Assembly: GCA_027485695.1 (NCBI GenBank)
Contig: JAIXQO010000003.1
Coordinates: forward strand, 930,932 to 994,931
Direction of reading: 5' to 3'
Length of the DNA: 64,000 nucleotides
Origin: Pseudomonadota bacterium
Lineage (GTDB): Bacteria > Bdellovibrionota > UBA1018
Part shown: positions 1 to 64,000 of the stretch, in pieces
Position numbering within the stretch: the first letter of the stretch is position 1
Layout of the letters: each line of letters begins with the position of its first letter
Program-made: the position numbers and the translations under genes
Notes under the pieces: model-generated
Databases searched by the model: none
What the model saw: the letters and a program-made list of their open reading frames with translations, nothing else
What the model was told of the DNA's origin: nothing

Positions 1-2127
1 TACCAGTACGTTTTGGCTATCGACGGTCCAAGAGAAACTGACTGCAGAGCCCGTGTTACCGAGCGTATCGGTTGCGCGAACCTGGAATTGGTGAGCTCCG
101 TCGGCTAGAGCCGATACAGAATACGGCGAAGTGCAAGTCGTGTAGGCGCCGGAATCGAGTTTACACTCGAGGCCTGCGACGGTCGCTCCACCGAAGTCTT
201 GAGCGGAGAAAGTGAATTGCCCGCTACCGAGATAAGTTAGACTTGGTGGATTTCCAGAGAGGGTCGTGGTGGGGCCGGTCGTGTCGATTGTCCAAGCATA
301 CGACTGGGCGGTTCCGATATTGCCGGCGGAATCGAGTGCTCGCGCGGAAAATACATGGCTACCCGATGCAAGCGCGGAGGCGGCGACGGGACTCGTACAG
401 GTGTTAAACGTCGCGCTATCCAGAGCACACTGATAACTGGTTACGGATCCACCGCCCGCATCCGTTGCAGAAAACGCGAAATTTGCAGCGTTCGCTGAGG
501 TGAGCGCAAGTGGCGTGGAGGAGAAACTGGTCGAAGGTGCGGTCAAGTCGATGGTCCAGCTCGCCGTCGTAGCCGCGCCGATGTTTCCACTGACGTCGGT
601 TGCTCGGATCGATGCGGTATGTGCCCCCGCACTGAGTCCGCTCACTGAATAAGGACTCGAGCAAGCAGTGTACGATCCAGAGTCTATTTTACATTCATAG
701 GTTGAAACCGTCCCGCCACCCGGGTCACTTCCGGTGAATACGATTGAAGCGGTGGTTTGCGAAGTGATCGTCGAAGGCGCGCTTGAGATCGCGACGGTGG
801 GAGGGCTCTGGTCCAGGAAAAAAGTGTATTGCCGTGGAGTAGCAGAAATCGCGCCCGAAGCATCGCGCGCCCAAAGGCGCAAGGTGTGGAATCCATCAGT
901 GGCGTCTGAGATCGTGTAACTCAAGGTCTGCGTGCCACTCGTGGAGCAAGACAAAGTAAATTCGGACCCCGGTGGCATGGTTTCGTCGTCGTCGGTGAGC
1001 GCAAGGTCCGAAAAAGTTGAACATTGAGAGAGGCTGCCACCTGTGGTGAGTACGACGGAAACGGTGGGCGATGAAACGATCGTGGCGCCGCCGGCGAGTG
1101 CAATCACGGGAGCAAGCGGCGGGAATGCATTGGCAACAGAGATCGTTTTGGATTGATAGAAATAGGGAACGGTCGTATCGATTCCACCGCTTCCGTTATC
1201 AGAGCCGACGTAGAGCGCGAGGATGTGAGCGCCTTGAGCGTTTTTCCCTGGGAGGTAGTTGAACGTTGAGCTGTTACTGACCGTCACGCCGTCGAGTTTC
1301 CAAAGGTAGCGTATCGTATAGTTCGGGTTCCAGTGGCTAGCGCCGACGAAGAACGATGAGTTCGAGCCTTCGGTCACCGATGCCGATGGCCAGGTAATGG
1401 ATACGATCTGTGGCTCGACTTGTTGAAGGTCCGCAACCGACACGGAGTGACCGAATGCGCCTTCGAACTCGTTTTTGAGCTGAGCATTGGCGTTCAGCGT
1501 GCTGAAGGCGTCGGACATGTTAGCGCTTTTAGAAATGATGCCCGAGAGTGCTCGTAAAAGGTTGTCAATTTCTTGAGGGGTCCGTTCTTTGAGGGAGACT
1601 TTTTGGTTCTGGGTTCCCTGTGTGATGGCTCCGATCAAGGCGTGAGCAGCGGTGATCTCGATGTCGCCCCAGCTCGTGATTGGAGCGCGAACTTCGCCGT
1701 CAGCGCAGCCGGTCGCGCGGAGCAAGTACTGCATTCCGCCTGCTTCGGTATTGAGATTGAGCGTGCCGATGTTGTCGAAACGGAAACGCGCTTGAGCGTC
1801 CAAGATCTTGGTTTCGATGAGCGGCTCATCCGATAGGTTTCCATTTTCGTCGAGCGTATAAAGTCCGACTGTGACCTGGGTGTAGTCGCAAGTCGCCGCG
1901 AACGCAGATTTAGAAATTCCGGGCAGCGCATCCAAACTGTTGTTCCTGGATGCGAATAGACGGGTCAGCGGGAAAATGGTTCCACTGAGTGAACGAGCAT
2001 CGGCAGAGGAGAAGTTGGAATTGATTTTTGGTGAGCAAGCACTCGTGATCAACGCAAATGCGAGCGCGATCGACACGTGTAAACGTGCGACGGAGTTTCG
2101 CAAATGTTGACCAACACTTCGCCCCAT
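1..2127 (-). CDS. Partial lipoprotein with tandem Ig-like/surface repeats; C-terminus runs off the left edge
   Basis: Manual reverse-strand translation is open from ATG at 2127 (upstream GGAGAG) to position 1: MGRSVGQHLRNSVARLHVSIALAFALITSACSPKINSNFSS..., lipobox LITSAC, then repeated (S)YxCxxDSxxxxxCTSPxxxSxLxxGxHxFxxRAxDxxGNxG...WTID units. Missing from the ORF track because the stop codon is outside the window. Confidence 0.85.
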   Translation of the reverse strand, partial: MGRSVGQHLRNSVARLHVSIALAFALITSACSPKINSNFSSADARSLSGTIFPLTRLFASRNNSLDALPGISKSAFAATCDYTQVTVGLYTLDENGNLSDEPLIETKILDAQARFRFDNIGTLNLNTEAGGMQYLLRATGCADGEVRAPITSWGDIEITAAHALIGAITQGTQNQKVSLKERTPQEIDNLLRALSGIISKSANMSDAFSTLNANAQLKNEFEGAFGHSVSVADLQQVEPQIVSITWPSASVTEGSNSSFFVGASHWNPNYTIRYLWKLDGVTVSNSSTFNYLPGKNAQGAHILALYVGSDNGSGGIDTTVPYFYQSKTISVANAFPPLAPVIALAGGATIVSSPTVSVVLTTGGSLSQCSTFSDLALTDDDETMPPGSEFTLSCSTSGTQTLSYTISDATDGFHTLRLWARDASGAISATPRQYTFFLDQSPPTVAISSAPSTITSQTTASIVFTGSDPGGGTVSTYECKIDSGSYTACSSPYSVSGLSAGAHTASIRATDVSGNIGAATTASWTIDLTAPSTSFSSTPLALTSANAANFAFSATDAGGGSVTSYQCALDSATFNTCTSPVAASALASGSHVFSARALDSAGNIGTAQSYAWTIDTTGPTTTLSGNPPSLTYLGSGQFTFSAQDFGGATVAGLECKLDSGAYTTCTSPYSVSALADGAHQFQVRATDTLGNTGSAVSFSWTVDSQNVLV
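24..816 (-). repeat. Tandem ~87-aa (~261 bp) Ig-like protein repeats within the lipoprotein
   Basis: Anchors WTVD/WTID/WTID/FFLDQSPP lie near 30, 293, 554 and 815, i.e. ~261 bp apart, with conserved YxCxxDS and CTSP motifs in each unit. Confidence 0.75.
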
Positions 2128-2323
2128 TTTCTCTCCAGCTGACGTACCGCGGGTGCGTGATTATTCCCGATAAACACTCGGATACCCTCTATTATCGGCT
2201 ATTTGTGATGGAACAAGGAGATGAGGCAGGTATGACCTGGTTGCGTGGCCACGTTAGCGCGTTTGCGTGACTCTGCGGTATCGGTGTCGTTTGCGACCTA
2301 TGCGTTTTTAGGAGGAAGAAGTG

Positions 2324-3100
2324 TTAACGAAACACGATCCAGGCGCAGATCAGCGCGCCCAGGAGTCCGAACATGAGCCGGATTTCCGTGCGACTCAGGA
2401 AAATCTTGAGCCCTTCGGAGACGGTCATATCCCGAGGAATGATGCCGGCCTCGATTTGAGAACGGCGAAGCCTGAGAAAAGTCTCTTCGAATTCTTCTTC
2501 CGCGAATTGGGGAATATGGCTTTCGATCGCGTAGTAGAATTTGCGCGAAGTCGCGAGCGCGCGTGCGCAAGTCGGACATGCGGTGAGGTGATTTTGAATA
2601 TAGGTGAGCTCCAGTTGCTTCATCTCATCATCCAGCAGTTTCTGCGTCCAAGGATGATCGACGAAAAACTCGGGGCAGGCGTGCCCGTCTTTGCGCGTAC
2701 CGGCGGGGTGCGGAATCTGAGCGCGAATCTCAGGCTGCGAGGCCAGCTTCATGCGTGAATGCCAAGCTAGTTTTTCGATTTCTTCGCTAGAAATACCGAG
2801 AATCTCCGCGAGGACTTTATAAGAGACGCGACCAGAATGCAGAGCGGTGATGGTAAATCTTTCGAACGAAGTCAGTCGATAAAAAGGCTGATGCACGCCA
2901 CTCGAGATCGCGGAGACGCCTTCGCGCTCTGCGCGGTCCAGGAGTAGGCGGGCGGCGCGAATGAATGATTTCGGGTCCTCCAAGGAAATGCGGGTCGAAA
3001 GCGCGGCTGCGGTCTCGATCGAGCGAGTGCGCGCTTGCTCGGGGTTCGAGTAAAGCGCCTGACCGAAGTGAGATAGGATCTTGAAATCGTCGCTCGTCAT
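2324..3100 (-). CDS. Sigma-region-4-like HTH plus zinc-finger (anti-sigma-like) plus C-terminal TM protein
   Basis: 258 aa: FERFTITALHSGRVSYKVLAEILGISSEEIEKLAWHSRMKLA (sigma-4-like HTH); HLTACPTCARAL (HxxxCxxC, zf-HC2-like); C-terminal hydrophobic LMFGLLGALICAWIVF. Confidence 0.55.
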   Translation of the reverse strand: MTSDDFKILSHFGQALYSNPEQARTRSIETAAALSTRISLEDPKSFIRAARLLLDRAEREGVSAISSGVHQPFYRLTSFERFTITALHSGRVSYKVLAEILGISSEEIEKLAWHSRMKLASQPEIRAQIPHPAGTRKDGHACPEFFVDHPWTQKLLDDEMKQLELTYIQNHLTACPTCARALATSRKFYYAIESHIPQFAEEEFEETFLRLRRSQIEAGIIPRDMTVSEGLKIFLSRTEIRLMFGLLGALICAWIVFR

Positions 3101-3259
3101 CCAGCCCTTAGTTTAACGATAAAATGAGGCTACTGACAAACGTCAAAGTATTTACGGCACAATTGAAGCCAGGGGTGCGTTAGGCACTCGAGCCCATCCA
3201 ATTGAAGGCTCGAGCCCGAGATTCTTTTGATGGAATCAAATCTAAGCTACGATTCGTCT

Positions 3260-4273
3260 ATGCGAGCTTTGAAGTGCTTATTGATTGGGATGTTACTCTT
3301 TAATTACGGTTGGGGATCAGATATATCTCTCGGTGATCCGTATTGCGAAGCAGGCGGTCGTGGGCAATTTATTGTTGCAGAAGTTACAGGTAAGAATAAC
3401 CAGGTTAAAGAAGAGCTCGTTGGAATATTTAGTCCGCACCTCGTTGCTAATAAACGTTCTGATTGGAAGTCCGGTGCTGGACTTGAGTTCAAAATACAGA
3501 CTGGTCCGTCTCATAGCCGTACGCTGGTAATTCCTTATCGACAGATTTCCAGTGAAAAAGATTTTGACCTTATTTTAAAAGACTCCGAGTCACTGATATC
3601 GGTTGGTTGGAGGTTCGGAAATGCGTTTAAACAGACGGGCTCGCCATCTTTAGAAGCTCAAGTTTTCTTTAAAAACTTTGAATTGGCTGAAGTGAAAAGC
3701 ATTCGTTTTCGAAACAAGTACGACTCCAAAGAACTTGCCAGGGTATCTCGTGAATATTTTGGTGTAATTCCCGATGTAGATAAAGATAGATATCATCTCT
3801 ATTCATTTCCGCTGATTTGGGGAAGTGGCGAAGGGGATGATCCATCGGTCGTGATCAAGATTCCTCCCAAGTGGACTCGTCGCGGCGCAGAGCTTTTTTC
3901 GAAGACGATCGAACAGAGCCTAGAGGGGTTGCATATTGCCGGTGCATTCACTCAGGAGGTTTTAAAAGAAGCCAAGTATTTGCCTAATATTAAAGAGTCG
4001 CAAGAGCTTGTAGACTTGTTTCGCAAGTTGATGAAGCTAGAAGTAGATTGTCCGCAGGGAAGTTTCTGCAACCTAAGAAAAGTCTCCCAAGAAAGTCAGA
4101 ATAAATTTAAAGAAGAAATGTCTGGCACAATTGTTCGCTTGCGAAGCTTTTATGAGAGTAGCTTTGAACCTCACCGAGTTTTATATTACTGTCGTTCCAC
4201 CTATGCGTTTTCCCCGCAACTCATCGAGCACCTGAAGCGCAATGAAGCGAAAGATCGAGCGCAAAAAAAGTAA
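3260..4273 (+). CDS. Exported hypothetical protein
   Basis: ORF 3227-4273; likely start at 3260 (MRALKCLLIGMLLFNYGWGS), signal-peptide-like N-terminus. No family recognised. Confidence 0.65.
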   Translation: MRALKCLLIGMLLFNYGWGSDISLGDPYCEAGGRGQFIVAEVTGKNNQVKEELVGIFSPHLVANKRSDWKSGAGLEFKIQTGPSHSRTLVIPYRQISSEKDFDLILKDSESLISVGWRFGNAFKQTGSPSLEAQVFFKNFELAEVKSIRFRNKYDSKELARVSREYFGVIPDVDKDRYHLYSFPLIWGSGEGDDPSVVIKIPPKWTRRGAELFSKTIEQSLEGLHIAGAFTQEVLKEAKYLPNIKESQELVDLFRKLMKLEVDCPQGSFCNLRKVSQESQNKFKEEMSGTIVRLRSFYESSFEPHRVLYYCRSTYAFSPQLIEHLKRNEAKDRAQKK

Positions 4274-4366
4274 CTACTCGTCGGATCTACTCGATGTTTG
4301 CTTAGGTTTTGGTGAACGAATTTAAGATCTAATTTTCTGACTGATCGTGATCAGAACTGAACTGCT

Positions 4367-5329
4367 TCAGTAATTCCGTTCCGGCGGCAAGTACCTGAGC
4401 CCCGAACTCGTATCGATCGCGAGACTGAACGTCCATCCCATGTGAATCAGCCCGTCGGGTCCGATGAGATCTCGGGGGGGATTGGGGAACCGTGGAATAC
4501 GTTTCCAAGCCTGATCAATTGCATCGTCCACACCGCGAACCCCCGAGGACTGCATGATACGAGTCTCGACGTAGTTTCCATCCGGATCGAGGATCACTTC
4601 GGCACGCGTTTGATATTCACCCGGGGCCAGGCGGGCGTTCATCGCGGCAGATCGGACCTTGCTCTGCCAGAGGGGCGCGAGTGTTTCGTAGATCCGCGCG
4701 TAAAAAGAGTAGTACTTGCTCTCCTGCGTATTGAGGATGTTCTGATCGCCTTCGGCTAAATCCTTGTCCAAGATGTTTTGCGCGCGCCCGTCTTCGCCAC
4801 CTTGGCCCACGGCCTGATCCGACGGATCATTCTGATTCTCGCGCTCACGGCGGCGTAGCTGCCCAGGTCCCGGAATCCGAAGATTGCTCAAATTTGAGAG
4901 CGGAATTTGTTTTGGAACAGGAGGGGCAGCGGGCTTCGCCCCCGCTGGTCGAGCATCACCTGGTTTTGGGAGAACGTCGGTCACCCGCGCTCGAGTTTCT
5001 TTTTCGACCCGGCGATTACGATCGCTTTCGTAACGAGCGTCTTCGGGGGCGGGGGCGTTCGGGTCTTTGGGTTTTGAATCGGTGTTCAGAAGTAGCGCCC
5101 GTTGTTTCCACTGCTGGCGAATGGCCTCGAGTTGGGCGGGATTGACTTCATTGAGTTCGACCCGAGGGCGAACCGTCTCGGGCAAGGTAAATGGTTTAAA
5201 GATCAGAATAAGTGCATGGATCGCGAGCGCGACGAGTGCGATCCAAAACCAACGACGAAATCCAGGAGATTGGAATGAAGGATCCGTCTCGAGAGATGAA
5301 ATCGTGATGTGGGGTCGGATGGCCGTCAT
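4367..5329 (-). CDS. TonB/TolA-like energy transducer family protein
   Basis: 320 aa: single N-terminal TM, charged/Pro-rich middle, C-terminal domain YYSFYARIYETLAPLWQSKVR...AEVILDPDGNYVETRIMQSSGVRGVDDAIDQAWKRIPRFPNPP. Confidence 0.75.
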   Translation of the reverse strand: MTAIRPHITISSLETDPSFQSPGFRRWFWIALVALAIHALILIFKPFTLPETVRPRVELNEVNPAQLEAIRQQWKQRALLLNTDSKPKDPNAPAPEDARYESDRNRRVEKETRARVTDVLPKPGDARPAGAKPAAPPVPKQIPLSNLSNLRIPGPGQLRRRERENQNDPSDQAVGQGGEDGRAQNILDKDLAEGDQNILNTQESKYYSFYARIYETLAPLWQSKVRSAAMNARLAPGEYQTRAEVILDPDGNYVETRIMQSSGVRGVDDAIDQAWKRIPRFPNPPRDLIGPDGLIHMGWTFSLAIDTSSGLRYLPPERNY

Positions 5330-5395
5330 CTGTTCTCATCAGTTTTAGCGGGGTGGCGGAGTTGAGCAAATAGAAATCGCAGTGATCACGGGGGA

Positions 5396-6931
5396 TTAAG
5401 CGATTTTTTTGCCGCGCTTGGACGTCGAACGTTTCGTATCCCGTTTTTCCCGAGTAACTGTACCGACGACGGCTAGGGCCTCTTCCTCTTCGCTGAGCGG
5501 AGTGGCGGGTTCAGCATTCGCCTCGTTCGGGTCGGCACTTGAGAAATCAGCATCCCCATTGGCTGATTCGCGGTCCTGCTGTGCATGGAAACTGGAGAGC
5601 AGGGTCTTGAGCTTGTGGATCCAGCCTTTTTGAGTGGCGGAGAGGTCGCGAATCTCGCGAATAATACGGTTTGCTTCGCGGACTTCGTCGGGCGAAGTGC
5701 CACGGACGAGCGCGAGTTGATCGTGCAAGAGTTTGAGTTTTGTCCGGGACTCGTGCAAGCGCTTCATGAATAGGTGGATGATCTGATCACTGTCCAGGCC
5801 GTTCGGATAGACAAACACGGTTTCTTGGGAAACCCCCTTGGAGGAGATGTGTTTGATTTTCTCGTCGCGGTCGTAAATCTGTTTCTTGAGTTCTTCGATC
5901 TTATCGACAGCGTTTCCAATCAGTGCGTGGTGCGTGACGAGAGGGCGATGGTAGAGCTCCATCGTAGCCTCGGACTCGTAGTTGCGCTCCAGGCGAGTGG
6001 CAGAGGTGAGCGGTTCGATCCAAATGGTTTTCAAGATATCCATCGCGCGGTCGGAGGGGGCGGTGGGAGTCAGCATGCAAGTGATTTCCATCTCGGACGT
6101 CTCGGGGTCGACGTGAACACGTAGAATATCCGAGAAATGGAACAGCACCTGACCCGCGTGAGACGGTGCCATCGCTCCGGGCCAAAATTGGTGAAGGACG
6201 TCTTTGACCTTCCAGCCGGGTTCCGAGTAGCAAAGGCGAAAAAACAAAGCCTTGGAGTCGGCCGCAAATTCGAAATAAGCGCGGTTCGTGCGTTCATCGT
6301 TGGATTTTAGGTGATCGCGCTTACCGGGGCCGTGATCGAAAATCATGCTCCAGAGTGCGGAGAGTAAAATACGAATCGAGTTCGAGCGCTTGACCCAGTT
6401 CGTGTTGGCGACTTCGGGTAGGCTCAAAAGCGTATCGACGCGAAATCCGATGCCGACTTGTGCAGTCCAGGTTTCGTAGTGAACGAGCGTCGATGGGAGC
6501 GCAAGCGGCTTGATGCCCCAGCGAGTAGCATCCCTGAGAAAAAGTTTGAGTAGATCGGCCGACTCGTGGCTCGAGAGTCGATTCAGATCGATGAAGATCG
6601 CGCGAAAGTGATAGTCCTCTTCGAGGATTTCATTGGGCGACACGTCTTCTGCGAAGTAGCCGATCAGTGTCGGACCGGAAACGCGCGTAAGACCGAAATG
6701 CGCTTCGATGCGTTGTAAATGGAGGTATTGATGCCAGGGCACGAGGAGCAGGTCTAGGTGCTCGTTCGTGACTCGTTTCAGAAGGTCGTCTTCCGTCAGA
6801 TTGCCTGGGAAAAACCGCACATCCGCGATTTCACGGAGCATGTTCACGGCACGTAACGCGATCTGAGTCCGCTCTCGCGAGAGGCTCGGGTCAGTCACGA
6901 ATCCGATCGTATAGGGTTTCAGGCCCTGCAT
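5396..6931 (-). CDS. Hypothetical protein
   Basis: Long ORF (listed 5396-7003); likely start MQGLKPYTIGFVTD at 6931 preceded by GGAAG. Confidence 0.65.
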   Translation of the reverse strand: MQGLKPYTIGFVTDPSLSRERTQIALRAVNMLREIADVRFFPGNLTEDDLLKRVTNEHLDLLLVPWHQYLHLQRIEAHFGLTRVSGPTLIGYFAEDVSPNEILEEDYHFRAIFIDLNRLSSHESADLLKLFLRDATRWGIKPLALPSTLVHYETWTAQVGIGFRVDTLLSLPEVANTNWVKRSNSIRILLSALWSMIFDHGPGKRDHLKSNDERTNRAYFEFAADSKALFFRLCYSEPGWKVKDVLHQFWPGAMAPSHAGQVLFHFSDILRVHVDPETSEMEITCMLTPTAPSDRAMDILKTIWIEPLTSATRLERNYESEATMELYHRPLVTHHALIGNAVDKIEELKKQIYDRDEKIKHISSKGVSQETVFVYPNGLDSDQIIHLFMKRLHESRTKLKLLHDQLALVRGTSPDEVREANRIIREIRDLSATQKGWIHKLKTLLSSFHAQQDRESANGDADFSSADPNEANAEPATPLSEEEEALAVVGTVTREKRDTKRSTSKRGKKIA

Positions 6932-7053
6932 GGGGGTTCTTCCTTCACATTTTCTATTCGGAGTAATTCCAGGTCGGATTGATTTTATTTTTCGAGGCGT
7001 CAAGGGGTTGGCGCTTCGTTCGCCCGAATCGAGTGGGATCCGGCCATCATTCT

Positions 7054-7803
7054 ATGGCATCTTGGATCTTGAACGTGGCTCAGTTACGAATCAGAACCTT
7101 TTATACGCGATTAACAAGTTTTCTCGTCTGCTGGATGCTCATGACGATGATGAGTCTATTTGCAGAGGGGAGTACCAGTTGCGAAAATGTCATTCGAAAC
7201 TATTCAAGCCTCTTGGTTTCGGATCCTCCGATTCGGCGATCGTTGACCGTAGATCAGAACAGTTTTTTGAAATCCAGGGGCATTGACCCTACCGAATATC
7301 ATTTGGTGAATGAAGGATCCGAAGGTTTGATTCTATTGAGCTTGGATGGATCACAGGTCACCAAAGTATTTAAATCGCAGCAGTTATTTCATGATTGGAA
7401 AAAGCTACATGAAACCCTGTCCGGAATTTTCGAAGAAGCGGGTTTTAAATGTATTCAGCCGAGTCTGATTGATTCTCAGAATTTTATTGTCGTTCGGCCA
7501 TGGGTTAGTGGAGTCAGTGTAGAAGAAATGAGTACCGAATTCCTCCATAAAGATCGCGAATTGTGGAACGAGCTTTTCCTCACTCATGAAAAAAAGTTTC
7601 AAGCGCTGAAAGCAAGAATCCAGTCCAGCGGCTTAATTTTTCACGATGATTCGTATGGAGGTAGTCGAGGCTACTTTCACATCTTACATGGTTCATTCGA
7701 AATCGAAGGACATTCGTACTGGATTCACCTACATGGCGAGAATGTCATGCTGTCCGTGGATGCTAAGAATTCCATCAGTTGGACGATCATAGATATCTTC
7801 TAA
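7054..7803 (+). CDS. Exported protein with degenerate protein-kinase-like motifs
   Basis: Likely start MASWILNVAQLRIRTFYTRLTSFLVCWMLMTMMSLFAEG (signal/TM). Kinase-like string: NEGSEGLILLSLDGSQVTKVFK, hinge-like NFIVVRPWVSG, loop-like WIHLHGENVMLS, DFG-like IIDIF at the C-terminus. Confidence 0.5.
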   Translation: MASWILNVAQLRIRTFYTRLTSFLVCWMLMTMMSLFAEGSTSCENVIRNYSSLLVSDPPIRRSLTVDQNSFLKSRGIDPTEYHLVNEGSEGLILLSLDGSQVTKVFKSQQLFHDWKKLHETLSGIFEEAGFKCIQPSLIDSQNFIVVRPWVSGVSVEEMSTEFLHKDRELWNELFLTHEKKFQALKARIQSSGLIFHDDSYGGSRGYFHILHGSFEIEGHSYWIHLHGENVMLSVDAKNSISWTIIDIF

Positions 7804-8122
7804 CCCTGAGTGGGTAGTTGAACCCGTCATTCTGGAGCGCTAGAAATTTGAGGTCAGACTTAAAACGTTCTGATTCAACCTAGAAGCGTCTCAGGTAGCT
7901 CGTGGCTGAGCGCTGATAACCGAAGATGGAATTTGGTTGAAAGACTAATTTCATGATGGGGATGTTTCATTTTTTCAAATTCTAAAAAAATGAAACACAA
8001 ATCTACTTAAATACATTTTGTTTGTGTACAAAATAAGCAGTGCCGTTATAACTAGCGCATGAATTATCATAGAGTCTTGCCGGACCATTCGGAGAGACCT
8101 GGACGACTTTTGGAGGTCTTAT

Positions 8123-8629
8123 ATGAGAATGTCACCTAGTTTTGGAATCGCACTTTGGGCTCTTGCTGTCCTAATGAACACAAGCTTCGCCGAGAATTCG
8201 TCGAACGCCTGTGCCGCACTCAAAACCCAACACACTGTTCTGCAGCTGAGAGTTTCCAATGGTTTTGGCGGATCAAAAAAGTTACCTTTCGAAATTGTAT
8301 TAAATAATAAAAATGGAAACGTACAAGTATTTGATCATGGGTATTTGAATAATCGCGGTGGCATGAGCCATTTTCGCCTAGAAGAGCGTGCAGTCGCTTT
8401 CACATATAATGCTGCTGTTTTTGGGTTATATCCCGCAGGTGGTGGTATTTATAATTGCGACGCATCAAATGAAACTTGCCTGAATTTTGTTCAATTCGTC
8501 ACAAATCAGCTCAATTCAGCTCGCTCGGATCGGGTCTCGAAAAATAAACCTGCCATCGATGAACAAGAGAAACGTGCGATCGATTGCGCCAGTGATCGAT
8601 TGTCTCAGTTCGCTCGGTCTATTCGGTAG
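8123..8629 (+). CDS. Exported hypothetical protein
   Basis: 168 aa with signal peptide MRMSPSFGIALWALAVLMNTSFAEN. Confidence 0.65.
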   Translation: MRMSPSFGIALWALAVLMNTSFAENSSNACAALKTQHTVLQLRVSNGFGGSKKLPFEIVLNNKNGNVQVFDHGYLNNRGGMSHFRLEERAVAFTYNAAVFGLYPAGGGIYNCDASNETCLNFVQFVTNQLNSARSDRVSKNKPAIDEQEKRAIDCASDRLSQFARSIR

Positions 8630-8701
8630 TATATGCGATTAGCATCGTAATCTTGTGTGCGTCCGAAGGCTTGGTATTAGACTTGCTGAGTTTAATATAA
8701 A

Positions 8702-10054
8702 GTGATGAGGACGAATATGAAACGGTTTGAGATGTCTATCGTATTGACAGTTGGCTTGGCGGCTTTGGGGCTGGGATGCTCACGTCACGGTTTACCTGAA
8801 ACCAAAAAGAAAGAATTGGAGTCGCTCAAAAACGAAATCGTGAGCGATTTGCCGCCGCCCTCGGGCCAGATCACGGGAGACCTGATCGATCAGAGGATCA
8901 AGCTTGGTAAAAAACGTGAAGCCGCCGCGCTGCTGACCCGAATGGGTGAGTTGCTCTTAGTGCCTAAAACGTTTGGTTATGCGCTCCCCAAGTTCGAGCA
9001 GGCATTGACTTTGGATCCGACCAGCGGTCGCGCACAATTTTATGTAGCGGTTTTAAAGCCTTTGGCGAGCTACCAAGGGATTCTTTCGCGGTCCATGAAA
9101 CTGGGCGATGCGGAACACCAGAAAAAAATGCGCGAACGGATGCGCCGTCTGACCGAAGGTTCGCATAAGAACTATGCGGAGTATTGGCAATATCGACCGA
9201 AGGGAACCGCGCTTTTTGCGAATTTCAAGGAAGCGCAAGACTTCATTGAAATAGACGCCATTCCGGCCCTGAAAAAATCTACCGACGCCCTTGATGCCCT
9301 GAAGAATACGGCGGTCGAACTCAATATTCCACTCGACGCCTGGAAGAATTCAGCGTCGAATTTCTCGCCGTGTGAGAGCGATGGCAAACAGTGGAAATGT
9401 TCCGATGCCATGTTCCGGAATTTACGAATTCAGTTAGATTCCGTGGATCGCACGCTGGCGCATTCTGCGCTGAGTACTCTCTTGAACGCGCACCGGATGT
9501 CCGTTGCTTATTCGCTCGAACAGGTGGAGCAGACCTTTCCGGAACTGAGAGCCAAGAAAAATATCGGTCCATCGATCGCGAAGGTCGAGCCGCTCTTGAA
9601 ACTTCGTCCGCACCACGAGCTTGCGACCATTCGAAGCGAATTATCGACCGTTCTGAAGCAGGCCTACGATACGGTCGCGCTACAAGACGCGATCTGTAAC
9701 AACTCCGATCGCAAGAGGTCGGAGGTATTCCTCGCGAGCCTCTGCGAAAAAGATGGAGCCCTCGACAATGCACTCGCAATCGTCCGTTCTCTCGAAGGGG
9801 TACAGGACCTTCAGTACGGTCTGGACGAAGAGGGTAAACCGCTCTTGGTCGAAGCTGACCTCGGACAACCGTTCTTGAAACCGTTGCCGGATCTCAAAAT
9901 ATTCGCACGAGACGAGCATGCCGATCCTACCTATGGCGGAGTTTTTCCCAACATGGACGCGAGCGAAAAAAATCGACTGATTCGAGAAGGCAAACACCAG
10001 CTTGAACCCGATCTGAAATGGAGCATCCTGCTTCGTCGGACGATGAGCCAGTAA
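8702..10054 (+). CDS. Lipoprotein, hypothetical
   Basis: 450 aa; GTG start; signal with lipobox ALGLGCSRHG. Confidence 0.75.
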   Translation: MMRTNMKRFEMSIVLTVGLAALGLGCSRHGLPETKKKELESLKNEIVSDLPPPSGQITGDLIDQRIKLGKKREAAALLTRMGELLLVPKTFGYALPKFEQALTLDPTSGRAQFYVAVLKPLASYQGILSRSMKLGDAEHQKKMRERMRRLTEGSHKNYAEYWQYRPKGTALFANFKEAQDFIEIDAIPALKKSTDALDALKNTAVELNIPLDAWKNSASNFSPCESDGKQWKCSDAMFRNLRIQLDSVDRTLAHSALSTLLNAHRMSVAYSLEQVEQTFPELRAKKNIGPSIAKVEPLLKLRPHHELATIRSELSTVLKQAYDTVALQDAICNNSDRKRSEVFLASLCEKDGALDNALAIVRSLEGVQDLQYGLDEEGKPLLVEADLGQPFLKPLPDLKIFARDEHADPTYGGVFPNMDASEKNRLIREGKHQLEPDLKWSILLRRTMSQ

Positions 10055-10069
10055 CGGCGGAAAAACCCC

Positions 10070-10474
10070 ATGCGGCGTAAGTTAGCACCTCCAAGTCTTG
10101 TAGCGGTTTTGGGACTCCTTGCGCTCTATGGAGTCCATGGGGTGGCGGAGCTGGGTAAAATCGGCTCGGGAGTGATCTCGGGGTTTCGTTTTACTGAATC
10201 CCTGCAATACGAGCGCTACGCTTACCGGATTCAAGCCACTGAGGCGAACTATGAATCGTTCCTAACGGGCGTGAAACTCAGGGACTGCGCGTTTGAGGTT
10301 TGGAAATCCCCGGATGAAAGATCGATTCAAGTGAGACGTGCGGAGCACGCGGTTTTTTACCCGAAACTCAGACGACTCTTGCTGTTGCCGACGGCTCCGG
10401 GAGCGTACCCAGAAGTCGTGGATCTGGTGAAACGAGAAATCAAAACGCCTGGTAAAAAACGAGAATGGTTTTAG
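10070..10474 (+). CDS. Hypothetical protein with N-terminal hydrophobic segment
   Basis: 134 aa, 15 bp after the previous gene on the same strand. Confidence 0.6.
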   Translation: MRRKLAPPSLVAVLGLLALYGVHGVAELGKIGSGVISGFRFTESLQYERYAYRIQATEANYESFLTGVKLRDCAFEVWKSPDERSIQVRRAEHAVFYPKLRRLLLLPTAPGAYPEVVDLVKREIKTPGKKREWF

Positions 10475-10485
10475 TGGAGTGAGCG

Positions 10486-10884
10486 ATGATCCCTAATTTG
10501 TTTAAACGCCAATGTGTTTCTTGGCTCTTGAGAATACCGCTGATTCGCCAACCGCTCATTTACAGTTCGGATGAGTTTTGGGTGCGCTACCAATTCGAGG
10601 TAGGACCGACCGACGATGCGTTTGATCACCTTCGCGATCTGGTAGAAAAATGGGAAACGAATCTTCAGGTTGCTGACGAAACCGAGACTGCAATTCTCTT
10701 GGGAGATGCTCTGCATTGGCTTGGGCATTTTGAGGAATCGCGCGGGTGTGCTGCCGAAGCTCAGGAGTTCTTTCGACGGTCGTTGGATTTCTACAATCGA
10801 TTTCCCGAAGCGCGATCACGGCGGATCAATGGACTGAACGGGCGAGAACATGCCGCAAATCACTTGGCGCGCTCGGCATCTTAG
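10486..10884 (+). CDS. Hypothetical protein
   Basis: 132 aa, closely spaced with the upstream ORF. Confidence 0.55.
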   Translation: MIPNLFKRQCVSWLLRIPLIRQPLIYSSDEFWVRYQFEVGPTDDAFDHLRDLVEKWETNLQVADETETAILLGDALHWLGHFEESRGCAAEAQEFFRRSLDFYNRFPEARSRRINGLNGREHAANHLARSAS

Positions 10885-10900
10885 GTGAAATAGGCAACTG

Positions 10901-11803
10901 TTAGAGCACCGTGAGACTGAGCCACGCGGACGCCCAGGTATTCGAGAGCGTCGGGCGCTCGCCGACGTAGTTATTCACGAGTAGTCCCAGCCAAATCTGC
11001 TCTGTAGCAGTCCATCCGAGTCCGTTTTGGAGGAATGGCTTATAAGGGTAGCCCCACCGCCAAGCTCCATCGATTTCCGAGCCCGCCGCACGCACCTGCC
11101 GGTAAGGCGCTACGAGCCAGTGCTGGGTGGTCAACTTGGAATTGATCTCGTACTGGGCACGAGGCGCGACAAACCCCGACCATGTGCTTCCTCCCGAGCC
11201 AGAGGTACTAAAAAAACTTCTTCGAATCTCGGAGAGAAAACCCACCGACCAACGATTCCGAGGGATGGAGTAGAGCCCCGCCCACTGAGCACCGACCTCA
11301 CCGGTTCGGTTGATGGTTCGGGACGAATCCGAGGTGGGCGCGTGATAGTACAGGTCCAAGGTGGTCGTCCATTGTTTGGATGCGAAAAAATCAGTCATTC
11401 TCAAAGCAAATCGTGGATCCGACCAGGCCGTCCCAGAAGGCGCGTTCGAGTTTTCCGTCAAGTTGGATTGAAGGCGCTGAAAATAGAGTAGTCGAAAATT
11501 TTTCTTAAATTCGTAGTCCGTCCAAAGAATATGAAAAATATTCGTGGGATCCAGAGGCGTAGACCCATCCGCAGATGGAACTGAGTTCTCTGGGCCATCT
11601 ACTGCAGGAGACATCCATTCGGAAAACGTACGAACCCTTGTTTTGCGGCGAATGAGCGACCAGGTAGACTCCGAACGTGCGGATGGTGGTGTTTGAGCAT
11701 GCACCATCTCTGGTAATGCCAGGCTCAACAGTATGAGAACCGATCCGATTCGGATGCATTTTTTGAACGCAGAATTGCATGCAGAAATTGAATGATGAGA
11801 CAT
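10901..11803 (-). CDS. Exported protein, probable outer-membrane beta-barrel
   Basis: Signal peptide ...VLILLSLALPEMVHAQ; alternating aromatic/polar strands (FRLLYFQRLQSNL, WTTTLDLYYHAP, WSVGFLSEIRRSFF) and hydrophobic C-terminal strand AWLSLTVL. Confidence 0.55.
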   Translation of the reverse strand: MSHHSISACNSAFKKCIRIGSVLILLSLALPEMVHAQTPPSARSESTWSLIRRKTRVRTFSEWMSPAVDGPENSVPSADGSTPLDPTNIFHILWTDYEFKKNFRLLYFQRLQSNLTENSNAPSGTAWSDPRFALRMTDFFASKQWTTTLDLYYHAPTSDSSRTINRTGEVGAQWAGLYSIPRNRWSVGFLSEIRRSFFSTSGSGGSTWSGFVAPRAQYEINSKLTTQHWLVAPYRQVRAAGSEIDGAWRWGYPYKPFLQNGLGWTATEQIWLGLLVNNYVGERPTLSNTWASAWLSLTVL

Positions 11804-12021
11804 TCGAGAAGCCCCCCAAGGCCGACCAAGGGTTCCTTGGCCTCTTTCGTCATTAATCGCTCGATGATGCGTTTGGGAAATCGATTAAAACGAAGATTTG
11901 ATTCGAAAAAAGCTCATCATCCGGGTTTCTGGAGGGGGCTTTTCTATTAAAATTCCCTCGGGACGGATCAAGCGTATAACTGCGGCGTTCGTTTTTGATT
12001 TGCGCGCCTGAGTTGATTCGC

Positions 12022-15000
12022 TTAATTCTCCTGGTTTGGCGCCATGTTATGTCGGCATTGAAGGAATCTGAGGTTTCCACGCTTATCGAATGCCCACTCA
12101 ATATCCCATCCATAAGGCGCGGAACCAAAAACCAATTGGACAATCTCGCCCAGTTTCACGATTTCCTTGGCTTGTTGAGCGGTCAATACGAATTTCGTTG
12201 TAGTCAGAGCTTGATTTTGTAGACCTCCAGACGCGGAAGCCTGAGGTTTTTGTTGAGCAACACTCATCGAGTAGCGAAGCGGAGCGCCGGTTTCCAAGGT
12301 GATTTCTTCGACCGCCGTTCCGGATTCGACGACTGAGCCGATACCATAGTTTGCGCTGATCAATTCGCTGCTATTTGTCGGAGTCTGTGGGCCTTTGCTG
12401 ACGTAAACACCTGACGATTTTGCGGAAACGGTCGGCATAACGACCACGGACGGATAGGCGATCGGTACCTGCTTTTGGCCAACGGCCATCGCTCGCCAGT
12501 AGACAGATTTTTCGCTGAACGCCGATGCCCAAACGCGGCGGATGGCGGCGTCGACTTGTTTGCGATCGATCTGGATGTTCGCGACGCTTTCGTTGAGTCC
12601 AGCGCCGTTAAACCCAGGAAGGTCTTCGATGTTGGTATCGCTTCGAAAGAAATAGCCGCCCGTGTGGCCGGTTCGTTCGCGCAGACTCTCCATTTCGGCG
12701 ATGATCTCATCCAACATTTCATTTGGAATCGGTATGCTTTTGATCGCGGCAGAAATTTTTCCGGACAGTACAGAAGCGAGGTGCTTGTTTTTCGTTTGAG
12801 TCTGCGAAAGTAGTTTGATCCAAGGTGCGATTTGATTCACCTGGAGGTAGTGCTCGAAAAATCCAAATGGCAAGACGAACCCATCTTCGGAGTAGGGCAT
12901 GAGTCTTGGATCACTAAACGCTTGCGCGAGGAACGTACCTTTTGGGCCAGCAACATTGAGCCCCTTCCAATCGTTTGCATTGGAGAATCGATAAGGTCCT
13001 TTGAGGGCGAGGTTGGGTTGAGGGATCTCTGCAATGGGTTTTGGTTTTGCCAGATCTTGTAGGACAGTGGGAGAGACCGTCAGTTTTCCCGTGCGGGACG
13101 CGTGGATTTTCACCCACTGGCCGTCGAGAGTTTTGAGGACATTCTTAAGGCCAAGTCCTCCCTTAATGTTAGGAACATGGAGCGCTTTTGCCAAGAGTTG
13201 CACGTGACTCAGGCGCGCCCCTGTACCGAGTGTGATCATACCTGCGCATGCGTTCATCTCGGTCGGCATGGATTCAAATACGCCGATTTCATTTTTGTTC
13301 AAAGTCATCGGCGATTTATTGAACTGAAGAATGCCGACGGTTTCGCCGGGGTTAAATACTTCCACGGCACCGCGGAACTCTTGGCCGTTGATCTGATGGG
13401 TGATTTTTCTCCAATCGGTCAGTCCTGCAAAAACCTCGTCCACGTACTTACCTAAGGCAAAAGCGCTCGTACTGCGGAGGAGACCGTCAGTGAATTTGGG
13501 AGTGCTTCTCGTGATGATCGGGTGGTAAACGTCCTCGAATCTCCCGAATTCTTTGCGAACTCGCGCGTAAATCAGGTCGAGCAAGTTTTGAATCACAAAA
13601 CCGTAGAGTTCTGTTTTTCGGACCTCTGAAAGATTTGTTTGTGCCAACACCCCCTGAACCATCGCCTCATATCGCCGTCGGATTTCGTTGTCGATCAGGT
13701 GTTCCAATTCTAAGGAATCGAGTAGACTCGGTAGATAGTCCGTCGCGGTTTTCAGGATATCCGTTGGATTCGAGAAACTTGTTTTTTCCAGTTGAGCAAC
13801 GTGGCGGGCGAGACGGTACTCCAGAATGCGTCGTTGCGCGTTCCAAAATGGAATGTGTCGCGCGGCCGTGTTCCCGTTTGCACGAGTATCTGTCCACCAC
13901 TGTTTAATGGCTAATTTTGATAGCGACATATTCGTCGCGTAAGGGGCCTCATCGATACCTGCAGTCAGCATTGTGAGACGAGTTCGTTCGGCATCATTAG
14001 CTTGCAACGACTGCAAGACATCGTCGAACTTAGGGCCTAATTGATTCTGGCCGACGAATCGATCCATTCTACGAATGAGTGACTCGAGTTCAGTTTTCAC
14101 GGCTTCGGGGAGGTTAGGACGAGCGAGAAATTCACGACATTCTGCAATGATTTTTGCGGTGGGAAAATTGTGAATTTGCACACGTAGGTCCCAGAATCCA
14201 GAGATTCGGCTGGCGACGTTGATGGCTCCCTGACGAATGCTTTCAATGAGGGATCGGTCGGTATTCATTTGCCACGCGCGTGCAAAAAATTGCTGAATCA
14301 TCCATGGCTCGCGCGAAAGCCACATGCTCGAAAGGTTAGTCTCAAGCCGGCGATTAATCGAAGGTGCAGTGTCTTCAACATGGTCGGCACCGCGATCACG
14401 ACGGGTGTTCATCAGCGTATCGCTGGATTTTTCATAGTATCCCTGGACGATGAGCCCTCGCGCTTGGTCTGATGCCGAGATACTTCCATCGACCGGGCGA
14501 GTTGAAGAAAGTTGCGCCTCCAGATTTCCATAATTACGAATCGGTCTGAATCCAAGTATTTGCATGGCTCCGGATGCCGTGTCGTCATCGTTGATCTTTT
14601 CTCTAATCCAGGCGGTGTTCATATTGTTATTTGCATGCGCATTTTTGGCAAATATCAGCTGGGTCCGAACTGCGCCCTGGCGATCAAGGGAGGGGGAGAG
14701 TGGGAAAAACGCCTGCCAACGCTCGGGAGAAAACATCTCGCGTATTTGTCGTGGCTCAAGTTGAGTTCGATTTCCTTGAAGGAGTGGGCTGACCCTGAAA
14801 AACTCGATGACGGCTTCTCGCGAACCAGGAAGTGGTTCAATTTGGCGAATCAGTGTTACGGCAGAAGAGGAACTCGTGGCGTGGGTATTCAGGAGCGCGA
14901 GTGTTGCTTCGTACCTGGTATCTGAGGGGAGTTGCATCAGGAATGCGCCCCATGGTGCCGGATATTTAGAAAATCCCGGTGGTGGAGCGCCTGACTGAAT

Positions 15001-16392
15001 CACGTCCATCAAAGTGTCTTTGAGACCAGCGTTGATTTGGTCTTGGGTCTGAATCACTTGATTGAGTAAACCCTCGGGAGCTTGCGAGGCCGGAAGCTCG
15101 AGCTGAGAGATCAGCGTATGGGCGAAGTCTCCTTGCAGTTCAGGAATCTCAGTCAATAGTACCTGATTGCTTTTGGGAGAGAGGTTGGTAAAGAGAGGCT
15201 TGAAATGTCGTTTGGCGTTTGTTTGGATCGCTTGCTTGTAATTCGCGCCGAGTGATTGATGGAGAATCGAGACTTTTTGCGCGGCTTGATTGGGATCGAG
15301 AGCGCTGAGATAGTGTGAGACCACGAGATCACGAAGTGGCTCGGCAAATGCGGGATACTTCAAGGCGATTGATTCAATCGCATTTCCCGCAGGAAAGTGG
15401 GAAAGAGGAACCCAGGCTTGCAGCGGGTATTGACCCAGATGATCAGCGCAGATTTTTTGAAACTCAGGCCATCGAGAGTCCTCGAATCGAACTTGGAGGG
15501 CGAGTGTGTCAAAATAAGCGCTCGCGATTTCTGCCGTTACCCGTTGTGTTCGCATCAATGCGGATATCTGGTTGAGAACGGTGAACTGATTTTGAATCGG
15601 GAGTTCCCGAAAAAGTTGCAAGAGTTTTGCGCTGATTCGTGAATGCGATCGAGTCGCTTCTCTTGTCAGAATGGTGACGAGAGAAGCAGTGACTGAGTTT
15701 CTGAATGCTCCGTGTGCGTAGAAAAGTTTTGATCGATCAATCGAAGCAACCGTGGAAGAGAATCGAGTTTCCAGCGAAAATAGAAACTTCCCCGCCTGCT
15801 CAGTTTGTTCGTCGAATGAGAGCTTGGACCAGAGTTGAGGGTCTTTGGCCGGATATGATACGCCGAGGAGTTCGAAGTATCGAACGAGCGAATCGAGCGA
15901 CTGGAGCGAATTTGGTTTCTTGTATTCAAGAAACGCGACTCGAAGAAAGTCAGAGACTGAGTCTTTTTTAATTTCTTCGTCGATCAGATTCAATAGGTCG
16001 CTCAGATCGCTCGTGTAGGGTTTGTATTGGCCGAGGTATTTTCTAGGAAACTGATAGCCTTGTAGCTGATCGGGGGAGAGTCCGAGGAGTGTCCAGAATT
16101 CTCGCAATTCTTCGAGGGTCGGCGCTCGAACGGAGCGATCAAAAAATGCCTCCGTTTTGGTAGTGAGCGCATGAAGCAAGTCGTTCGGAGAAAAGGTCGG
16201 CGGAAGGAGCGAATTCGCTTTCTTCTGAATGGCCTCGGAGATGAGGTCCGGTTTTATGGTGATTCGGCAATAAATAGGATCCAGAGCGAGTGCTGGGCGG
16301 GTGAAAGTGCCCGATGGGAGGGCCAACAAGAAAATGAGGGTAAGGAGTGTGTTGGAGCGAGTTTTCCGCAGCAAACCGCTTGTTCGGAGCAT
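12022..16392 (-). CDS. Exported PEP/pyruvate-dikinase-type protein with glucan-water-dikinase-like domain order
   Basis: 1456 aa; signal peptide SNTLLTLIFLLALPSGTFTRPALA; phosphohistidine-type motif GMITLGTGARLSHVQLLAKALHVPNIKGG (His1063); ATP-binding signature GGYFFRSDTNIEDLPGFNGAGLNESV (Arg1250) and C-terminal GNLRFLQCRHN. Confidence 0.75.
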   Translation of the reverse strand: MLRTSGLLRKTRSNTLLTLIFLLALPSGTFTRPALALDPIYCRITIKPDLISEAIQKKANSLLPPTFSPNDLLHALTTKTEAFFDRSVRAPTLEELREFWTLLGLSPDQLQGYQFPRKYLGQYKPYTSDLSDLLNLIDEEIKKDSVSDFLRVAFLEYKKPNSLQSLDSLVRYFELLGVSYPAKDPQLWSKLSFDEQTEQAGKFLFSLETRFSSTVASIDRSKLFYAHGAFRNSVTASLVTILTREATRSHSRISAKLLQLFRELPIQNQFTVLNQISALMRTQRVTAEIASAYFDTLALQVRFEDSRWPEFQKICADHLGQYPLQAWVPLSHFPAGNAIESIALKYPAFAEPLRDLVVSHYLSALDPNQAAQKVSILHQSLGANYKQAIQTNAKRHFKPLFTNLSPKSNQVLLTEIPELQGDFAHTLISQLELPASQAPEGLLNQVIQTQDQINAGLKDTLMDVIQSGAPPPGFSKYPAPWGAFLMQLPSDTRYEATLALLNTHATSSSSAVTLIRQIEPLPGSREAVIEFFRVSPLLQGNRTQLEPRQIREMFSPERWQAFFPLSPSLDRQGAVRTQLIFAKNAHANNNMNTAWIREKINDDDTASGAMQILGFRPIRNYGNLEAQLSSTRPVDGSISASDQARGLIVQGYYEKSSDTLMNTRRDRGADHVEDTAPSINRRLETNLSSMWLSREPWMIQQFFARAWQMNTDRSLIESIRQGAINVASRISGFWDLRVQIHNFPTAKIIAECREFLARPNLPEAVKTELESLIRRMDRFVGQNQLGPKFDDVLQSLQANDAERTRLTMLTAGIDEAPYATNMSLSKLAIKQWWTDTRANGNTAARHIPFWNAQRRILEYRLARHVAQLEKTSFSNPTDILKTATDYLPSLLDSLELEHLIDNEIRRRYEAMVQGVLAQTNLSEVRKTELYGFVIQNLLDLIYARVRKEFGRFEDVYHPIITRSTPKFTDGLLRSTSAFALGKYVDEVFAGLTDWRKITHQINGQEFRGAVEVFNPGETVGILQFNKSPMTLNKNEIGVFESMPTEMNACAGMITLGTGARLSHVQLLAKALHVPNIKGGLGLKNVLKTLDGQWVKIHASRTGKLTVSPTVLQDLAKPKPIAEIPQPNLALKGPYRFSNANDWKGLNVAGPKGTFLAQAFSDPRLMPYSEDGFVLPFGFFEHYLQVNQIAPWIKLLSQTQTKNKHLASVLSGKISAAIKSIPIPNEMLDEIIAEMESLRERTGHTGGYFFRSDTNIEDLPGFNGAGLNESVANIQIDRKQVDAAIRRVWASAFSEKSVYWRAMAVGQKQVPIAYPSVVVMPTVSAKSSGVYVSKGPQTPTNSSELISANYGIGSVVESGTAVEEITLETGAPLRYSMSVAQQKPQASASGGLQNQALTTTKFVLTAQQAKEIVKLGEIVQLVFGSAPYGWDIEWAFDKRGNLRFLQCRHNMAPNQEN

Positions 16393-16573
16393 TCTGATTT
16401 ATCGAAATCTATCGACAAATCCTTGAGATCTTGTCGACTTAGATGCAGCGTTCATTTGCTAGAGGTGGCGTCCAAACGTTGACGGCTGCCAGTGTCCCCG
16501 TCGTGATCTTGAAAAGGCCCAGACCTGATTTCACAGATGAAAAACTCCCAAGATTCCGGTATCTTCCGGCTCT

Positions 16574-18133
16574 ATGAGTCCATTTTCCCGTCCAGCTGAG
16601 TACATCACGACCGCCATCGTTTATCCGAACGCGAGCATCCACCTGGGGTTTGCTTGGGAAACGATCGCTACCGACTTCTTAGCCCGCGCCAAACGGGGCC
16701 TGGGTGCGCCGACGCGGTTCGTGACCGGGATGGACGAGCACTCGGTCAATGTCGCCAAGGCAGCCGAAGCCAAGGGCCTCACGCCAAAAGCATTTTGCGA
16801 CGAGATGTCCGTTTCGATTCAGAAAATTTTGGGTGATCTGGACGTTCGTTTCGATCGATTTATTCGCACCTCAGATGCCGATCATCACCGAGTTGTACAA
16901 GCGCTCGTCGAAAAAGCCTTCGCCAAAGGCGACATCTATCAAGCCAAGTACGAAGGTCATTACTGCGAAGGCTGCGAGGCGTTCTACCTCGACAAAGACC
17001 TGATTGACGGCAAGTGCCCGCACCATAAATCCACGCCGAAATGGATCAGTGAGGAGAACTACTTCTTTAAGCTCTCCAAATACGAAAATCAGATCAAAGA
17101 ACTTTTCAAAACGCAGCCTGATTTCCTTCAGCCCGAGAACCGTCGTAACGAGGTCCTGCATTTCATCGAGTCCGGTCTCAAAGATTTCTCAATCTCTCGC
17201 TCGACATCGACCTGGGGCATTCCGCTCCCGTTTGATCAGAAGCACATCGTTTACGTTTGGTTCGATGCGCTCGTGAACTACGTCACCGCCGCCAAATACC
17301 TAGAGGGCGAAGCGGAATTTAAAAAATACTGGCCGGCGAATCTACACGTCATTGGCAAGGACATCACGCGGTTTCACTGCATTTATTGGCCGGCGATGCT
17401 GATGTCCGTCGAGCTCCCGCTCCCAAAACGTGTGTTCGCCCATGGATTCTTGAATCTCAAAGGTGACCGCATGTCGAAAACAACGGGCAATATCGTGCGC
17501 CCCGAAGACGTGCTAAAGCTCGCGTCCTCCGATGCGCTTCGTTACTACCTGCTTGCAGAAAACCAATTCGGCCAGGATGGGAATTTCACCTGGGAAGCGC
17601 TCATGCTGAAATCGAACGCCGACCTCTCCAATGACATGGGGAACTTGGTGAATCGTTCGATCAACATGACAAAAAAATATTTCCCAGGCGAGGAGCTTCA
17701 GGCGCCGGTCTCCGTCACGCATTCCCGCGACGTCATCGACTCGTTCGCCGCCCTGCCTAAAGAACTGCAAGCGGCCGTGGATGCGGTGGATACCGTGGCT
17801 TACGCAACGGCCTGCCAGGCACGTTCGCGACTCCTGAACCTTTACATTGACCGCACGAAACCCTGGGGGCTGGCCAAAACGAATACGCCCGAGTCGATTG
17901 CGGAGCTCCGAGAAGTGCTTTTCGCGCTCTTGGAAGGGATCCGTCAATTGGCAGCCGCTCTCTCGCCGATCCTGACCAAAGGTGCGGCGGAGATTTTCCA
18001 TCAGCTCGGGCAGCCTTATCCGGAAGAAATCGGACGGATTTCAAACCTGAAATGGGGCTCCGTAGCATTTAACGTGGGTGAGCCGAAACCGGTTTTCCCC
18101 CGCATCGAATTGCCTGAGGAACTCAAGGGCTAA
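16574..18133 (+). CDS. metG: Methionyl-tRNA synthetase
   Basis: 519 aa: YPNASIHLGFAWETIATDFLAR (HIGH-type), CEGCEAFY, KMSKS-type GDRMSKTTGN, FGQDGNFTWEAL. Confidence 0.95.
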   Translation: MSPFSRPAEYITTAIVYPNASIHLGFAWETIATDFLARAKRGLGAPTRFVTGMDEHSVNVAKAAEAKGLTPKAFCDEMSVSIQKILGDLDVRFDRFIRTSDADHHRVVQALVEKAFAKGDIYQAKYEGHYCEGCEAFYLDKDLIDGKCPHHKSTPKWISEENYFFKLSKYENQIKELFKTQPDFLQPENRRNEVLHFIESGLKDFSISRSTSTWGIPLPFDQKHIVYVWFDALVNYVTAAKYLEGEAEFKKYWPANLHVIGKDITRFHCIYWPAMLMSVELPLPKRVFAHGFLNLKGDRMSKTTGNIVRPEDVLKLASSDALRYYLLAENQFGQDGNFTWEALMLKSNADLSNDMGNLVNRSINMTKKYFPGEELQAPVSVTHSRDVIDSFAALPKELQAAVDAVDTVAYATACQARSRLLNLYIDRTKPWGLAKTNTPESIAELREVLFALLEGIRQLAAALSPILTKGAAEIFHQLGQPYPEEIGRISNLKWGSVAFNVGEPKPVFPRIELPEELKG

Positions 18134-18175
18134 CGCCCGCACATTAACTGTTTTTCAGGCCAAGATCATGTACGC

Positions 18176-20110
18176 TTGAAGAGAATGAGAACCCGGCTTC
18201 TCCTCATCGTATCGACTCTGATTTTCATCTCGCTGATCGGCTCGGTCGTCAGCGTTTTCGAAATTTCGCACGTCAATCGGAGCCTAACCGAGATCAACGA
18301 AGTTTCGATCCCGCTCAATCGCCTTTTTACGCAGATCCTGACGGACTCCGAACTCTACCGCAAAGAATCCCAGAAGGGTCTCTCCAGCCACTATTGGAAC
18401 GATCCGAACTGGAAACCACAGTTCTCGGTCGAGTGGATGAGCGAAGTGATCATTTCCGAATTCGCGCGCGCCGAGAAACTCGTGCAGCGGGGTGACTCCA
18501 TCAAACTGACGAGGCTCGATTGGCTCCAGGCACAGCGAGATCAGTTTCTCGAGATCGACCGCGAGGCCAAGGCGATTTACGAACTGCTCGTGAATAAAAA
18601 AATCACGACTGCCGTGGACCGCTACCCCGCGTGGTTGAACCGCTTAGAAGCTTGGCACCAGCGTTTGGCGTTTGGGGTCAAGGATTTTGACCGTAGTCTG
18701 ACTGTCCAGTTCGAGAAATCCCAATCGCGCGTGAATCGACTGCGCACCGGGCTTGAGCTCATTCTGCTCGTGGTGTTCGGGCTCTCGCTTCTGATTCTCT
18801 GGCTCAGTGAGCGCGCGCTGAGGCCGCTACACGAGCTGACGCGATGGGTGCGGGCCGTGACAGATCGTGGACTCAAACGCGAGGACAAAGAAGCGCTCCA
18901 AGAATTCCCGCTGATGCGCGCAGGCGAAGTCAATGAGCTCGCCCGCGAGTTCCATCACCTAGCGACGCAGTTGCTTGAGCGCGAAAAAGTGGTTGAGGCT
19001 CAGCGCTTGAGCCTGGAGGAACAAAACCGCCAAGCCCGAGAGCTCGGGAAATTGAATGAAACGGTGCTCGCGAGCATTCGCTCACCACTCTTAGTGACGG
19101 ATCTCAAAGGTCGCATCACGCGCGCCAATCCCTCGGCGATTCGGCTTTTTTCGGATGCCAAGGAGAGCGTGCTCGGACGCGCGATTGAATCCGTACTCCC
19201 GAACATCAATCTCGGCGGTAAGATCGAACCGCATGAGTCGAGTGGTCGCGTGCTCGGTGGGCATTCCTATCCGCTAAAAAACGGCGACACTCTAGAGGGG
19301 CACGTCATTATTCTAGAAGATCTCACTGATGAACTGAGTCGCGAGAAACGGCTTCGAGAGGCCGAACACTTGGCGGCGATTGGTCGATTGTCGGCTCAAG
19401 TGGCGCACGAGGTTCGGAACCCGCTGCATTCAATTGGATTGGAAGCGGAGCTGGCACTCGACCTCATCGAAAAAGGCGAATCTCGCTCGGTGAAATCCTC
19501 GATTCAAGCCGTCCTCTCGGGCGTCGATCGCTTGGAGCGCATCACGGAGAACTACCTGAAACTTTCTCGCCGGGCGCCAGAGGAGCGAAAACTCCTCGAC
19601 CTCCGCGATATTGTCGAGACGAGCCTCGCTAACGAAGAGATGAGCTTGAAATCGGCCGGGGTCACGGTGAACTGGAAAACTGAAAACAGCGCAAGGCTGC
19701 CCATCAAAGGTGATGCTTCGCTTCTGGAGCAGATTTTCGGAAACCTGATCCGCAACTCCATTCAAGCTTGCGAGGGGTTGCCCCATCCGCGAATCGAAAT
19801 CCGTATGGGAATGGCCGAGAGCGGAAAGATTTTTCTGCGCTTCGAGGATTCCGGTCCGGGAATCGCGGCTCAAGTCGCGAAGAATCTTTTTACTCCGTTC
19901 GTGACGACCAAGGCTTCGGGCACAGGCCTGGGGCTCTCGTTCGTGAAACGTATCGTTGATGATCACGGCGGCGAGATTTCAGCCAGCCAACCGCAGATTT
20001 TACGAGGAGCTTCGTTCCTCCTGACCTTTCCTCAGGCCGTAGTGGGAGAAGGTTTGAAAGAAACACGTATCAAAGGAATCCATGAAGAAAGCGAAACTGC
20101 TTCTCGTTGA
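18176..20110 (+). CDS. Sensor histidine kinase (sensor, HAMP, PAS, HisKA, HATPase)
   Basis: TTG start; two TMs; H-box SAQVAHEVRNPLHSIGLE; N-box NLIRNSIQACEG; DSGPGIAAQVAKNLFTPFVTTKASGTGLGLSFVKRIVDDHGG. Confidence 0.92.
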   Translation: MKRMRTRLLLIVSTLIFISLIGSVVSVFEISHVNRSLTEINEVSIPLNRLFTQILTDSELYRKESQKGLSSHYWNDPNWKPQFSVEWMSEVIISEFARAEKLVQRGDSIKLTRLDWLQAQRDQFLEIDREAKAIYELLVNKKITTAVDRYPAWLNRLEAWHQRLAFGVKDFDRSLTVQFEKSQSRVNRLRTGLELILLVVFGLSLLILWLSERALRPLHELTRWVRAVTDRGLKREDKEALQEFPLMRAGEVNELAREFHHLATQLLEREKVVEAQRLSLEEQNRQARELGKLNETVLASIRSPLLVTDLKGRITRANPSAIRLFSDAKESVLGRAIESVLPNINLGGKIEPHESSGRVLGGHSYPLKNGDTLEGHVIILEDLTDELSREKRLREAEHLAAIGRLSAQVAHEVRNPLHSIGLEAELALDLIEKGESRSVKSSIQAVLSGVDRLERITENYLKLSRRAPEERKLLDLRDIVETSLANEEMSLKSAGVTVNWKTENSARLPIKGDASLLEQIFGNLIRNSIQACEGLPHPRIEIRMGMAESGKIFLRFEDSGPGIAAQVAKNLFTPFVTTKASGTGLGLSFVKRIVDDHGGEISASQPQILRGASFLLTFPQAVVGEGLKETRIKGIHEESETASR

Positions 20111-21479
20111 AGACGATTTGCAATCCCGCAAGTCGACCGAAAAAATCCTCGTCATCGAGGGCTATGAAGTTGAGGTGGCCGAAAACGGCCTCCAGGCGAT
20201 CGAGCGACTAAAGAACGGCAAAGACGGAATTTCTCTTGTTCTCTCGGATCTTCGGATGCCGGAGATGGATGGGATCGAATTCTTAAAAGCACTCTCCGTT
20301 CTGGGATCTGATCTACCGGTCATCCTGATGACTGCGTACGGCAAGGTAGACGACGCGGTTTGGGCGATGAAGTGGGGCGTGGTCGATTTTTTGTCTAAAC
20401 CGTTCAAACGCCAAGCGCTCTTAGAGGCGGTCGAGACGGGCCTTAAGCGGGTGAATGCCAAATCTTTGAATGCGTCTGTGGCGGGTGCCGCGACCAAACC
20501 CGGCGTCGTTCGTGAGTCGACTTGGCTGGGCATTTCACCGGTATTTCGCGCGCTATCGGATGAGGTCGACCGTGTCGCTGCAACCCAAGCTACCGTGCTG
20601 ATCACCGGCGAGAGCGGTTCCGGTAAGGAACAGGTCGCACGCGAATTGCATCGCCGCTCGGCTCGCAAATCTCAACCGTTCATCGTGATCAACTGCGCGG
20701 CCCTACCCGAGAACTTGTTAGAGAGCGAACTGTTCGGGGTTGAGAAGGGCGCCTATACTGGAGCGGACTCGAGCCGAATCGGTTTGTTCGAGGCCGCACA
20801 CGGCGGAACTCTGTTCTTGGACGAAATCGGCGAAATGAGTTTGAGCCTTCAGGCCAAAATGCTTCGCGTGCTCCAAGACGGAGAGATCCGTCGCGTGGGC
20901 TCGGTCTCCTCTAAGCGCGTGAACGTGCGCTTGATCACAGCGACGAATCGCGATCTCCGTGAACGCGTGGCGAGCGGATATTTCCGCGAAGATCTCCTAT
21001 ATAGACTCGAGGTCGTGTATCTCCGCGTACCATCGCTCCGTGAGCGCGGTGAGGACCTGCCGGAGCTTGCGCTCCATTTCCTCAGGCAGTTCGCGCTCAA
21101 GCACGAGAAACCCGTTTACGGGATGGAGGATCGTTTCTTGGAAGCGATCCTGAGTTATTCTTGGCCCGGTAACGTGCGCGAGCTTCAGAACGCGATTGAA
21201 CGCGCGGTGGTTTTCTCCGAAGGCGACGAACTCACGCGTGATTCATTGCCGGAATCCATTCGAGCCGCGCTCGCCGCCGGAAGTGGAATCCCTGCAACAT
21301 CCGATCGAAACCTCTCTATCGCTATTGGTACGCCGCTCAAGGAGGTCGAGGACCTCATGATCCGTAAGACGCTGGAGCATTCGCAAGGTGACAAGGAGCT
21401 TACCGCGAAACTCCTCGGGATCAACTCACGGACCATTTACCGTAGACTCCAGGAAAAAAATTCTGACGAACCCGTGTGA
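20082..21479 (+). CDS. NtrC-family sigma-54-dependent response regulator
   Basis: Receiver LLLVEDD...LVLSDLRMPEMDG; AAA+ GESGSGKEQVARELH, GAYTGAD; C-terminal Fis HTH. Overlaps the kinase by 29 bp. Confidence 0.95.
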   Translation: MKKAKLLLVEDDLQSRKSTEKILVIEGYEVEVAENGLQAIERLKNGKDGISLVLSDLRMPEMDGIEFLKALSVLGSDLPVILMTAYGKVDDAVWAMKWGVVDFLSKPFKRQALLEAVETGLKRVNAKSLNASVAGAATKPGVVRESTWLGISPVFRALSDEVDRVAATQATVLITGESGSGKEQVARELHRRSARKSQPFIVINCAALPENLLESELFGVEKGAYTGADSSRIGLFEAAHGGTLFLDEIGEMSLSLQAKMLRVLQDGEIRRVGSVSSKRVNVRLITATNRDLRERVASGYFREDLLYRLEVVYLRVPSLRERGEDLPELALHFLRQFALKHEKPVYGMEDRFLEAILSYSWPGNVRELQNAIERAVVFSEGDELTRDSLPESIRAALAAGSGIPATSDRNLSIAIGTPLKEVEDLMIRKTLEHSQGDKELTAKLLGINSRTIYRRLQEKNSDEPV

Positions 21480-21612
21480 TACCGTGACTAAACGGATGCA
21501 GCAGGCTAGCCAAAGGAGTAGTTGCCTGTTCAGGGTTTAGACACTCTTGTCGCACCAGATACGGGTTAAACGTGGCTGCTGACGGCATACTCTTCGCATT
21601 CGTCGTACCCGG

Positions 21613-21993
21613 ATGAATCGAACCTGGGTTTTTATTTTCGTCAGTGTTTTTAGTCTGGGAGGTTCGGCTGCGGCCAGAGCCGCCGCCGACTATCACTGCA
21701 TCGAAGAGCGCGAGGATTCTGCTCCAGCCAGCGCACGACGGCTATTCATTTGGATGGATCATCAATCGAACGAGTGCACCGTTGGAGAGCAAGGCGAGGG
21801 GTTTCTACCGTCTCGAATCATTGGTCAAACGGACTGCAATTCGGACGAGGCACAAATCCAAATTGATCCGTCTTCTCCACGCCGATCAAAAAATGGTACC
21901 GCCGAATACCGCTCAAAAGTCCGATTGCGCTGGGACGAAGAGGGATCAAAGCCGGTCCTTAAGTCCTATATTTTTTACTGCGCTCCCGGCTGA
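21613..21993 (+). CDS. Small exported hypothetical protein
   Basis: 126 aa; signal MNRTWVFIFVSVFSLGGSAAARAA. Confidence 0.55.
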   Translation: MNRTWVFIFVSVFSLGGSAAARAAADYHCIEEREDSAPASARRLFIWMDHQSNECTVGEQGEGFLPSRIIGQTDCNSDEAQIQIDPSSPRRSKNGTAEYRSKVRLRWDEEGSKPVLKSYIFYCAPG

Positions 21994-22014
21994 GCGGTCA
22001 CTACTTATTTCGCT

Positions 22015-22464
22015 TTAGCGTGCGAATACATCGCATTTTAGTTCAGTCGGAACTTTGCCAGAAGCCATATAGTAGGCTTTTAGATTCTTCAGTTCTCGGA
22101 AATTGGATTCAAGGGTTTTGTACCCGATGATGAGTTCGGCGATCGATCGGCGAAGACCAATGCTTTTAAATGTGATCTTGGCAAGACTTTTGAACTTTCC
22201 GGAATCGTCTGCATCGAATGAGTAATACATAACGTCCAAATCGTTGAGGCCAACGGAATTTGCGTTAAAAAAGGTTTTGAAACTCGATCGTTTGCCCGTG
22301 TTAAGTCCGAGAACGCGTGTTTGAGGCTCGATCGTAAAATCAAGCTGCACTTGGCTCTGTTGATCCCGGCAGGAGATGGTCGCATATGAAATTTCTTCGG
22401 CGAAAACAGAGACTGAACCGAGCAATGTAAGGACAGCGATGACTTGAAGCTTCGAATGTTTCAT
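22015..22464 (-). CDS. Exported hypothetical protein
   Basis: Likely start at 22464: MKHSKLQVIAVLTLLGSVSVFAEE; the longer listed ORF start at 22644 is implausible. Confidence 0.6.
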   Translation of the reverse strand: MKHSKLQVIAVLTLLGSVSVFAEEISYATISCRDQQSQVQLDFTIEPQTRVLGLNTGKRSSFKTFFNANSVGLNDLDVMYYSFDADDSGKFKSLAKITFKSIGLRRSIAELIIGYKTLESNFRELKNLKAYYMASGKVPTELKCDVFAR

Positions 22465-22701
22465 GGTGATAAGCTTAATGGAATTCGAGTCGTTCGATGA
22501 TTTGGAACCAGTTTTGCCACTTCGAAATCGAAACGTTCTCCGTAGGGGACTCGTATTTTTGAAACATTCAAGATAGAAATAGTTAGAGACCAACGAAGAA
22601 GGCCCGGTCGATCTTGATGAGAGGTTATAAAGTACTCCATACATGCAGCACCTGTACGACAGTGTCTCTGGTGCACAGATGCTGCTCGGGTACGATTGAT
22701 C

Positions 22702-23970
22702 TTACTTGCCTAGAATCGTTTTACAGTCCGGGATCTGATGGACGAAGTTTTGAATCGCGTCTCGATCTTCTCCGATGTAGGTGCGTTTACGGAGGAGTTC
22801 CTGGAGAAGTAATTCCGCTTCTCCTCGTTCTGATAGGTTCTGTGCCTGAAGCAGAGTCGCTTTCGCTCTTGCGATTCGCTTTTCTAACCTCCGATTTGAT
22901 GTGTCAATAGTTCGGAGTGTTGCTTGCAATCCGAACGAGCGAAGTTGTGTATAGTAATTGGCTAGATTGCCGTAAACGAGATCTCCGGTGACCGTGCCTT
23001 TTTTGAATCCAAGGACAATGGACAATGGCGTGGCCGCTATCCCACTGCTGCGATGTTTTTCCCAAGCACGTTGGTAGGCGACGTCAGCACTGGATCTATT
23101 GAAAATAGAGATCCAACGATTGAGCTCCTGGTAACTGAACGAAAAGGGTTCTGAATCAATAGAATTTGATGTTGTTTCGTCGCGATCTTTAAATACAAAA
23201 ACAAAGTGGAGGCTCTTGGTGTTTGCTAGCGATCCATCTGATCGGATGTCGTATCCTTTTCGACGTAGCTGGTTCAAAACGTTCGCCCATTCCAGAGAAT
23301 TCGCATCGATCGGAATGTTTTTGTAGATGGATTCTCCGCCGATCTTGACTCCACTTAGGCTGACCGTAAAATCGGCTTGGCAACTGTACTGGGTTTGAAC
23401 TCGAGGTTTTTTGATCACCAACCGCTTGATCGTGATGTTTTCCAGAGAATCTGAGATTTGGACTGAAATGAAGTAATCTGAGGCAGCTCCAATATTTCGT
23501 TCAAATCCGGCCAATGCCGCGAATTCGTGATGAATGAGCTGATACTGCCGCTCGATCGATTTTCCAAGAATACTTCGGTTGCAGATGATTTGCGGTAACT
23601 CCGTCTTTTCTTCAATGAAGCTTCGGCAGTCTTTGGGTTTTCCTGCGACAGAGATGGCTTCGTCGGTCAACGTGATTGAGACGACGCCTGGTTCCAACCA
23701 GGCAATCATGTCCGATACGTATTGCGCCAGGCTCACGCCTTGTGGAAGTTCAAGCGCGCTTGCTCCGCCCACCATGATCCAGCGACGCAGATCTTGTCTG
23801 ATCTCGAACAATGGTATTTCTTCGGTTTGACCGCCTCCACCTTGGACACCACCTTGTCGTGCAGCCTGTACTGCGCGTGAAGGTGGTGGATCTAGAAGAG
23901 CCGAAGCTGTGGAGTATTGGATGGAAAACAAGCCGATCAAAATGGCCAGCGAGTGGGAGCGTGAATTCAT
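22702..23970 (-). CDS. Exported hypothetical protein coupled to a TIGR02147 gene
   Basis: 422 aa; signal MNSRSHSLAILIGLFSIQYSTASA; start overlaps the upstream gene's stop by 4 bp. Confidence 0.75.
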   Translation of the reverse strand: MNSRSHSLAILIGLFSIQYSTASALLDPPPSRAVQAARQGGVQGGGGQTEEIPLFEIRQDLRRWIMVGGASALELPQGVSLAQYVSDMIAWLEPGVVSITLTDEAISVAGKPKDCRSFIEEKTELPQIICNRSILGKSIERQYQLIHHEFAALAGFERNIGAASDYFISVQISDSLENITIKRLVIKKPRVQTQYSCQADFTVSLSGVKIGGESIYKNIPIDANSLEWANVLNQLRRKGYDIRSDGSLANTKSLHFVFVFKDRDETTSNSIDSEPFSFSYQELNRWISIFNRSSADVAYQRAWEKHRSSGIAATPLSIVLGFKKGTVTGDLVYGNLANYYTQLRSFGLQATLRTIDTSNRRLEKRIARAKATLLQAQNLSERGEAELLLQELLRKRTYIGEDRDAIQNFVHQIPDCKTILGK

Positions 23971-24941
23971 AAATGGGTTTCCTGTAAGTTCAAATCACTG
24001 GAGGCAGGAGCGTCCAGCAACGACTGGTTTGTTTTTGAATCGAGTGCTCGCTCGGTAGGCGGTTGCATACCAAGCCCTGACTCGGGCTTTGAAATGGTGG
24101 AGTTCGAATTCGAACCCATTTTCATAAACTGTACGTTGAGTTGAACGACGGTGTCGGCGGGGCCAGCCACGCCTTCTAAATTCATCAGATTTTCGATAAA
24201 ACTATTCAATTTTTGAACTATTCGAGGAAAAACTTTTTCGTGAATGACGAAACTCGATCCAACTAAATAGCGTTGGTCGGGGGTCTCGTGCTCGAGGGAT
24301 TTTTTAGCGAGATCAAGACACTCTACGTGGAACTGACGGAGGAAATAGTTCGCGTTGAAGTCGTACTTCTTCCAATGTTTTCCTGCCGACACGAGTTTAC
24401 CATCGGCAGAGCTCATTTTCAGATAACCCAGGCTGACCAGGTCCGTGAGCGCGTCTTGTATCGCGGAGGGTGCATATCGATTTTTAAGTAAACGAGCGAT
24501 CGACTCCGAGTCATTGGGAGAATCTGGTAAATCACAGACGCTCAGGAGAGTCATGTGCAACACTGAAGTCGCGACTTCCGCTTCGCGAAATGGGCGTACG
24601 TCTGGAGCAAAACGTTTTTGACACTGAATGAGTTTCTCAAAAAGCGTTCGCGCGACTTCGTTTCCTCCGCTGTTCTGGAAGGCAGAGAGAAGAACCAGAT
24701 AGTTTTTTTCGTCTGGGGATAGTTCGAATGCCTTCGCTAATGCGCGCAGGTCGGAGTCCGTGGCAGGGTGGATCCCTTTGAGGATATTTCTGGTGTAACT
24801 TCGCGAGCGAAATCCGCAGATTTCGGAGATCCGTTCGTAAGAGTACGTGGCATCTTGCGAATGCAGATAGGTATAGGTGTCGACCAAATACTCGGTCGAA
24901 GAAGCATATTGATAGATGGAGAACGGCGTTTTTGCGCCCAT
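23967..24941 (-). CDS. TIGR02147 family protein (putative regulator)
   Basis: 324 aa: YLVDTYTYLHSQDATYSYERISEICGFRSRSYTRNILKGIHPATDSDLRALAKAFELSPDEKNYLVLLSAFQ, typical N-terminal TIGR02147 pattern. Confidence 0.85.
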   Translation of the reverse strand: MGAKTPFSIYQYASSTEYLVDTYTYLHSQDATYSYERISEICGFRSRSYTRNILKGIHPATDSDLRALAKAFELSPDEKNYLVLLSAFQNSGGNEVARTLFEKLIQCQKRFAPDVRPFREAEVATSVLHMTLLSVCDLPDSPNDSESIARLLKNRYAPSAIQDALTDLVSLGYLKMSSADGKLVSAGKHWKKYDFNANYFLRQFHVECLDLAKKSLEHETPDQRYLVGSSFVIHEKVFPRIVQKLNSFIENLMNLEGVAGPADTVVQLNVQFMKMGSNSNSTISKPESGLGMQPPTERALDSKTNQSLLDAPASSDLNLQETHL

Positions 24942-25147
24942 TGTTCTAAATCCTTAGAGTCATCGCACAAGAGGGGGCAAGCTCCTCCGGTATTTAGCGA
25001 CATGACTTTGAGCCGCAAGAACCGTTCGAGCGACTGGCACGCTGTGTATGTGAATCAAAAGAAATGTTCAACGAGTGACACGAGGTCTGGCTGGCAGGCT
25101 GTCAACGAAGTGTTCACGAAATTTCTTCGTTTCTGAAGATCGATCGA

Positions 25148-26788
25148 CTACAGCTGCTCTCGTCGCGATTGATGTCGCACGCGTCTGAGATCCCGATACC
25201 CGAGCATCGCCGTGAATGGCGAAATGGCGTCTGGACGTTTTTCGTTGATCTCGAAAATGCTCCTGAGTTCTTGGAGCGTGAGCTCTCCCGCATGCATCGC
25301 TTCACCTAAATGAAACGCGAGGTCGGAGCCGATGTACTTCGCGAGCAACTGATAAATCTCAAAAAGTTCGATCTCGGTAAAAGGATCGAGGATCTTGGCC
25401 ACCTCGCCGACGGCGAATAGATCGCGTGGGCGACGGCTCCAGAATAAATAGAGGCGACGAGCGGCGAGTTCTTTTTTCTCGCTTCGTGTTCGCGCGCGTT
25501 TCATCAGGCTCGCCAAGCGATCGGCGTGATCCTTGGGGAAATCGAGTTTCTTCTTGGGGTTCAGGATCAGGACCGCCAGTAGTGAGAAGGTGCGGTAAAA
25601 AATCAGGCTCGACAGTTTTCTTGCGACAAATCGAATGCGGGGGCGGGTTTCCTTGAGCAGCAGGAACGCGGCGATCTCAGCTGCCGTGTTCTCGTTGAAT
25701 TCATCGACGTCAAACGCGTCTCCCCGAAGTCTCCAGCCCAGTCTCAGGCGCTCTTCGGCGTGCGAGGGCTCGATAGCCATCGAATCCCAAGAGACTTCGC
25801 CAGGGATGCCGAGCAAGCTCTGAAGCAAGAGTCCTTGGTTTCGCACCAGTTCAAAGAACTCGTGGAGTTCTCCATCCTCGGAATCCTGTTCGAGGAGTTT
25901 TTCCGACCAAATCCAGCGGAGGAGTGAACGTTTGCGGTTCCAAGGAGTTCCGGCGATCACGAAGTAGTCGGTCTTACCGATTGAAAAAATGCTCCGCTGG
26001 ACCGGTGAGTGGAGACTGGAGAGACCAAAATAGAGGTCGTCCTGATTCTGGAAAATCCGGAGCACCTGTGGCGTCTTGAGTCCGCGTTTCTTAGAGTGTC
26101 GGTCGATCGCCTTGGGGAGGTGCCCCTGAGAGAGGTGTAACTCTCCGAACAGTACGATGAGCAATCGGTCCGGCGCTAATGCTCGTGCCTGGGTAATGCG
26201 TTCGCCCGCCCATTCATCGCGCTCGAGCAGCGGCTCATCGCTCGTGGGTTTTCGTTGCTTGGACGTTTTGCGAGAAGGCGGCCAGAGGCCAATGATCGGG
26301 ATCTGCTCGGAACGCGCAAATTCAAACAATGGACGCAGATTGCTCCAGGAGTAGCCCCACCGCTCCTCATAATCGATCGCTTTGAGGAAGCGTCGCTCGG
26401 AGATCTTGCCGCCTAAATAGGAATTGAGTGCGCCTTGATGTTCGTCTTGCAGCATCTCAAAACCCAAGGTCACGCGCTTACGGTCTTTTTTGGAGAGCGC
26501 GCGAAGCACACGTAGGACGGTTTTTTGTGACTGCGGGTCGGAATGAAAATCGCCCACGAGAACGACGTCTGAGTCCGAAACCTTGCGCATGAGGGCGTCT
26601 TTTTTGGCGGGCTTGATGGTGGTAGAGAGTTTTTTCCATTCCTTGCGGAACGACGCCTCGTAGCGGCGAATCGGGCCGCTGGTATCGCCCAATAGGTCAT
26701 TGATTTCGTTCGAGAGTGCGTCCGTCCACTGGCGCTGCTGATCGAGGAGCGTGCCAGCTGGGAGAGGTGATTTTTTCTGTCGCTTCAT
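25148..26788 (-). CDS. ChaN family (haem-binding uptake/Tiki-like) protein
   Basis: 546 aa: SDVVLVGDFHSDPQSQKTVLRVL...VTLGFEMLQDEHQGALNSYLGG...YSWSNLRPLFEFARSEQIPIIGLW and LIVLFGELHLSQGHLPKAI. Confidence 0.7.
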   Translation of the reverse strand: MKRQKKSPLPAGTLLDQQRQWTDALSNEINDLLGDTSGPIRRYEASFRKEWKKLSTTIKPAKKDALMRKVSDSDVVLVGDFHSDPQSQKTVLRVLRALSKKDRKRVTLGFEMLQDEHQGALNSYLGGKISERRFLKAIDYEERWGYSWSNLRPLFEFARSEQIPIIGLWPPSRKTSKQRKPTSDEPLLERDEWAGERITQARALAPDRLLIVLFGELHLSQGHLPKAIDRHSKKRGLKTPQVLRIFQNQDDLYFGLSSLHSPVQRSIFSIGKTDYFVIAGTPWNRKRSLLRWIWSEKLLEQDSEDGELHEFFELVRNQGLLLQSLLGIPGEVSWDSMAIEPSHAEERLRLGWRLRGDAFDVDEFNENTAAEIAAFLLLKETRPRIRFVARKLSSLIFYRTFSLLAVLILNPKKKLDFPKDHADRLASLMKRARTRSEKKELAARRLYLFWSRRPRDLFAVGEVAKILDPFTEIELFEIYQLLAKYIGSDLAFHLGEAMHAGELTLQELRSIFEINEKRPDAISPFTAMLGYRDLRRVRHQSRREQL

Positions 26789-27375
26789 GCCTGGATTTCC
26801 AGCCTCAGAAAATGCTCTGAGCTTGCGCGCGCGAGTTTAAACTCATGTTGAAAAGGTGCGAGAAATCCCTCGAGTGCAGCTTCAAAGAACTCTGGAAATG
26901 CAGTCGGTATCGCGAGCGTCGCCGTGCGATCGGTCACGCGAAGCGGATGATAGACAAAAAGCGGAATCGGGCCCAGCGCGCTTCCGCGAAATGACGGTAG
27001 GAGGTGGAAAAAAGTTTTAAAAGGAGCCTTGAATTGCGCCGCTTCCGGGAGTTCTGAAAATCGTGTTCGAATTTTCTCGATCGTTTTTTTCTGAGCCGGG
27101 GTGGACGCCCATTTGGCGCGCGCCGCCTCGATCGCCTCGATTTGCTCGGTCATGCATTTTTCGTAGATTTCAAACAAGACCCGAGGATGCTCAAAACGCA
27201 ATACGTTCTCTAGATTGAATGATTCGGCTTTTTCACGTTCCTCGAAAAACGAAGGTTTCGCGACCGTTTTGACCTGAAGGTTTTCCGCGGCTTCAAAAAC
27301 TGTTCGCACCAAGAAGTGCCAGTGCTCGAATCGTGTTTTTTCTTCTTGGGAGGCCGGGCGTAGGAACCATTCCAT
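26785..27375 (-). CDS. Hypothetical protein
   Basis: 196 aa; 4-bp stop/start overlap with the downstream ChaN-like gene. Confidence 0.65.
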   Translation of the reverse strand: MEWFLRPASQEEKTRFEHWHFLVRTVFEAAENLQVKTVAKPSFFEEREKAESFNLENVLRFEHPRVLFEIYEKCMTEQIEAIEAARAKWASTPAQKKTIEKIRTRFSELPEAAQFKAPFKTFFHLLPSFRGSALGPIPLFVYHPLRVTDRTATLAIPTAFPEFFEAALEGFLAPFQHEFKLARASSEHFLRLEIQA

Positions 27376-27432
27376 GGTGGTTTTAGTCTATGGCCAATAT
27401 GGACGCGAGGCAACCTTTTGCCCCAAGTTGCA

Positions 27433-27551
27433 GCCGCTATCGGACAAAAGGGTGTTGTGCGTCTGAAAAAGCGTGAAGCGTTCGCGCTCTCAAAGCGCGA
27501 TTTTCAGGAAGGCAGGAGCCTGGCAAACAACCCCTTTTGTCCGATAGCGGC
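27433..27551. repeat. Inverted-repeat element with perfect 20-bp arms
   Basis: gccgctatcggacaaaaggg (27433-27452) and its exact reverse complement cccttttgtccgatagcggc (27532-27551), enclosing 79 bp with minor internal hairpins. Confidence 0.8.
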
Positions 27552-30191
27552 CTAGAATCCGTCCGCTCGACGTATTTCAGTCAGCGTGGCTTGAATTTTA
27601 GATTTCAAGATGGCCGACTTATGCAGCAAATCGGCGCGGTTTTGCGCGAGGTCTTGCTTGAGTGATTCTGCGTAGGCGAGGTTACGTGGAACGCGCACCC
27701 ATTCCAGGATCTCGCCCCAGGTCGGATGCGTGAAATGCGCGATCTGCGAGTGGAGGATCTCGATCAGGGTTTTTTCGGGTGAGTGCATTTTCAGGAGCGA
27801 ACCACTTTCGGTCATGAGTGAGATACCAGGAAGGTGGCCTTTGGTACGCTCGGCTCGAATGATCGCCGAATGCACCGGGAGCGAACCTTGAATAGTGAGC
27901 GAAGGCGAATGAGTGAGTGGTGCGAGCTCATTGACGGGAATGAGTTTCAGTAGGTTTTTCCAGTGAATTACGCCTGGGTCACCGAGGTAGGTCTGGAGTC
28001 TAGCGACCGAGTTTTCGACCTCGAAACGCGCGCACGCAAGCAGGTGAAAACGATCCCAGCCGTGGATATCGAATGCGAAATTTTCGGGATTCTTGATCAG
28101 TCCTTGGACCTGCCATTGAACCTCGAGGCGATCTCGGTTTTGCAGGTGTTCAATCAAACGTCTCGGAACCGGGAGCAAGCGAAGGAGAGCCTCCGTGAGG
28201 TTCCATTTCTCGGCCTTGCGTTCGGCGTTGTGCTCGAGCCATTCGGCGACGGCGCCGCACTCCAGATAACTCTGGATCGCGGCCGTCCACTGATCGTCCG
28301 GCAAGAAGAGCAAGTGTCCACTCAAGTTCTGCGTATCTTTGGGGAACGACTGGAGATTGCGTGCGACGAGTTCGCGGGGGGCGTCTCGTGCTTCAAGCGC
28401 AAGTCCACGCCATTCCGGGCGCAGTTGCTGGTGGCTTAAGTGGCGAATCGTACCGATGGAGGCAAGTGGGACGCCGAATTCTTTGAGTTGGTCGAGGCGC
28501 TCCCAGTCTTTGGTCTGCGCGGCGGTCGGCCAGTGGGTGAGCCAATCTTTTTGAGGAGTCGGTGTGACTTGCTGATGGATTTTCCACTGCGATCGACCCG
28601 ACGAAATGGGCGTCGTGCCTTCGGCGTGCAGCGAGCGGAGGCATTCGTCGAGCATCACGGGAATTTCGACGTGTGACTTGAGGCTCCCGGTGACCTGAAT
28701 GCGTTTCGGGCGGTGGGTGCTGCGGCTCTCGGTATCGATCTCGCGTTCGAACACGTACCAATATTTGGGAAAAAGCGGGCAACGCGACGGCAATTGATGG
28801 TCGAGGTGAGAGAGGTCCCACTCGGCCAGTAACGTTCCGCGAGCAAAAAGGAAATTGATGGCCTCGGAGCCCTCTTCGGGAGTGAGCGGAGTTTCGCGCG
28901 CCCAAAAGAGTTTTCCGTAAGGACGCAGTTTCGTGAGCGCCACGCACGCCTGCAGGAGTCCAATCGGCGTTTGAGTTTGTGCGAGTTTCTTGAAGAACGG
29001 TAGACCTTCGAGTTGTGCCTTAAATTTGCTCGATTTCTGTGTGCGCTCTTCGATGAGCCACGAGAAATCGCAGGCTTCGACTTCGGACAAAAATTGGAGC
29101 ACGCCTCCGCGTGGTGCGGTTGCGGCGGCAAGTGAGAGCTGCTCACGCGGATGTGCTTCTAGACTCGTGCCGTTGGCCCAATCGGGCGGACCTTTGGGTC
29201 CCCACCAGAGTTGGATCATTTCGGCAACGAGCAGTTGGAACAGGCTCTGTTCGAAGCCGACCCATTGCGCGGCCGCCGGAACGTGAAAATTCACGGAACC
29301 AAATCGTAGCGTCGGAGTGTAGAGAAACCGTTTCCGATTAAAAGGCAGCGGCGTGAGGTCAACGCCGATGGTCGGCAGTCCACCCAAGATCGATTGATAG
29401 AAACGAGAATCGTAACCGACGGATTCCGGTTGCTCCGCATGAAATCGACGACCTTCGGTACCGAGTTCAAGAAGGACGCCCGGACCTTCGTCCGTCATCG
29501 GCAGTCCTTGTAGGATCTGCTCGAGTTCATCGAGCATCGAGGGGCTCGGCGTATACCAAGAATAAATATTAGGTCTTGTGAGGTGCCAGCTCTCGCGGTG
29601 GAGCGGGACGAACGGCTTGAGTTGGGTCGAGAACTCGTAGTTCATGCGGCCGAGCTGGTCTTTGCGGAACGCGCGGCTCTCTAGGTCCGACCAACGTTTG
29701 AGCAAAATCGCCTGACAAAGGGTGAGGGTCGCGACTTCTTCGAAATATGCCGAGAACGCACGCGACTCGGTCGTGCCCCGTTGATTTTCGATCCAATCCT
29801 TGAGGGTCGCACGCGGCATCGTCGGGCTCTGAGCGAGTGCTTGTAAATGGGTGAGGATGCTTTCGCGACGTGAGGGATTCAGGGTCAGGAGTTGAGGAGA
29901 TCGCTCCCAGAGTTCTTGCACCATGGAGTGAATGAGGCTGAGGAGGCTTGGATTCAGACCGCGTCCAGTGGAACTCGCAAAATGCCCACGAGACGGAGTA
30001 GACGGAGGTTCCGGCGCGACGGGAGATTCTTGCGGCGGTTCCTGAGCGGTGAGCAGCGATTTCATTCGCGTCTCTTCGCTCGGCTCGTTTCGCTCCCATG
30101 CATGCAGGCTTGGCGACAAAAGACCTCTCAGGGTCTCTCGCCTTTCGCGTGCATTTTCCTTGGGATCGCGTTTGGTTTCGTCGTGAGACAT
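27552..30191 (-). CDS. Large hypothetical protein; possible degenerate N6-MTase-like fold
   Basis: 879 aa; only weak resemblance: YSWYTPSPSMLDELEQIL...GVLLELGTEGRRFH and ...FLFARGTLLAEWDLSHLDHQLPSRCPLFPKYWYVFERE. Confidence 0.6.
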   Translation of the reverse strand: MSHDETKRDPKENARERRETLRGLLSPSLHAWERNEPSEETRMKSLLTAQEPPQESPVAPEPPSTPSRGHFASSTGRGLNPSLLSLIHSMVQELWERSPQLLTLNPSRRESILTHLQALAQSPTMPRATLKDWIENQRGTTESRAFSAYFEEVATLTLCQAILLKRWSDLESRAFRKDQLGRMNYEFSTQLKPFVPLHRESWHLTRPNIYSWYTPSPSMLDELEQILQGLPMTDEGPGVLLELGTEGRRFHAEQPESVGYDSRFYQSILGGLPTIGVDLTPLPFNRKRFLYTPTLRFGSVNFHVPAAAQWVGFEQSLFQLLVAEMIQLWWGPKGPPDWANGTSLEAHPREQLSLAAATAPRGGVLQFLSEVEACDFSWLIEERTQKSSKFKAQLEGLPFFKKLAQTQTPIGLLQACVALTKLRPYGKLFWARETPLTPEEGSEAINFLFARGTLLAEWDLSHLDHQLPSRCPLFPKYWYVFEREIDTESRSTHRPKRIQVTGSLKSHVEIPVMLDECLRSLHAEGTTPISSGRSQWKIHQQVTPTPQKDWLTHWPTAAQTKDWERLDQLKEFGVPLASIGTIRHLSHQQLRPEWRGLALEARDAPRELVARNLQSFPKDTQNLSGHLLFLPDDQWTAAIQSYLECGAVAEWLEHNAERKAEKWNLTEALLRLLPVPRRLIEHLQNRDRLEVQWQVQGLIKNPENFAFDIHGWDRFHLLACARFEVENSVARLQTYLGDPGVIHWKNLLKLIPVNELAPLTHSPSLTIQGSLPVHSAIIRAERTKGHLPGISLMTESGSLLKMHSPEKTLIEILHSQIAHFTHPTWGEILEWVRVPRNLAYAESLKQDLAQNRADLLHKSAILKSKIQATLTEIRRADGF

Positions 30192-30319
30192 CGGCTGTCG
30201 TTCCCCCCGAAACGACTGGCTGGTGGATGAGAATGGTAAGAGATAACATTAATGCGCTGCGAAGTACAAGTTGGGAGTGGATAGGAGGGGGGGCGTTATG
30301 AGACGCTAGAGTTCACATC

Positions 30320-30934
30320 ATGATGCGATTGACCGGCGGCTCCTTTAAGGGACGCGAAATTCGAACTCTACCCGGGGAAAAAACGCGTCCAACTGGCGCG
30401 AAGCTTCGACAGGCACTTTTCAACTCTATTCAATTCGAAATCGATGGCGCGCGGTGCTTAGATCTTTTTGCAGGCTCAGGCGCGTTAGGATTCGAAGCGT
30501 TATCGCGTGGTGCGGAGTCGTGTGTATTCGTTGATCAGTCGATTCCCGCGATGAAAATCATTCGCGACAACGCCGCGAAGTTAGAGTGCCGCGATCAATG
30601 TCGTTTCATCGAGGAGTCTTTTGACCGTTGCAAAGCGGCCGTGAAACCCAGCGCTCCATTCGACTTCATTTTCTGTGACCCACCTTATGCTGCTGACTTC
30701 GAGACCCGGATTCTAAACGAGCTCCCTTGGGAGGAGTGGCTGCGGCCCGGTGGTCGTTTGGTCCTCGAGTGGGGAAAAACCAAGAGCAAAGTCGATGAGC
30801 TCCCAGATCGCGTTGGCGTTTTGACCAAGGTTCGTGAAAAAATATACGGTGATACCATCCTGACTCACTACCGTTTCGAAATCGAGGAGCCCGCGCATGA
30901 GCAAGGCGACGAGCAAAATGGCGAACAAAACTAA
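30320..30934 (+). CDS. rsmD: 16S rRNA (guanine966-N2)-methyltransferase RsmD
   Basis: MRLTGGSFKGREIRTLPGEKTRPTGAKLRQALFNSI...CLDLFAGSGALGFEALSRGA...FDFIFCDPPYA. Confidence 0.92.
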   Translation: MMRLTGGSFKGREIRTLPGEKTRPTGAKLRQALFNSIQFEIDGARCLDLFAGSGALGFEALSRGAESCVFVDQSIPAMKIIRDNAAKLECRDQCRFIEESFDRCKAAVKPSAPFDFIFCDPPYAADFETRILNELPWEEWLRPGGRLVLEWGKTKSKVDELPDRVGVLTKVREKIYGDTILTHYRFEIEEPAHEQGDEQNGEQN

Positions 30935-31469
30935 ACGCGCGATTTATCCGGGCTCTTTTGATCCGATCACCAATGGACATTTGGATATCTTGGACCGCGC
31001 GCTCGAGGTCTTCGATGAAGTCACGATCGTCGTCGCCGGCACCGGTAAAAAAAATCCGTTGTTCACCCCTGAGGAACGCATCGCGATCATCCGCGAATCT
31101 CTCGAAGGACGCAAAGGCGTAAAAGTCGACCGCTGGTCTGGCCTCATCATGGACTACGCAAAAAAAGAAAATATCTCCGTCGTCATTCGGGGGCTTCGCG
31201 CCGCGAGTGATTTCGAGTATGAATTCATGATGGCCGCGATGAACAAACAGATCTACCCCAAGGTAGAGACGATGTTCATGATGACCGGTCAAAATCTTTA
31301 TTTCGTCAGCTCCTCAATGATCAAAGAACTCGCACGCTACGGCGGCGATATCTCGGGTTATGTGCCCGCCAAAGTCATTGAGTCGTTGCGAAAGAAGCAA
31401 AAAACGCTTCCCGAAGCATCCACGTTTATCATCAAAGGTATTAAGAAGAGAAAGGGTCGATCGTCATGA
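30897..31469 (+). CDS. coaD: Phosphopantetheine adenylyltransferase
   Basis: KRAIYPGSFDPITNGHLDILDRAL...VIRGLRAASDFEYEFMMAAMNK...FVSSSMIKELARYGGDISGYVP. The start may be an internal ATG at 30918. Confidence 0.94.
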   Translation: MSKATSKMANKTKRAIYPGSFDPITNGHLDILDRALEVFDEVTIVVAGTGKKNPLFTPEERIAIIRESLEGRKGVKVDRWSGLIMDYAKKENISVVIRGLRAASDFEYEFMMAAMNKQIYPKVETMFMMTGQNLYFVSSSMIKELARYGGDISGYVPAKVIESLRKKQKTLPEASTFIIKGIKKRKGRSS

Positions 31470-32674
31470 GTTCTTTTAGCCTGTCCAGACGGATGACGGG
31501 AGTCAGCGAAAGCGCTACTTTGAAGTTGAACGCGCTCGTTCAGTCCATGAAAGCAAGCGGCGAGGACGTCGTGAATCTCAGCGCCGGCGAACCCGATTTC
31601 GCCGTACCCGATGCGGCTAAAGCCGCGGTCGTCAAGGCTCTGCAAGAGAACCGCTCCAAGTATACGCCGGTTGCGGGCATCCTCGAGCTTCGCAAGGCGA
31701 TTGCCCACAAAACGAATCTTCAACACCGCGAGCTTGCGGCAAAAAATCCTTGGGATCCGTCTCAGATCGTCGTCGCAAACGGCGGCAAACAAGCCATTTT
31801 TCAAACGTTGCTTGCGATCGTGAATCCGGGCGACGAAGTCCTCATTCCTTCGCCGTTTTGGCTGAGCTACCCAGAAATGGTGAAACTCTGCGAAGGTTCG
31901 CCGATCATTTTGACCTGCCCTTTTGACAAAGGTTTCAAACTCACCCCCGAGCAACTCGAACGCGCGATCTCGGACCGCACCAAGGTTCTGATCTTGAACT
32001 CGCCTTCGAACCCATCCGGCGTGACCTATACGGCAGCGGAGTTTCGAGCGCTCGGCGACGTCCTTCGCAAGCACCCGAAGGGCAAAGACATCGTCGTGAT
32101 CTCGGATGAGATCTATGACCGCATCTTGTTCACGGGTGGTGATTTCGTTTCGTTCTTGTCCGCGAACCCGGATCTCTATCAACAAACAGTGACCGTAAAC
32201 GGTCTCTCCAAGAGTGCGGCGATGACTGGATGGCGCATCGGCTGGACGGTCGCGCCGAAGTGGGTGACTGATGGGATCTTGACGATCCAAGGTCAGAGCA
32301 CTTCGGGCATCAATGCGTTGGCACAATACGCAGCCCTGGCTGGTTTGCAGCTTCCGGAGGACTATTTTGCCCAGAATAACGACCGCTATTTGAAGCGCCG
32401 CGATCTAGCCTTGGAAGTTCTCGCGCGAGCCCCTAAACTAAAAGTGATTCGCCCGGAAGGCGCCTTCTACATTTTTGTAGGGGTTGATGATTTCTTGCAT
32501 TCAGGCGAAGACAGCGCGGGTTTTGCGGAACGACTTTTACGCGACGGCAAGGTTGCACTCGTTCCCGGAACGCCGTTCGGCGCCCCGACATTCTTACGCA
32601 TGAGCTTTGCTACTGACGATGAGTCGTTACGCAAAGGCTGCGAGCGAATCGTCGAGTACGTCGGACGGACTTAG
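31466..32674 (+). CDS. Pyridoxal-phosphate aminotransferase (aspartate aminotransferase type)
   Basis: 402 aa: NLSAGEPDFAVPDAAKAAVVKAL; NSPSNPSGVTY; PLP-lysine region VTVNGLSKSAAMTGWRIGW. Confidence 0.92.
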   Translation: MSSFSLSRRMTGVSESATLKLNALVQSMKASGEDVVNLSAGEPDFAVPDAAKAAVVKALQENRSKYTPVAGILELRKAIAHKTNLQHRELAAKNPWDPSQIVVANGGKQAIFQTLLAIVNPGDEVLIPSPFWLSYPEMVKLCEGSPIILTCPFDKGFKLTPEQLERAISDRTKVLILNSPSNPSGVTYTAAEFRALGDVLRKHPKGKDIVVISDEIYDRILFTGGDFVSFLSANPDLYQQTVTVNGLSKSAAMTGWRIGWTVAPKWVTDGILTIQGQSTSGINALAQYAALAGLQLPEDYFAQNNDRYLKRRDLALEVLARAPKLKVIRPEGAFYIFVGVDDFLHSGEDSAGFAERLLRDGKVALVPGTPFGAPTFLRMSFATDDESLRKGCERIVEYVGRT

Positions 32675-32718
32675 CGATCGAGGGCACGGAACGCCCCTGA
32701 CTGCACGCGCGAACCTGA

Positions 32719-33708
32719 ATGGACCAGGGAGGGCGCGGAGCAGTGGTAATTCGATCATTTTTCAGTCGATCCGTCTTATGGGTGGCGATCGCGTGCGCTG
32801 CTGCCGGTTGCGGTAAATCCGAGAAGTCCTGCGAAAGTGATGAGGGCCGTAAGGCCATCGCGGAGGCCGTGAACGAGCACTTAAATACGGGGCAGTGCTC
32901 GCTTGCCGTCGCCGAAATCGATCCTTACTGGAACAAAGAGGGCTGTGGCACCGATGAAATCCGTTTGGCGCGTGCTTCGGCCTATGCCTGCGCGCTGGGC
33001 ATTAATTTCTTTGATCTGATTGCGCGTCTCACAGACGCTGATCTCTCGGCTTCGGGATTTTGGGCGACGTTCAACGCGCTCTTTCCTGCGACGGTAGGAG
33101 ACTCTCGACCGACTGCTGGAAATCGAGCGCTCGATGCGCTGTTTTCGATTCAATACCCGGGAGCCATCAATCGTCCGCAGTACACGATCAACGCTTCGAC
33201 TCCGAATCCGGGCGCGCTCGTCGCCGCTCATCGAACCACGGATTCAAACATCTACGCGCTTCTGACATCGATGGGTATGATGGGCGTTTTGCAGAATCTG
33301 TACGGCGCTCCAAATGCGACCACTTATAAAATCACCAAAAAACTGGGCGCCTCCGGGAACGGCTGGCAGGAAGTTGCGACCATGACCGAAGACGGTTGTG
33401 CTTACGCGGGGTCCATTCTGACGTTTGTCGATTCGGTAAACCAAGTGGCCGCGGTTCTCTCTTCGAGTTTTGGTAGCAAAGTCGCAGAGAAGCTACTCAC
33501 CATCACGGGTGGGCTTAATTTAGACGTCGCTTGCAAAGCAGGTTGTGATGGTACGTCAGGTTCGGGATGCACGGCTTCGTGCACGACCTGTCCAATCGAG
33601 CTTCGTGCCCGAACGGGATGCAAGGTGGGTGCGGCGGCTACGACGGATGACCTCAGTTGCGCGGCGGCTGGAATTGTCAAGGCGGTGAATCTGACGAATG
33701 GTCAATAG
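32719..33708 (+). CDS. Lipoprotein, hypothetical
   Basis: 329 aa; VLWVAIACAAAGCGKSEKSC lipobox-like signal; Cys-rich C-terminus. Confidence 0.7.
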   Translation: MDQGGRGAVVIRSFFSRSVLWVAIACAAAGCGKSEKSCESDEGRKAIAEAVNEHLNTGQCSLAVAEIDPYWNKEGCGTDEIRLARASAYACALGINFFDLIARLTDADLSASGFWATFNALFPATVGDSRPTAGNRALDALFSIQYPGAINRPQYTINASTPNPGALVAAHRTTDSNIYALLTSMGMMGVLQNLYGAPNATTYKITKKLGASGNGWQEVATMTEDGCAYAGSILTFVDSVNQVAAVLSSSFGSKVAEKLLTITGGLNLDVACKAGCDGTSGSGCTASCTTCPIELRARTGCKVGAAATTDDLSCAAAGIVKAVNLTNGQ

Positions 33709-34798
33709 ATCTCGTCTTTTGATGATTGCCGTTTTGGTTGCAGTCTTGAGCCCGGATGCTCGAGCCACGATTCCGCGTTCGCTCTACCAAGCTCCCGAGG
33801 CGATGGCGATGGGGCAGGCGGTAACGAGCTGGATCGATGATCATCAGGCGCTCTGGTACAACCCAGCCGGTGCTGCCGCGTTCGACTCGCTCGAGTGGAG
33901 AATGATGACCCTGGATCTTGGCGCCACTCACGATGTTTACGCATCAAAAGATGCGATTAAAAAACTGAAGAAACCCACCGTTCGTGACGTGAACCAATTC
34001 ATGGGCAAGGACCTTTACATACAAGGGAACGCGGCAACGAGTTTGATACTACCGCAGATCGGTATTGCGGCCATGTATGATGTCCGCGCCGGTGTGACGC
34101 CGACGAACCAAGTGTTTCCGCGCATCGAGTTTGGCTATGTGCGCACGGGAGGTGCGCAGTTGTCTTTCGGGTTTTCATCCAAGGATGGCGGACTCCGTCG
34201 CCGAGGCCGACGGAAAAAAGAAGCGACCGAGAATGAATGGCGATTCGGCGTGGGTGCGAAGTATTTCGTCCGTCGAGGGGAGTCGAAAATCCTGACCGCC
34301 GGCGAGCTTTTCAATTTGAATAAGGAAAACGCGCTCGAGGCGATTCAAGGCAAGGGATCCAGTTACGGCGGCGACCTCGGCGTGCAACGGATTCAGCGCA
34401 TCGACTCGATCACCACTCTCAGTTGGGGCCTGTCTTACTTGAATATCGGTGATCTGGCGTTTGATAACAAGGTCGAGGCCGTGAAATCGAGTCTCAACAC
34501 GGGCGTCGGTGGGCAGTGGGATTTGGGTCTTCCTAAAATCACTGTCGGGTTCGACGTTCATCACTTGCTTCGTTCCGACGATTTCCGTAAGAAAACCCAT
34601 TTCGGCGCGAAACTTAGGCTGCCCATCCTCTCTTTTTATCTCGGACTCAACCAAATGCGACCGACGTTTGGTGCATCGGTCGACGTCTGGCTCGTTCGCG
34701 TCTCTGCCGTGAGTTACAACGAAGAACTCGGCGAGCTCTATGGCGCCAATACGTCGAGGCGTTATCTCACGCGCGTCGAATTCAAACTGGAGTTCTGA
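33698..34798 (+). CDS. Probable outer-membrane protein (OmpP1/FadL/PorV-like barrel)
   Basis: Signal MVNRSRLLMIAVLVAVLSPDARA; APEAMAMGQAVTSWIDDHQALWYNPAGAAAF; C-terminal aromatic strand RVEFKLEF. Confidence 0.65.
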   Translation: MVNRSRLLMIAVLVAVLSPDARATIPRSLYQAPEAMAMGQAVTSWIDDHQALWYNPAGAAAFDSLEWRMMTLDLGATHDVYASKDAIKKLKKPTVRDVNQFMGKDLYIQGNAATSLILPQIGIAAMYDVRAGVTPTNQVFPRIEFGYVRTGGAQLSFGFSSKDGGLRRRGRRKKEATENEWRFGVGAKYFVRRGESKILTAGELFNLNKENALEAIQGKGSSYGGDLGVQRIQRIDSITTLSWGLSYLNIGDLAFDNKVEAVKSSLNTGVGGQWDLGLPKITVGFDVHHLLRSDDFRKKTHFGAKLRLPILSFYLGLNQMRPTFGASVDVWLVRVSAVSYNEELGELYGANTSRRYLTRVEFKLEF

Positions 34799-35790
34799 TC
34801 TTGGAGTAGGGCATTTGCGGCTTGATGGCCGGAGCGAAACGCGCTTTCGATTCCTCCATCTTGAAACGTGTCTCCAGCGATGAGCACCGAGAGATCATTT
34901 TTAACGATCATTCGGTGTGTTCCCGGGAGCCGTTGGTGCGGTTCTGAGTACCGCCAGCGATGAAGCGCAGGGGCGACGCCGGGTTCTGATGCGATGGAGT
35001 TTCCGAAAATTTTTTTTGCTTCCGCGATAGTGAAGTCCACGACTTCTTGCTCTGGACGATCGAGCCAAGCTTGAGACGCTGATTCGCTCAGATGAAAAGT
35101 CACCCAGTTTTGCCTGCCCGGAAGCCCTTTGGTGCGTTGATCGTAGATGCCGTCGAAATTTTCATTGGGGGTAAACGCGAATCCCGAGTGCGACTCGATC
35201 AATCGGCGCTCGAATGCGATCAATACCGCGAGGCAAATGCGATAGGTGACTGAGCGGAGTTCTTGGGTGACCGGAGAGGAGCTGAGTTCAGAGGCGTCGA
35301 GCAGTGCGACCGTTTGAGGCATCGGAGGTGTCAGGATCAATGCGGAGGCATAGACCTCGCGGCCCGACTCACATTCCAATTTCCAACGCCTCGGCTCTGG
35401 AGTGGATTCGAATCGAATAACGCGATTTTCGAATTCGATCGGGGCATGCTCGATGGCACACGAGTCCGCTAGGCACTGAGCCAAGTCGCGCATCCCTGTT
35501 TTAAGTGTGTAACGAGATTCACTCGAGTTGTTCGGACTCGGGACAGACTGAATGACCGGAGCGAGGGCCGAAAGGGCATCCCTCCAGCGCGGTTGGTTTT
35601 GGGTGAAGCATTGCGCGCCAAAATCGAGGATTTCGCCGCGGGCACGTCTCGAAGCGATACGTCCACCCACGCCTCGACTTTTTTCAAGTGTGAGAACGCG
35701 GAGTCCCTGCTGGACGAGCAGACGCCGGGCCGACAGTCCGGCGATTCCTGCACCGACAATTGCTACGTCACAAACCTCGATGGGATTCAT
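34762..35790 (-). CDS. FAD-dependent oxidoreductase (renalase/amine-oxidase-like)
   Basis: 342 aa: VCDVAIVGAGIAGLSARRLLVQQGLRVLTLEKSRGVGGRIASRR; C-terminal IAGDTFQDGGIESAFRSGHQAANALL. Confidence 0.88.
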   Translation of the reverse strand: MNPIEVCDVAIVGAGIAGLSARRLLVQQGLRVLTLEKSRGVGGRIASRRARGEILDFGAQCFTQNQPRWRDALSALAPVIQSVPSPNNSSESRYTLKTGMRDLAQCLADSCAIEHAPIEFENRVIRFESTPEPRRWKLECESGREVYASALILTPPMPQTVALLDASELSSSPVTQELRSVTYRICLAVLIAFERRLIESHSGFAFTPNENFDGIYDQRTKGLPGRQNWVTFHLSESASQAWLDRPEQEVVDFTIAEAKKIFGNSIASEPGVAPALHRWRYSEPHQRLPGTHRMIVKNDLSVLIAGDTFQDGGIESAFRSGHQAANALLQDQNSSLNSTRVR

Positions 35791-36409
35791 GTGTGGTAGC
35801 CGAGTGGTGTGCGATTAAACGCGTCAGCCGTTCGAGTGCGTTGTCGAGCGATTGAGCGGCGTCGAGCGCAGTCGATTCGGCCGGAATCAGGTGAATCCGC
35901 TTGGAACCCAAGAAGTGGAAGAGCTGTTTCAAATAGGGGCCAGTGTGGTCGAGCATGTGGGTCTCTGGATTACTGTAGGCTCCGCCCGAAGCCGTGACAA
36001 TAAATACCTCCAGGTCAGGATTCAGGAGACCTTCGGGACCATTCGCGCCGTAACGAAACGTCACTCCGACTCGAACGATGTGATCAATCCATGCCTTGAG
36101 TACCGATGGTACGGAGAAATTCCACATCGGGGTGGAAATGACCAAGGTGTCGGCCGCTTGGAGCTCCCCGCAGAGCTGATCTGAGAGCGCGAGCAAGGCA
36201 GTTTGCTCCGGAGACCGAGAATCGGGAGGAGTGAAGAATGCCTGTACCAGCTCTCCCGAGACGTGAGGGAGCGGGGATCGATTGAGATCTCGGATTTGAC
36301 TCGAGAACCCGGATTTTGCGCCGGTCAGCGCTGTTTTCAGGCGTTCGGCAACTGTACGACTTACGGAGTGCTCTCCGCGTGGGCTTGCGTGAATTTCTAG
36401 AAGTTTCAT
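35768..36409 (-). CDS. azoR: FMN-dependent NADH-azoreductase family
   Basis: MKLLEIHASPRGEHSVSRTVAERL...ADTLVISTPMWNFSVPSVLKAWIDHIVRVGVTFRYGANGPEGLL; start overlaps upstream stop by 4 bp. Confidence 0.85.
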   Translation of the reverse strand: MKLLEIHASPRGEHSVSRTVAERLKTALTGAKSGFSSQIRDLNRSPLPHVSGELVQAFFTPPDSRSPEQTALLALSDQLCGELQAADTLVISTPMWNFSVPSVLKAWIDHIVRVGVTFRYGANGPEGLLNPDLEVFIVTASGGAYSNPETHMLDHTGPYLKQLFHFLGSKRIHLIPAESTALDAAQSLDNALERLTRLIAHHSATTHESHRGL

Positions 36410-37101
36410 TTTCCGGCTCCCGTCGCGAGTAAGCGTTCCGCCATCGATTCCGATAGCGCATCGACATAAAAACGACACTGTTGTTGAAGTGAAAGATCGC
36501 TCTCCGATACGAAGTGCTTGAGGATGATAAATCCATTCTCTCCATGTTGGATCTCAGCTTCGCCCGAGCGAGATTCGAGCCACTCGGCTTGGTTCGAGTC
36601 CAGACCGTAACGTTCCCGACAGGCGGCGAATAACGGCCCGATCATCCAAGGGACGAGTGATTCGATTCCCACGTTGAGGGCGGCCGTACCGACTTGCCAA
36701 GGCAAGTCCGTACTGTAAATGGCCGAGCGCAGGAGGGCATCGTGCTGAATCCAGTTCGCATGCGGTCGATAGACCCAAGGCGATTTCCCGATGAGTTCCC
36801 TAGGCCCGCCGAAACGATCGACAATACGACCGAGGATATCCGTATCTCCGTCTTTGTCTTCGGCGCGCCCTTGAAGAAGGTCGCCCACCTCGGGAGGACG
36901 TTTTTTCATCAAATGTTCAACATGTTTACCGAAATCAAGGAGGTGCCAGAACAAGCCTGAAAAATATCGTTCGGCCTGGGAGTCGGTCGCGGTTCCGGAT
37001 TTCATCGCGTTCATGAACGGGTGATTCTGAATTTGGTTCCGGCGCGGGAGGATGGTTTCTCGGTAGATTTCTTCGAGCCAACTAGGAAGCGTCGTGGTCA
37101 T
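36406..37101 (-). CDS. TenA/PqqC/haem-oxygenase-like (iron-containing redox enzyme) family protein
   Basis: 231 aa: helical HPFMNAMKSGTATDSQAERYFSGLFWHLLDFGKHVEHLMKKRP...LNVGIESLVPWMIGPLFAACRERYGLD...HGENGFIILKHF. Confidence 0.65.
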   Translation of the reverse strand: MTTTLPSWLEEIYRETILPRRNQIQNHPFMNAMKSGTATDSQAERYFSGLFWHLLDFGKHVEHLMKKRPPEVGDLLQGRAEDKDGDTDILGRIVDRFGGPRELIGKSPWVYRPHANWIQHDALLRSAIYSTDLPWQVGTAALNVGIESLVPWMIGPLFAACRERYGLDSNQAEWLESRSGEAEIQHGENGFIILKHFVSESDLSLQQQCRFYVDALSESMAERLLATGAGK

Positions 37102-37127
37102 GGTTTAGATGTAGCGAGTTTCTTTTT

Positions 37128-37151
37128 GAAGTTCAATATGTATTAAACTTC
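37128..37151. promoter_or_regulatory. 24-bp palindromic operator candidate, copy 1
   Basis: gaagttcaatatgtattaaacttc, upstream of the minus-strand gene starting at 37101; same half-site (GAAGTTTAATA) as copy 2. Confidence 0.7.
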
Positions 37152-37214
37152 GAAAGAAAGGGGCTCGATCTTTGTTCAAGAATTGTCGAACAAGTGTCGA
37201 GGGAGTTCCTCGAT

Positions 37215-37703
37215 CTAAACTTCGAACAAGGGAGAATCGATGAGGCCCGTCAAAATGGATTCGGTTTCGCCAATGAAGCGTCCCAGCTCCTCGATACGTT
37301 TTGAATCGAGAGTGTTCTTGCCGCTTTTCTCCAGTTTTTTCAGAGAAATATGCGTTTTTTTGATGAGCTGGAGTTCGCGTTTTTTGAGCACGGTCCGAAT
37401 GGCCGAGGCCAGGTTCGGGTTCGGAGCATAGTAGACCGTCCTGCCGGTACCGCGCGCACACTCTTGAATGACATCGAACTGGAGGAGCTCCGGAAGCGCC
37501 AGGCTCACCAGGGCTTTGGAAACCTTAAGTTTCTGAGCGAGTTCGATCGAGGAGAGGGGTTCCTTGTGAATATAGAGGAGCGCCCAGATTCTACCTTGGA
37601 CGTTTTTGAACCCCCAATACTCGATGAATTCTCCGACGTTTTGAACAAAATCCTGGGTTTCCGACGATAAAGATGGAGAATTTGTGCCGCTCTTTTTTGC
37701 CAT
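37215..37703 (-). CDS. GbsR/MarR-like transcriptional regulator
   Basis: 162 aa: FVQNVGEFIEYWGFKNVQGRIWALLYIHKEPLSSIELAQKLKVSKALVSLALPELLQFDVIQECARGTGRTVYYAPN. Confidence 0.85.
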   Translation of the reverse strand: MAKKSGTNSPSLSSETQDFVQNVGEFIEYWGFKNVQGRIWALLYIHKEPLSSIELAQKLKVSKALVSLALPELLQFDVIQECARGTGRTVYYAPNPNLASAIRTVLKKRELQLIKKTHISLKKLEKSGKNTLDSKRIEELGRFIGETESILTGLIDSPLFEV

Positions 37704-37738
37704 GAAAAGAGCTTAACACAAAACACGTTTGAGTTTTC

Positions 37739-37762
37739 GAAGTTTAACTGTTATTAAACTTC
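37739..37762. promoter_or_regulatory. 24-bp palindromic operator candidate, copy 2
   Basis: gaagtttaactgttattaaacttc in the divergent region between the regulator (start 37703) and the prenyl synthase (start 37765). Confidence 0.7.
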
Positions 37763-37764
37763 AT

Positions 37765-38679
37765 ATGGAACTTTGGTCTTGGACTCCCACGCCCGACCTG
37801 CCGATCGTCGACGAAGCAGTGAACGATGTGCTGCTCAAGGGCGGCAAAAAGATCCGTCCACTGCTCGTGGAAATGATCGCAACCGGCTTAGGCGTTCCCG
37901 ATGATCAGTGGAAGATTTGCGCGAGATGCGTCGAATGGGCGCATGCGGCGACGCTCTCTCACGATGACGTCATCGACGAATCAAAACTTCGTCGAGATCA
38001 GCCGACGCTGAATGCGGTCGTGGGAAACACGCGTGCCGTGCTTACCGGCGATATTTTGCTTTCGCGCGTAATCGGTGAGCTAGCGGCGCTGGGTAACCTC
38101 GGTGTGCTTCGCGAAATGGCGCTTGCAGTCGAGCACCTGGTGACCGGTGAATGGTTGCAACTCGACGCCCGCTGGAATTTTGAGATTGACCCAGTGGTGC
38201 TCAAGAAAATCGCCGAACTGAAAACGGGTTCGCTCTTGGCTTGGGCGTCGGTGGCTCCGGGCATGCTTCGGGGACTGGAGACGCCGGATCTTGAGGCGCT
38301 GCGAAGTTTTGGAGTTCAGTCAGGGCGCGCGTTTCAGCTGATCGACGATTTGATTGATTTTTTGCCGACGGGTGGAAAGCCTTTTGCCCAAGACCTTCGC
38401 GAAGGATTAGTGAATCAAGCCGCACTACGGGTGTTTTCGCATGATCGAGAATCCGAACGTGTGCTGCGCGCGGCGTTCGGAGAAAAATTCGTACCGGAAC
38501 GGTTTCTTAAGTTCTCGGATCTCGCTTTGAAACGGATGGAGATAGAGCTGAGGTCCGAGGCGGGGTTTCATCTGCAAGAGGCGAGTCGATCGCTTCAGCA
38601 GTTGAAACCCCATTTTGAAAAAAATTCATTCAGACAGCTCAATGAATGGTTACAGCAATGGGAGAAGCGAATCGTATGA
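37765..38679 (+). CDS. Polyprenyl synthetase family protein
   Basis: KGGKKIRPLLVEMIATGLG; first Asp motif SHDDVIDESKLRRDQPTLNAVVG; second Asp motif FQLIDDLIDF. Confidence 0.88.
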   Translation: MELWSWTPTPDLPIVDEAVNDVLLKGGKKIRPLLVEMIATGLGVPDDQWKICARCVEWAHAATLSHDDVIDESKLRRDQPTLNAVVGNTRAVLTGDILLSRVIGELAALGNLGVLREMALAVEHLVTGEWLQLDARWNFEIDPVVLKKIAELKTGSLLAWASVAPGMLRGLETPDLEALRSFGVQSGRAFQLIDDLIDFLPTGGKPFAQDLREGLVNQAALRVFSHDRESERVLRAAFGEKFVPERFLKFSDLALKRMEIELRSEAGFHLQEASRSLQQLKPHFEKNSFRQLNEWLQQWEKRIV

Positions 38680-39740
38680 ATGTAGGCAAAGAACGTTGGG
38701 AACCGATTCAGTCCCCCGAGGCTCAGGCACTCCTTTGGAACGGTCGATGCCGGGAGAGTGGAGATGACTACCAGGTCATCGCCGAGCAGGTGGTTCGAGA
38801 CCGGGTTCGGTTTCGTTTGGTGCCCAGCCAAGAAATGGAAAAACCGCCCGCGATCGTTCGCTACTGGGCATCGATTCGCGCGATCAGTCTGACGGCGACG
38901 TTTTCTCCGGGGTTGCTCGTTGCGCTCGCGGGTTGGGTGGCAAAACGTGAGTTTCATTTTGGCCTTTGGGCGCTCGCCACGCTAGGCGCCGTTTTGTTCC
39001 AAATCGCGGTGAATACGTGGAACGATGTCGAAGACCATTTGAAGCTCATTGATCTACCGGGCGGACTGGGAGGCAGCGGCGTGATTCAAAAAGGCTGGAT
39101 GACCGCACTTGAAGTGAGGCGTCTGGGTATCGCTGCCCTTGTTTTAGGGATCGCATGTGGCTTACCGGTCGTCTGGATCAATCCGAAACTCATGATCATG
39201 ATCGCTGCAATCGCGCTCGTCGGAACTTGGGGCTACTCGGGCTGGCCATTTCGATTCAAATATCGCGCGGCAGGTGACATCACCGTTGGGGTGCTCTGTG
39301 GGCCAGCCCTGACCGCGGGTTACGCGGTCGCGGCGTTCGGTACGGTCGAGTCGATGGATCTCGTTCTGGGCTGTGTCACTGGTCTATTGGCAATCGGGAT
39401 TCTACACGCGAATAATTTGCACGATATTGAAACGGATCAATCTCGAGGTGGGAAAACTTGGGCATCCGTGATCGGGTTCGGTCGCTCGATCCGATTCTTA
39501 GGCGCGCTCTATGCGATCTCCGCATTTGCAGAGTTCTGGATCTCCGCTCAACTGGGTTGGGCAGTTTTCGGTGCGGCCGTTCTCTCCTCAGTGCTCCTCG
39601 CGCGGTTTTGGTTCAAAGTTCGTCATGCATCCGGACCATGGGACCCAAAAATTCGGTTGATTCGGTTCGAAGCCGCGCAGATGCACCTCGCATGCTGCAT
39701 ACTCTTGGCAGTAGGACTTGCTCTCCAAACAGTTTTTTAG
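38676..39740 (+). CDS. UbiA/MenA-family prenyltransferase
   Basis: Polytopic; NTWNDVEDHLKLIDLPGGLGGSGVIQKGWM and NNLHDIETDQSRGGKTWASVIGFG; ATG overlaps previous stop (ATGA). Confidence 0.85.
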   Translation: MNVGKERWEPIQSPEAQALLWNGRCRESGDDYQVIAEQVVRDRVRFRLVPSQEMEKPPAIVRYWASIRAISLTATFSPGLLVALAGWVAKREFHFGLWALATLGAVLFQIAVNTWNDVEDHLKLIDLPGGLGGSGVIQKGWMTALEVRRLGIAALVLGIACGLPVVWINPKLMIMIAAIALVGTWGYSGWPFRFKYRAAGDITVGVLCGPALTAGYAVAAFGTVESMDLVLGCVTGLLAIGILHANNLHDIETDQSRGGKTWASVIGFGRSIRFLGALYAISAFAEFWISAQLGWAVFGAAVLSSVLLARFWFKVRHASGPWDPKIRLIRFEAAQMHLACCILLAVGLALQTVF

Positions 39741-39756
39741 GCGAAAGGCGTATCAG

Positions 39757-40173
39757 ATGTCGAATTCAGGTTCGAATTTAGCAAAATTGTTTTTGGAAAA
39801 ATTCTACCAGGCGATCGATTCCCGTGAACCCGCGCGATTCTCTGAGTTTTTTGCGGAGGACGGCGAGTTCATATTCGGAAACTATCCGGCCTCTCGGGGC
39901 CGCGCCGAGATCGAGGCGGCAGCTCAAGGCGTGTTTACCGCGGTCGACGATATTCGCCACGAGCTCAAGACTTACTCCGCCGACCCAAGCGGGCGACTCC
40001 TGATGGAAGGACAAGTCTACTACCGCAAGAAAAACGGAGTAGTCATCCAAGTCCCGTTCGCCTGCGGTATGACGCTGGACTCGCAGCTAAAAGAAGTGAA
40101 TGGCAGCCTCGCGCCCGCGAGAGTGCGCCATTATCAAGCTTATGTGGATCTCGCGCCGCTTTGGAGCGGGTGA
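39757..40173 (+). CDS. SnoaL/NTF2-like protein
   Basis: LFLEKFYQAIDSREPARFSEFFAEDGEFIFGNYPASRGRAEIEAAAQGVF. Confidence 0.7.
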   Translation: MSNSGSNLAKLFLEKFYQAIDSREPARFSEFFAEDGEFIFGNYPASRGRAEIEAAAQGVFTAVDDIRHELKTYSADPSGRLLMEGQVYYRKKNGVVIQVPFACGMTLDSQLKEVNGSLAPARVRHYQAYVDLAPLWSG

Positions 40174-40182
40174 GCCACCGCT

Positions 40183-41454
40183 ATGAAACGCGCCTGGAAA
40201 CTTGCATCGCTGGCCGGGGGGCTTCTGGTTGAAGAAGCGAAACGTAAATTCGCATTTCAACAAACGTCACTCACACGATTGAATCAAGTTCGAGCATTGG
40301 TCGTGGAGCTGAGTCGACTCAAAGGCAGCGCCATGAAGCTGGGGCAACTTTTGGCTCTAGAGGCGGTGGATTTCCTTCCTCCCGAGGCGATGGCAATCTT
40401 GGATCGTTTGCAGAATCAGGCCGATTTTTTGCCATTCGATCAGGTGAATGCTGTTTTGCGGGCGGAGCTCTGGAGCCATGTTCATCGGTTCGAGTCGATT
40501 GATGAAATTCCGATCGCGGCCGCAAGTCTCGGACAGGTCCATCGTGCCCGTTTCGAAGGCAATGAAGTGGTACTCAAGGTGCAATACCCGGAGGCGTCGA
40601 AAAATCTCGATTCGGATCTGAAATTAGTCGGAGGGATCGCAGAGCGCTTGCTTCCGCTACTAGTAAAAACCGATTTTGACGCCCGCGAATGGATGGCGAC
40701 CGTTCGGGAGGGATTCCTCGATGAGCTGAACTACTCGCGGGAGGCTCATTGGAACGAGGTTTTCCACCGCTACTATCTCGGGCATCCGCACATCAGTGCG
40801 CCTCGCGTGTACCGCGAACTCTGCACGTCACGCGTACTCGTCTCGGAGTACGCGTCGGGTAGATCGATTTCGAGTTTTACTGGCGCAAGCGAACTCCCTG
40901 CTTCCTCGCGGGAACTGATTTCAAATCTAATGATGGAAGTATTCACGCGCGAATTCTGTGAAATCGGCGCCGTTCAGAGTGATCCGAATCTCGGAAATTT
41001 CCTTTGGAATGAAAATAAATCACAGCTCGTGCTGCTCGACTTCGGAGCGACCCGCGAGTTCTCTCCGGCGTTCCGTCGCAACTACTCGAGATTCATTGTA
41101 GCCGCGCTCGACCAAGATACGCCGCGAATGCTCCGACTGGCGCAGGAGATCGGGGTGTTTTCCGAGCTAGAGAGTGACGAGGCTCGATCGATTTTCGTGG
41201 CGATGATCGAACGAAGCGTGGAGCCGTTTAGGACCGCTCATTTTGATTTTAGCTCGGCCACCTATGCCGATGATTTGCGCAAACTCGGATTTCTACTCAT
41301 CGGTAAACTCAAGCACACTCCGCCGCCCAAGGATCTATTTTTCGTGCAACGGAAACTCGGCGGCGTCTTTCAGATATTGCGTCGACTGGGAGCGCGAATC
41401 GATTTGCAGCCTCATTTGGAGCCGTTCCGAAAGTGTGCCGAGCTTGTGACCTAA
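40183..41454 (+). CDS. ABC1/UbiB/ADCK-family atypical kinase
   Basis: KxGQ motif GSAMKLGQLLALE; AAAS loop PIAAASLGQVHRARF; VVLKVQYPE; QSDPNLGNFLW; LVLLDFGATREF. Confidence 0.9.
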   Translation: MKRAWKLASLAGGLLVEEAKRKFAFQQTSLTRLNQVRALVVELSRLKGSAMKLGQLLALEAVDFLPPEAMAILDRLQNQADFLPFDQVNAVLRAELWSHVHRFESIDEIPIAAASLGQVHRARFEGNEVVLKVQYPEASKNLDSDLKLVGGIAERLLPLLVKTDFDAREWMATVREGFLDELNYSREAHWNEVFHRYYLGHPHISAPRVYRELCTSRVLVSEYASGRSISSFTGASELPASSRELISNLMMEVFTREFCEIGAVQSDPNLGNFLWNENKSQLVLLDFGATREFSPAFRRNYSRFIVAALDQDTPRMLRLAQEIGVFSELESDEARSIFVAMIERSVEPFRTAHFDFSSATYADDLRKLGFLLIGKLKHTPPPKDLFFVQRKLGGVFQILRRLGARIDLQPHLEPFRKCAELVT

Positions 41455-41498
41455 TTTAAGATCTCCATCCCCATCCATTATTCATCTCAGAGGTTCTG

Positions 41499-42749
41499 AT
41501 GAAAACGTTTTGTCTGTTTTTGATTTTGCAGTTTTTCTATATTCCGATTTCTCAAGCGACCGTTGGCATTCAACTCGAGTCACCTTCGGCAGTCGGACTT
41601 GGTCGGGCTGGTAGCTCGGGGGCGAGTCGGGATTCCGTCGTCGAGGCATTGGGTACGAATCCGAGTTTAGTTTTTTCGCCGGAGCGGAATCGGCAAATGG
41701 AAATCGGTTTCGGCACGCTCTTCCTGAACGTCGAGGCAAAAAATGGGCAGTCCGCGCCGTTCGGTGGGACGAACCAGTTTCTCTCGAGTTCGAAATCCAA
41801 CGCTTGGGTCGGATCTTTTGGGTATTCGCAAAACCTTTCTGATCGTTGGTCGATCGGAGCAGGGATGCTGCCAGAGGCGGGATTGACCTCGGATTTCGGC
41901 AAAAAGACCGAACTCCTGGAGCTAGCGCCTGAGCTTGCGTTTCTCAAGATTCCCGTCGCCGTCGCCTACCGCACCGAAGAGGGATTTCAGGTGGGATTGG
42001 CACCCGCACTCGGCCTCGCTCAATACGCTACGAACTATTCCAAGACGATCGGTACGCAATCGCAATCGGATCGATCGGCCAAATGGACGACTGGGCTTGG
42101 TCTATCGGCAGGCGCCTCTTGGTTTGGCTCAGAGTGGGGTGTGGGTCTGTCTTGGCGCTCGAAAACGAGTTACTCGCTTCGTGAATTCGCGGATCTTGAT
42201 CAGTTCGGCCCCAATGCGAATGTTGGACTCGATACACTCCCGCTCGATAGTCCGGAACAATGGGGCTTGGGCGTCTCGTGGCAACTCAATGAACAATGGA
42301 GACTCCTCTCGGATCTTAAGCACACTCGGTGGGGTGCGGCGGACGGTTTTCGCGAGTTTGGATGGGATTCTCAGTGGGTGGGTTCTCTTGCGGCTGAGCA
42401 CCGCCGCGACGATTGGACATTTCGTGCAGGCTGGAGTCAGTCGACTCCGGTTTTCCGTTCCGAGTCGGGACGCGCGGGGGCCCAGACAAGAAGAGTGGGC
42501 GATCATACGCTCTATGAATCGAGCATCGATTTGTTCAATGTCATCGGTTACCCGGCGGTACTGACGTCGACGGCCACGGTTGGCGCAACTTGGGATACCG
42601 GCGAGACGGGAAAATGGGATCTGGGAATCGCGCATAGTTTTCAGAAAACGGTCGAGCGTTCGGGAACCGATGCTTATTCTTTGCCCTATCGATATGAGGC
42701 ACGTCTCTCCGTGACTACAGTTCTGGTGGGCTATCGTTACGCTTTTTAG
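41499..42749 (+). CDS. FadL/OmpP1-like outer-membrane protein
   Basis: Signal LFLILQFFYIPISQA; SAVGLGRAGSSGASRDSVVEALGTNPSLVFSPE; C-terminal strand RLSVTTVLVGYRYAF. Confidence 0.75.
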   Translation: MKTFCLFLILQFFYIPISQATVGIQLESPSAVGLGRAGSSGASRDSVVEALGTNPSLVFSPERNRQMEIGFGTLFLNVEAKNGQSAPFGGTNQFLSSSKSNAWVGSFGYSQNLSDRWSIGAGMLPEAGLTSDFGKKTELLELAPELAFLKIPVAVAYRTEEGFQVGLAPALGLAQYATNYSKTIGTQSQSDRSAKWTTGLGLSAGASWFGSEWGVGLSWRSKTSYSLREFADLDQFGPNANVGLDTLPLDSPEQWGLGVSWQLNEQWRLLSDLKHTRWGAADGFREFGWDSQWVGSLAAEHRRDDWTFRAGWSQSTPVFRSESGRAGAQTRRVGDHTLYESSIDLFNVIGYPAVLTSTATVGATWDTGETGKWDLGIAHSFQKTVERSGTDAYSLPYRYEARLSVTTVLVGYRYAF

Positions 42750-43971
42750 TCCATCGGTTTCGGTAGGCACGGTCCGGATCATAAAGTTCGGCTTGGCGTT
42801 GGGTTGAGAACACGCGATCGCGTGGATCATTCCCAACGCCGGCCAGATAGGTCCAATTCCCGTAGTTTGATGCGCAATCGTAGTCGATCAGATGTTGCTC
42901 AAAAAATTCAGCGCCGAGTCTCCAATCCACTCGGAGTGATTTCGCAAGATAACTTGCGACATTCTGTCGTCCCCGGTTCGACATCCATCCGGTACTCAAA
43001 AATTCATTCATGTGGGCATTGACGAAGTCGCAGCTCGTCTCGGCTCTGCACCATTTTTCGAAGTCCTCTTGCGAGCCATCTCGGTAGCGCGCGGATCGAA
43101 AAATCGAGGCGCCTTTTTGTACGAGCACTAACCGAAAATATTCCCGCCACAGAATTTCATAGTAAAACGCGCGCGAAGATTTCGTAATGCCTTGTTGTTT
43201 TTCGTCCTCAAGTATTGCTCGAGCGATCTTTGCGGCTGAAACCGAGCCTACAGAGAGCGCCGGAGAAAGTTTGGACGAATCATCCCACTCCAAAAGCCCG
43301 TTGCGTGTCTCGGCATATTGATCCATCAAACGCCGATCCGAGATGTAAGTTTGAAGCCATTCTCTCGCGTGAGCTTCGTGGAGCTGAACCCGGGGATGGA
43401 GATCGCTCGGCACGATTTCGGTTTGTGGATCAAAAATCCAGCTATCCTGGCCCAAATTCGGAACGAGGGGTTTTGGTACTTGATTCGGTACAGGGACCGA
43501 AGCCCAAGGCAATTGGCTTGCTTCCACCAGTTTTCTAAATGCGCTAAAGGTCGAAGGGGTATTTGAAATTTCAAACGGCAGGCCATTCCAATCAAATAGA
43601 TTCGAATCCGAAAAAGTTCGCCAAGCCGTTCCGCTCAGTTGCTCCTGGATTTTCTTCGTCTCCTTTTGTTCTTCAAAACCCGGATCATCGGTCGAGTAGA
43701 TCGTATCCACCGAATGCTCGCGTACGAGTCGGGGTATCATTCGTTTCGCCGGCTCGAGCGTGGCAACGACCTGAAATCCGAGTCCTCGCAATGTTTTGAA
43801 ATAGTGATCGAGTGCGGAGAGTACCGTGCTTCGGCGGAAACGTTTCGCTCGCAAGAATGAGGGGCTTGCACACCAGAGAATCAGACCGGATGACGATTCT
43901 GCCGCAAACGCCGAGAGTGCCCGGTGATCTTCTAACCTAAAATCATTTCTGAGCCAGTAGATTGAATTCAT
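42715..43971 (-). CDS. Cryptochrome DASH-type photolyase family protein
   Basis: 418 aa: IYWLRNDFRLEDHRAL; FLSTGWMSNRGRQNVASYLAKSLRVDWRLGAEFFEQHLIDYDCASNYGNWTYLAGVGNDPR. Confidence 0.9.
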   Translation of the reverse strand: MNSIYWLRNDFRLEDHRALSAFAAESSSGLILWCASPSFLRAKRFRRSTVLSALDHYFKTLRGLGFQVVATLEPAKRMIPRLVREHSVDTIYSTDDPGFEEQKETKKIQEQLSGTAWRTFSDSNLFDWNGLPFEISNTPSTFSAFRKLVEASQLPWASVPVPNQVPKPLVPNLGQDSWIFDPQTEIVPSDLHPRVQLHEAHAREWLQTYISDRRLMDQYAETRNGLLEWDDSSKLSPALSVGSVSAAKIARAILEDEKQQGITKSSRAFYYEILWREYFRLVLVQKGASIFRSARYRDGSQEDFEKWCRAETSCDFVNAHMNEFLSTGWMSNRGRQNVASYLAKSLRVDWRLGAEFFEQHLIDYDCASNYGNWTYLAGVGNDPRDRVFSTQRQAELYDPDRAYRNRWTKKRNDSPPEL

Positions 43972-45482
43972 CGAGAGATCGCCTGGGTTTTCTTGAGTGA
44001 ATGCCGTTCGAGCACTCGCTCGGTTTCTTTTTGTACTGATTCTGACTGGAGTCTTTCGAAAATGCGAACTTTCGCCCGGTCGTACGCCGCGCGTGGATCC
44101 ACAATCGGAGCCGGGTAGCTGGTCCCTAGGCGAAATCCACGGGACCCGGCTAAGAGAGGCGGGGTGAGATCGGGCCGGGCGAGGTCGGCTGGGTCAAGAA
44201 CGCGGAGTTCCGGGCAGTATTTCAAAACGAATTTTCCATCCCGGTCCCAGTCGCACTGCTGTTTTTCGGGTGAATAGATTCGAATCGTCTGACCTCCGGT
44301 GACCCCCGATTGCATTTGGAATTGATACCAATGGATTCCTGGTTCGAAATCGAGAAAATAGCGCGCCAGAAAACGTGCGGGACGTTCCCAGTGCAACCAG
44401 AGTTGGTAGGCGGCAAAACTGGCAAGCATCGCCCGCATACGAAAATTGATCCAACCGTTTTGTCGAAGCGCTCGCATGCAAGCATCGATCATCGGAAACC
44501 CTGTTTCTCCTCGGCACCAGGCCTCGAAGTACTCTTCGTTGAATTCAGTTTCGCGAAGCCCATCGAAACCTCGATGGACGTTCCTCCATTCGATTTCGGG
44601 CTCGGTCTCGAGTTTCTGAATGAAATGACATCTCCAGGCCAAGCGACTGGAGAATGCCTGGAGTTGTTTCATTTGATTTTGATCGAGCGGCGACCGGGGA
44701 TCGAGCGTTGCAAGTCGTGATTGAATTCGGTGGTGAATCTCGCGGGCAGAGATGAGTCCCCAGCTGAGATAGGGGCTCAGGCGACTGCTGCTTTGGGTTG
44801 CTAAAAGGGGAGAGGAAATGTGTTTTAAGTATTGGGAACTTCGGGTCTGAAGAAAAGAGTCCAGTGCGAGTTCTGCGCTGTTTCTCGTGGCAAGCGGTAT
44901 GTGTTTGAGCTCCGAGTGAGGTAGCCCGAGTTCTTGAGAGGTGGGGATGGCGAGTTGTCCTTCGCGCGAGAATGGGGAGGACAACGGATGAATGGATCGG
45001 AGTGGACGAGAGATCCATTCGTCTCGGCGCGTTTGCCAGTGATTTCGATTCTGGAGACCGCGAATGACGCCGGTTTGTTGGAACTCTCGCCAAGGAATTC
45101 CTTGTTCTCGGCACCAAGTTTTAACCCGCTTGTCTCGTTGGAATGTCCAGTTCAGACCCGTTTCTTCGTGGCTCAGGAGAGCCTGAGGTGGAAACGTTTT
45201 CTTCAGTTCCTCGAAGACACCTGGAATTTCCCCCTGGAGAACGATCAGCCGCACACCTTTGCGATAGAGCTCTCGGTCAAGATCGATCAGCGCTGATCTC
45301 ACAAACTCATAGTGGCTGGTTTCGAATTCGGGGCTTTTTAGCCATTCGTTTTCGATGACGTAAATAGCCACGCAGGCGCCGCGCGAGCTCCCAAAATACA
45401 ACGCTTCATGATCCTGAATGCGGAGGTCTCGTTTCAGCCAAATCCAGTTGAATCGGCAGGAAGGATCAGTATCGGGAACCAT
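43968..45482 (-). CDS. Cryptochrome/photolyase family protein, non-classical subgroup
   Basis: 504 aa: WIWLKRDLRIQDHEALYF; WCRGETGFPMIDACMRALRQNGWINFRMRAMLASFAAYQLWLHW...EPGIHWYQFQMQSGVTGGQTIRIYSPEKQ. 4-bp overlap with the CRY-DASH gene. Confidence 0.85.
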   Translation of the reverse strand: MVPDTDPSCRFNWIWLKRDLRIQDHEALYFGSSRGACVAIYVIENEWLKSPEFETSHYEFVRSALIDLDRELYRKGVRLIVLQGEIPGVFEELKKTFPPQALLSHEETGLNWTFQRDKRVKTWCREQGIPWREFQQTGVIRGLQNRNHWQTRRDEWISRPLRSIHPLSSPFSREGQLAIPTSQELGLPHSELKHIPLATRNSAELALDSFLQTRSSQYLKHISSPLLATQSSSRLSPYLSWGLISAREIHHRIQSRLATLDPRSPLDQNQMKQLQAFSSRLAWRCHFIQKLETEPEIEWRNVHRGFDGLRETEFNEEYFEAWCRGETGFPMIDACMRALRQNGWINFRMRAMLASFAAYQLWLHWERPARFLARYFLDFEPGIHWYQFQMQSGVTGGQTIRIYSPEKQQCDWDRDGKFVLKYCPELRVLDPADLARPDLTPPLLAGSRGFRLGTSYPAPIVDPRAAYDRAKVRIFERLQSESVQKETERVLERHSLKKTQAISR

Positions 45483-45755
45483 TCTGGGAGACTAACTCGA
45501 TGGATGTTCGAAGCAGAGTCCCGTTCGATCCTGTCTTGCATTGTCGATGTTTTGTAGAGGACTTTATCGGCCTGGACTCTGCCGTTCGGCCGTGCAGAGT
45601 CTTTGGGCTCAAAAGGGCTTTAAAGGGATGGCCCCATGCACGTTCAGGAATTTCTCTTTGCATTCGGTAGTTTGAATTTTGACTCCATGACTTTATCAGA
45701 TACTCTTTTTGCAGGTTCCGGGCATGATGCTCGGTCCATCTAAGGAGAGCGCACC

Positions 45756-47090
45756 TTGAGAAAAGCCTTTATCCTGGACACGAACGTCTTGCTTTTCGAC
45801 CCAAACGCCATCTTTAAATTCGGAAATAACGACATCATCATCCCGATTGTCGTGGTCGAGGAAATCGATCGATTCAAGCGCGAGATGAGCGAAAACGGGC
45901 GCCATGCGCGACTGTTCTCCCGCTTAATCGACGGCATGCGAGAGGGTGGCGAGCTTTCCAAAGGCGTTAAGCTCCCGAATGGCGGCATGCTGACCGTCGA
46001 GCTGGGGGGCGATACGCCGCTTCCGATCGAGCTGCAGATGGACAAAGCGGACAACCGCATCCTCGCACTCGCTATCACGCTGAAAAAAGAACAACCGAAA
46101 CGCCCGATTTCTTTCGTTACGAAGGACGTGAACCTTCGGATCAAGGCCGACGCGCTCGGTATTGCCGCCGAGGACTACGAGCCTTCGAGTGTTGAGCCGG
46201 AGCAGCTTTTCTCTGGAACGGGCACGCTCTCGGTCGACGCTCACCTGGTCGACGAATTCTACATGAACAAGCGTTTGGCCTATCCAGAAGCCTCCCGCCT
46301 GTTCAAACCAAACCAGTATTTGATCCTCAAGGACTCGGCGAACCCGAACCATACGGCGATGGGACGCTACTCCAAGGAACTCGACTGCATCGTTCCGATC
46401 TACAAGCCTGCCGAAGGTCTCTGGGGTATTTTCCCGAAGAACGCCGAACAGGCATTCGCGATCGATGCGCTGATGAACGATGAGATCAAGCTCGTCTCCC
46501 TCGTCGGCAAAGCCGGTACCGGTAAAACCCTGATGGCGATTGCCGCAGGTCTTGCGAAAACCGTCGATGAAGGCGTGTTTCACCGACTCCTCGTCTCGCG
46601 TCCAGTGTTCCCACTGGGCAAAGACATCGGATTCCTGCCGGGCGACATCGAAGAGAAACTCAATCCGTGGATGCAGCCCATCTACGACAACATTGATTTC
46701 CTCTTCGGGACCTCCGCATCGGGCAGCGCCAAAGGGCAACGCCGTGGCGCCGGTCGGGGCACTCAGGAACTCATGAACCAGGGACTCCTTCAGATCGAAC
46801 CGCTGACCTATATCCGTGGTCGTTCGATTCCGAATCAATACCTGATCGTCGACGAGTCCCAGAACTTGACCCCACACGAGATCAAAACGATCATCACCCG
46901 CGCAGGCAACGACACGAAAATCGTGCTGACCGGTGACTCGTTCCAGATCGACAACCCGTACGTGGATTCCGCGAATAACGGTCTCGTTTACCTAGTGGAT
47001 CGCTTCAAAGACGAATCGATCTCGGCTCACGTGACCCTGACGAGGGGCGAGCGCTCTAAGCTCTCCGAACTCGCCAGTAACCTCCTGTAA
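45756..47090 (+). CDS. phoH: PIN domain-containing PhoH family ATPase
   Basis: FILDTNVLLFDPNAIFKFG...VVVEEIDRFK; Walker A LVGKAGTGKTLMAIAAGL; YLIVDESQNLTPHEIKTIITRAGNDTKIVLTGD. Confidence 0.93.
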   Translation: MRKAFILDTNVLLFDPNAIFKFGNNDIIIPIVVVEEIDRFKREMSENGRHARLFSRLIDGMREGGELSKGVKLPNGGMLTVELGGDTPLPIELQMDKADNRILALAITLKKEQPKRPISFVTKDVNLRIKADALGIAAEDYEPSSVEPEQLFSGTGTLSVDAHLVDEFYMNKRLAYPEASRLFKPNQYLILKDSANPNHTAMGRYSKELDCIVPIYKPAEGLWGIFPKNAEQAFAIDALMNDEIKLVSLVGKAGTGKTLMAIAAGLAKTVDEGVFHRLLVSRPVFPLGKDIGFLPGDIEEKLNPWMQPIYDNIDFLFGTSASGSAKGQRRGAGRGTQELMNQGLLQIEPLTYIRGRSIPNQYLIVDESQNLTPHEIKTIITRAGNDTKIVLTGDSFQIDNPYVDSANNGLVYLVDRFKDESISAHVTLTRGERSKLSELASNLL

Positions 47091-47098
47091 TTCGAAAT

Positions 47099-48214
47099 AT
47101 GTTGAAGGGGCTGATGGACCGGTGGCATGCGTACCGAGCCGAGGATCAGCCCCTTTGGCGTTCTGTGGTTCATCTTCCACGCTACGCCTCGAAATGGGTG
47201 TTCAAGCGCGAAGGCGGCGACCCCGACACCCGAGAGTTTTTCAAAACCCATCGGCCGTCGCGCGCCTCGTTCACTCATGAACCGAGGCCCACGCTTTCGA
47301 TCGCTCTCTGTGGCGATCTGATGTGGATCCGGAATGGTTGGGCGGAATTTCTCGGGCCCGCACTCAAGCAGCGCCTCCTGAAAAATGATTTCGGCATCGT
47401 GAATCTAGAAACACCGGTTTCGCATCTGCATCCCGTGCGGGGACGAATGCCAGACTATCTTTCTTACAATGCGCCGCCTGAGCTGCTCGATTCGTTCGCG
47501 AGAAAAGACGGTCGTAATTTTTTCGAGCTGGTTTCGCTTGCGAACAATCATGCGCTGGACTGCGGTACGGCAGGCGCCGAAGCCACCGTGGATTTTCTCG
47601 CGACCCGAGGAATCCGCTATTCCGGAGTGGCGTTCGAAGGCAAGACCGTACCCGGCCCGCTCATTCATGAGCGAAACGGAGTGAGGGTGGGATTCCTGGC
47701 CTACGCCTGGGGTGCGAACGGATTTTTCGATGCGGGATCGGGTTTATCGATCAACACTTGTAAGACCTTAATCGGGCAACCCGATGAACCGAGCGAAGCG
47801 GCGCTTTTTCACAAGGTCGCTGAAATGAAAAATGCAGGCGCCGACGTCATCATTCTCAGTTTGCACTGGGGCCATGAATTTGAGCGTTATCCGGCTCATT
47901 ACCAACGGGAGCTTGCCCGGAGGCTTGCGCAAGCAGGCGTGGACGTCATTTTCGGTCACCATTCCCATGTCATCCAACCGATCGAGGAGATGGAAGTGAC
48001 TCGCGACGGCCATAAACGGTCGGCGTTCGTGCTTTATTCGCTCGGGAATTTCGCGACTGCCATGGGTACGCGCGAATGTCGGACGGGACTCGTACAAGAG
48101 ATTCGCGTGGATCCGGCGAGTGATGGCGGGTGGCGGGTGAGTCTCGCTGAATCGTACCGAGTGTACAATCAGCCGTACACTCGTCGGCAGGCGAGAAAAC
48201 TCATCTTGGAGTAA
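47099..48214 (+). CDS. CapA family protein (metallophosphatase fold)
   Basis: LSIALCGDLMW...FGIVNLETPVSHL...LVSLANNHALDCGTAGAEATVDFLATRGIRYSGV...IILSLHWGHEFERYPAHYQ...GHHSHVIQPIE. Confidence 0.9.
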   Translation: MLKGLMDRWHAYRAEDQPLWRSVVHLPRYASKWVFKREGGDPDTREFFKTHRPSRASFTHEPRPTLSIALCGDLMWIRNGWAEFLGPALKQRLLKNDFGIVNLETPVSHLHPVRGRMPDYLSYNAPPELLDSFARKDGRNFFELVSLANNHALDCGTAGAEATVDFLATRGIRYSGVAFEGKTVPGPLIHERNGVRVGFLAYAWGANGFFDAGSGLSINTCKTLIGQPDEPSEAALFHKVAEMKNAGADVIILSLHWGHEFERYPAHYQRELARRLAQAGVDVIFGHHSHVIQPIEEMEVTRDGHKRSAFVLYSLGNFATAMGTRECRTGLVQEIRVDPASDGGWRVSLAESYRVYNQPYTRRQARKLILE

Positions 48215-48229
48215 GTGAGGGCATCTGAG

Positions 48230-49003
48230 CTACCTGGGCATCCCGCCGACTTGTAGTACGGGGTATGTGGTCGCGGGGAATTCTCGGTAGAGCTGAGCTG
48301 CGCGAGCGCAGAGGTCGCGTGGCGTTTCTCGCGGCTCGGGATAGATCGCGGGAAAACGCCGGAGTTTGAGATTTAGGCGGGGTATCCGGAGTAAGTTCCA
48401 GAGGTGGTCCTCGAGCGAAATGTCTCCGGCAAATAGCGGGGAAATCGAGTTATCTCCCACCGTTCGCCACTCGAGCTTAAGAGGAATGACGGATCTGTTC
48501 GCCATGCGCGCGGCTTCGAAATAGAACCCTTTGAACGGGAGCACTTGTTTGCCATCTGTCGTTGTTCCTTCCGGAAATAGGCCGACGTTTGCACCATTTT
48601 GGATCAGTTCCGCGACCTCACTGAGTTCGCGGGCGCTGGTTTCTAGCGTGCGCATGGATTTTCTGCGCTCGGTAAACAAGCAAAGCGAGGCGCGGGCGAG
48701 GAGGCCCACCCCGGGAGCCTCGCGCATCTCGTGTGACGTGATGAATTGACAGCGATGCAAGGCAATCAGCACGAATGTATCGAGCAGACTCGTATGGTTC
48801 GATATCACGAGTGCTCCTGGGGCGGTTCGATGGAAATGAGCACGGGGCAACTGAACGCCGTAAGTGCGCAAGAATGCACGGGCAAGCCCGGACTGCGTAG
48901 AAATCACGAGGCCGCGCCTCCATCGTCTCGGCAAGAATGAGGACGACACAAGCGCGGCTAAATAAATCAAGAACAAGAAAACTCTTAGCGAGACATGGAC
49001 CAT
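48230..49003 (-). CDS. 1-acyl-sn-glycerol-3-phosphate acyltransferase-like (PlsC/OlsA-like)
   Basis: ALVISNHTSLLDTFV (HX4D), GLFPEGTTTDGKQVLPFKGFYFEAA; likely start MVHVSLRVFLFLIYLAALVSS at 49003. Confidence 0.88.
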   Translation of the reverse strand: MVHVSLRVFLFLIYLAALVSSSFLPRRWRRGLVISTQSGLARAFLRTYGVQLPRAHFHRTAPGALVISNHTSLLDTFVLIALHRCQFITSHEMREAPGVGLLARASLCLFTERRKSMRTLETSARELSEVAELIQNGANVGLFPEGTTTDGKQVLPFKGFYFEAARMANRSVIPLKLEWRTVGDNSISPLFAGDISLEDHLWNLLRIPRLNLKLRRFPAIYPEPRETPRDLCARAAQLYREFPATTYPVLQVGGMPR

Positions 49004-49833
49004 GAGAAGTATCTGCGTCGAAACGCGGGGCTGAGGTGTTTGAGCTGAAGGAGCGTGAAAAAATCCGTGCATTGAAAATCGTAATCGTAGAATGGCTCGC
49101 GCGCGATCTTGGCTCCAGCGAGAAGGTAAGATCGAATGAGAGGCGGTACGGATGGGCTTTCGCTCGAGGGTAGTAGTGGGCGAAGAAGCGGGGAGTTGCG
49201 GCTGATTTCGCCGCGGGAGTAGATCTCCACGTTTTCTTCGAATGCGTTCAATCGCTCGAATTCGAACTGCAGGCTCTCAATCACCATGGGATCTAGGCTT
49301 GGGACACTCGAACATCCAAAAAGAATCTCAGCTCCGGTTTCCTGCATCATTCGGCTGATGCCGCGCCAAAGAAGCGATAAGACGGTCCCATTTCGGTGGC
49401 CTTCTTCGATGCAAGCACGACCGAGTTCGAGTTTTTCGCCCGGCATACGGTGCAAGCCGGAGAGGTCGAATTCGGATTCAGAATAAAAACGTTTCGTAGA
49501 GGACCCGGGGAGCAAGCGGTAGGTTCCAACGCAGCGGTTACTCGAGATCTCGCGAATCACCAGATGCGTGCAGCGGAAATCAAATTCGTCGATCTCGATC
49601 GAAAGCGGTTTGGAACGTCCTTGGAGTTCTTGGAAAAAAACGCGGTTTCGGAGTTTGAAAACTTCTTTCAGGTCCGCGCGCGATCGCGCCGTCTCGAGAC
49701 GGTAGTGCGAGAGTTCTTCGCGAATCAGAGGAGTGCGGCTTTGCGAGAGCGGGTTGGGTTTCGTGTAGAGCTGGGAGACCAGAAACAGATGCGAGAGCGG
49801 AAATTCCCATTTTTTTTCAATATTCGGGATCAT
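48985..49833 (-). CDS. GNAT N-acyltransferase, OlsB/hemolysin-like
   Basis: FKLRNRVFFQELQGRSKPLSIEIDEFDFRCTHLVIRE...CVGTYRLL...LELGRACIEEGHRNGTVLSLLWRGI. Confidence 0.8.
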   Translation of the reverse strand: MIPNIEKKWEFPLSHLFLVSQLYTKPNPLSQSRTPLIREELSHYRLETARSRADLKEVFKLRNRVFFQELQGRSKPLSIEIDEFDFRCTHLVIREISSNRCVGTYRLLPGSSTKRFYSESEFDLSGLHRMPGEKLELGRACIEEGHRNGTVLSLLWRGISRMMQETGAEILFGCSSVPSLDPMVIESLQFEFERLNAFEENVEIYSRGEISRNSPLLRPLLPSSESPSVPPLIRSYLLAGAKIAREPFYDYDFQCTDFFTLLQLKHLSPAFRRRYFSWSMSR

Positions 49834-50021
49834 CGGCCGTAACCTTTCCTTTCTAGATCGATTCTCAGTTTCTTCCTATCTCTGATAGTGAAGGACTCGT
49901 GATTCGCTCGTGTCATGAATGGGTTGGGGAACAGTCGTGAAGGAATCAGGATATTGACCAGGAATGGTTACGGAGTAGAGTGGCCGTAGACTCTCACATA
50001 CGAAATCAGGAGGTGTGAATC

Positions 50022-50333
50022 ATGAAAATTCTATCAATGCTCGCTCTGTTTGCTCTATCGATCGTTTCCGCTCACGCAGGTCCTCAGCAGGAAAAAATGA
50101 AATCCTGTAATGCGGACGCCAAGACGCAAGGCATCTCCGGTGAAGCGCGTAAGGCGTTTATGAAAAAATGCCTATCAACGGCGGGACTTCCGAACGTCAG
50201 CGAAGAGGAATTCGAAAAAACCGTGAAGCCCGCGGACGCCAAAGAGCGGATGAAGTACTGCAATGAGAACGCAAAAGGCAAAAAAGGCGATGAGCGCAAG
50301 GCGTTCATGAGTCAGTGCTTGAAAAAGGACTAA
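50022..50333 (+). CDS. PsiF repeat family small exported protein
   Basis: 103 aa: signal MKILSMLALFALSIVSAHAG; duplicated MKxCNxxAKxxxxxGxxRKAFMxxCL. Confidence 0.85.
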   Translation: MKILSMLALFALSIVSAHAGPQQEKMKSCNADAKTQGISGEARKAFMKKCLSTAGLPNVSEEEFEKTVKPADAKERMKYCNENAKGKKGDERKAFMSQCLKKD

Positions 50334-50360
50334 TTCGAGAGTGAAACTCCGAAAATGAAA

Positions 50361-50397
50361 CGGGCGAATGGTGAAGCACCATTCGCCCGTTTTTTTA
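50361..50397 (+). terminator. Rho-independent terminator after the psiF-like gene
   Basis: cgggcgaatggtg-aag-caccattcgcccg followed by tttttttt. Confidence 0.93.
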
Positions 50398-50591
50398 TTA
50401 TTTTGTCCAGCGGCCGTCGGAACGGTTTCTAAAAGAGAGATCCCATTTCCGAGGCCGTGGGTAAGTCACAAGGTTGTTGCATCGTCACCCACCACCCCCT
50501 TTCTCGCCCATATAGAGCTCATATATTTAGTCTATATATGGAGTGGAAAAAGGCTAGGGGTTTTTTGATCTGAATCGACCCTCCAGAATAA

Positions 50592-50642
50592 CAAAAGCGA
50601 TGAGACGCGCATTCCATCTTGGACGGCATCTCATCGCTTTTG
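50592..50642. terminator. Long stem-loop, probable bidirectional terminator or structured RNA
   Basis: caaaagcgatgaga / tctcatcgcttttg: 14-bp perfect arms with 23-nt loop; A-rich left and T-rich right arm ends. Confidence 0.6.
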
Positions 50643-50761
50643 TTTGCCCAAAAAAACTGGCAGGAGCCGTTTTTACTCCAGGAATCCTGCCCTAACTTTC
50701 GATTACGTGGCCTTACCAACCGACCACCACGGAACCGATCACGATCACTTGCAAAAAACTT

Positions 50762-51091
50762 TTAGGAGCCTTGGATTTCTCCGCCTGCGGCTTCCAGGTC
50801 TCTTTGGCGCTCGGCCTGGAGTTCATACTCCAAGTGACGGCGATAAGAGCGAGCGAGAATCTTCAACTCTTGAGTGTCAGCGACTTCTTCAAGAGCCCGG
50901 AAGAGGTATTTGCCTCTCGTCATCATGACGGACGTGAGGCGTCCTCTCTTGGAGCGTTCTTCTTGGAAATTCACCATTTCCTCAAGAAGCTCGAGTTTGT
51001 TCAGCGAGAGGATGCGGGCGCGATACGCCAGCTCTTCTTCTTCGCTTTCTTTCAGAACCTTATATGCACGGAGCGAAATAACATTACTCAT
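50762..51091 (-). CDS. Hypothetical small protein
   Basis: Likely start MSNVISLRAYKVLKESEEEELAYRARILSLNKLELLEEMVNFQEERSKRG. Confidence 0.65.
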   Translation of the reverse strand: MSNVISLRAYKVLKESEEEELAYRARILSLNKLELLEEMVNFQEERSKRGRLTSVMMTRGKYLFRALEEVADTQELKILARSYRRHLEYELQAERQRDLEAAGGEIQGS

Positions 51092-51462
51092 ACCTACTTC
51101 CCAATAGAGCAAGGGTGATGCCATGCGTTAACAACTGTCTACAAAAGTAGAGTCCCGCTCAAGGTCTATGAAAGCGCGGAGGAAAAGTCGTGGACTGCTC
51201 CGTTTATTAAATAATGCGATCTAAAATCTCCTTTTAGGAGATGTTGCTATTTTTGTCGACTGACGAAGTTTGTCATATAAAAAGGAAAGGGTCCACAGTG
51301 ATAACCTAACGGAATCACTCATTTTTTATGAACCATTGAATATATCCGCTCCACGAAAACGAACGTGCGACCGGTCACAAAACCCAGTCCAAACCGACAC
51401 TGCGGGGTTTTTGACGACTTATTTAGAAAAGATCTAGAAATGGGTTCCGGGGCTGGATCCCA

Positions 51463-51627
51463 TCAGGGTGTAGATGCCGTCTCAGTTGATACAGAGTCGA
51501 TTTGCCCGGAGCGATCGGACCTTCGGATTTCCATTCGCGCTGCCTTGTTTTCGAAGTACTTCGGCAACTGCGTAGCCAAGATCAGAATGACGACTCCAGA
51601 GATCATCGCCCATTTCGTTAAGGTCAT
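51463..51627 (-). CDS. Small single-TM protein (54 aa), missed by the ORF track
   Basis: Manual translation MTLTKWAMISGVVILILATQLPKYFENKAARMEIRRSDRSGQIDSVSTETASTP*. Confidence 0.5.
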   Translation of the reverse strand: MTLTKWAMISGVVILILATQLPKYFENKAARMEIRRSDRSGQIDSVSTETASTP

Positions 51628-51825
51628 CGTGCGCTCGCCCTTTTGTTCATGAAATTTTGATTATAGAGATTGAGGGAAAATCAGGTTGTGATTTTTCGCG
51701 AATGGGTCGCAATACGAACTTGTTTCGTTTCACTTGTTTCGTCAAATACTGGACGGCCCACTTCCGAAGGGAAAACCCTTGAGTCAGCGCCGACACCAGC
51801 CGAAGAGGGTTTGTGGAGGTCTATC

Positions 51826-52653
51826 ATGAAGAGACCCATCGGATTAGGACTGATCATTATAAGCACTTTTGCATTCGGGGTATTTGCCCAGGCCGGCACG
51901 CGCGAACTTCCGCCGCCACCGCCTCGCACGAGTGATCAAGAGGAGCGTTTTCAAGAATCGTATTTCGGTCGTGAAGACCTCACGCGAAATCGCGGACGTT
52001 TTCGCGCACTCGAGGATGACGAAGGTCGAGAAGTCGACGTTCACTCGGCCGGCCGGGCTCCTGCGTCGGTCAGGCCAAGACCGGATATGCCAACCGAGCA
52101 GCGTCGGGTAGACCGAGAGCTCGAGCACGAAGAGCGTGAGATGGCTGCGGACGCCGATGGTGCGAGTCGCGTGAATGTCGAGCGCCGAGTCTGGAAAACG
52201 CCGACGCGCCCTTCGATGCCGATCCACAAAACGGAAGTGTCGCGGGCACCTGCTTCGATGACCGATACGTTTGGGGCTGGAGTTTCCAGTCCGAACTGGA
52301 TGCGTGAGCAATCAAAATCGGTCGACCAGAGCGTGACCCGGCAAGACACCCTGACCGCGCGCAAGGGCGTGCAAGAGATTTCCGTGATTGCAAACGATCT
52401 GGGATTTTTCCCGAAGACCGTGTTCGTCAGTCGCGATATTCCCGTCCGTTTGTTCGTGACCGGCGCCTCTAAGCAGCCGCTTTGTATTATGATGGATTCG
52501 TTTAACGTCAAGAAGCAGGTCCGCTCGCAGAAGGTCGAAGAAATCACGTTCACCCCAAGCTCTCCGGGCACCTATCGTTTCTACTGCCCGGTGAACGGCA
52601 GCGAAGGCGTACTCGTCGTGCGTGAGCTGGGTGGCGTGGACGACGCGTCCTAA
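51826..52653 (+). CDS. Exported protein with C-terminal cupredoxin-like domain
   Basis: Likely start MKRPIGLGLIIISTFAFGVFAQAG; C-terminal VQEISVIANDLGFFPKTVFVSRDIPVRLFVTGASKQPLCIMMDSFNV...ITFTPSSPGTYRFYCPVNGSEGVLVVREL. Confidence 0.7.
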   Translation: MKRPIGLGLIIISTFAFGVFAQAGTRELPPPPPRTSDQEERFQESYFGREDLTRNRGRFRALEDDEGREVDVHSAGRAPASVRPRPDMPTEQRRVDRELEHEEREMAADADGASRVNVERRVWKTPTRPSMPIHKTEVSRAPASMTDTFGAGVSSPNWMREQSKSVDQSVTRQDTLTARKGVQEISVIANDLGFFPKTVFVSRDIPVRLFVTGASKQPLCIMMDSFNVKKQVRSQKVEEITFTPSSPGTYRFYCPVNGSEGVLVVRELGGVDDAS

Positions 52654-52665
52654 AAAGGGATTGAA

Positions 52666-53793
52666 ATGAGTTCTGTTTTTCAAGACAGCGTTGATACATT
52701 CCTCGCTCCGATCAAGAAGCATCTCGAAGACGACAGCGTCACCGAGGTCCTCGTGAACGGGGCCAACGAAGTATTCGTCGAGCGCAAGGGCAAGCTCGAA
52801 CGCGTTCAGGACCATTTCAAAGACGAGCAGGCGTTACTCGCCGCCGTTCGAAACATCGCACAGTTCGTGGGCCGCCGAATCGATGAAGAGAACCCGACGC
52901 TGGATGCGCGCCTTCCGGACGGAAGTCGTGTCGCCGCTGTGGTACCGCCGTGTTCGCGCAAGGGAACGACGCTCTCCATCCGCAAATTCTCCAAAAGTAA
53001 TCCGACGTTCGTCGATTTGATCGAGCGCGGCTCGATCACCAAAGAAGCGGCGCGGTTCCTAGATGTCGCGATATTCTTAGGCAAAAACATGATTATTTCG
53101 GGTGGTACCGGTTCCGGTAAAACGACCCTGCTCAACGTCCTGGGGTCCCGGATTCCGGGACATCAGCGGCTCCTTGTGATCGAGGACTCGAGCGAACTCA
53201 AGATCAAGTCCGATCACGTGGTATTTTTTGAAACCAAGCACAAAGACGAGATGGGCAAAGGCGAGGTCACTATTCGAGATCTCATCCGCTCGGCGCTCCG
53301 TCTGCGTCCGGACCGAATCATCGTGGGTGAGGTGCGGGGGGGCGAAGCACTCGACCTGATCACCGCGATGAACACCGGTCACGGCGGTTCGATGGGCACG
53401 ACCCACGCGAATACTCCTTACGATGCACTCGTGCGTCTCGAGACGCTCTCGATGATGGGGGACACTCAAGTTCCGATTGCGGCGATTCGACGTCAGATCG
53501 CGTCCGCTATCTCGCTCGTTGTGCAGATCAAGCGTTTGAATGACGGTTCCCGTAAGATCACCCAGATCGCCGAGGTGATCCCGGATGTAGATGCGAACGG
53601 ACGCTACATGGTCCAGGAGATCTTCGCATTCATTCAGCGGGGCATTGCGCCGGATGGTAAAATTCTCGGTGAATTGATCCCGACCGGAACGCTCCCGAGT
53701 TTCATGGAAGAAATCGAAGTCAATCGATTGCCTTATGGTCGCGACAAGTTTGCGCCACCGGCCTGGTATCTGGCTGAGAAAAAGAGCGCTTAG
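52666..53793 (+). CDS. cpaF: CpaF/TadA-type secretion ATPase
   Basis: [23 protein letters not shown]; Walker [82 protein letters not shown]. Confidence 0.93.
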
Positions 53794-53914
53794 TCCCCGA
53801 AGGTAAGGCGACTTTTGTGGTCCGAGATCAGGAGTCGCGCCGTCAGAGGCATTCTTTCGCGTTTTTTCTCGCGCCGCTCCGGGAACTTGTGCAAAATAGG
53901 TCTTACCCTTACCT

Positions 53915-55381
53915 ATGAAAACCGTTGATTTTGACCTCATCGTGATTGGATCGGGCCCCGGCGGACAACGTGCTGCATTGCAGAGCGCGAAAGCCGGCAA
54001 GAAGGTCGCGATCGTTGATGATGTGAGGGAAATCGGCGGTGGATGCGTGCACTACGGAACGCTTCCTTCGAAATCTTTTCGCGAATCGGTTTACCGATTT
54101 TCCCTGAGTTCGCAAGGTGCGCTCAATCAGCACCGTAAAAAAGGCAAGAGCGAGGTCGTCGCTAGTCGCCCGGAGATGAAGCGTCTTCTCGAGCGCCGCG
54201 ATCAAGTCGTGCGCGAAGAAGTGCACGTCATTGCCGACCAGCTCAAACGCAATAACGTGACCGTCCTCTCGGGCCGCGCGCGTTTCGTGAATTCACACGA
54301 GATCGATGTCGACGATGGAACGAATGATCTGCGACGTTACAGCGCCACTTATTTTGTGATCGCCGTCGGAGCGACACCTGTTACCTCCGAGAAGCTCGGA
54401 CTGGACGGAAAAACCGTTTATGACAGCAATACGATCTTGGGGCTCGAGTGCGTTCCGGAACGCATGATCGTGCTGGGCGCCGGCATCATCGGTTGCGAAT
54501 ACGCGAGCATGTTTTCGATGGCAGGCACCAAGGTGATTCTCGTCGACAAGCGTAAGGAAATTCTCGCGTCGGTCGACCGCGAGATCGTCGCTCACCTGGT
54601 TCAGCGGTTTGAGCACCAAGGCGTTGAGATCCGTTTGTCCGTCGAAGCGACGGCGCTCGAAAAAGGCGCGCGCGGAGAAAATCAGCGTCCCTGGGTTTCG
54701 GTCACGCTTTCGGATGGATCGATCGTGGATGCGGATTGCGTGCTTGTGGCGCAGGGCCGTTTTGGAAACACCAACGGTCTTGGCCTCGAGAACACCAAGA
54801 TACAGCCGGATGATCGCGGACTCCTCAAGGTGGACGCCAATTTTAGAACTTCTGAGCCGCACATTTACGCGGTCGGAGACGTGATTGGACCGCCGGCTCT
54901 TGCTTCGACCAGCATGGAGCAGGGGCGGATTGCTGCCTGTCACGCGTTCGACATCGAGGTGCTTTCACCCAAGGGCGAGCGCATCGATCCAGAGATGCCA
55001 TTGCTCTATCCGTACGGCATTTACACCATCCCCGAGATCTCGATGATCGGTCGCACCGAAGAAGAACTCAAGGCCGACGGAATTCAATTCGTCGCCGGAA
55101 AAGCTCGCTACAAAGAGCTCGCGCGCGGGCAGATTGTTGGAGACCAATGGGGGCTTCTCAAAATTTTGGTGGACAAAACCTCGCTCAAAATCCTCGGTGT
55201 GCACATTGTGGGCGATAACGCCGCCGACTTGATTCATATTGGACAGGCAGTCATGTTGCTCGAAGGCGATGTGACTTACTTTATACATTCAGTATTTAAT
55301 TATCCGACGCTCGCGGAGGCTTACAAAACGGCCTCATTTCACGCCGTCAATCTCATCCGCGGGACGACCCAAACGAGGTAG
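53915..55381 (+). CDS. sthA: Soluble (Si-specific) NAD(P)+ transhydrogenase
   Basis: 488 aa flavoprotein: FDLIVIGSGPGGQRAALQSAKAGKKVAIVDD...IGGGCVHYGTLPSKSFRESVYRFS; lacks the CxxxxC redox pair at that position. Confidence 0.88.
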   Translation: MKTVDFDLIVIGSGPGGQRAALQSAKAGKKVAIVDDVREIGGGCVHYGTLPSKSFRESVYRFSLSSQGALNQHRKKGKSEVVASRPEMKRLLERRDQVVREEVHVIADQLKRNNVTVLSGRARFVNSHEIDVDDGTNDLRRYSATYFVIAVGATPVTSEKLGLDGKTVYDSNTILGLECVPERMIVLGAGIIGCEYASMFSMAGTKVILVDKRKEILASVDREIVAHLVQRFEHQGVEIRLSVEATALEKGARGENQRPWVSVTLSDGSIVDADCVLVAQGRFGNTNGLGLENTKIQPDDRGLLKVDANFRTSEPHIYAVGDVIGPPALASTSMEQGRIAACHAFDIEVLSPKGERIDPEMPLLYPYGIYTIPEISMIGRTEEELKADGIQFVAGKARYKELARGQIVGDQWGLLKILVDKTSLKILGVHIVGDNAADLIHIGQAVMLLEGDVTYFIHSVFNYPTLAEAYKTASFHAVNLIRGTTQTR

Positions 55382-55387
55382 TCGTGC

Positions 55388-55873
55388 ATGCAGTTCTCGA
55401 AAACCGAATTCCGCGGCAAACCGACCGAATGTTTCACCACCGAAACTTGGCTGGCCCAGCCCATCGACAAAGTCTTTGAGTTCTTTAGCTCCGAGAAAAA
55501 CCTGGAAATCCTGACCCCCGATTTTCTGCAATTTCGTGTGCTCGGCATGGACACGCCGCAAATCCAGGAAGGGACGCTGATCGACTACCGTCTCAAGATT
55601 CACGGAATACCGGTGCGCTGGCGGACTCGGATCGAAGAGTGGAAACCCGGCCATCATTTCGTCGACACCCAGCTCAAGGGGCCTTACTCACTCTGGCACC
55701 ACCGGCACGAGTTCACCGCTGAAAACGGCGGGACGCGAATGCGAGACCGAGTGATGTTTCGTTTGCCGCTGGGTGGGCTTGGGATGCTCGTGGCGGGCGC
55801 ATTTGTACGCAAAGACGTGCGGCAGATTTTCGAGTACCGCGAACGGAAACTTGCCGAGCTTTTTCCTCGTTAG
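55388..55873 (+). CDS. SRPBCC (START-like ligand-binding) family protein
   Basis: TETWLAQPIDKVFEFFSSEKNLEILTPDFLQFRVLG...YRLKIHGIPVRWRTRIEEWKPGHHFVDTQLKGPYSLWHHRHEF. Confidence 0.85.
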   Translation: MQFSKTEFRGKPTECFTTETWLAQPIDKVFEFFSSEKNLEILTPDFLQFRVLGMDTPQIQEGTLIDYRLKIHGIPVRWRTRIEEWKPGHHFVDTQLKGPYSLWHHRHEFTAENGGTRMRDRVMFRLPLGGLGMLVAGAFVRKDVRQIFEYRERKLAELFPR

Positions 55874-56304
55874 TCGAGCGAACCTTTTTGACAACCCGGT
55901 AAGTACATCGCGGCTTCGGCAACGAGGTTGCTCGTGCGTGCTCGAATGGCTCCTGGCACTTGCTCCCAGTGTGAGATTTCTGGAGCAACCTCGGCGTAGT
56001 AGAGTGGCACTCCAAACTGCAGAGTCTTGCCGGTTTCGCGGTTGCCGAGGGTCGGTTGGTAAACCATCGTGTAATGGTATTCACCGCCGTTGAAGTTCAA
56101 AACGTGAGCACCTTTGGTCGGTATTAATGCGAGTTCATAGCGAGCCTTGGATTTGTCGCGGGTGACGATGATGTCGCGGTCACGGAGCGTTTCTTCGAGG
56201 ACAGGGGAGACGAGAGAATTGTCCGAGGTGAGGAAAACTCGGCATTTGGCCTGGGCGACAGAAATGCTTGCGACGACGATGAGTGCGGTCCAAAAGGCTT
56301 TCAT
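55870..56304 (-). CDS. Exported hypothetical protein
   Basis: 144 aa; signal MKAFWTALIVVASISVAQA. Confidence 0.65.
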   Translation of the reverse strand: MKAFWTALIVVASISVAQAKCRVFLTSDNSLVSPVLEETLRDRDIIVTRDKSKARYELALIPTKGAHVLNFNGGEYHYTMVYQPTLGNRETGKTLQFGVPLYYAEVAPEISHWEQVPGAIRARTSNLVAEAAMYLPGCQKGSLD

Positions 56305-56324
56305 GAATGACTCCCATTCATTAA

Positions 56325-57791
<1,467 letters not shown>

Positions 57792-57795
57792 GCGA

Positions 57796-58137
57796 ATGAA
57801 CCGCCGGTATTTTTCTCGCGAGACGATAAATCGTCGACACTTTTGGTTAGGAGCCTTCCTGGTTTGGCTGTTGTGCCTATCGGGAGGGCTTCTTCGTTTT
57901 CAGGTGGGGATGCCCGGCATTCTTCAATGGTTCGAGCTCAAAGGGGAGTTAAACGATCGCCGTGCTGACTTGGCTTCGATCGATGCCGAGATTTCGATGA
58001 TCGACCAAGATAGCCGCCGCCTAGAAAGAAGCCGGCCTGCTCAGGAAAAAGAAATTCGCCGGGTCTTGGGGTACGTGGCCGAAGACGAGCTGATTTTTGA
58101 TTTCTCTTCCGCGAGTCGCGAAGCGGTCATCGAGTAA
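57796..58137 (+). CDS. FtsB/DivIC-like septum formation initiator family protein
   Basis: 113 aa; one N-terminal TM then coiled coil (ELKGELNDRRADLASIDAEISMIDQDSRRLERS); directly downstream of eno, as ftsB often is. Confidence 0.75.
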   Translation: MNRRYFSRETINRRHFWLGAFLVWLLCLSGGLLRFQVGMPGILQWFELKGELNDRRADLASIDAEISMIDQDSRRLERSRPAQEKEIRRVLGYVAEDELIFDFSSASREAVIE

Positions 58138-58149
58138 GCGGCGCTCGAG

Positions 58150-59133
58150 TTACTGAGCGTCCTTCAGTCCGGGTTGATTCCCAAAAAAATAGCGATAGCT
58201 CTGTTTTTGATTCGGTCGCTTGGGGTCTTCGTAATAGAAGATCGATCCCAGTCCACTGCAGGATCTGCCGTGAGCATCGATCGTTGTCTGACTGCCGCGA
58301 CACAAACATGCGCTCGGTGCCGTTTGTGAGGCGGGGAATCGATAGTTCTGGCAGTATTTCTTGGTCTCAGACTCAGGACAAAGCTGCGCGACCCGACCGC
58401 CAAATTGAGTTTCGCAATCGATGTTTTGAAAAACACATTGCCCGTTCATCCAGCGCAGCCCCAGCACCTCTTGGCAGAGCAGGGGTTTTGGTCGCTCACA
58501 CTGATTCGTTTGGGCATTCCAGACATATCCGCTGGGGCGCATGGAGGCGCAACTCACGCGTGCCGGGTCGCCGTTTTGATTGGATGAAATCAGAATCGGT
58601 TGGCTGGCGAGGTCCCTGAAAATTTCATTCGAATCATGCCCCAACGGCAAATCGGAGTCCGCGTCGTTGTAAATGCGAATCCTGACTGCGATTTCCCCCG
58701 TCGAAATGCACTCGAACGAGTCTTGGGGGCAGTGGATGTCATAGGTGAGTTCGACACGAAAAGGCGCGTTTTCGTTTTCGCATTTTTTGGTGCTCTTCGT
58801 GATATCCGCGATGCGTTTGAAATTCGAGTTGTAGCAACCTTCGACCAGTTTTTTGGTGGTCCCGTTGCACTTGCCACGTGAATTGCAGTCATCGAATTTT
58901 TGCAGGTAGCGCCCCGAGGCTTTTTGGCATTTGAGTCCCCGTGAACGATGGAAACAGTCCCGAAGGTTGGCGTCCGCAACCGGCCCTCTCTCTTTGGCGG
59001 CCTGGTATTGTTCGTTAAATGGGTCATTCGACGCCCAGGCCGGGTGGACGAGCAAGGCGATGATGAGCCAGTTGAACCACATTCCTCGAGTATAACGCGG
59101 TTTTTCGATAAAATGGGGTGTCAATAAAAACAC
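58150..59133 (-). CDS. Cys-rich exported protein, family member A
   Basis: 327 aa; N-terminal signal; shares GCYxxxFxRI, APFRVxL...C...C and CxxxxPSGYVWNAQTNQCERPKPLLCQE...LRWMNGQC with the ORFs at 59468 and 61803. Confidence 0.75.
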   Translation of the reverse strand: MFLLTPHFIEKPRYTRGMWFNWLIIALLVHPAWASNDPFNEQYQAAKERGPVADANLRDCFHRSRGLKCQKASGRYLQKFDDCNSRGKCNGTTKKLVEGCYNSNFKRIADITKSTKKCENENAPFRVELTYDIHCPQDSFECISTGEIAVRIRIYNDADSDLPLGHDSNEIFRDLASQPILISSNQNGDPARVSCASMRPSGYVWNAQTNQCERPKPLLCQEVLGLRWMNGQCVFQNIDCETQFGGRVAQLCPESETKKYCQNYRFPASQTAPSACLCRGSQTTIDAHGRSCSGLGSIFYYEDPKRPNQKQSYRYFFGNQPGLKDAQ

Positions 59134-59187
59134 ACCCCAAGAGAGGCCTTCGCAATAATGAAGGATTTTGTGTTACACTAGTGATGT

Positions 59188-59403
59188 ATGAAAAATGAAA
59201 AAGGCATGACCCTCGTCGAAATCATGATCGCCTCCAGCGTTGCGTTGGTAATCGGTCTTGCGTTCGCCGAGATGAACTCGCAGCAATCCAAAACCCAAAA
59301 GCGCTTGCAGGTCAAAGCGTCGGCGCAGGATTTTCATAACTACGTCCGATTCCTCGTGATCAATACCGCGGTCGATACAGTCAATCAGTCGGCGACCAAT
59401 TGA
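59188..59403 (+). CDS. Very short type IV prepilin-like protein
   Basis: 71 aa: MKNEKG|MTLVEIMIASSVALVIGLAFAEMNSQQSKTQKRLQVKASAQDFHNYVRF. Confidence 0.8.
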   Translation: MKNEKGMTLVEIMIASSVALVIGLAFAEMNSQQSKTQKRLQVKASAQDFHNYVRFLVINTAVDTVNQSATN

Positions 59404-59467
59404 TCGTCTGAATCGAGGTAAATCTCGTTCCCGTGATTTTTTCGTTTCAGATGGGGGAGCGTTTTTT

Positions 59468-61447
59468 TTGCTGAAATATTTTTCAATTTCCGGCGTCGTC
59501 CGATCCGCGTTGATTTTCGCGGGGACGGCGTTTTTCGTTGGCGCGCATGCGGATGATGCTTTGAGGCGTTGTTACGCGCCATCGGAGGCCAAGCCTTGTG
59601 TAGAGGTGGGGCGAGGTAAGAAAACGCCTGAACTTCCAGTCTATCCGCAAAACTTCATCGTGAAACGCGGAGGTGCGGTGATTGAGAGTCAGCCGCTAGC
59701 CGGTTGTTACGATCTCAATTTTCGTCGAATTTCGAGCATCCCGGGTGGCGCTGAGAACGGCAAATGCCTGACCGATCGAGCGCCCGTGCGATTTCTGCTC
59801 CGTTATCGTACGACCTGCCCCGAGGGCAAACCTCGTTGTACGTACGGAAGTCGCGTCCAAGTGATTCCCGAGACCAGTCTCGATGGACCTCAGCCATTTG
59901 GAGATGGTTTCAATTTGAATCTCACGCTCGGTCTGCCGATTGTGCTCGGGCAGAGCGTTTCCAGTTTCTCCGCCAAGGACGCTTGCGTTTTTCTGGCGGG
60001 ACAGGCGGGCGGGGGATATGCATTTGACGAAGCTACGCAGACTTGCCAGAAGAAACCCGAAAAGGTCTGCGAGGAATTAGGTTGGACCTACCATCCCACC
60101 CTGCAAACGTGTTTGAGTTATGCTTCGGTTGAGTGCGAATCCGGTTGTGGAGATCCGCTTCAGGCTTGCGAGGGTTATACCTATGCGCCACCCGGTAAGA
60201 GTTGTGTTTGTCGTGGCAAGGCCAAATACCGCGATCTGTTCGGTGCGGCCTGTAGTTGGGTTCACGTCGATTTTTTGATTAACCCGCTTTGTGCCATGGA
60301 TAACGTACGTAACTTCGAGTGGGTTGCTGGCGACTACAGCAAAAACGAGCAAGATGCGTGTTGCCAGAAAGGGAGCTGCGCATCGTCCATCAATAATCGA
60401 GACTACGCAAAAAATCTGGATCTGGGCATTATTGCGCGTCCGTCGATCTCCTCTTATCTGGCTCATGCTCCCGTCGGGGTCGGCAGTCCTGCGCAGAAGT
60501 TCTGTGCGACTCAACCGACATCGCCCGCTTGTCGAAGCGTCGCGAGCGATGGAGGAGTGGATCCGACGGGAAGCGGAACTCCAGGAACGACGCCGACTCC
60601 ATCTTTCACTCCCACACCAACGGCGACTCCCACTTCGGGCGGCTCCGGAAACGGTGATACAGTTGTCCTGGATCCGAAACCTGTCTCCGGTGAACTCAAA
60701 GGTTGCGTTTGTGCACAAGCAGGGCGAGTGGCAGGGGACGGCGGAACGCTTCAGTGTGCAAGCTCACTCGTGAATGATGGAGTGGGTAATGTGCGGGACT
60801 ATGGGGCGATTACCTGCGCGGTGGGCAATCGAGTCTCCGTCGGTGGTGCATCGATCCTTTGTTATGAGTACGCTGATACGGTTGCAAAATGCGCTTACAA
60901 TGGGCCGATGGCGGCGACAGACCCTTCGACCTATCTGGTTTCGCCCAAATCGTGTTACTGCCAAGGCCCTGCGATCGATGATTTACGGTGCGTGTATACG
61001 ATCGAAGAGCGAGTCGGCGGAGTGCTGAAACGATCCTTTAATGAAACTCAGTACTGTCGACGTGGCTCGAATCTCACGCTTTATGGTGCGACGGTGAGTT
61101 GTTCGGCACCAAATACGCAAGATTGGACGAGCTGTAGTGCCGGTACCTCCGGTGGTGTAGTCGTGGGCGATAATCCCCCGAAAACACGCGATTGCAGCTG
61201 TTATCGTGAAGGCTCGATGGGCGGAGTTTGCGGCTACGCGAACGATACTGGCGACGGTTGCGACGTGGGAGTCTATGTTTGTGATCAGAGCGCGATGGCT
61301 TGCGCTACAGGGCCTGTGCGTCCCTACTGTGAGAACGGCTATGCGCCGATCAATATTCCGGCACCGGCTTGTTCAGGCGCGGTATCGGGAGGTGGCGGCG
61401 GAGGTTCAGGTGGCGGTGGGGCCCAAGAAGTCGAGCAATCGCTCTGA
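59468..61447 (+). CDS. Cys-rich exported protein, family member B
   Basis: 659 aa; TTG start; signal SALIFAGTAFFVGAHADD; shared motifs GCYDLNFRRISS, CxxxAGQAGGGYAFDEATQTCQKKPEKVCEELGWTYHPTLQTC; TP-rich linker TPGTTPTPSFTPTPTATPTSGGSG. Confidence 0.8.
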   Translation: MLKYFSISGVVRSALIFAGTAFFVGAHADDALRRCYAPSEAKPCVEVGRGKKTPELPVYPQNFIVKRGGAVIESQPLAGCYDLNFRRISSIPGGAENGKCLTDRAPVRFLLRYRTTCPEGKPRCTYGSRVQVIPETSLDGPQPFGDGFNLNLTLGLPIVLGQSVSSFSAKDACVFLAGQAGGGYAFDEATQTCQKKPEKVCEELGWTYHPTLQTCLSYASVECESGCGDPLQACEGYTYAPPGKSCVCRGKAKYRDLFGAACSWVHVDFLINPLCAMDNVRNFEWVAGDYSKNEQDACCQKGSCASSINNRDYAKNLDLGIIARPSISSYLAHAPVGVGSPAQKFCATQPTSPACRSVASDGGVDPTGSGTPGTTPTPSFTPTPTATPTSGGSGNGDTVVLDPKPVSGELKGCVCAQAGRVAGDGGTLQCASSLVNDGVGNVRDYGAITCAVGNRVSVGGASILCYEYADTVAKCAYNGPMAATDPSTYLVSPKSCYCQGPAIDDLRCVYTIEERVGGVLKRSFNETQYCRRGSNLTLYGATVSCSAPNTQDWTSCSAGTSGGVVVGDNPPKTRDCSCYREGSMGGVCGYANDTGDGCDVGVYVCDQSAMACATGPVRPYCENGYAPINIPAPACSGAVSGGGGGGSGGGGAQEVEQSL

Positions 61448-61451
61448 ATCC

Positions 61452-61697
61452 TTAGTTTCCGCCTCCGGGATTTGTCGGCGCCTGCAAGATCTCCGTGGCT
61501 CGTTGATTCAAGATGGCTTCGACCTTTTTATGAAAATCCTGCGAGTTCGAGCGGACCTGGGTCGCGCGCTGCTGATTGGCGAAATAGGTGTTGAGCGAGA
61601 GGAACCCCAGAATCACGACTGCCGCGATGGCGCCGGTAACGAGGCCTTCTAAGAGCGTGAATCCTGCGACGTTTCTCAAACGAGAGCGATTTCCCAT
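61452..61697 (-). CDS. Very short type IV prepilin-like protein
   Basis: 81 aa: MGNRSRLRNVAG|FTLLEGLVTGAIAAVVILGFLSLNTYFANQQRATQVRSNSQDFHKKVEAILNQ. Confidence 0.8.
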   Translation of the reverse strand: MGNRSRLRNVAGFTLLEGLVTGAIAAVVILGFLSLNTYFANQQRATQVRSNSQDFHKKVEAILNQRATEILQAPTNPGGGN

Positions 61698-61802
61698 ACT
61701 CTTAGTGTAAACCGTTTTTTTTCCGACGCAAATGGGAGGAGGTCACGGCGGACACAGTTCTTCGAGTTCTGTCGACGGAGTGAGCGCTCATGCTACACTG
61801 AA

Positions 61803-62873
61803 ATGAACCAAGGCCATAAGAGTACGGGGGGGGGGCACTGGGTGCAGCGTCAATATCAGCACACTATTGCGGTCGGCCTCTGGGTGATGTTCTCTAGTCT
61901 CTCGCTCGAAGCGCGTTCCGATGAACTATCCGAACGCCTGCTCGCATGCCTACGTCCGAGCCAGGGCGTTTTTTGCTTGGTAAACACGAATCCAGTCTCA
62001 TTCCCCGGACTGCAAGATCCCGATACTCAGCTCCCCATCCGGGGTTGTTATGATGGAATGTTCAACCGATTGGAGAATGCGCGAGACGGCCAAGACGGCT
62101 CCGAGTGTCCGTCGGGCAAGGCGCCGATTTTCGTCGATGTTGTGGTCACTACTCATTGCGGTGCCGCGGATCAGTCTCGCTGTTCAACGGGAGGGTATCT
62201 CCGCGTATCACACATCATGGAAGTTCAAGGAGACCCGCAAAATCCGGGTGTCCTGGGAAAACTCGCCATCGAATTGCCGCAGACCCCTTGGATTATCTCG
62301 GCTTCCGGAGTGATGGATCGTTTACGCGTCACCTGTGAGGGACTGCCGGGCCATGTGTTTGACCCGAACCTCCGAACTTGCGTTCAAAAGCCGGAGTCAC
62401 TTTGTGCAGAACTGAGTCTCGTCTGGAAAAATGGGCGTTGTCAGCCTCCGTCCCTGCGCTGCGCGAGCTGCTTGGCGGACGAGATGAATTACTGTCGCGG
62501 CTATGTCTATATTCCGAACGGAGGAAATTGTTTTTGCGAAGGTAAAAATACGACTTTGAGCTCGTGCAAATTTCAGTTGCCGACCGTTCAAGCGCAACCT
62601 GCAAGAGGACTGACTTACAACCGATTGATTTGTCCGCCTCGACCGGCAGACGCCATGGGCGGCGGTGGCGCGCCAACCAAAGACAATCAGTACAACTGCC
62701 AGCCTTACGTTTTTCCGAGCGGGCGAGAGAGTGATTGTCATTCGCCGAATTGGTTCAATCCATGGACGGGAAAATGTGACTCTCCGGATGACCTCAAGCT
62801 CAGAGAGATCATCGATTCCACCACTGAAAACGAAGAAAACAGTGCTTCGAAAACGGGAGCAGCCGGCGGATAG
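61803..62873 (+). CDS. Cys-rich exported protein, family member C
   Basis: 356 aa; GCYDGMFNRLEN, CxxLPGHVFDPNLRTCVQKPESLCAELSLVWKNGRCQPPSLRC, YCRGYVYIPNGGNCFCEGK; G10 tract near the 5' end. Confidence 0.78.
   Translation: MNQGHKSTGGGHWVQRQYQHTIAVGLWVMFSSLSLEARSDELSERLLACLRPSQGVFCLVNTNPVSFPGLQDPDTQLPIRGCYDGMFNRLENARDGQDGSECPSGKAPIFVDVVVTTHCGAADQSRCSTGGYLRVSHIMEVQGDPQNPGVLGKLAIELPQTPWIISASGVMDRLRVTCEGLPGHVFDPNLRTCVQKPESLCAELSLVWKNGRCQPPSLRCASCLADEMNYCRGYVYIPNGGNCFCEGKNTTLSSCKFQLPTVQAQPARGLTYNRLICPPRPADAMGGGGAPTKDNQYNCQPYVFPSGRESDCHSPNWFNPWTGKCDSPDDLKLREIIDSTTENEENSASKTGAAGG
61826..61835. repeat. Poly-G (10) homopolymer tract inside the 5' coding region
   Basis: agtacGGGGGGGGGGcac, encoding ...ST-GGG-H... 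Confidence 0.95.
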
Positions 62874-63085
62874 CTGCGCAATTCGAGAGGCGACCCTTCG
62901 AGGTGTTTCAATTTTTGGGCTGTGCGAAAAGATTGGAAACGAAACCCTTTTGTCTAACTTGTTTACACTTAGCTGGTAATTGGCCGCAATGATTGGGTTG
63001 TTTCGACTTTTCCGCGTTTTTAACGTGTTTCCAACAGTTTCTTTTCTTCATTGAGATTATTACACGACATAAGTATAAATTGCGC

Positions 63086-63901
63086 ATGATGAGCGAATAC
63101 GCCTCGCATGCCGCGATCGATGAAAACGCGAACTCCACTTCGAACGTACTCTCGAGTATTTTCGAGCGGAAACGCAAAAAAAACCGCAGCTACAGCCTTC
63201 GCGCCTTTGCGCGAGATCTGAAGCTCTCTCCCGGTGCCATCAGTCAGATTCTTTCGGGGCGCCGACGCCTCACTTTTCGCACGGCTTCGCAAATTCTTCG
63301 CCGAAGCAATCTGGACACTGAGTCCCGTTCTGAAATTCAATCGTACTTCTTGGGTAATGCCGGCTCTGTCATCGCACCGGGCATCATTGATATTGAGCAG
63401 GACGATGGCCTCAATTATGACATTTCTCCCGATGTGTTTTCGGTGATCGCCGATTGGTACCACTACGCGATTCTGGAAATGGCGGCGATGGAAGGTTGCG
63501 AAGATGATCCGAAACAACTCGGTCAACGCATCGGAGTGTCTTCGGACCGAATCAAGCGGGCGATTGATCGTTTAGTGTCCTTGGGGCTACTTAAGAAGAA
63601 AGACGGCTATCTCCTCAAGACGCGCAAAAAAGTCTCTACATTTGTTTCTTATGGAGCGACCACTTCGAACCCATTAAAAGAGCGTCAGAAGCAAATTCTC
63701 GCGCTATCGAAGCGCTCCCTGATGAGGGACCCGATCGAAAAACGCGTTCACGCTGCATATACGCTTTCAATCAGTGAGGCACAAATCCCTGCACTACGCG
63801 CGAGAATTTCAGAAATTTTTGATGAATTCGTTCAGATCGGTTGCGGTGAGAACGAAAAAATTTACGAAGCGATGATTAACCTGATTCCGTTGGAGAAATA
63901 A
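63086..63901 (+). CDS. TIGR02147 family protein (putative regulator)
   Basis: Likely start MMSEYASHAAIDENANSTSNVLSSIFERKRKKNRSYSLRAFARDLKLSPGAISQILSGRRRLTFRTASQILRRSNLDTESRSEIQSYF. Confidence 0.85.
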   Translation: MMSEYASHAAIDENANSTSNVLSSIFERKRKKNRSYSLRAFARDLKLSPGAISQILSGRRRLTFRTASQILRRSNLDTESRSEIQSYFLGNAGSVIAPGIIDIEQDDGLNYDISPDVFSVIADWYHYAILEMAAMEGCEDDPKQLGQRIGVSSDRIKRAIDRLVSLGLLKKKDGYLLKTRKKVSTFVSYGATTSNPLKERQKQILALSKRSLMRDPIEKRVHAAYTLSISEAQIPALRARISEIFDEFVQIGCGENEKIYEAMINLIPLEK

Positions 63902-63902
63902 T

Positions 63903-64000
63903 ATGATGTCAAACAAACTCATGAGTGCAGTGATTGGATCGGTCTTTTTGCTTGCGACGGTTTCATTCGCCGGAAGTGGCGGAAGTGGCTCTCACGGCGG
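63903..64000 (+). CDS. Partial exported Gly/Ser-rich protein, runs off the right edge
   Basis: MMSNKLMSAVIGSVFLLATVSFAGSGGSGSHGG..., starting 1 nt after the TIGR02147 stop. Confidence 0.65.
   Translation, partial: MMSNKLMSAVIGSVFLLATVSFAGSGGSGSHG

Follow-up and report, generated by a model that had tools for sequence, protein, structure and literature searches.

Short prepilins beside Cys-rich exported proteins in a Bdellovibrionota genome: candidate split minor type IV pilins

Genes of the locus

The window, i.e., the whole stretch of 64,000 nucleotides which was analysed, contains all five ORFs named in the original prediction (Table 1). Three of them encode Cys-rich exported proteins, termed A, B, and C; two encode short prepilins.

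Table 1. Features of the locus (window positions; NTD, shared N-terminal domain)
Feature	Positions	Strand	Remarks
Cys-rich exported protein A	58150..59133	-	327 aa as ORF; NTD only, no extended C-terminal module
NTD of protein A	58249..58986	-	From alignments and hhalign; first half resembles pilin globular head
Divergent intergenic region, protein A (ATG 59082)/prepilin 1	59083..59187	.	Short; from sequence
Short prepilin 1	59188..59403	+	71 aa; G|MTLVE signal; α1 helix only
Cys-rich exported protein B	59468..61447	+	659 aa: NTD, Pro/Thr linker, Cys-rich C-terminal part
NTD of protein B	59555..60268	+	From alignments
Short prepilin 2	61452..61697	-	81 aa; G|FTLLE signal; α1 helix only
Divergent intergenic region, prepilin 2/protein C	61698..61802	.	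From sequence
Cys-rich exported protein C	61803..62873	+	356 aa: NTD and short tail
NTD of protein C	61923..62582	+	From alignments

Paralogy of proteins A, B, and C is evident from BLASTP, in which each pair was compared singly (E 8e-13, 3e-13, and 3e-16). They have in common an NTD of about 230 residues with an ordered Cys framework, and on this point alignments and BLASTP bear out what had been claimed. The assignment of export relies on inspection and a simple rule. By inspection, the internal ATG at 59082, directly before the signal peptide, is the more likely true start of protein A. The tail of protein C has a sub-threshold match to CBM_14 (21.4 bits vs a cut-off of 22.1).

Prepilins 1 and 2 each comprise a class III signal and a single helix with a short tail behind it. 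Their identity is 31% across 71 aa (E 9e-13). Prepilin 1 lies above the Pfam N_methyl cut-off of 21.2 bits (25.3 bits, E 1.1e-5), prepilin 2 lies below it (17.1 bits). Against an HMM of 198 positions, built from 20 full-length Bdellovibrionota pilins, prepilin 1 matches positions 3-61 (E 8e-11) and prepilin 2 positions 2-61 (E 9e-9). The HMM is matched at its helix end only, which agrees with the earlier description as minimal class III prepilins lacking a globular domain. A third short prepilin of 90 aa (C6:1005886-1006158) is 59% identical to prepilin 1, and it has kept the QDF stretch. All three are arranged head-to-head with a Cys-rich gene, with about 105 bp in between, and the gene of protein B follows 64 bp downstream of prepilin 1 on the same strand. 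The region between protein A and prepilin 1 is a possible shared control region of the two genes; a consensus promoter was sought there and none was found, the scan giving one site vs 2.5 expected. Directly downstream of the module (window 62993-63901) is a TIGR02147/DUF4423 regulator gene, possibly a local regulator of the module.

Of the 12 N_methyl matches in the genome, only these three are short prepilins of the kind described. Two PilA-like pilins, a T2SS-like cluster, a pilin pair, and a gene with Tad-like neighbors account for the rest. A prepilin-motif match at C3:384598 sits among Tad/Flp-like genes and was set aside as unrelated to the short prepilins. Two genes for peptidase A24, i.e., prepilin peptidase, are present.

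The Cys-rich family in this genome

The original prediction had described a family of three. The three paralogues of the window stand, but an HMM of the NTD identifies 12 members in the genome. Six of these, A, B, and C included, are clustered within 17 kb at C6:989-1006 kb, which also harbors the third short prepilin. Three are located at C1:697-700 kb in the order and orientation of A, B, and C, and single members reside at C6:443 kb, C2:757 kb, and C6:635 kb. The second A/B/C triplet (L014:6609-11530, C1:696.6-701.5 kb) is free of prepilins. Over the N-terminal part, its B protein shares 87% identity with the copy of B at C6:443 kb; the C protein at C2:757 kb is a close copy, too.

Across the 12 NTDs 17 columns are invariant, mostly Cys. 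In most members the NTD is followed by Thr/Gly/Pro linkers and differing C-termini, i.e., RCC1 repeats, RCC1 plus Kelch, a LamG-like domain, or Cys-rich repeats. Two NTD proteins (L018:2620-5781 and L019:5748-9488) have bacterial RCC1 repeats, in one case together with Kelch repeats. When the Cys-rich proteins were compared with Pfam and NCBIfam, no model scored above cut-off for the NTD. The NTD HMM detected no member in 96 relatives at E 0.01, and a search of relatives with a B-type alignment gave no match. AlphaFold2 models of the NTD from the three window paralogues had a pLDDT of 42; for a relative's head, using two sequences, pLDDT was 34. Both values are too low for the models to be used.

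The original prediction had named homologues that occur widely without adjacent short prepilins as evidence against it. In part this is the case: no short prepilin is close to six of the 12 members, which are distributed over four loci. With 12 Cys-rich proteins and three short prepilins, strict one-to-one pairing is excluded. These numbers suggest either that short prepilins are shared or that some of the Cys-rich proteins have departed from the pilus.

Full-length pilins and their two halves

A 12-row model of the NTD, run against 389 relatives, retrieved weak matches. These include full-length prepilins (L021, L022, L025) and an exported Cys-rich protein beside short prepilins (L024). Another weak match, L026, is peptidase-like and was put down to chance. 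A search with the L022 head uncovered a family of large Bdellovibrionota pilins which share one head, characterized by two Cys, a GFxxxGxxC stretch, a CP stretch, and two further Cys. Pfam has no model for this common head. It is followed by variable modules, e.g., S74, collagen-like repeats, or TSP1. Two full-length pilins of 640 aa (L055:1315-3240 and L069:1183-3114; G022) belong to this family and end in peptidase S74 (PF13884, E 7e-17 and 4e-21), the endosialidase-type chaperone domain as in phage tail fibres. Other pilins with this head (L051, L057, L064, L072, L073; L066) bear collagen-like repeats (GPQGP) or thrombospondin type 1 domains.

The relation between NTD and pilin heads emerges when profiles are aligned. 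With hhalign, the NTD matches the 20 full-length pilins at 66% (E 5.5e-5, score 37.9). Full column permutations of the same comparison gave a mean score of 13.4 (sd 2.6). Permutations with Cys columns fixed reached at most 25.2, re-placement of only the Cys columns at most 31.7, and the reversed profile 16.9; none of 450 permuted controls attained 37.9. Against pilin heads only, the NTD match amounts to 82% (E 1e-5). Nine heads of partner proteins from other genomes, i.e., exported proteins next to short prepilins, align with the pilin heads at 87% (E 4e-6) and with the NTD at 54% (E 1.3e-4). The scores for partners-pilins, partners-NTD, and NTD-pilins are 40.8, 34.7, and 40.2; 100 permutations of each comparison reached at most 17.0, 15.5, and 21.4, respectively. 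Overall, 0 of 550 column-permuted controls reached the observed NTD-pilin scores. A pilin-head HMM run on 590 proteins, together with shuffled and reversed controls, ranked five exported partners at the top (E 5e-5 to 0.43; first shuffled sequence 1.6). An HMM of the partners matched the full-length prepilins L139 (3.4e-9), L136 (2.6e-8), and L142 (1.3e-4), with reversed controls starting from 0.2. Protein A matches the pilin-head HMM at E 0.0065, and single NTDs score against pilin HMMs only at E 0.007-0.017. Pairwise BLAST of heads against full-length pilins gave no convincing match; the homology is therefore remote. Profile methods, and these only, thus indicate that the shared NTD is remotely homologous to the globular head of full-length pilins.

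The boundaries of the two kinds of proteins complement each other. Short prepilins of the window type cover positions 2-61 of the 198-position HMM (E 8e-11 to 2e-8), and exported partners, if matched by their first half, begin at positions 57-76. In full-length pilins the first Cys of the head is 69-81 residues past the cleavage glycine; short prepilins terminate 59-77 residues past it (median 65). Mature protein B, as judged by inspection, would start about seven residues ahead of its first Cys. The split point would thus lie between helix and head, and a helix stub and a Cys-rich head look like the two halves of one pilin.

The original prediction had envisaged a separate partner of the PilY1 type. 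Its exported partner is retained; the PilY1 part is not, since the Cys-rich proteins appear to carry the pilin's own head and PF05567 matches none of the 12 members. PilY1/PilC tip adhesins (PF05567) are likewise exported, large, Cys-containing, often multi-copy, and linked to minor pilins (PMC13190605), and free-standing tip adhesins of this sort might dock on minimal adaptor pilins without being pilin heads. The size, export, copy number, and varied display domains of the Cys-rich proteins recall diversified PilY1 sets (PMC13190605), their genes adjoin minor prepilins, and the six members without a nearby prepilin would fit as well. Yet the NTD matches pilin heads by profile, short prepilins stop where heads start, and full-length pilins with a partner domain exist. 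PilY1 membership was rejected because PF05567 is absent from the Cys-rich proteins; in a genome-wide search neither PF05567 nor the control matched anywhere. We regard free-standing PilY1-like adhesins as a rather unlikely explanation, and favor pilin heads encoded apart from their helices.

Recurrence in relatives and comparison with known systems

The pairing of short prepilins with Cys-rich partners, whose co-occurrence the original prediction had proposed as a check, recurs in other Bdellovibrionota genomes. Among the neighborhoods sampled, a stub is followed by a head of 250-270 aa at L108 and L114. At L107 a stub overlaps the gene of a 320 aa protein and a second stub precedes a 523 aa head. 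Further stub/head pairs are found at L116, L118, L123, L124, and L125. Exported proteins with at least eight Cys are neighbors of 13 of 21 non-redundant short prepilins vs 5 of 55 full-length prepilins (Fisher 6e-6), and 10 of 18 vs 5 of 48 when this genome is left out (Fisher 3e-4); these odds are approximate because the sample was drawn from the top matches of one search and export was called by a simple rule. A search with the heads of G050 and G052 gave matches only in those two genomes. Order-mates also possess classes of short prepilins which are not beside Cys-rich proteins (L109-L113, L115, L117, L120-L122), among them the VEMMIVGAILSV and TEVMILGS types.

Prepilins without any globular domain might be taken for decaying fragments of longer pilin genes. 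This is hardly credible. Many relatives have short prepilins as open frames of matching length which end at about the same place, and the diverged window copies have kept the QDF(H) stretch. Behind the window copies there is no space for a remnant, as the neighboring gene begins after 64 bp in one case and ends after 4 bp in the other, which contradicts disrupted genes as the origin of these ORFs. Quite improbable, too, is that the Cys-rich proteins form a surface or secreted family unlinked to pili, with a merely loose proximity of short prepilins that serve a different filament or a machine resembling type II secretion. Prepilins are indeed absent at most family loci of this genome, and a T2SS-like pseudopilin cluster exists elsewhere in it. 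Against this, all three short prepilins directly adjoin family members, and in other genomes the adjacency recurs with other partner families, overlapping genes included.

A pilin encoded by two genes has a precedent. The Geobacter pilin is divided into PilA-N and PilA-C, which has been explained by gene fission (PMC5174107; PMC6201914). The filament contains PilA-N, with 61 aa in the mature form (PMC11046646), and PilA-C in equal parts (PMC12954529; PMC11046646). As at the present locus, this type IVa system (GSU1496/GSU1497; PDB 6VK9, 7TGG) comprises a headless short prepilin and a head in the neighboring gene, and both halves resemble one full-length pilin. The differences are considerable. 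PilA-C is a major-pilin head of 104 aa, whereas the heads described here have 320-1250 aa, are Cys-rich, bear display domains, and are multi-copy; the genes here are in divergent or mixed order, with 12 heads for three stubs. In the PDB, the stubs match Geopilin domain 1 chains only (9egp and 7tgg). Up to E 1 the NTD matched no PDB chain, PilA-C in 7TGG included, and for the pilin heads only one unrelated weak match was obtained. As the heads match no PDB chain, the arrangement is of the same kind as in Geobacter, which does not make the proteins members of the same family; judged from the sequences, the split probably originated separately. The original prediction had recognised no described family with this arrangement. 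This holds for the shared domain, for which Pfam and NCBIfam have no family; the arrangement as such is precedented by Geobacter PilA-N/PilA-C (PMC5174107; PDB 7TGG).

Variable domains on a minor-pilin base are also known from Streptococcus sanguinis PilB/PilC and the Myxococcus Kil Tips (PMC12075869). There, helix and head form one polypeptide; here they are encoded by two genes. The same distinction applies to the full-length Bdellovibrionota pilins (L022, L050-L076). They have a homologous helix and head and variable C-terminal modules, yet consist of one gene with a single prepilin signal and have no Sec-exported head.

Taken together, we consider it probable that these loci encode minor type IV pilins split between two genes, with heads that are exported via Sec and bear display or adhesin domains. 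This is in line with the predicted pilus association of minimal prepilins with their globular function moved into an exported partner. It builds on the paralogy, the remote homology of both halves to one full-length pilin family, their complementary boundaries, and the recurrent adjacency; complex formation, filament incorporation, and an adhesive function we infer. On this reading, the short prepilins would be pilins reduced to a class III signal and the α1 helix. Prepilin peptidase would process them, and they would pack in the filament core. The Cys-rich proteins would contain the globular head of a pilin as N-terminal domain and reach the periplasm separately via Sec; their heads are probably held by disulfides and extended by the variable C-terminal domains. 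Stub and head may then come together again in the periplasm by non-covalent contacts, on the model of Geobacter PilA-N/PilA-C. A type IV-like filament would present the heads as adhesin or recognition modules, probably on or close to its tip. More tentatively, one may conceive of a combinatorial pilus tip, in which a few generic stubs are sockets for a dozen disulfide-rich heads, each encoded apart and differing in display domains, so that exchange of exported heads could alter surface specificity and leave the filament subunits as they are, and of pilin splitting as a recurrent event in Bdellovibrionota.

The open-licence papers searched describe no split pilins in Bdellovibrionota. In the literature searched split pilins are confined to Geobacter and relatives, where electron transfer is the context in which the split is discussed. 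If the present interpretation is true, pilins are also split in a lineage known for predators, their heads diversified into an array of display proteins, and fission of a pilin can be of use in surface recognition and modular evolution. Testable roles would thereby fall to many Cys-rich exported proteins and headless prepilins of Bdellovibrionota which are as yet unannotated.
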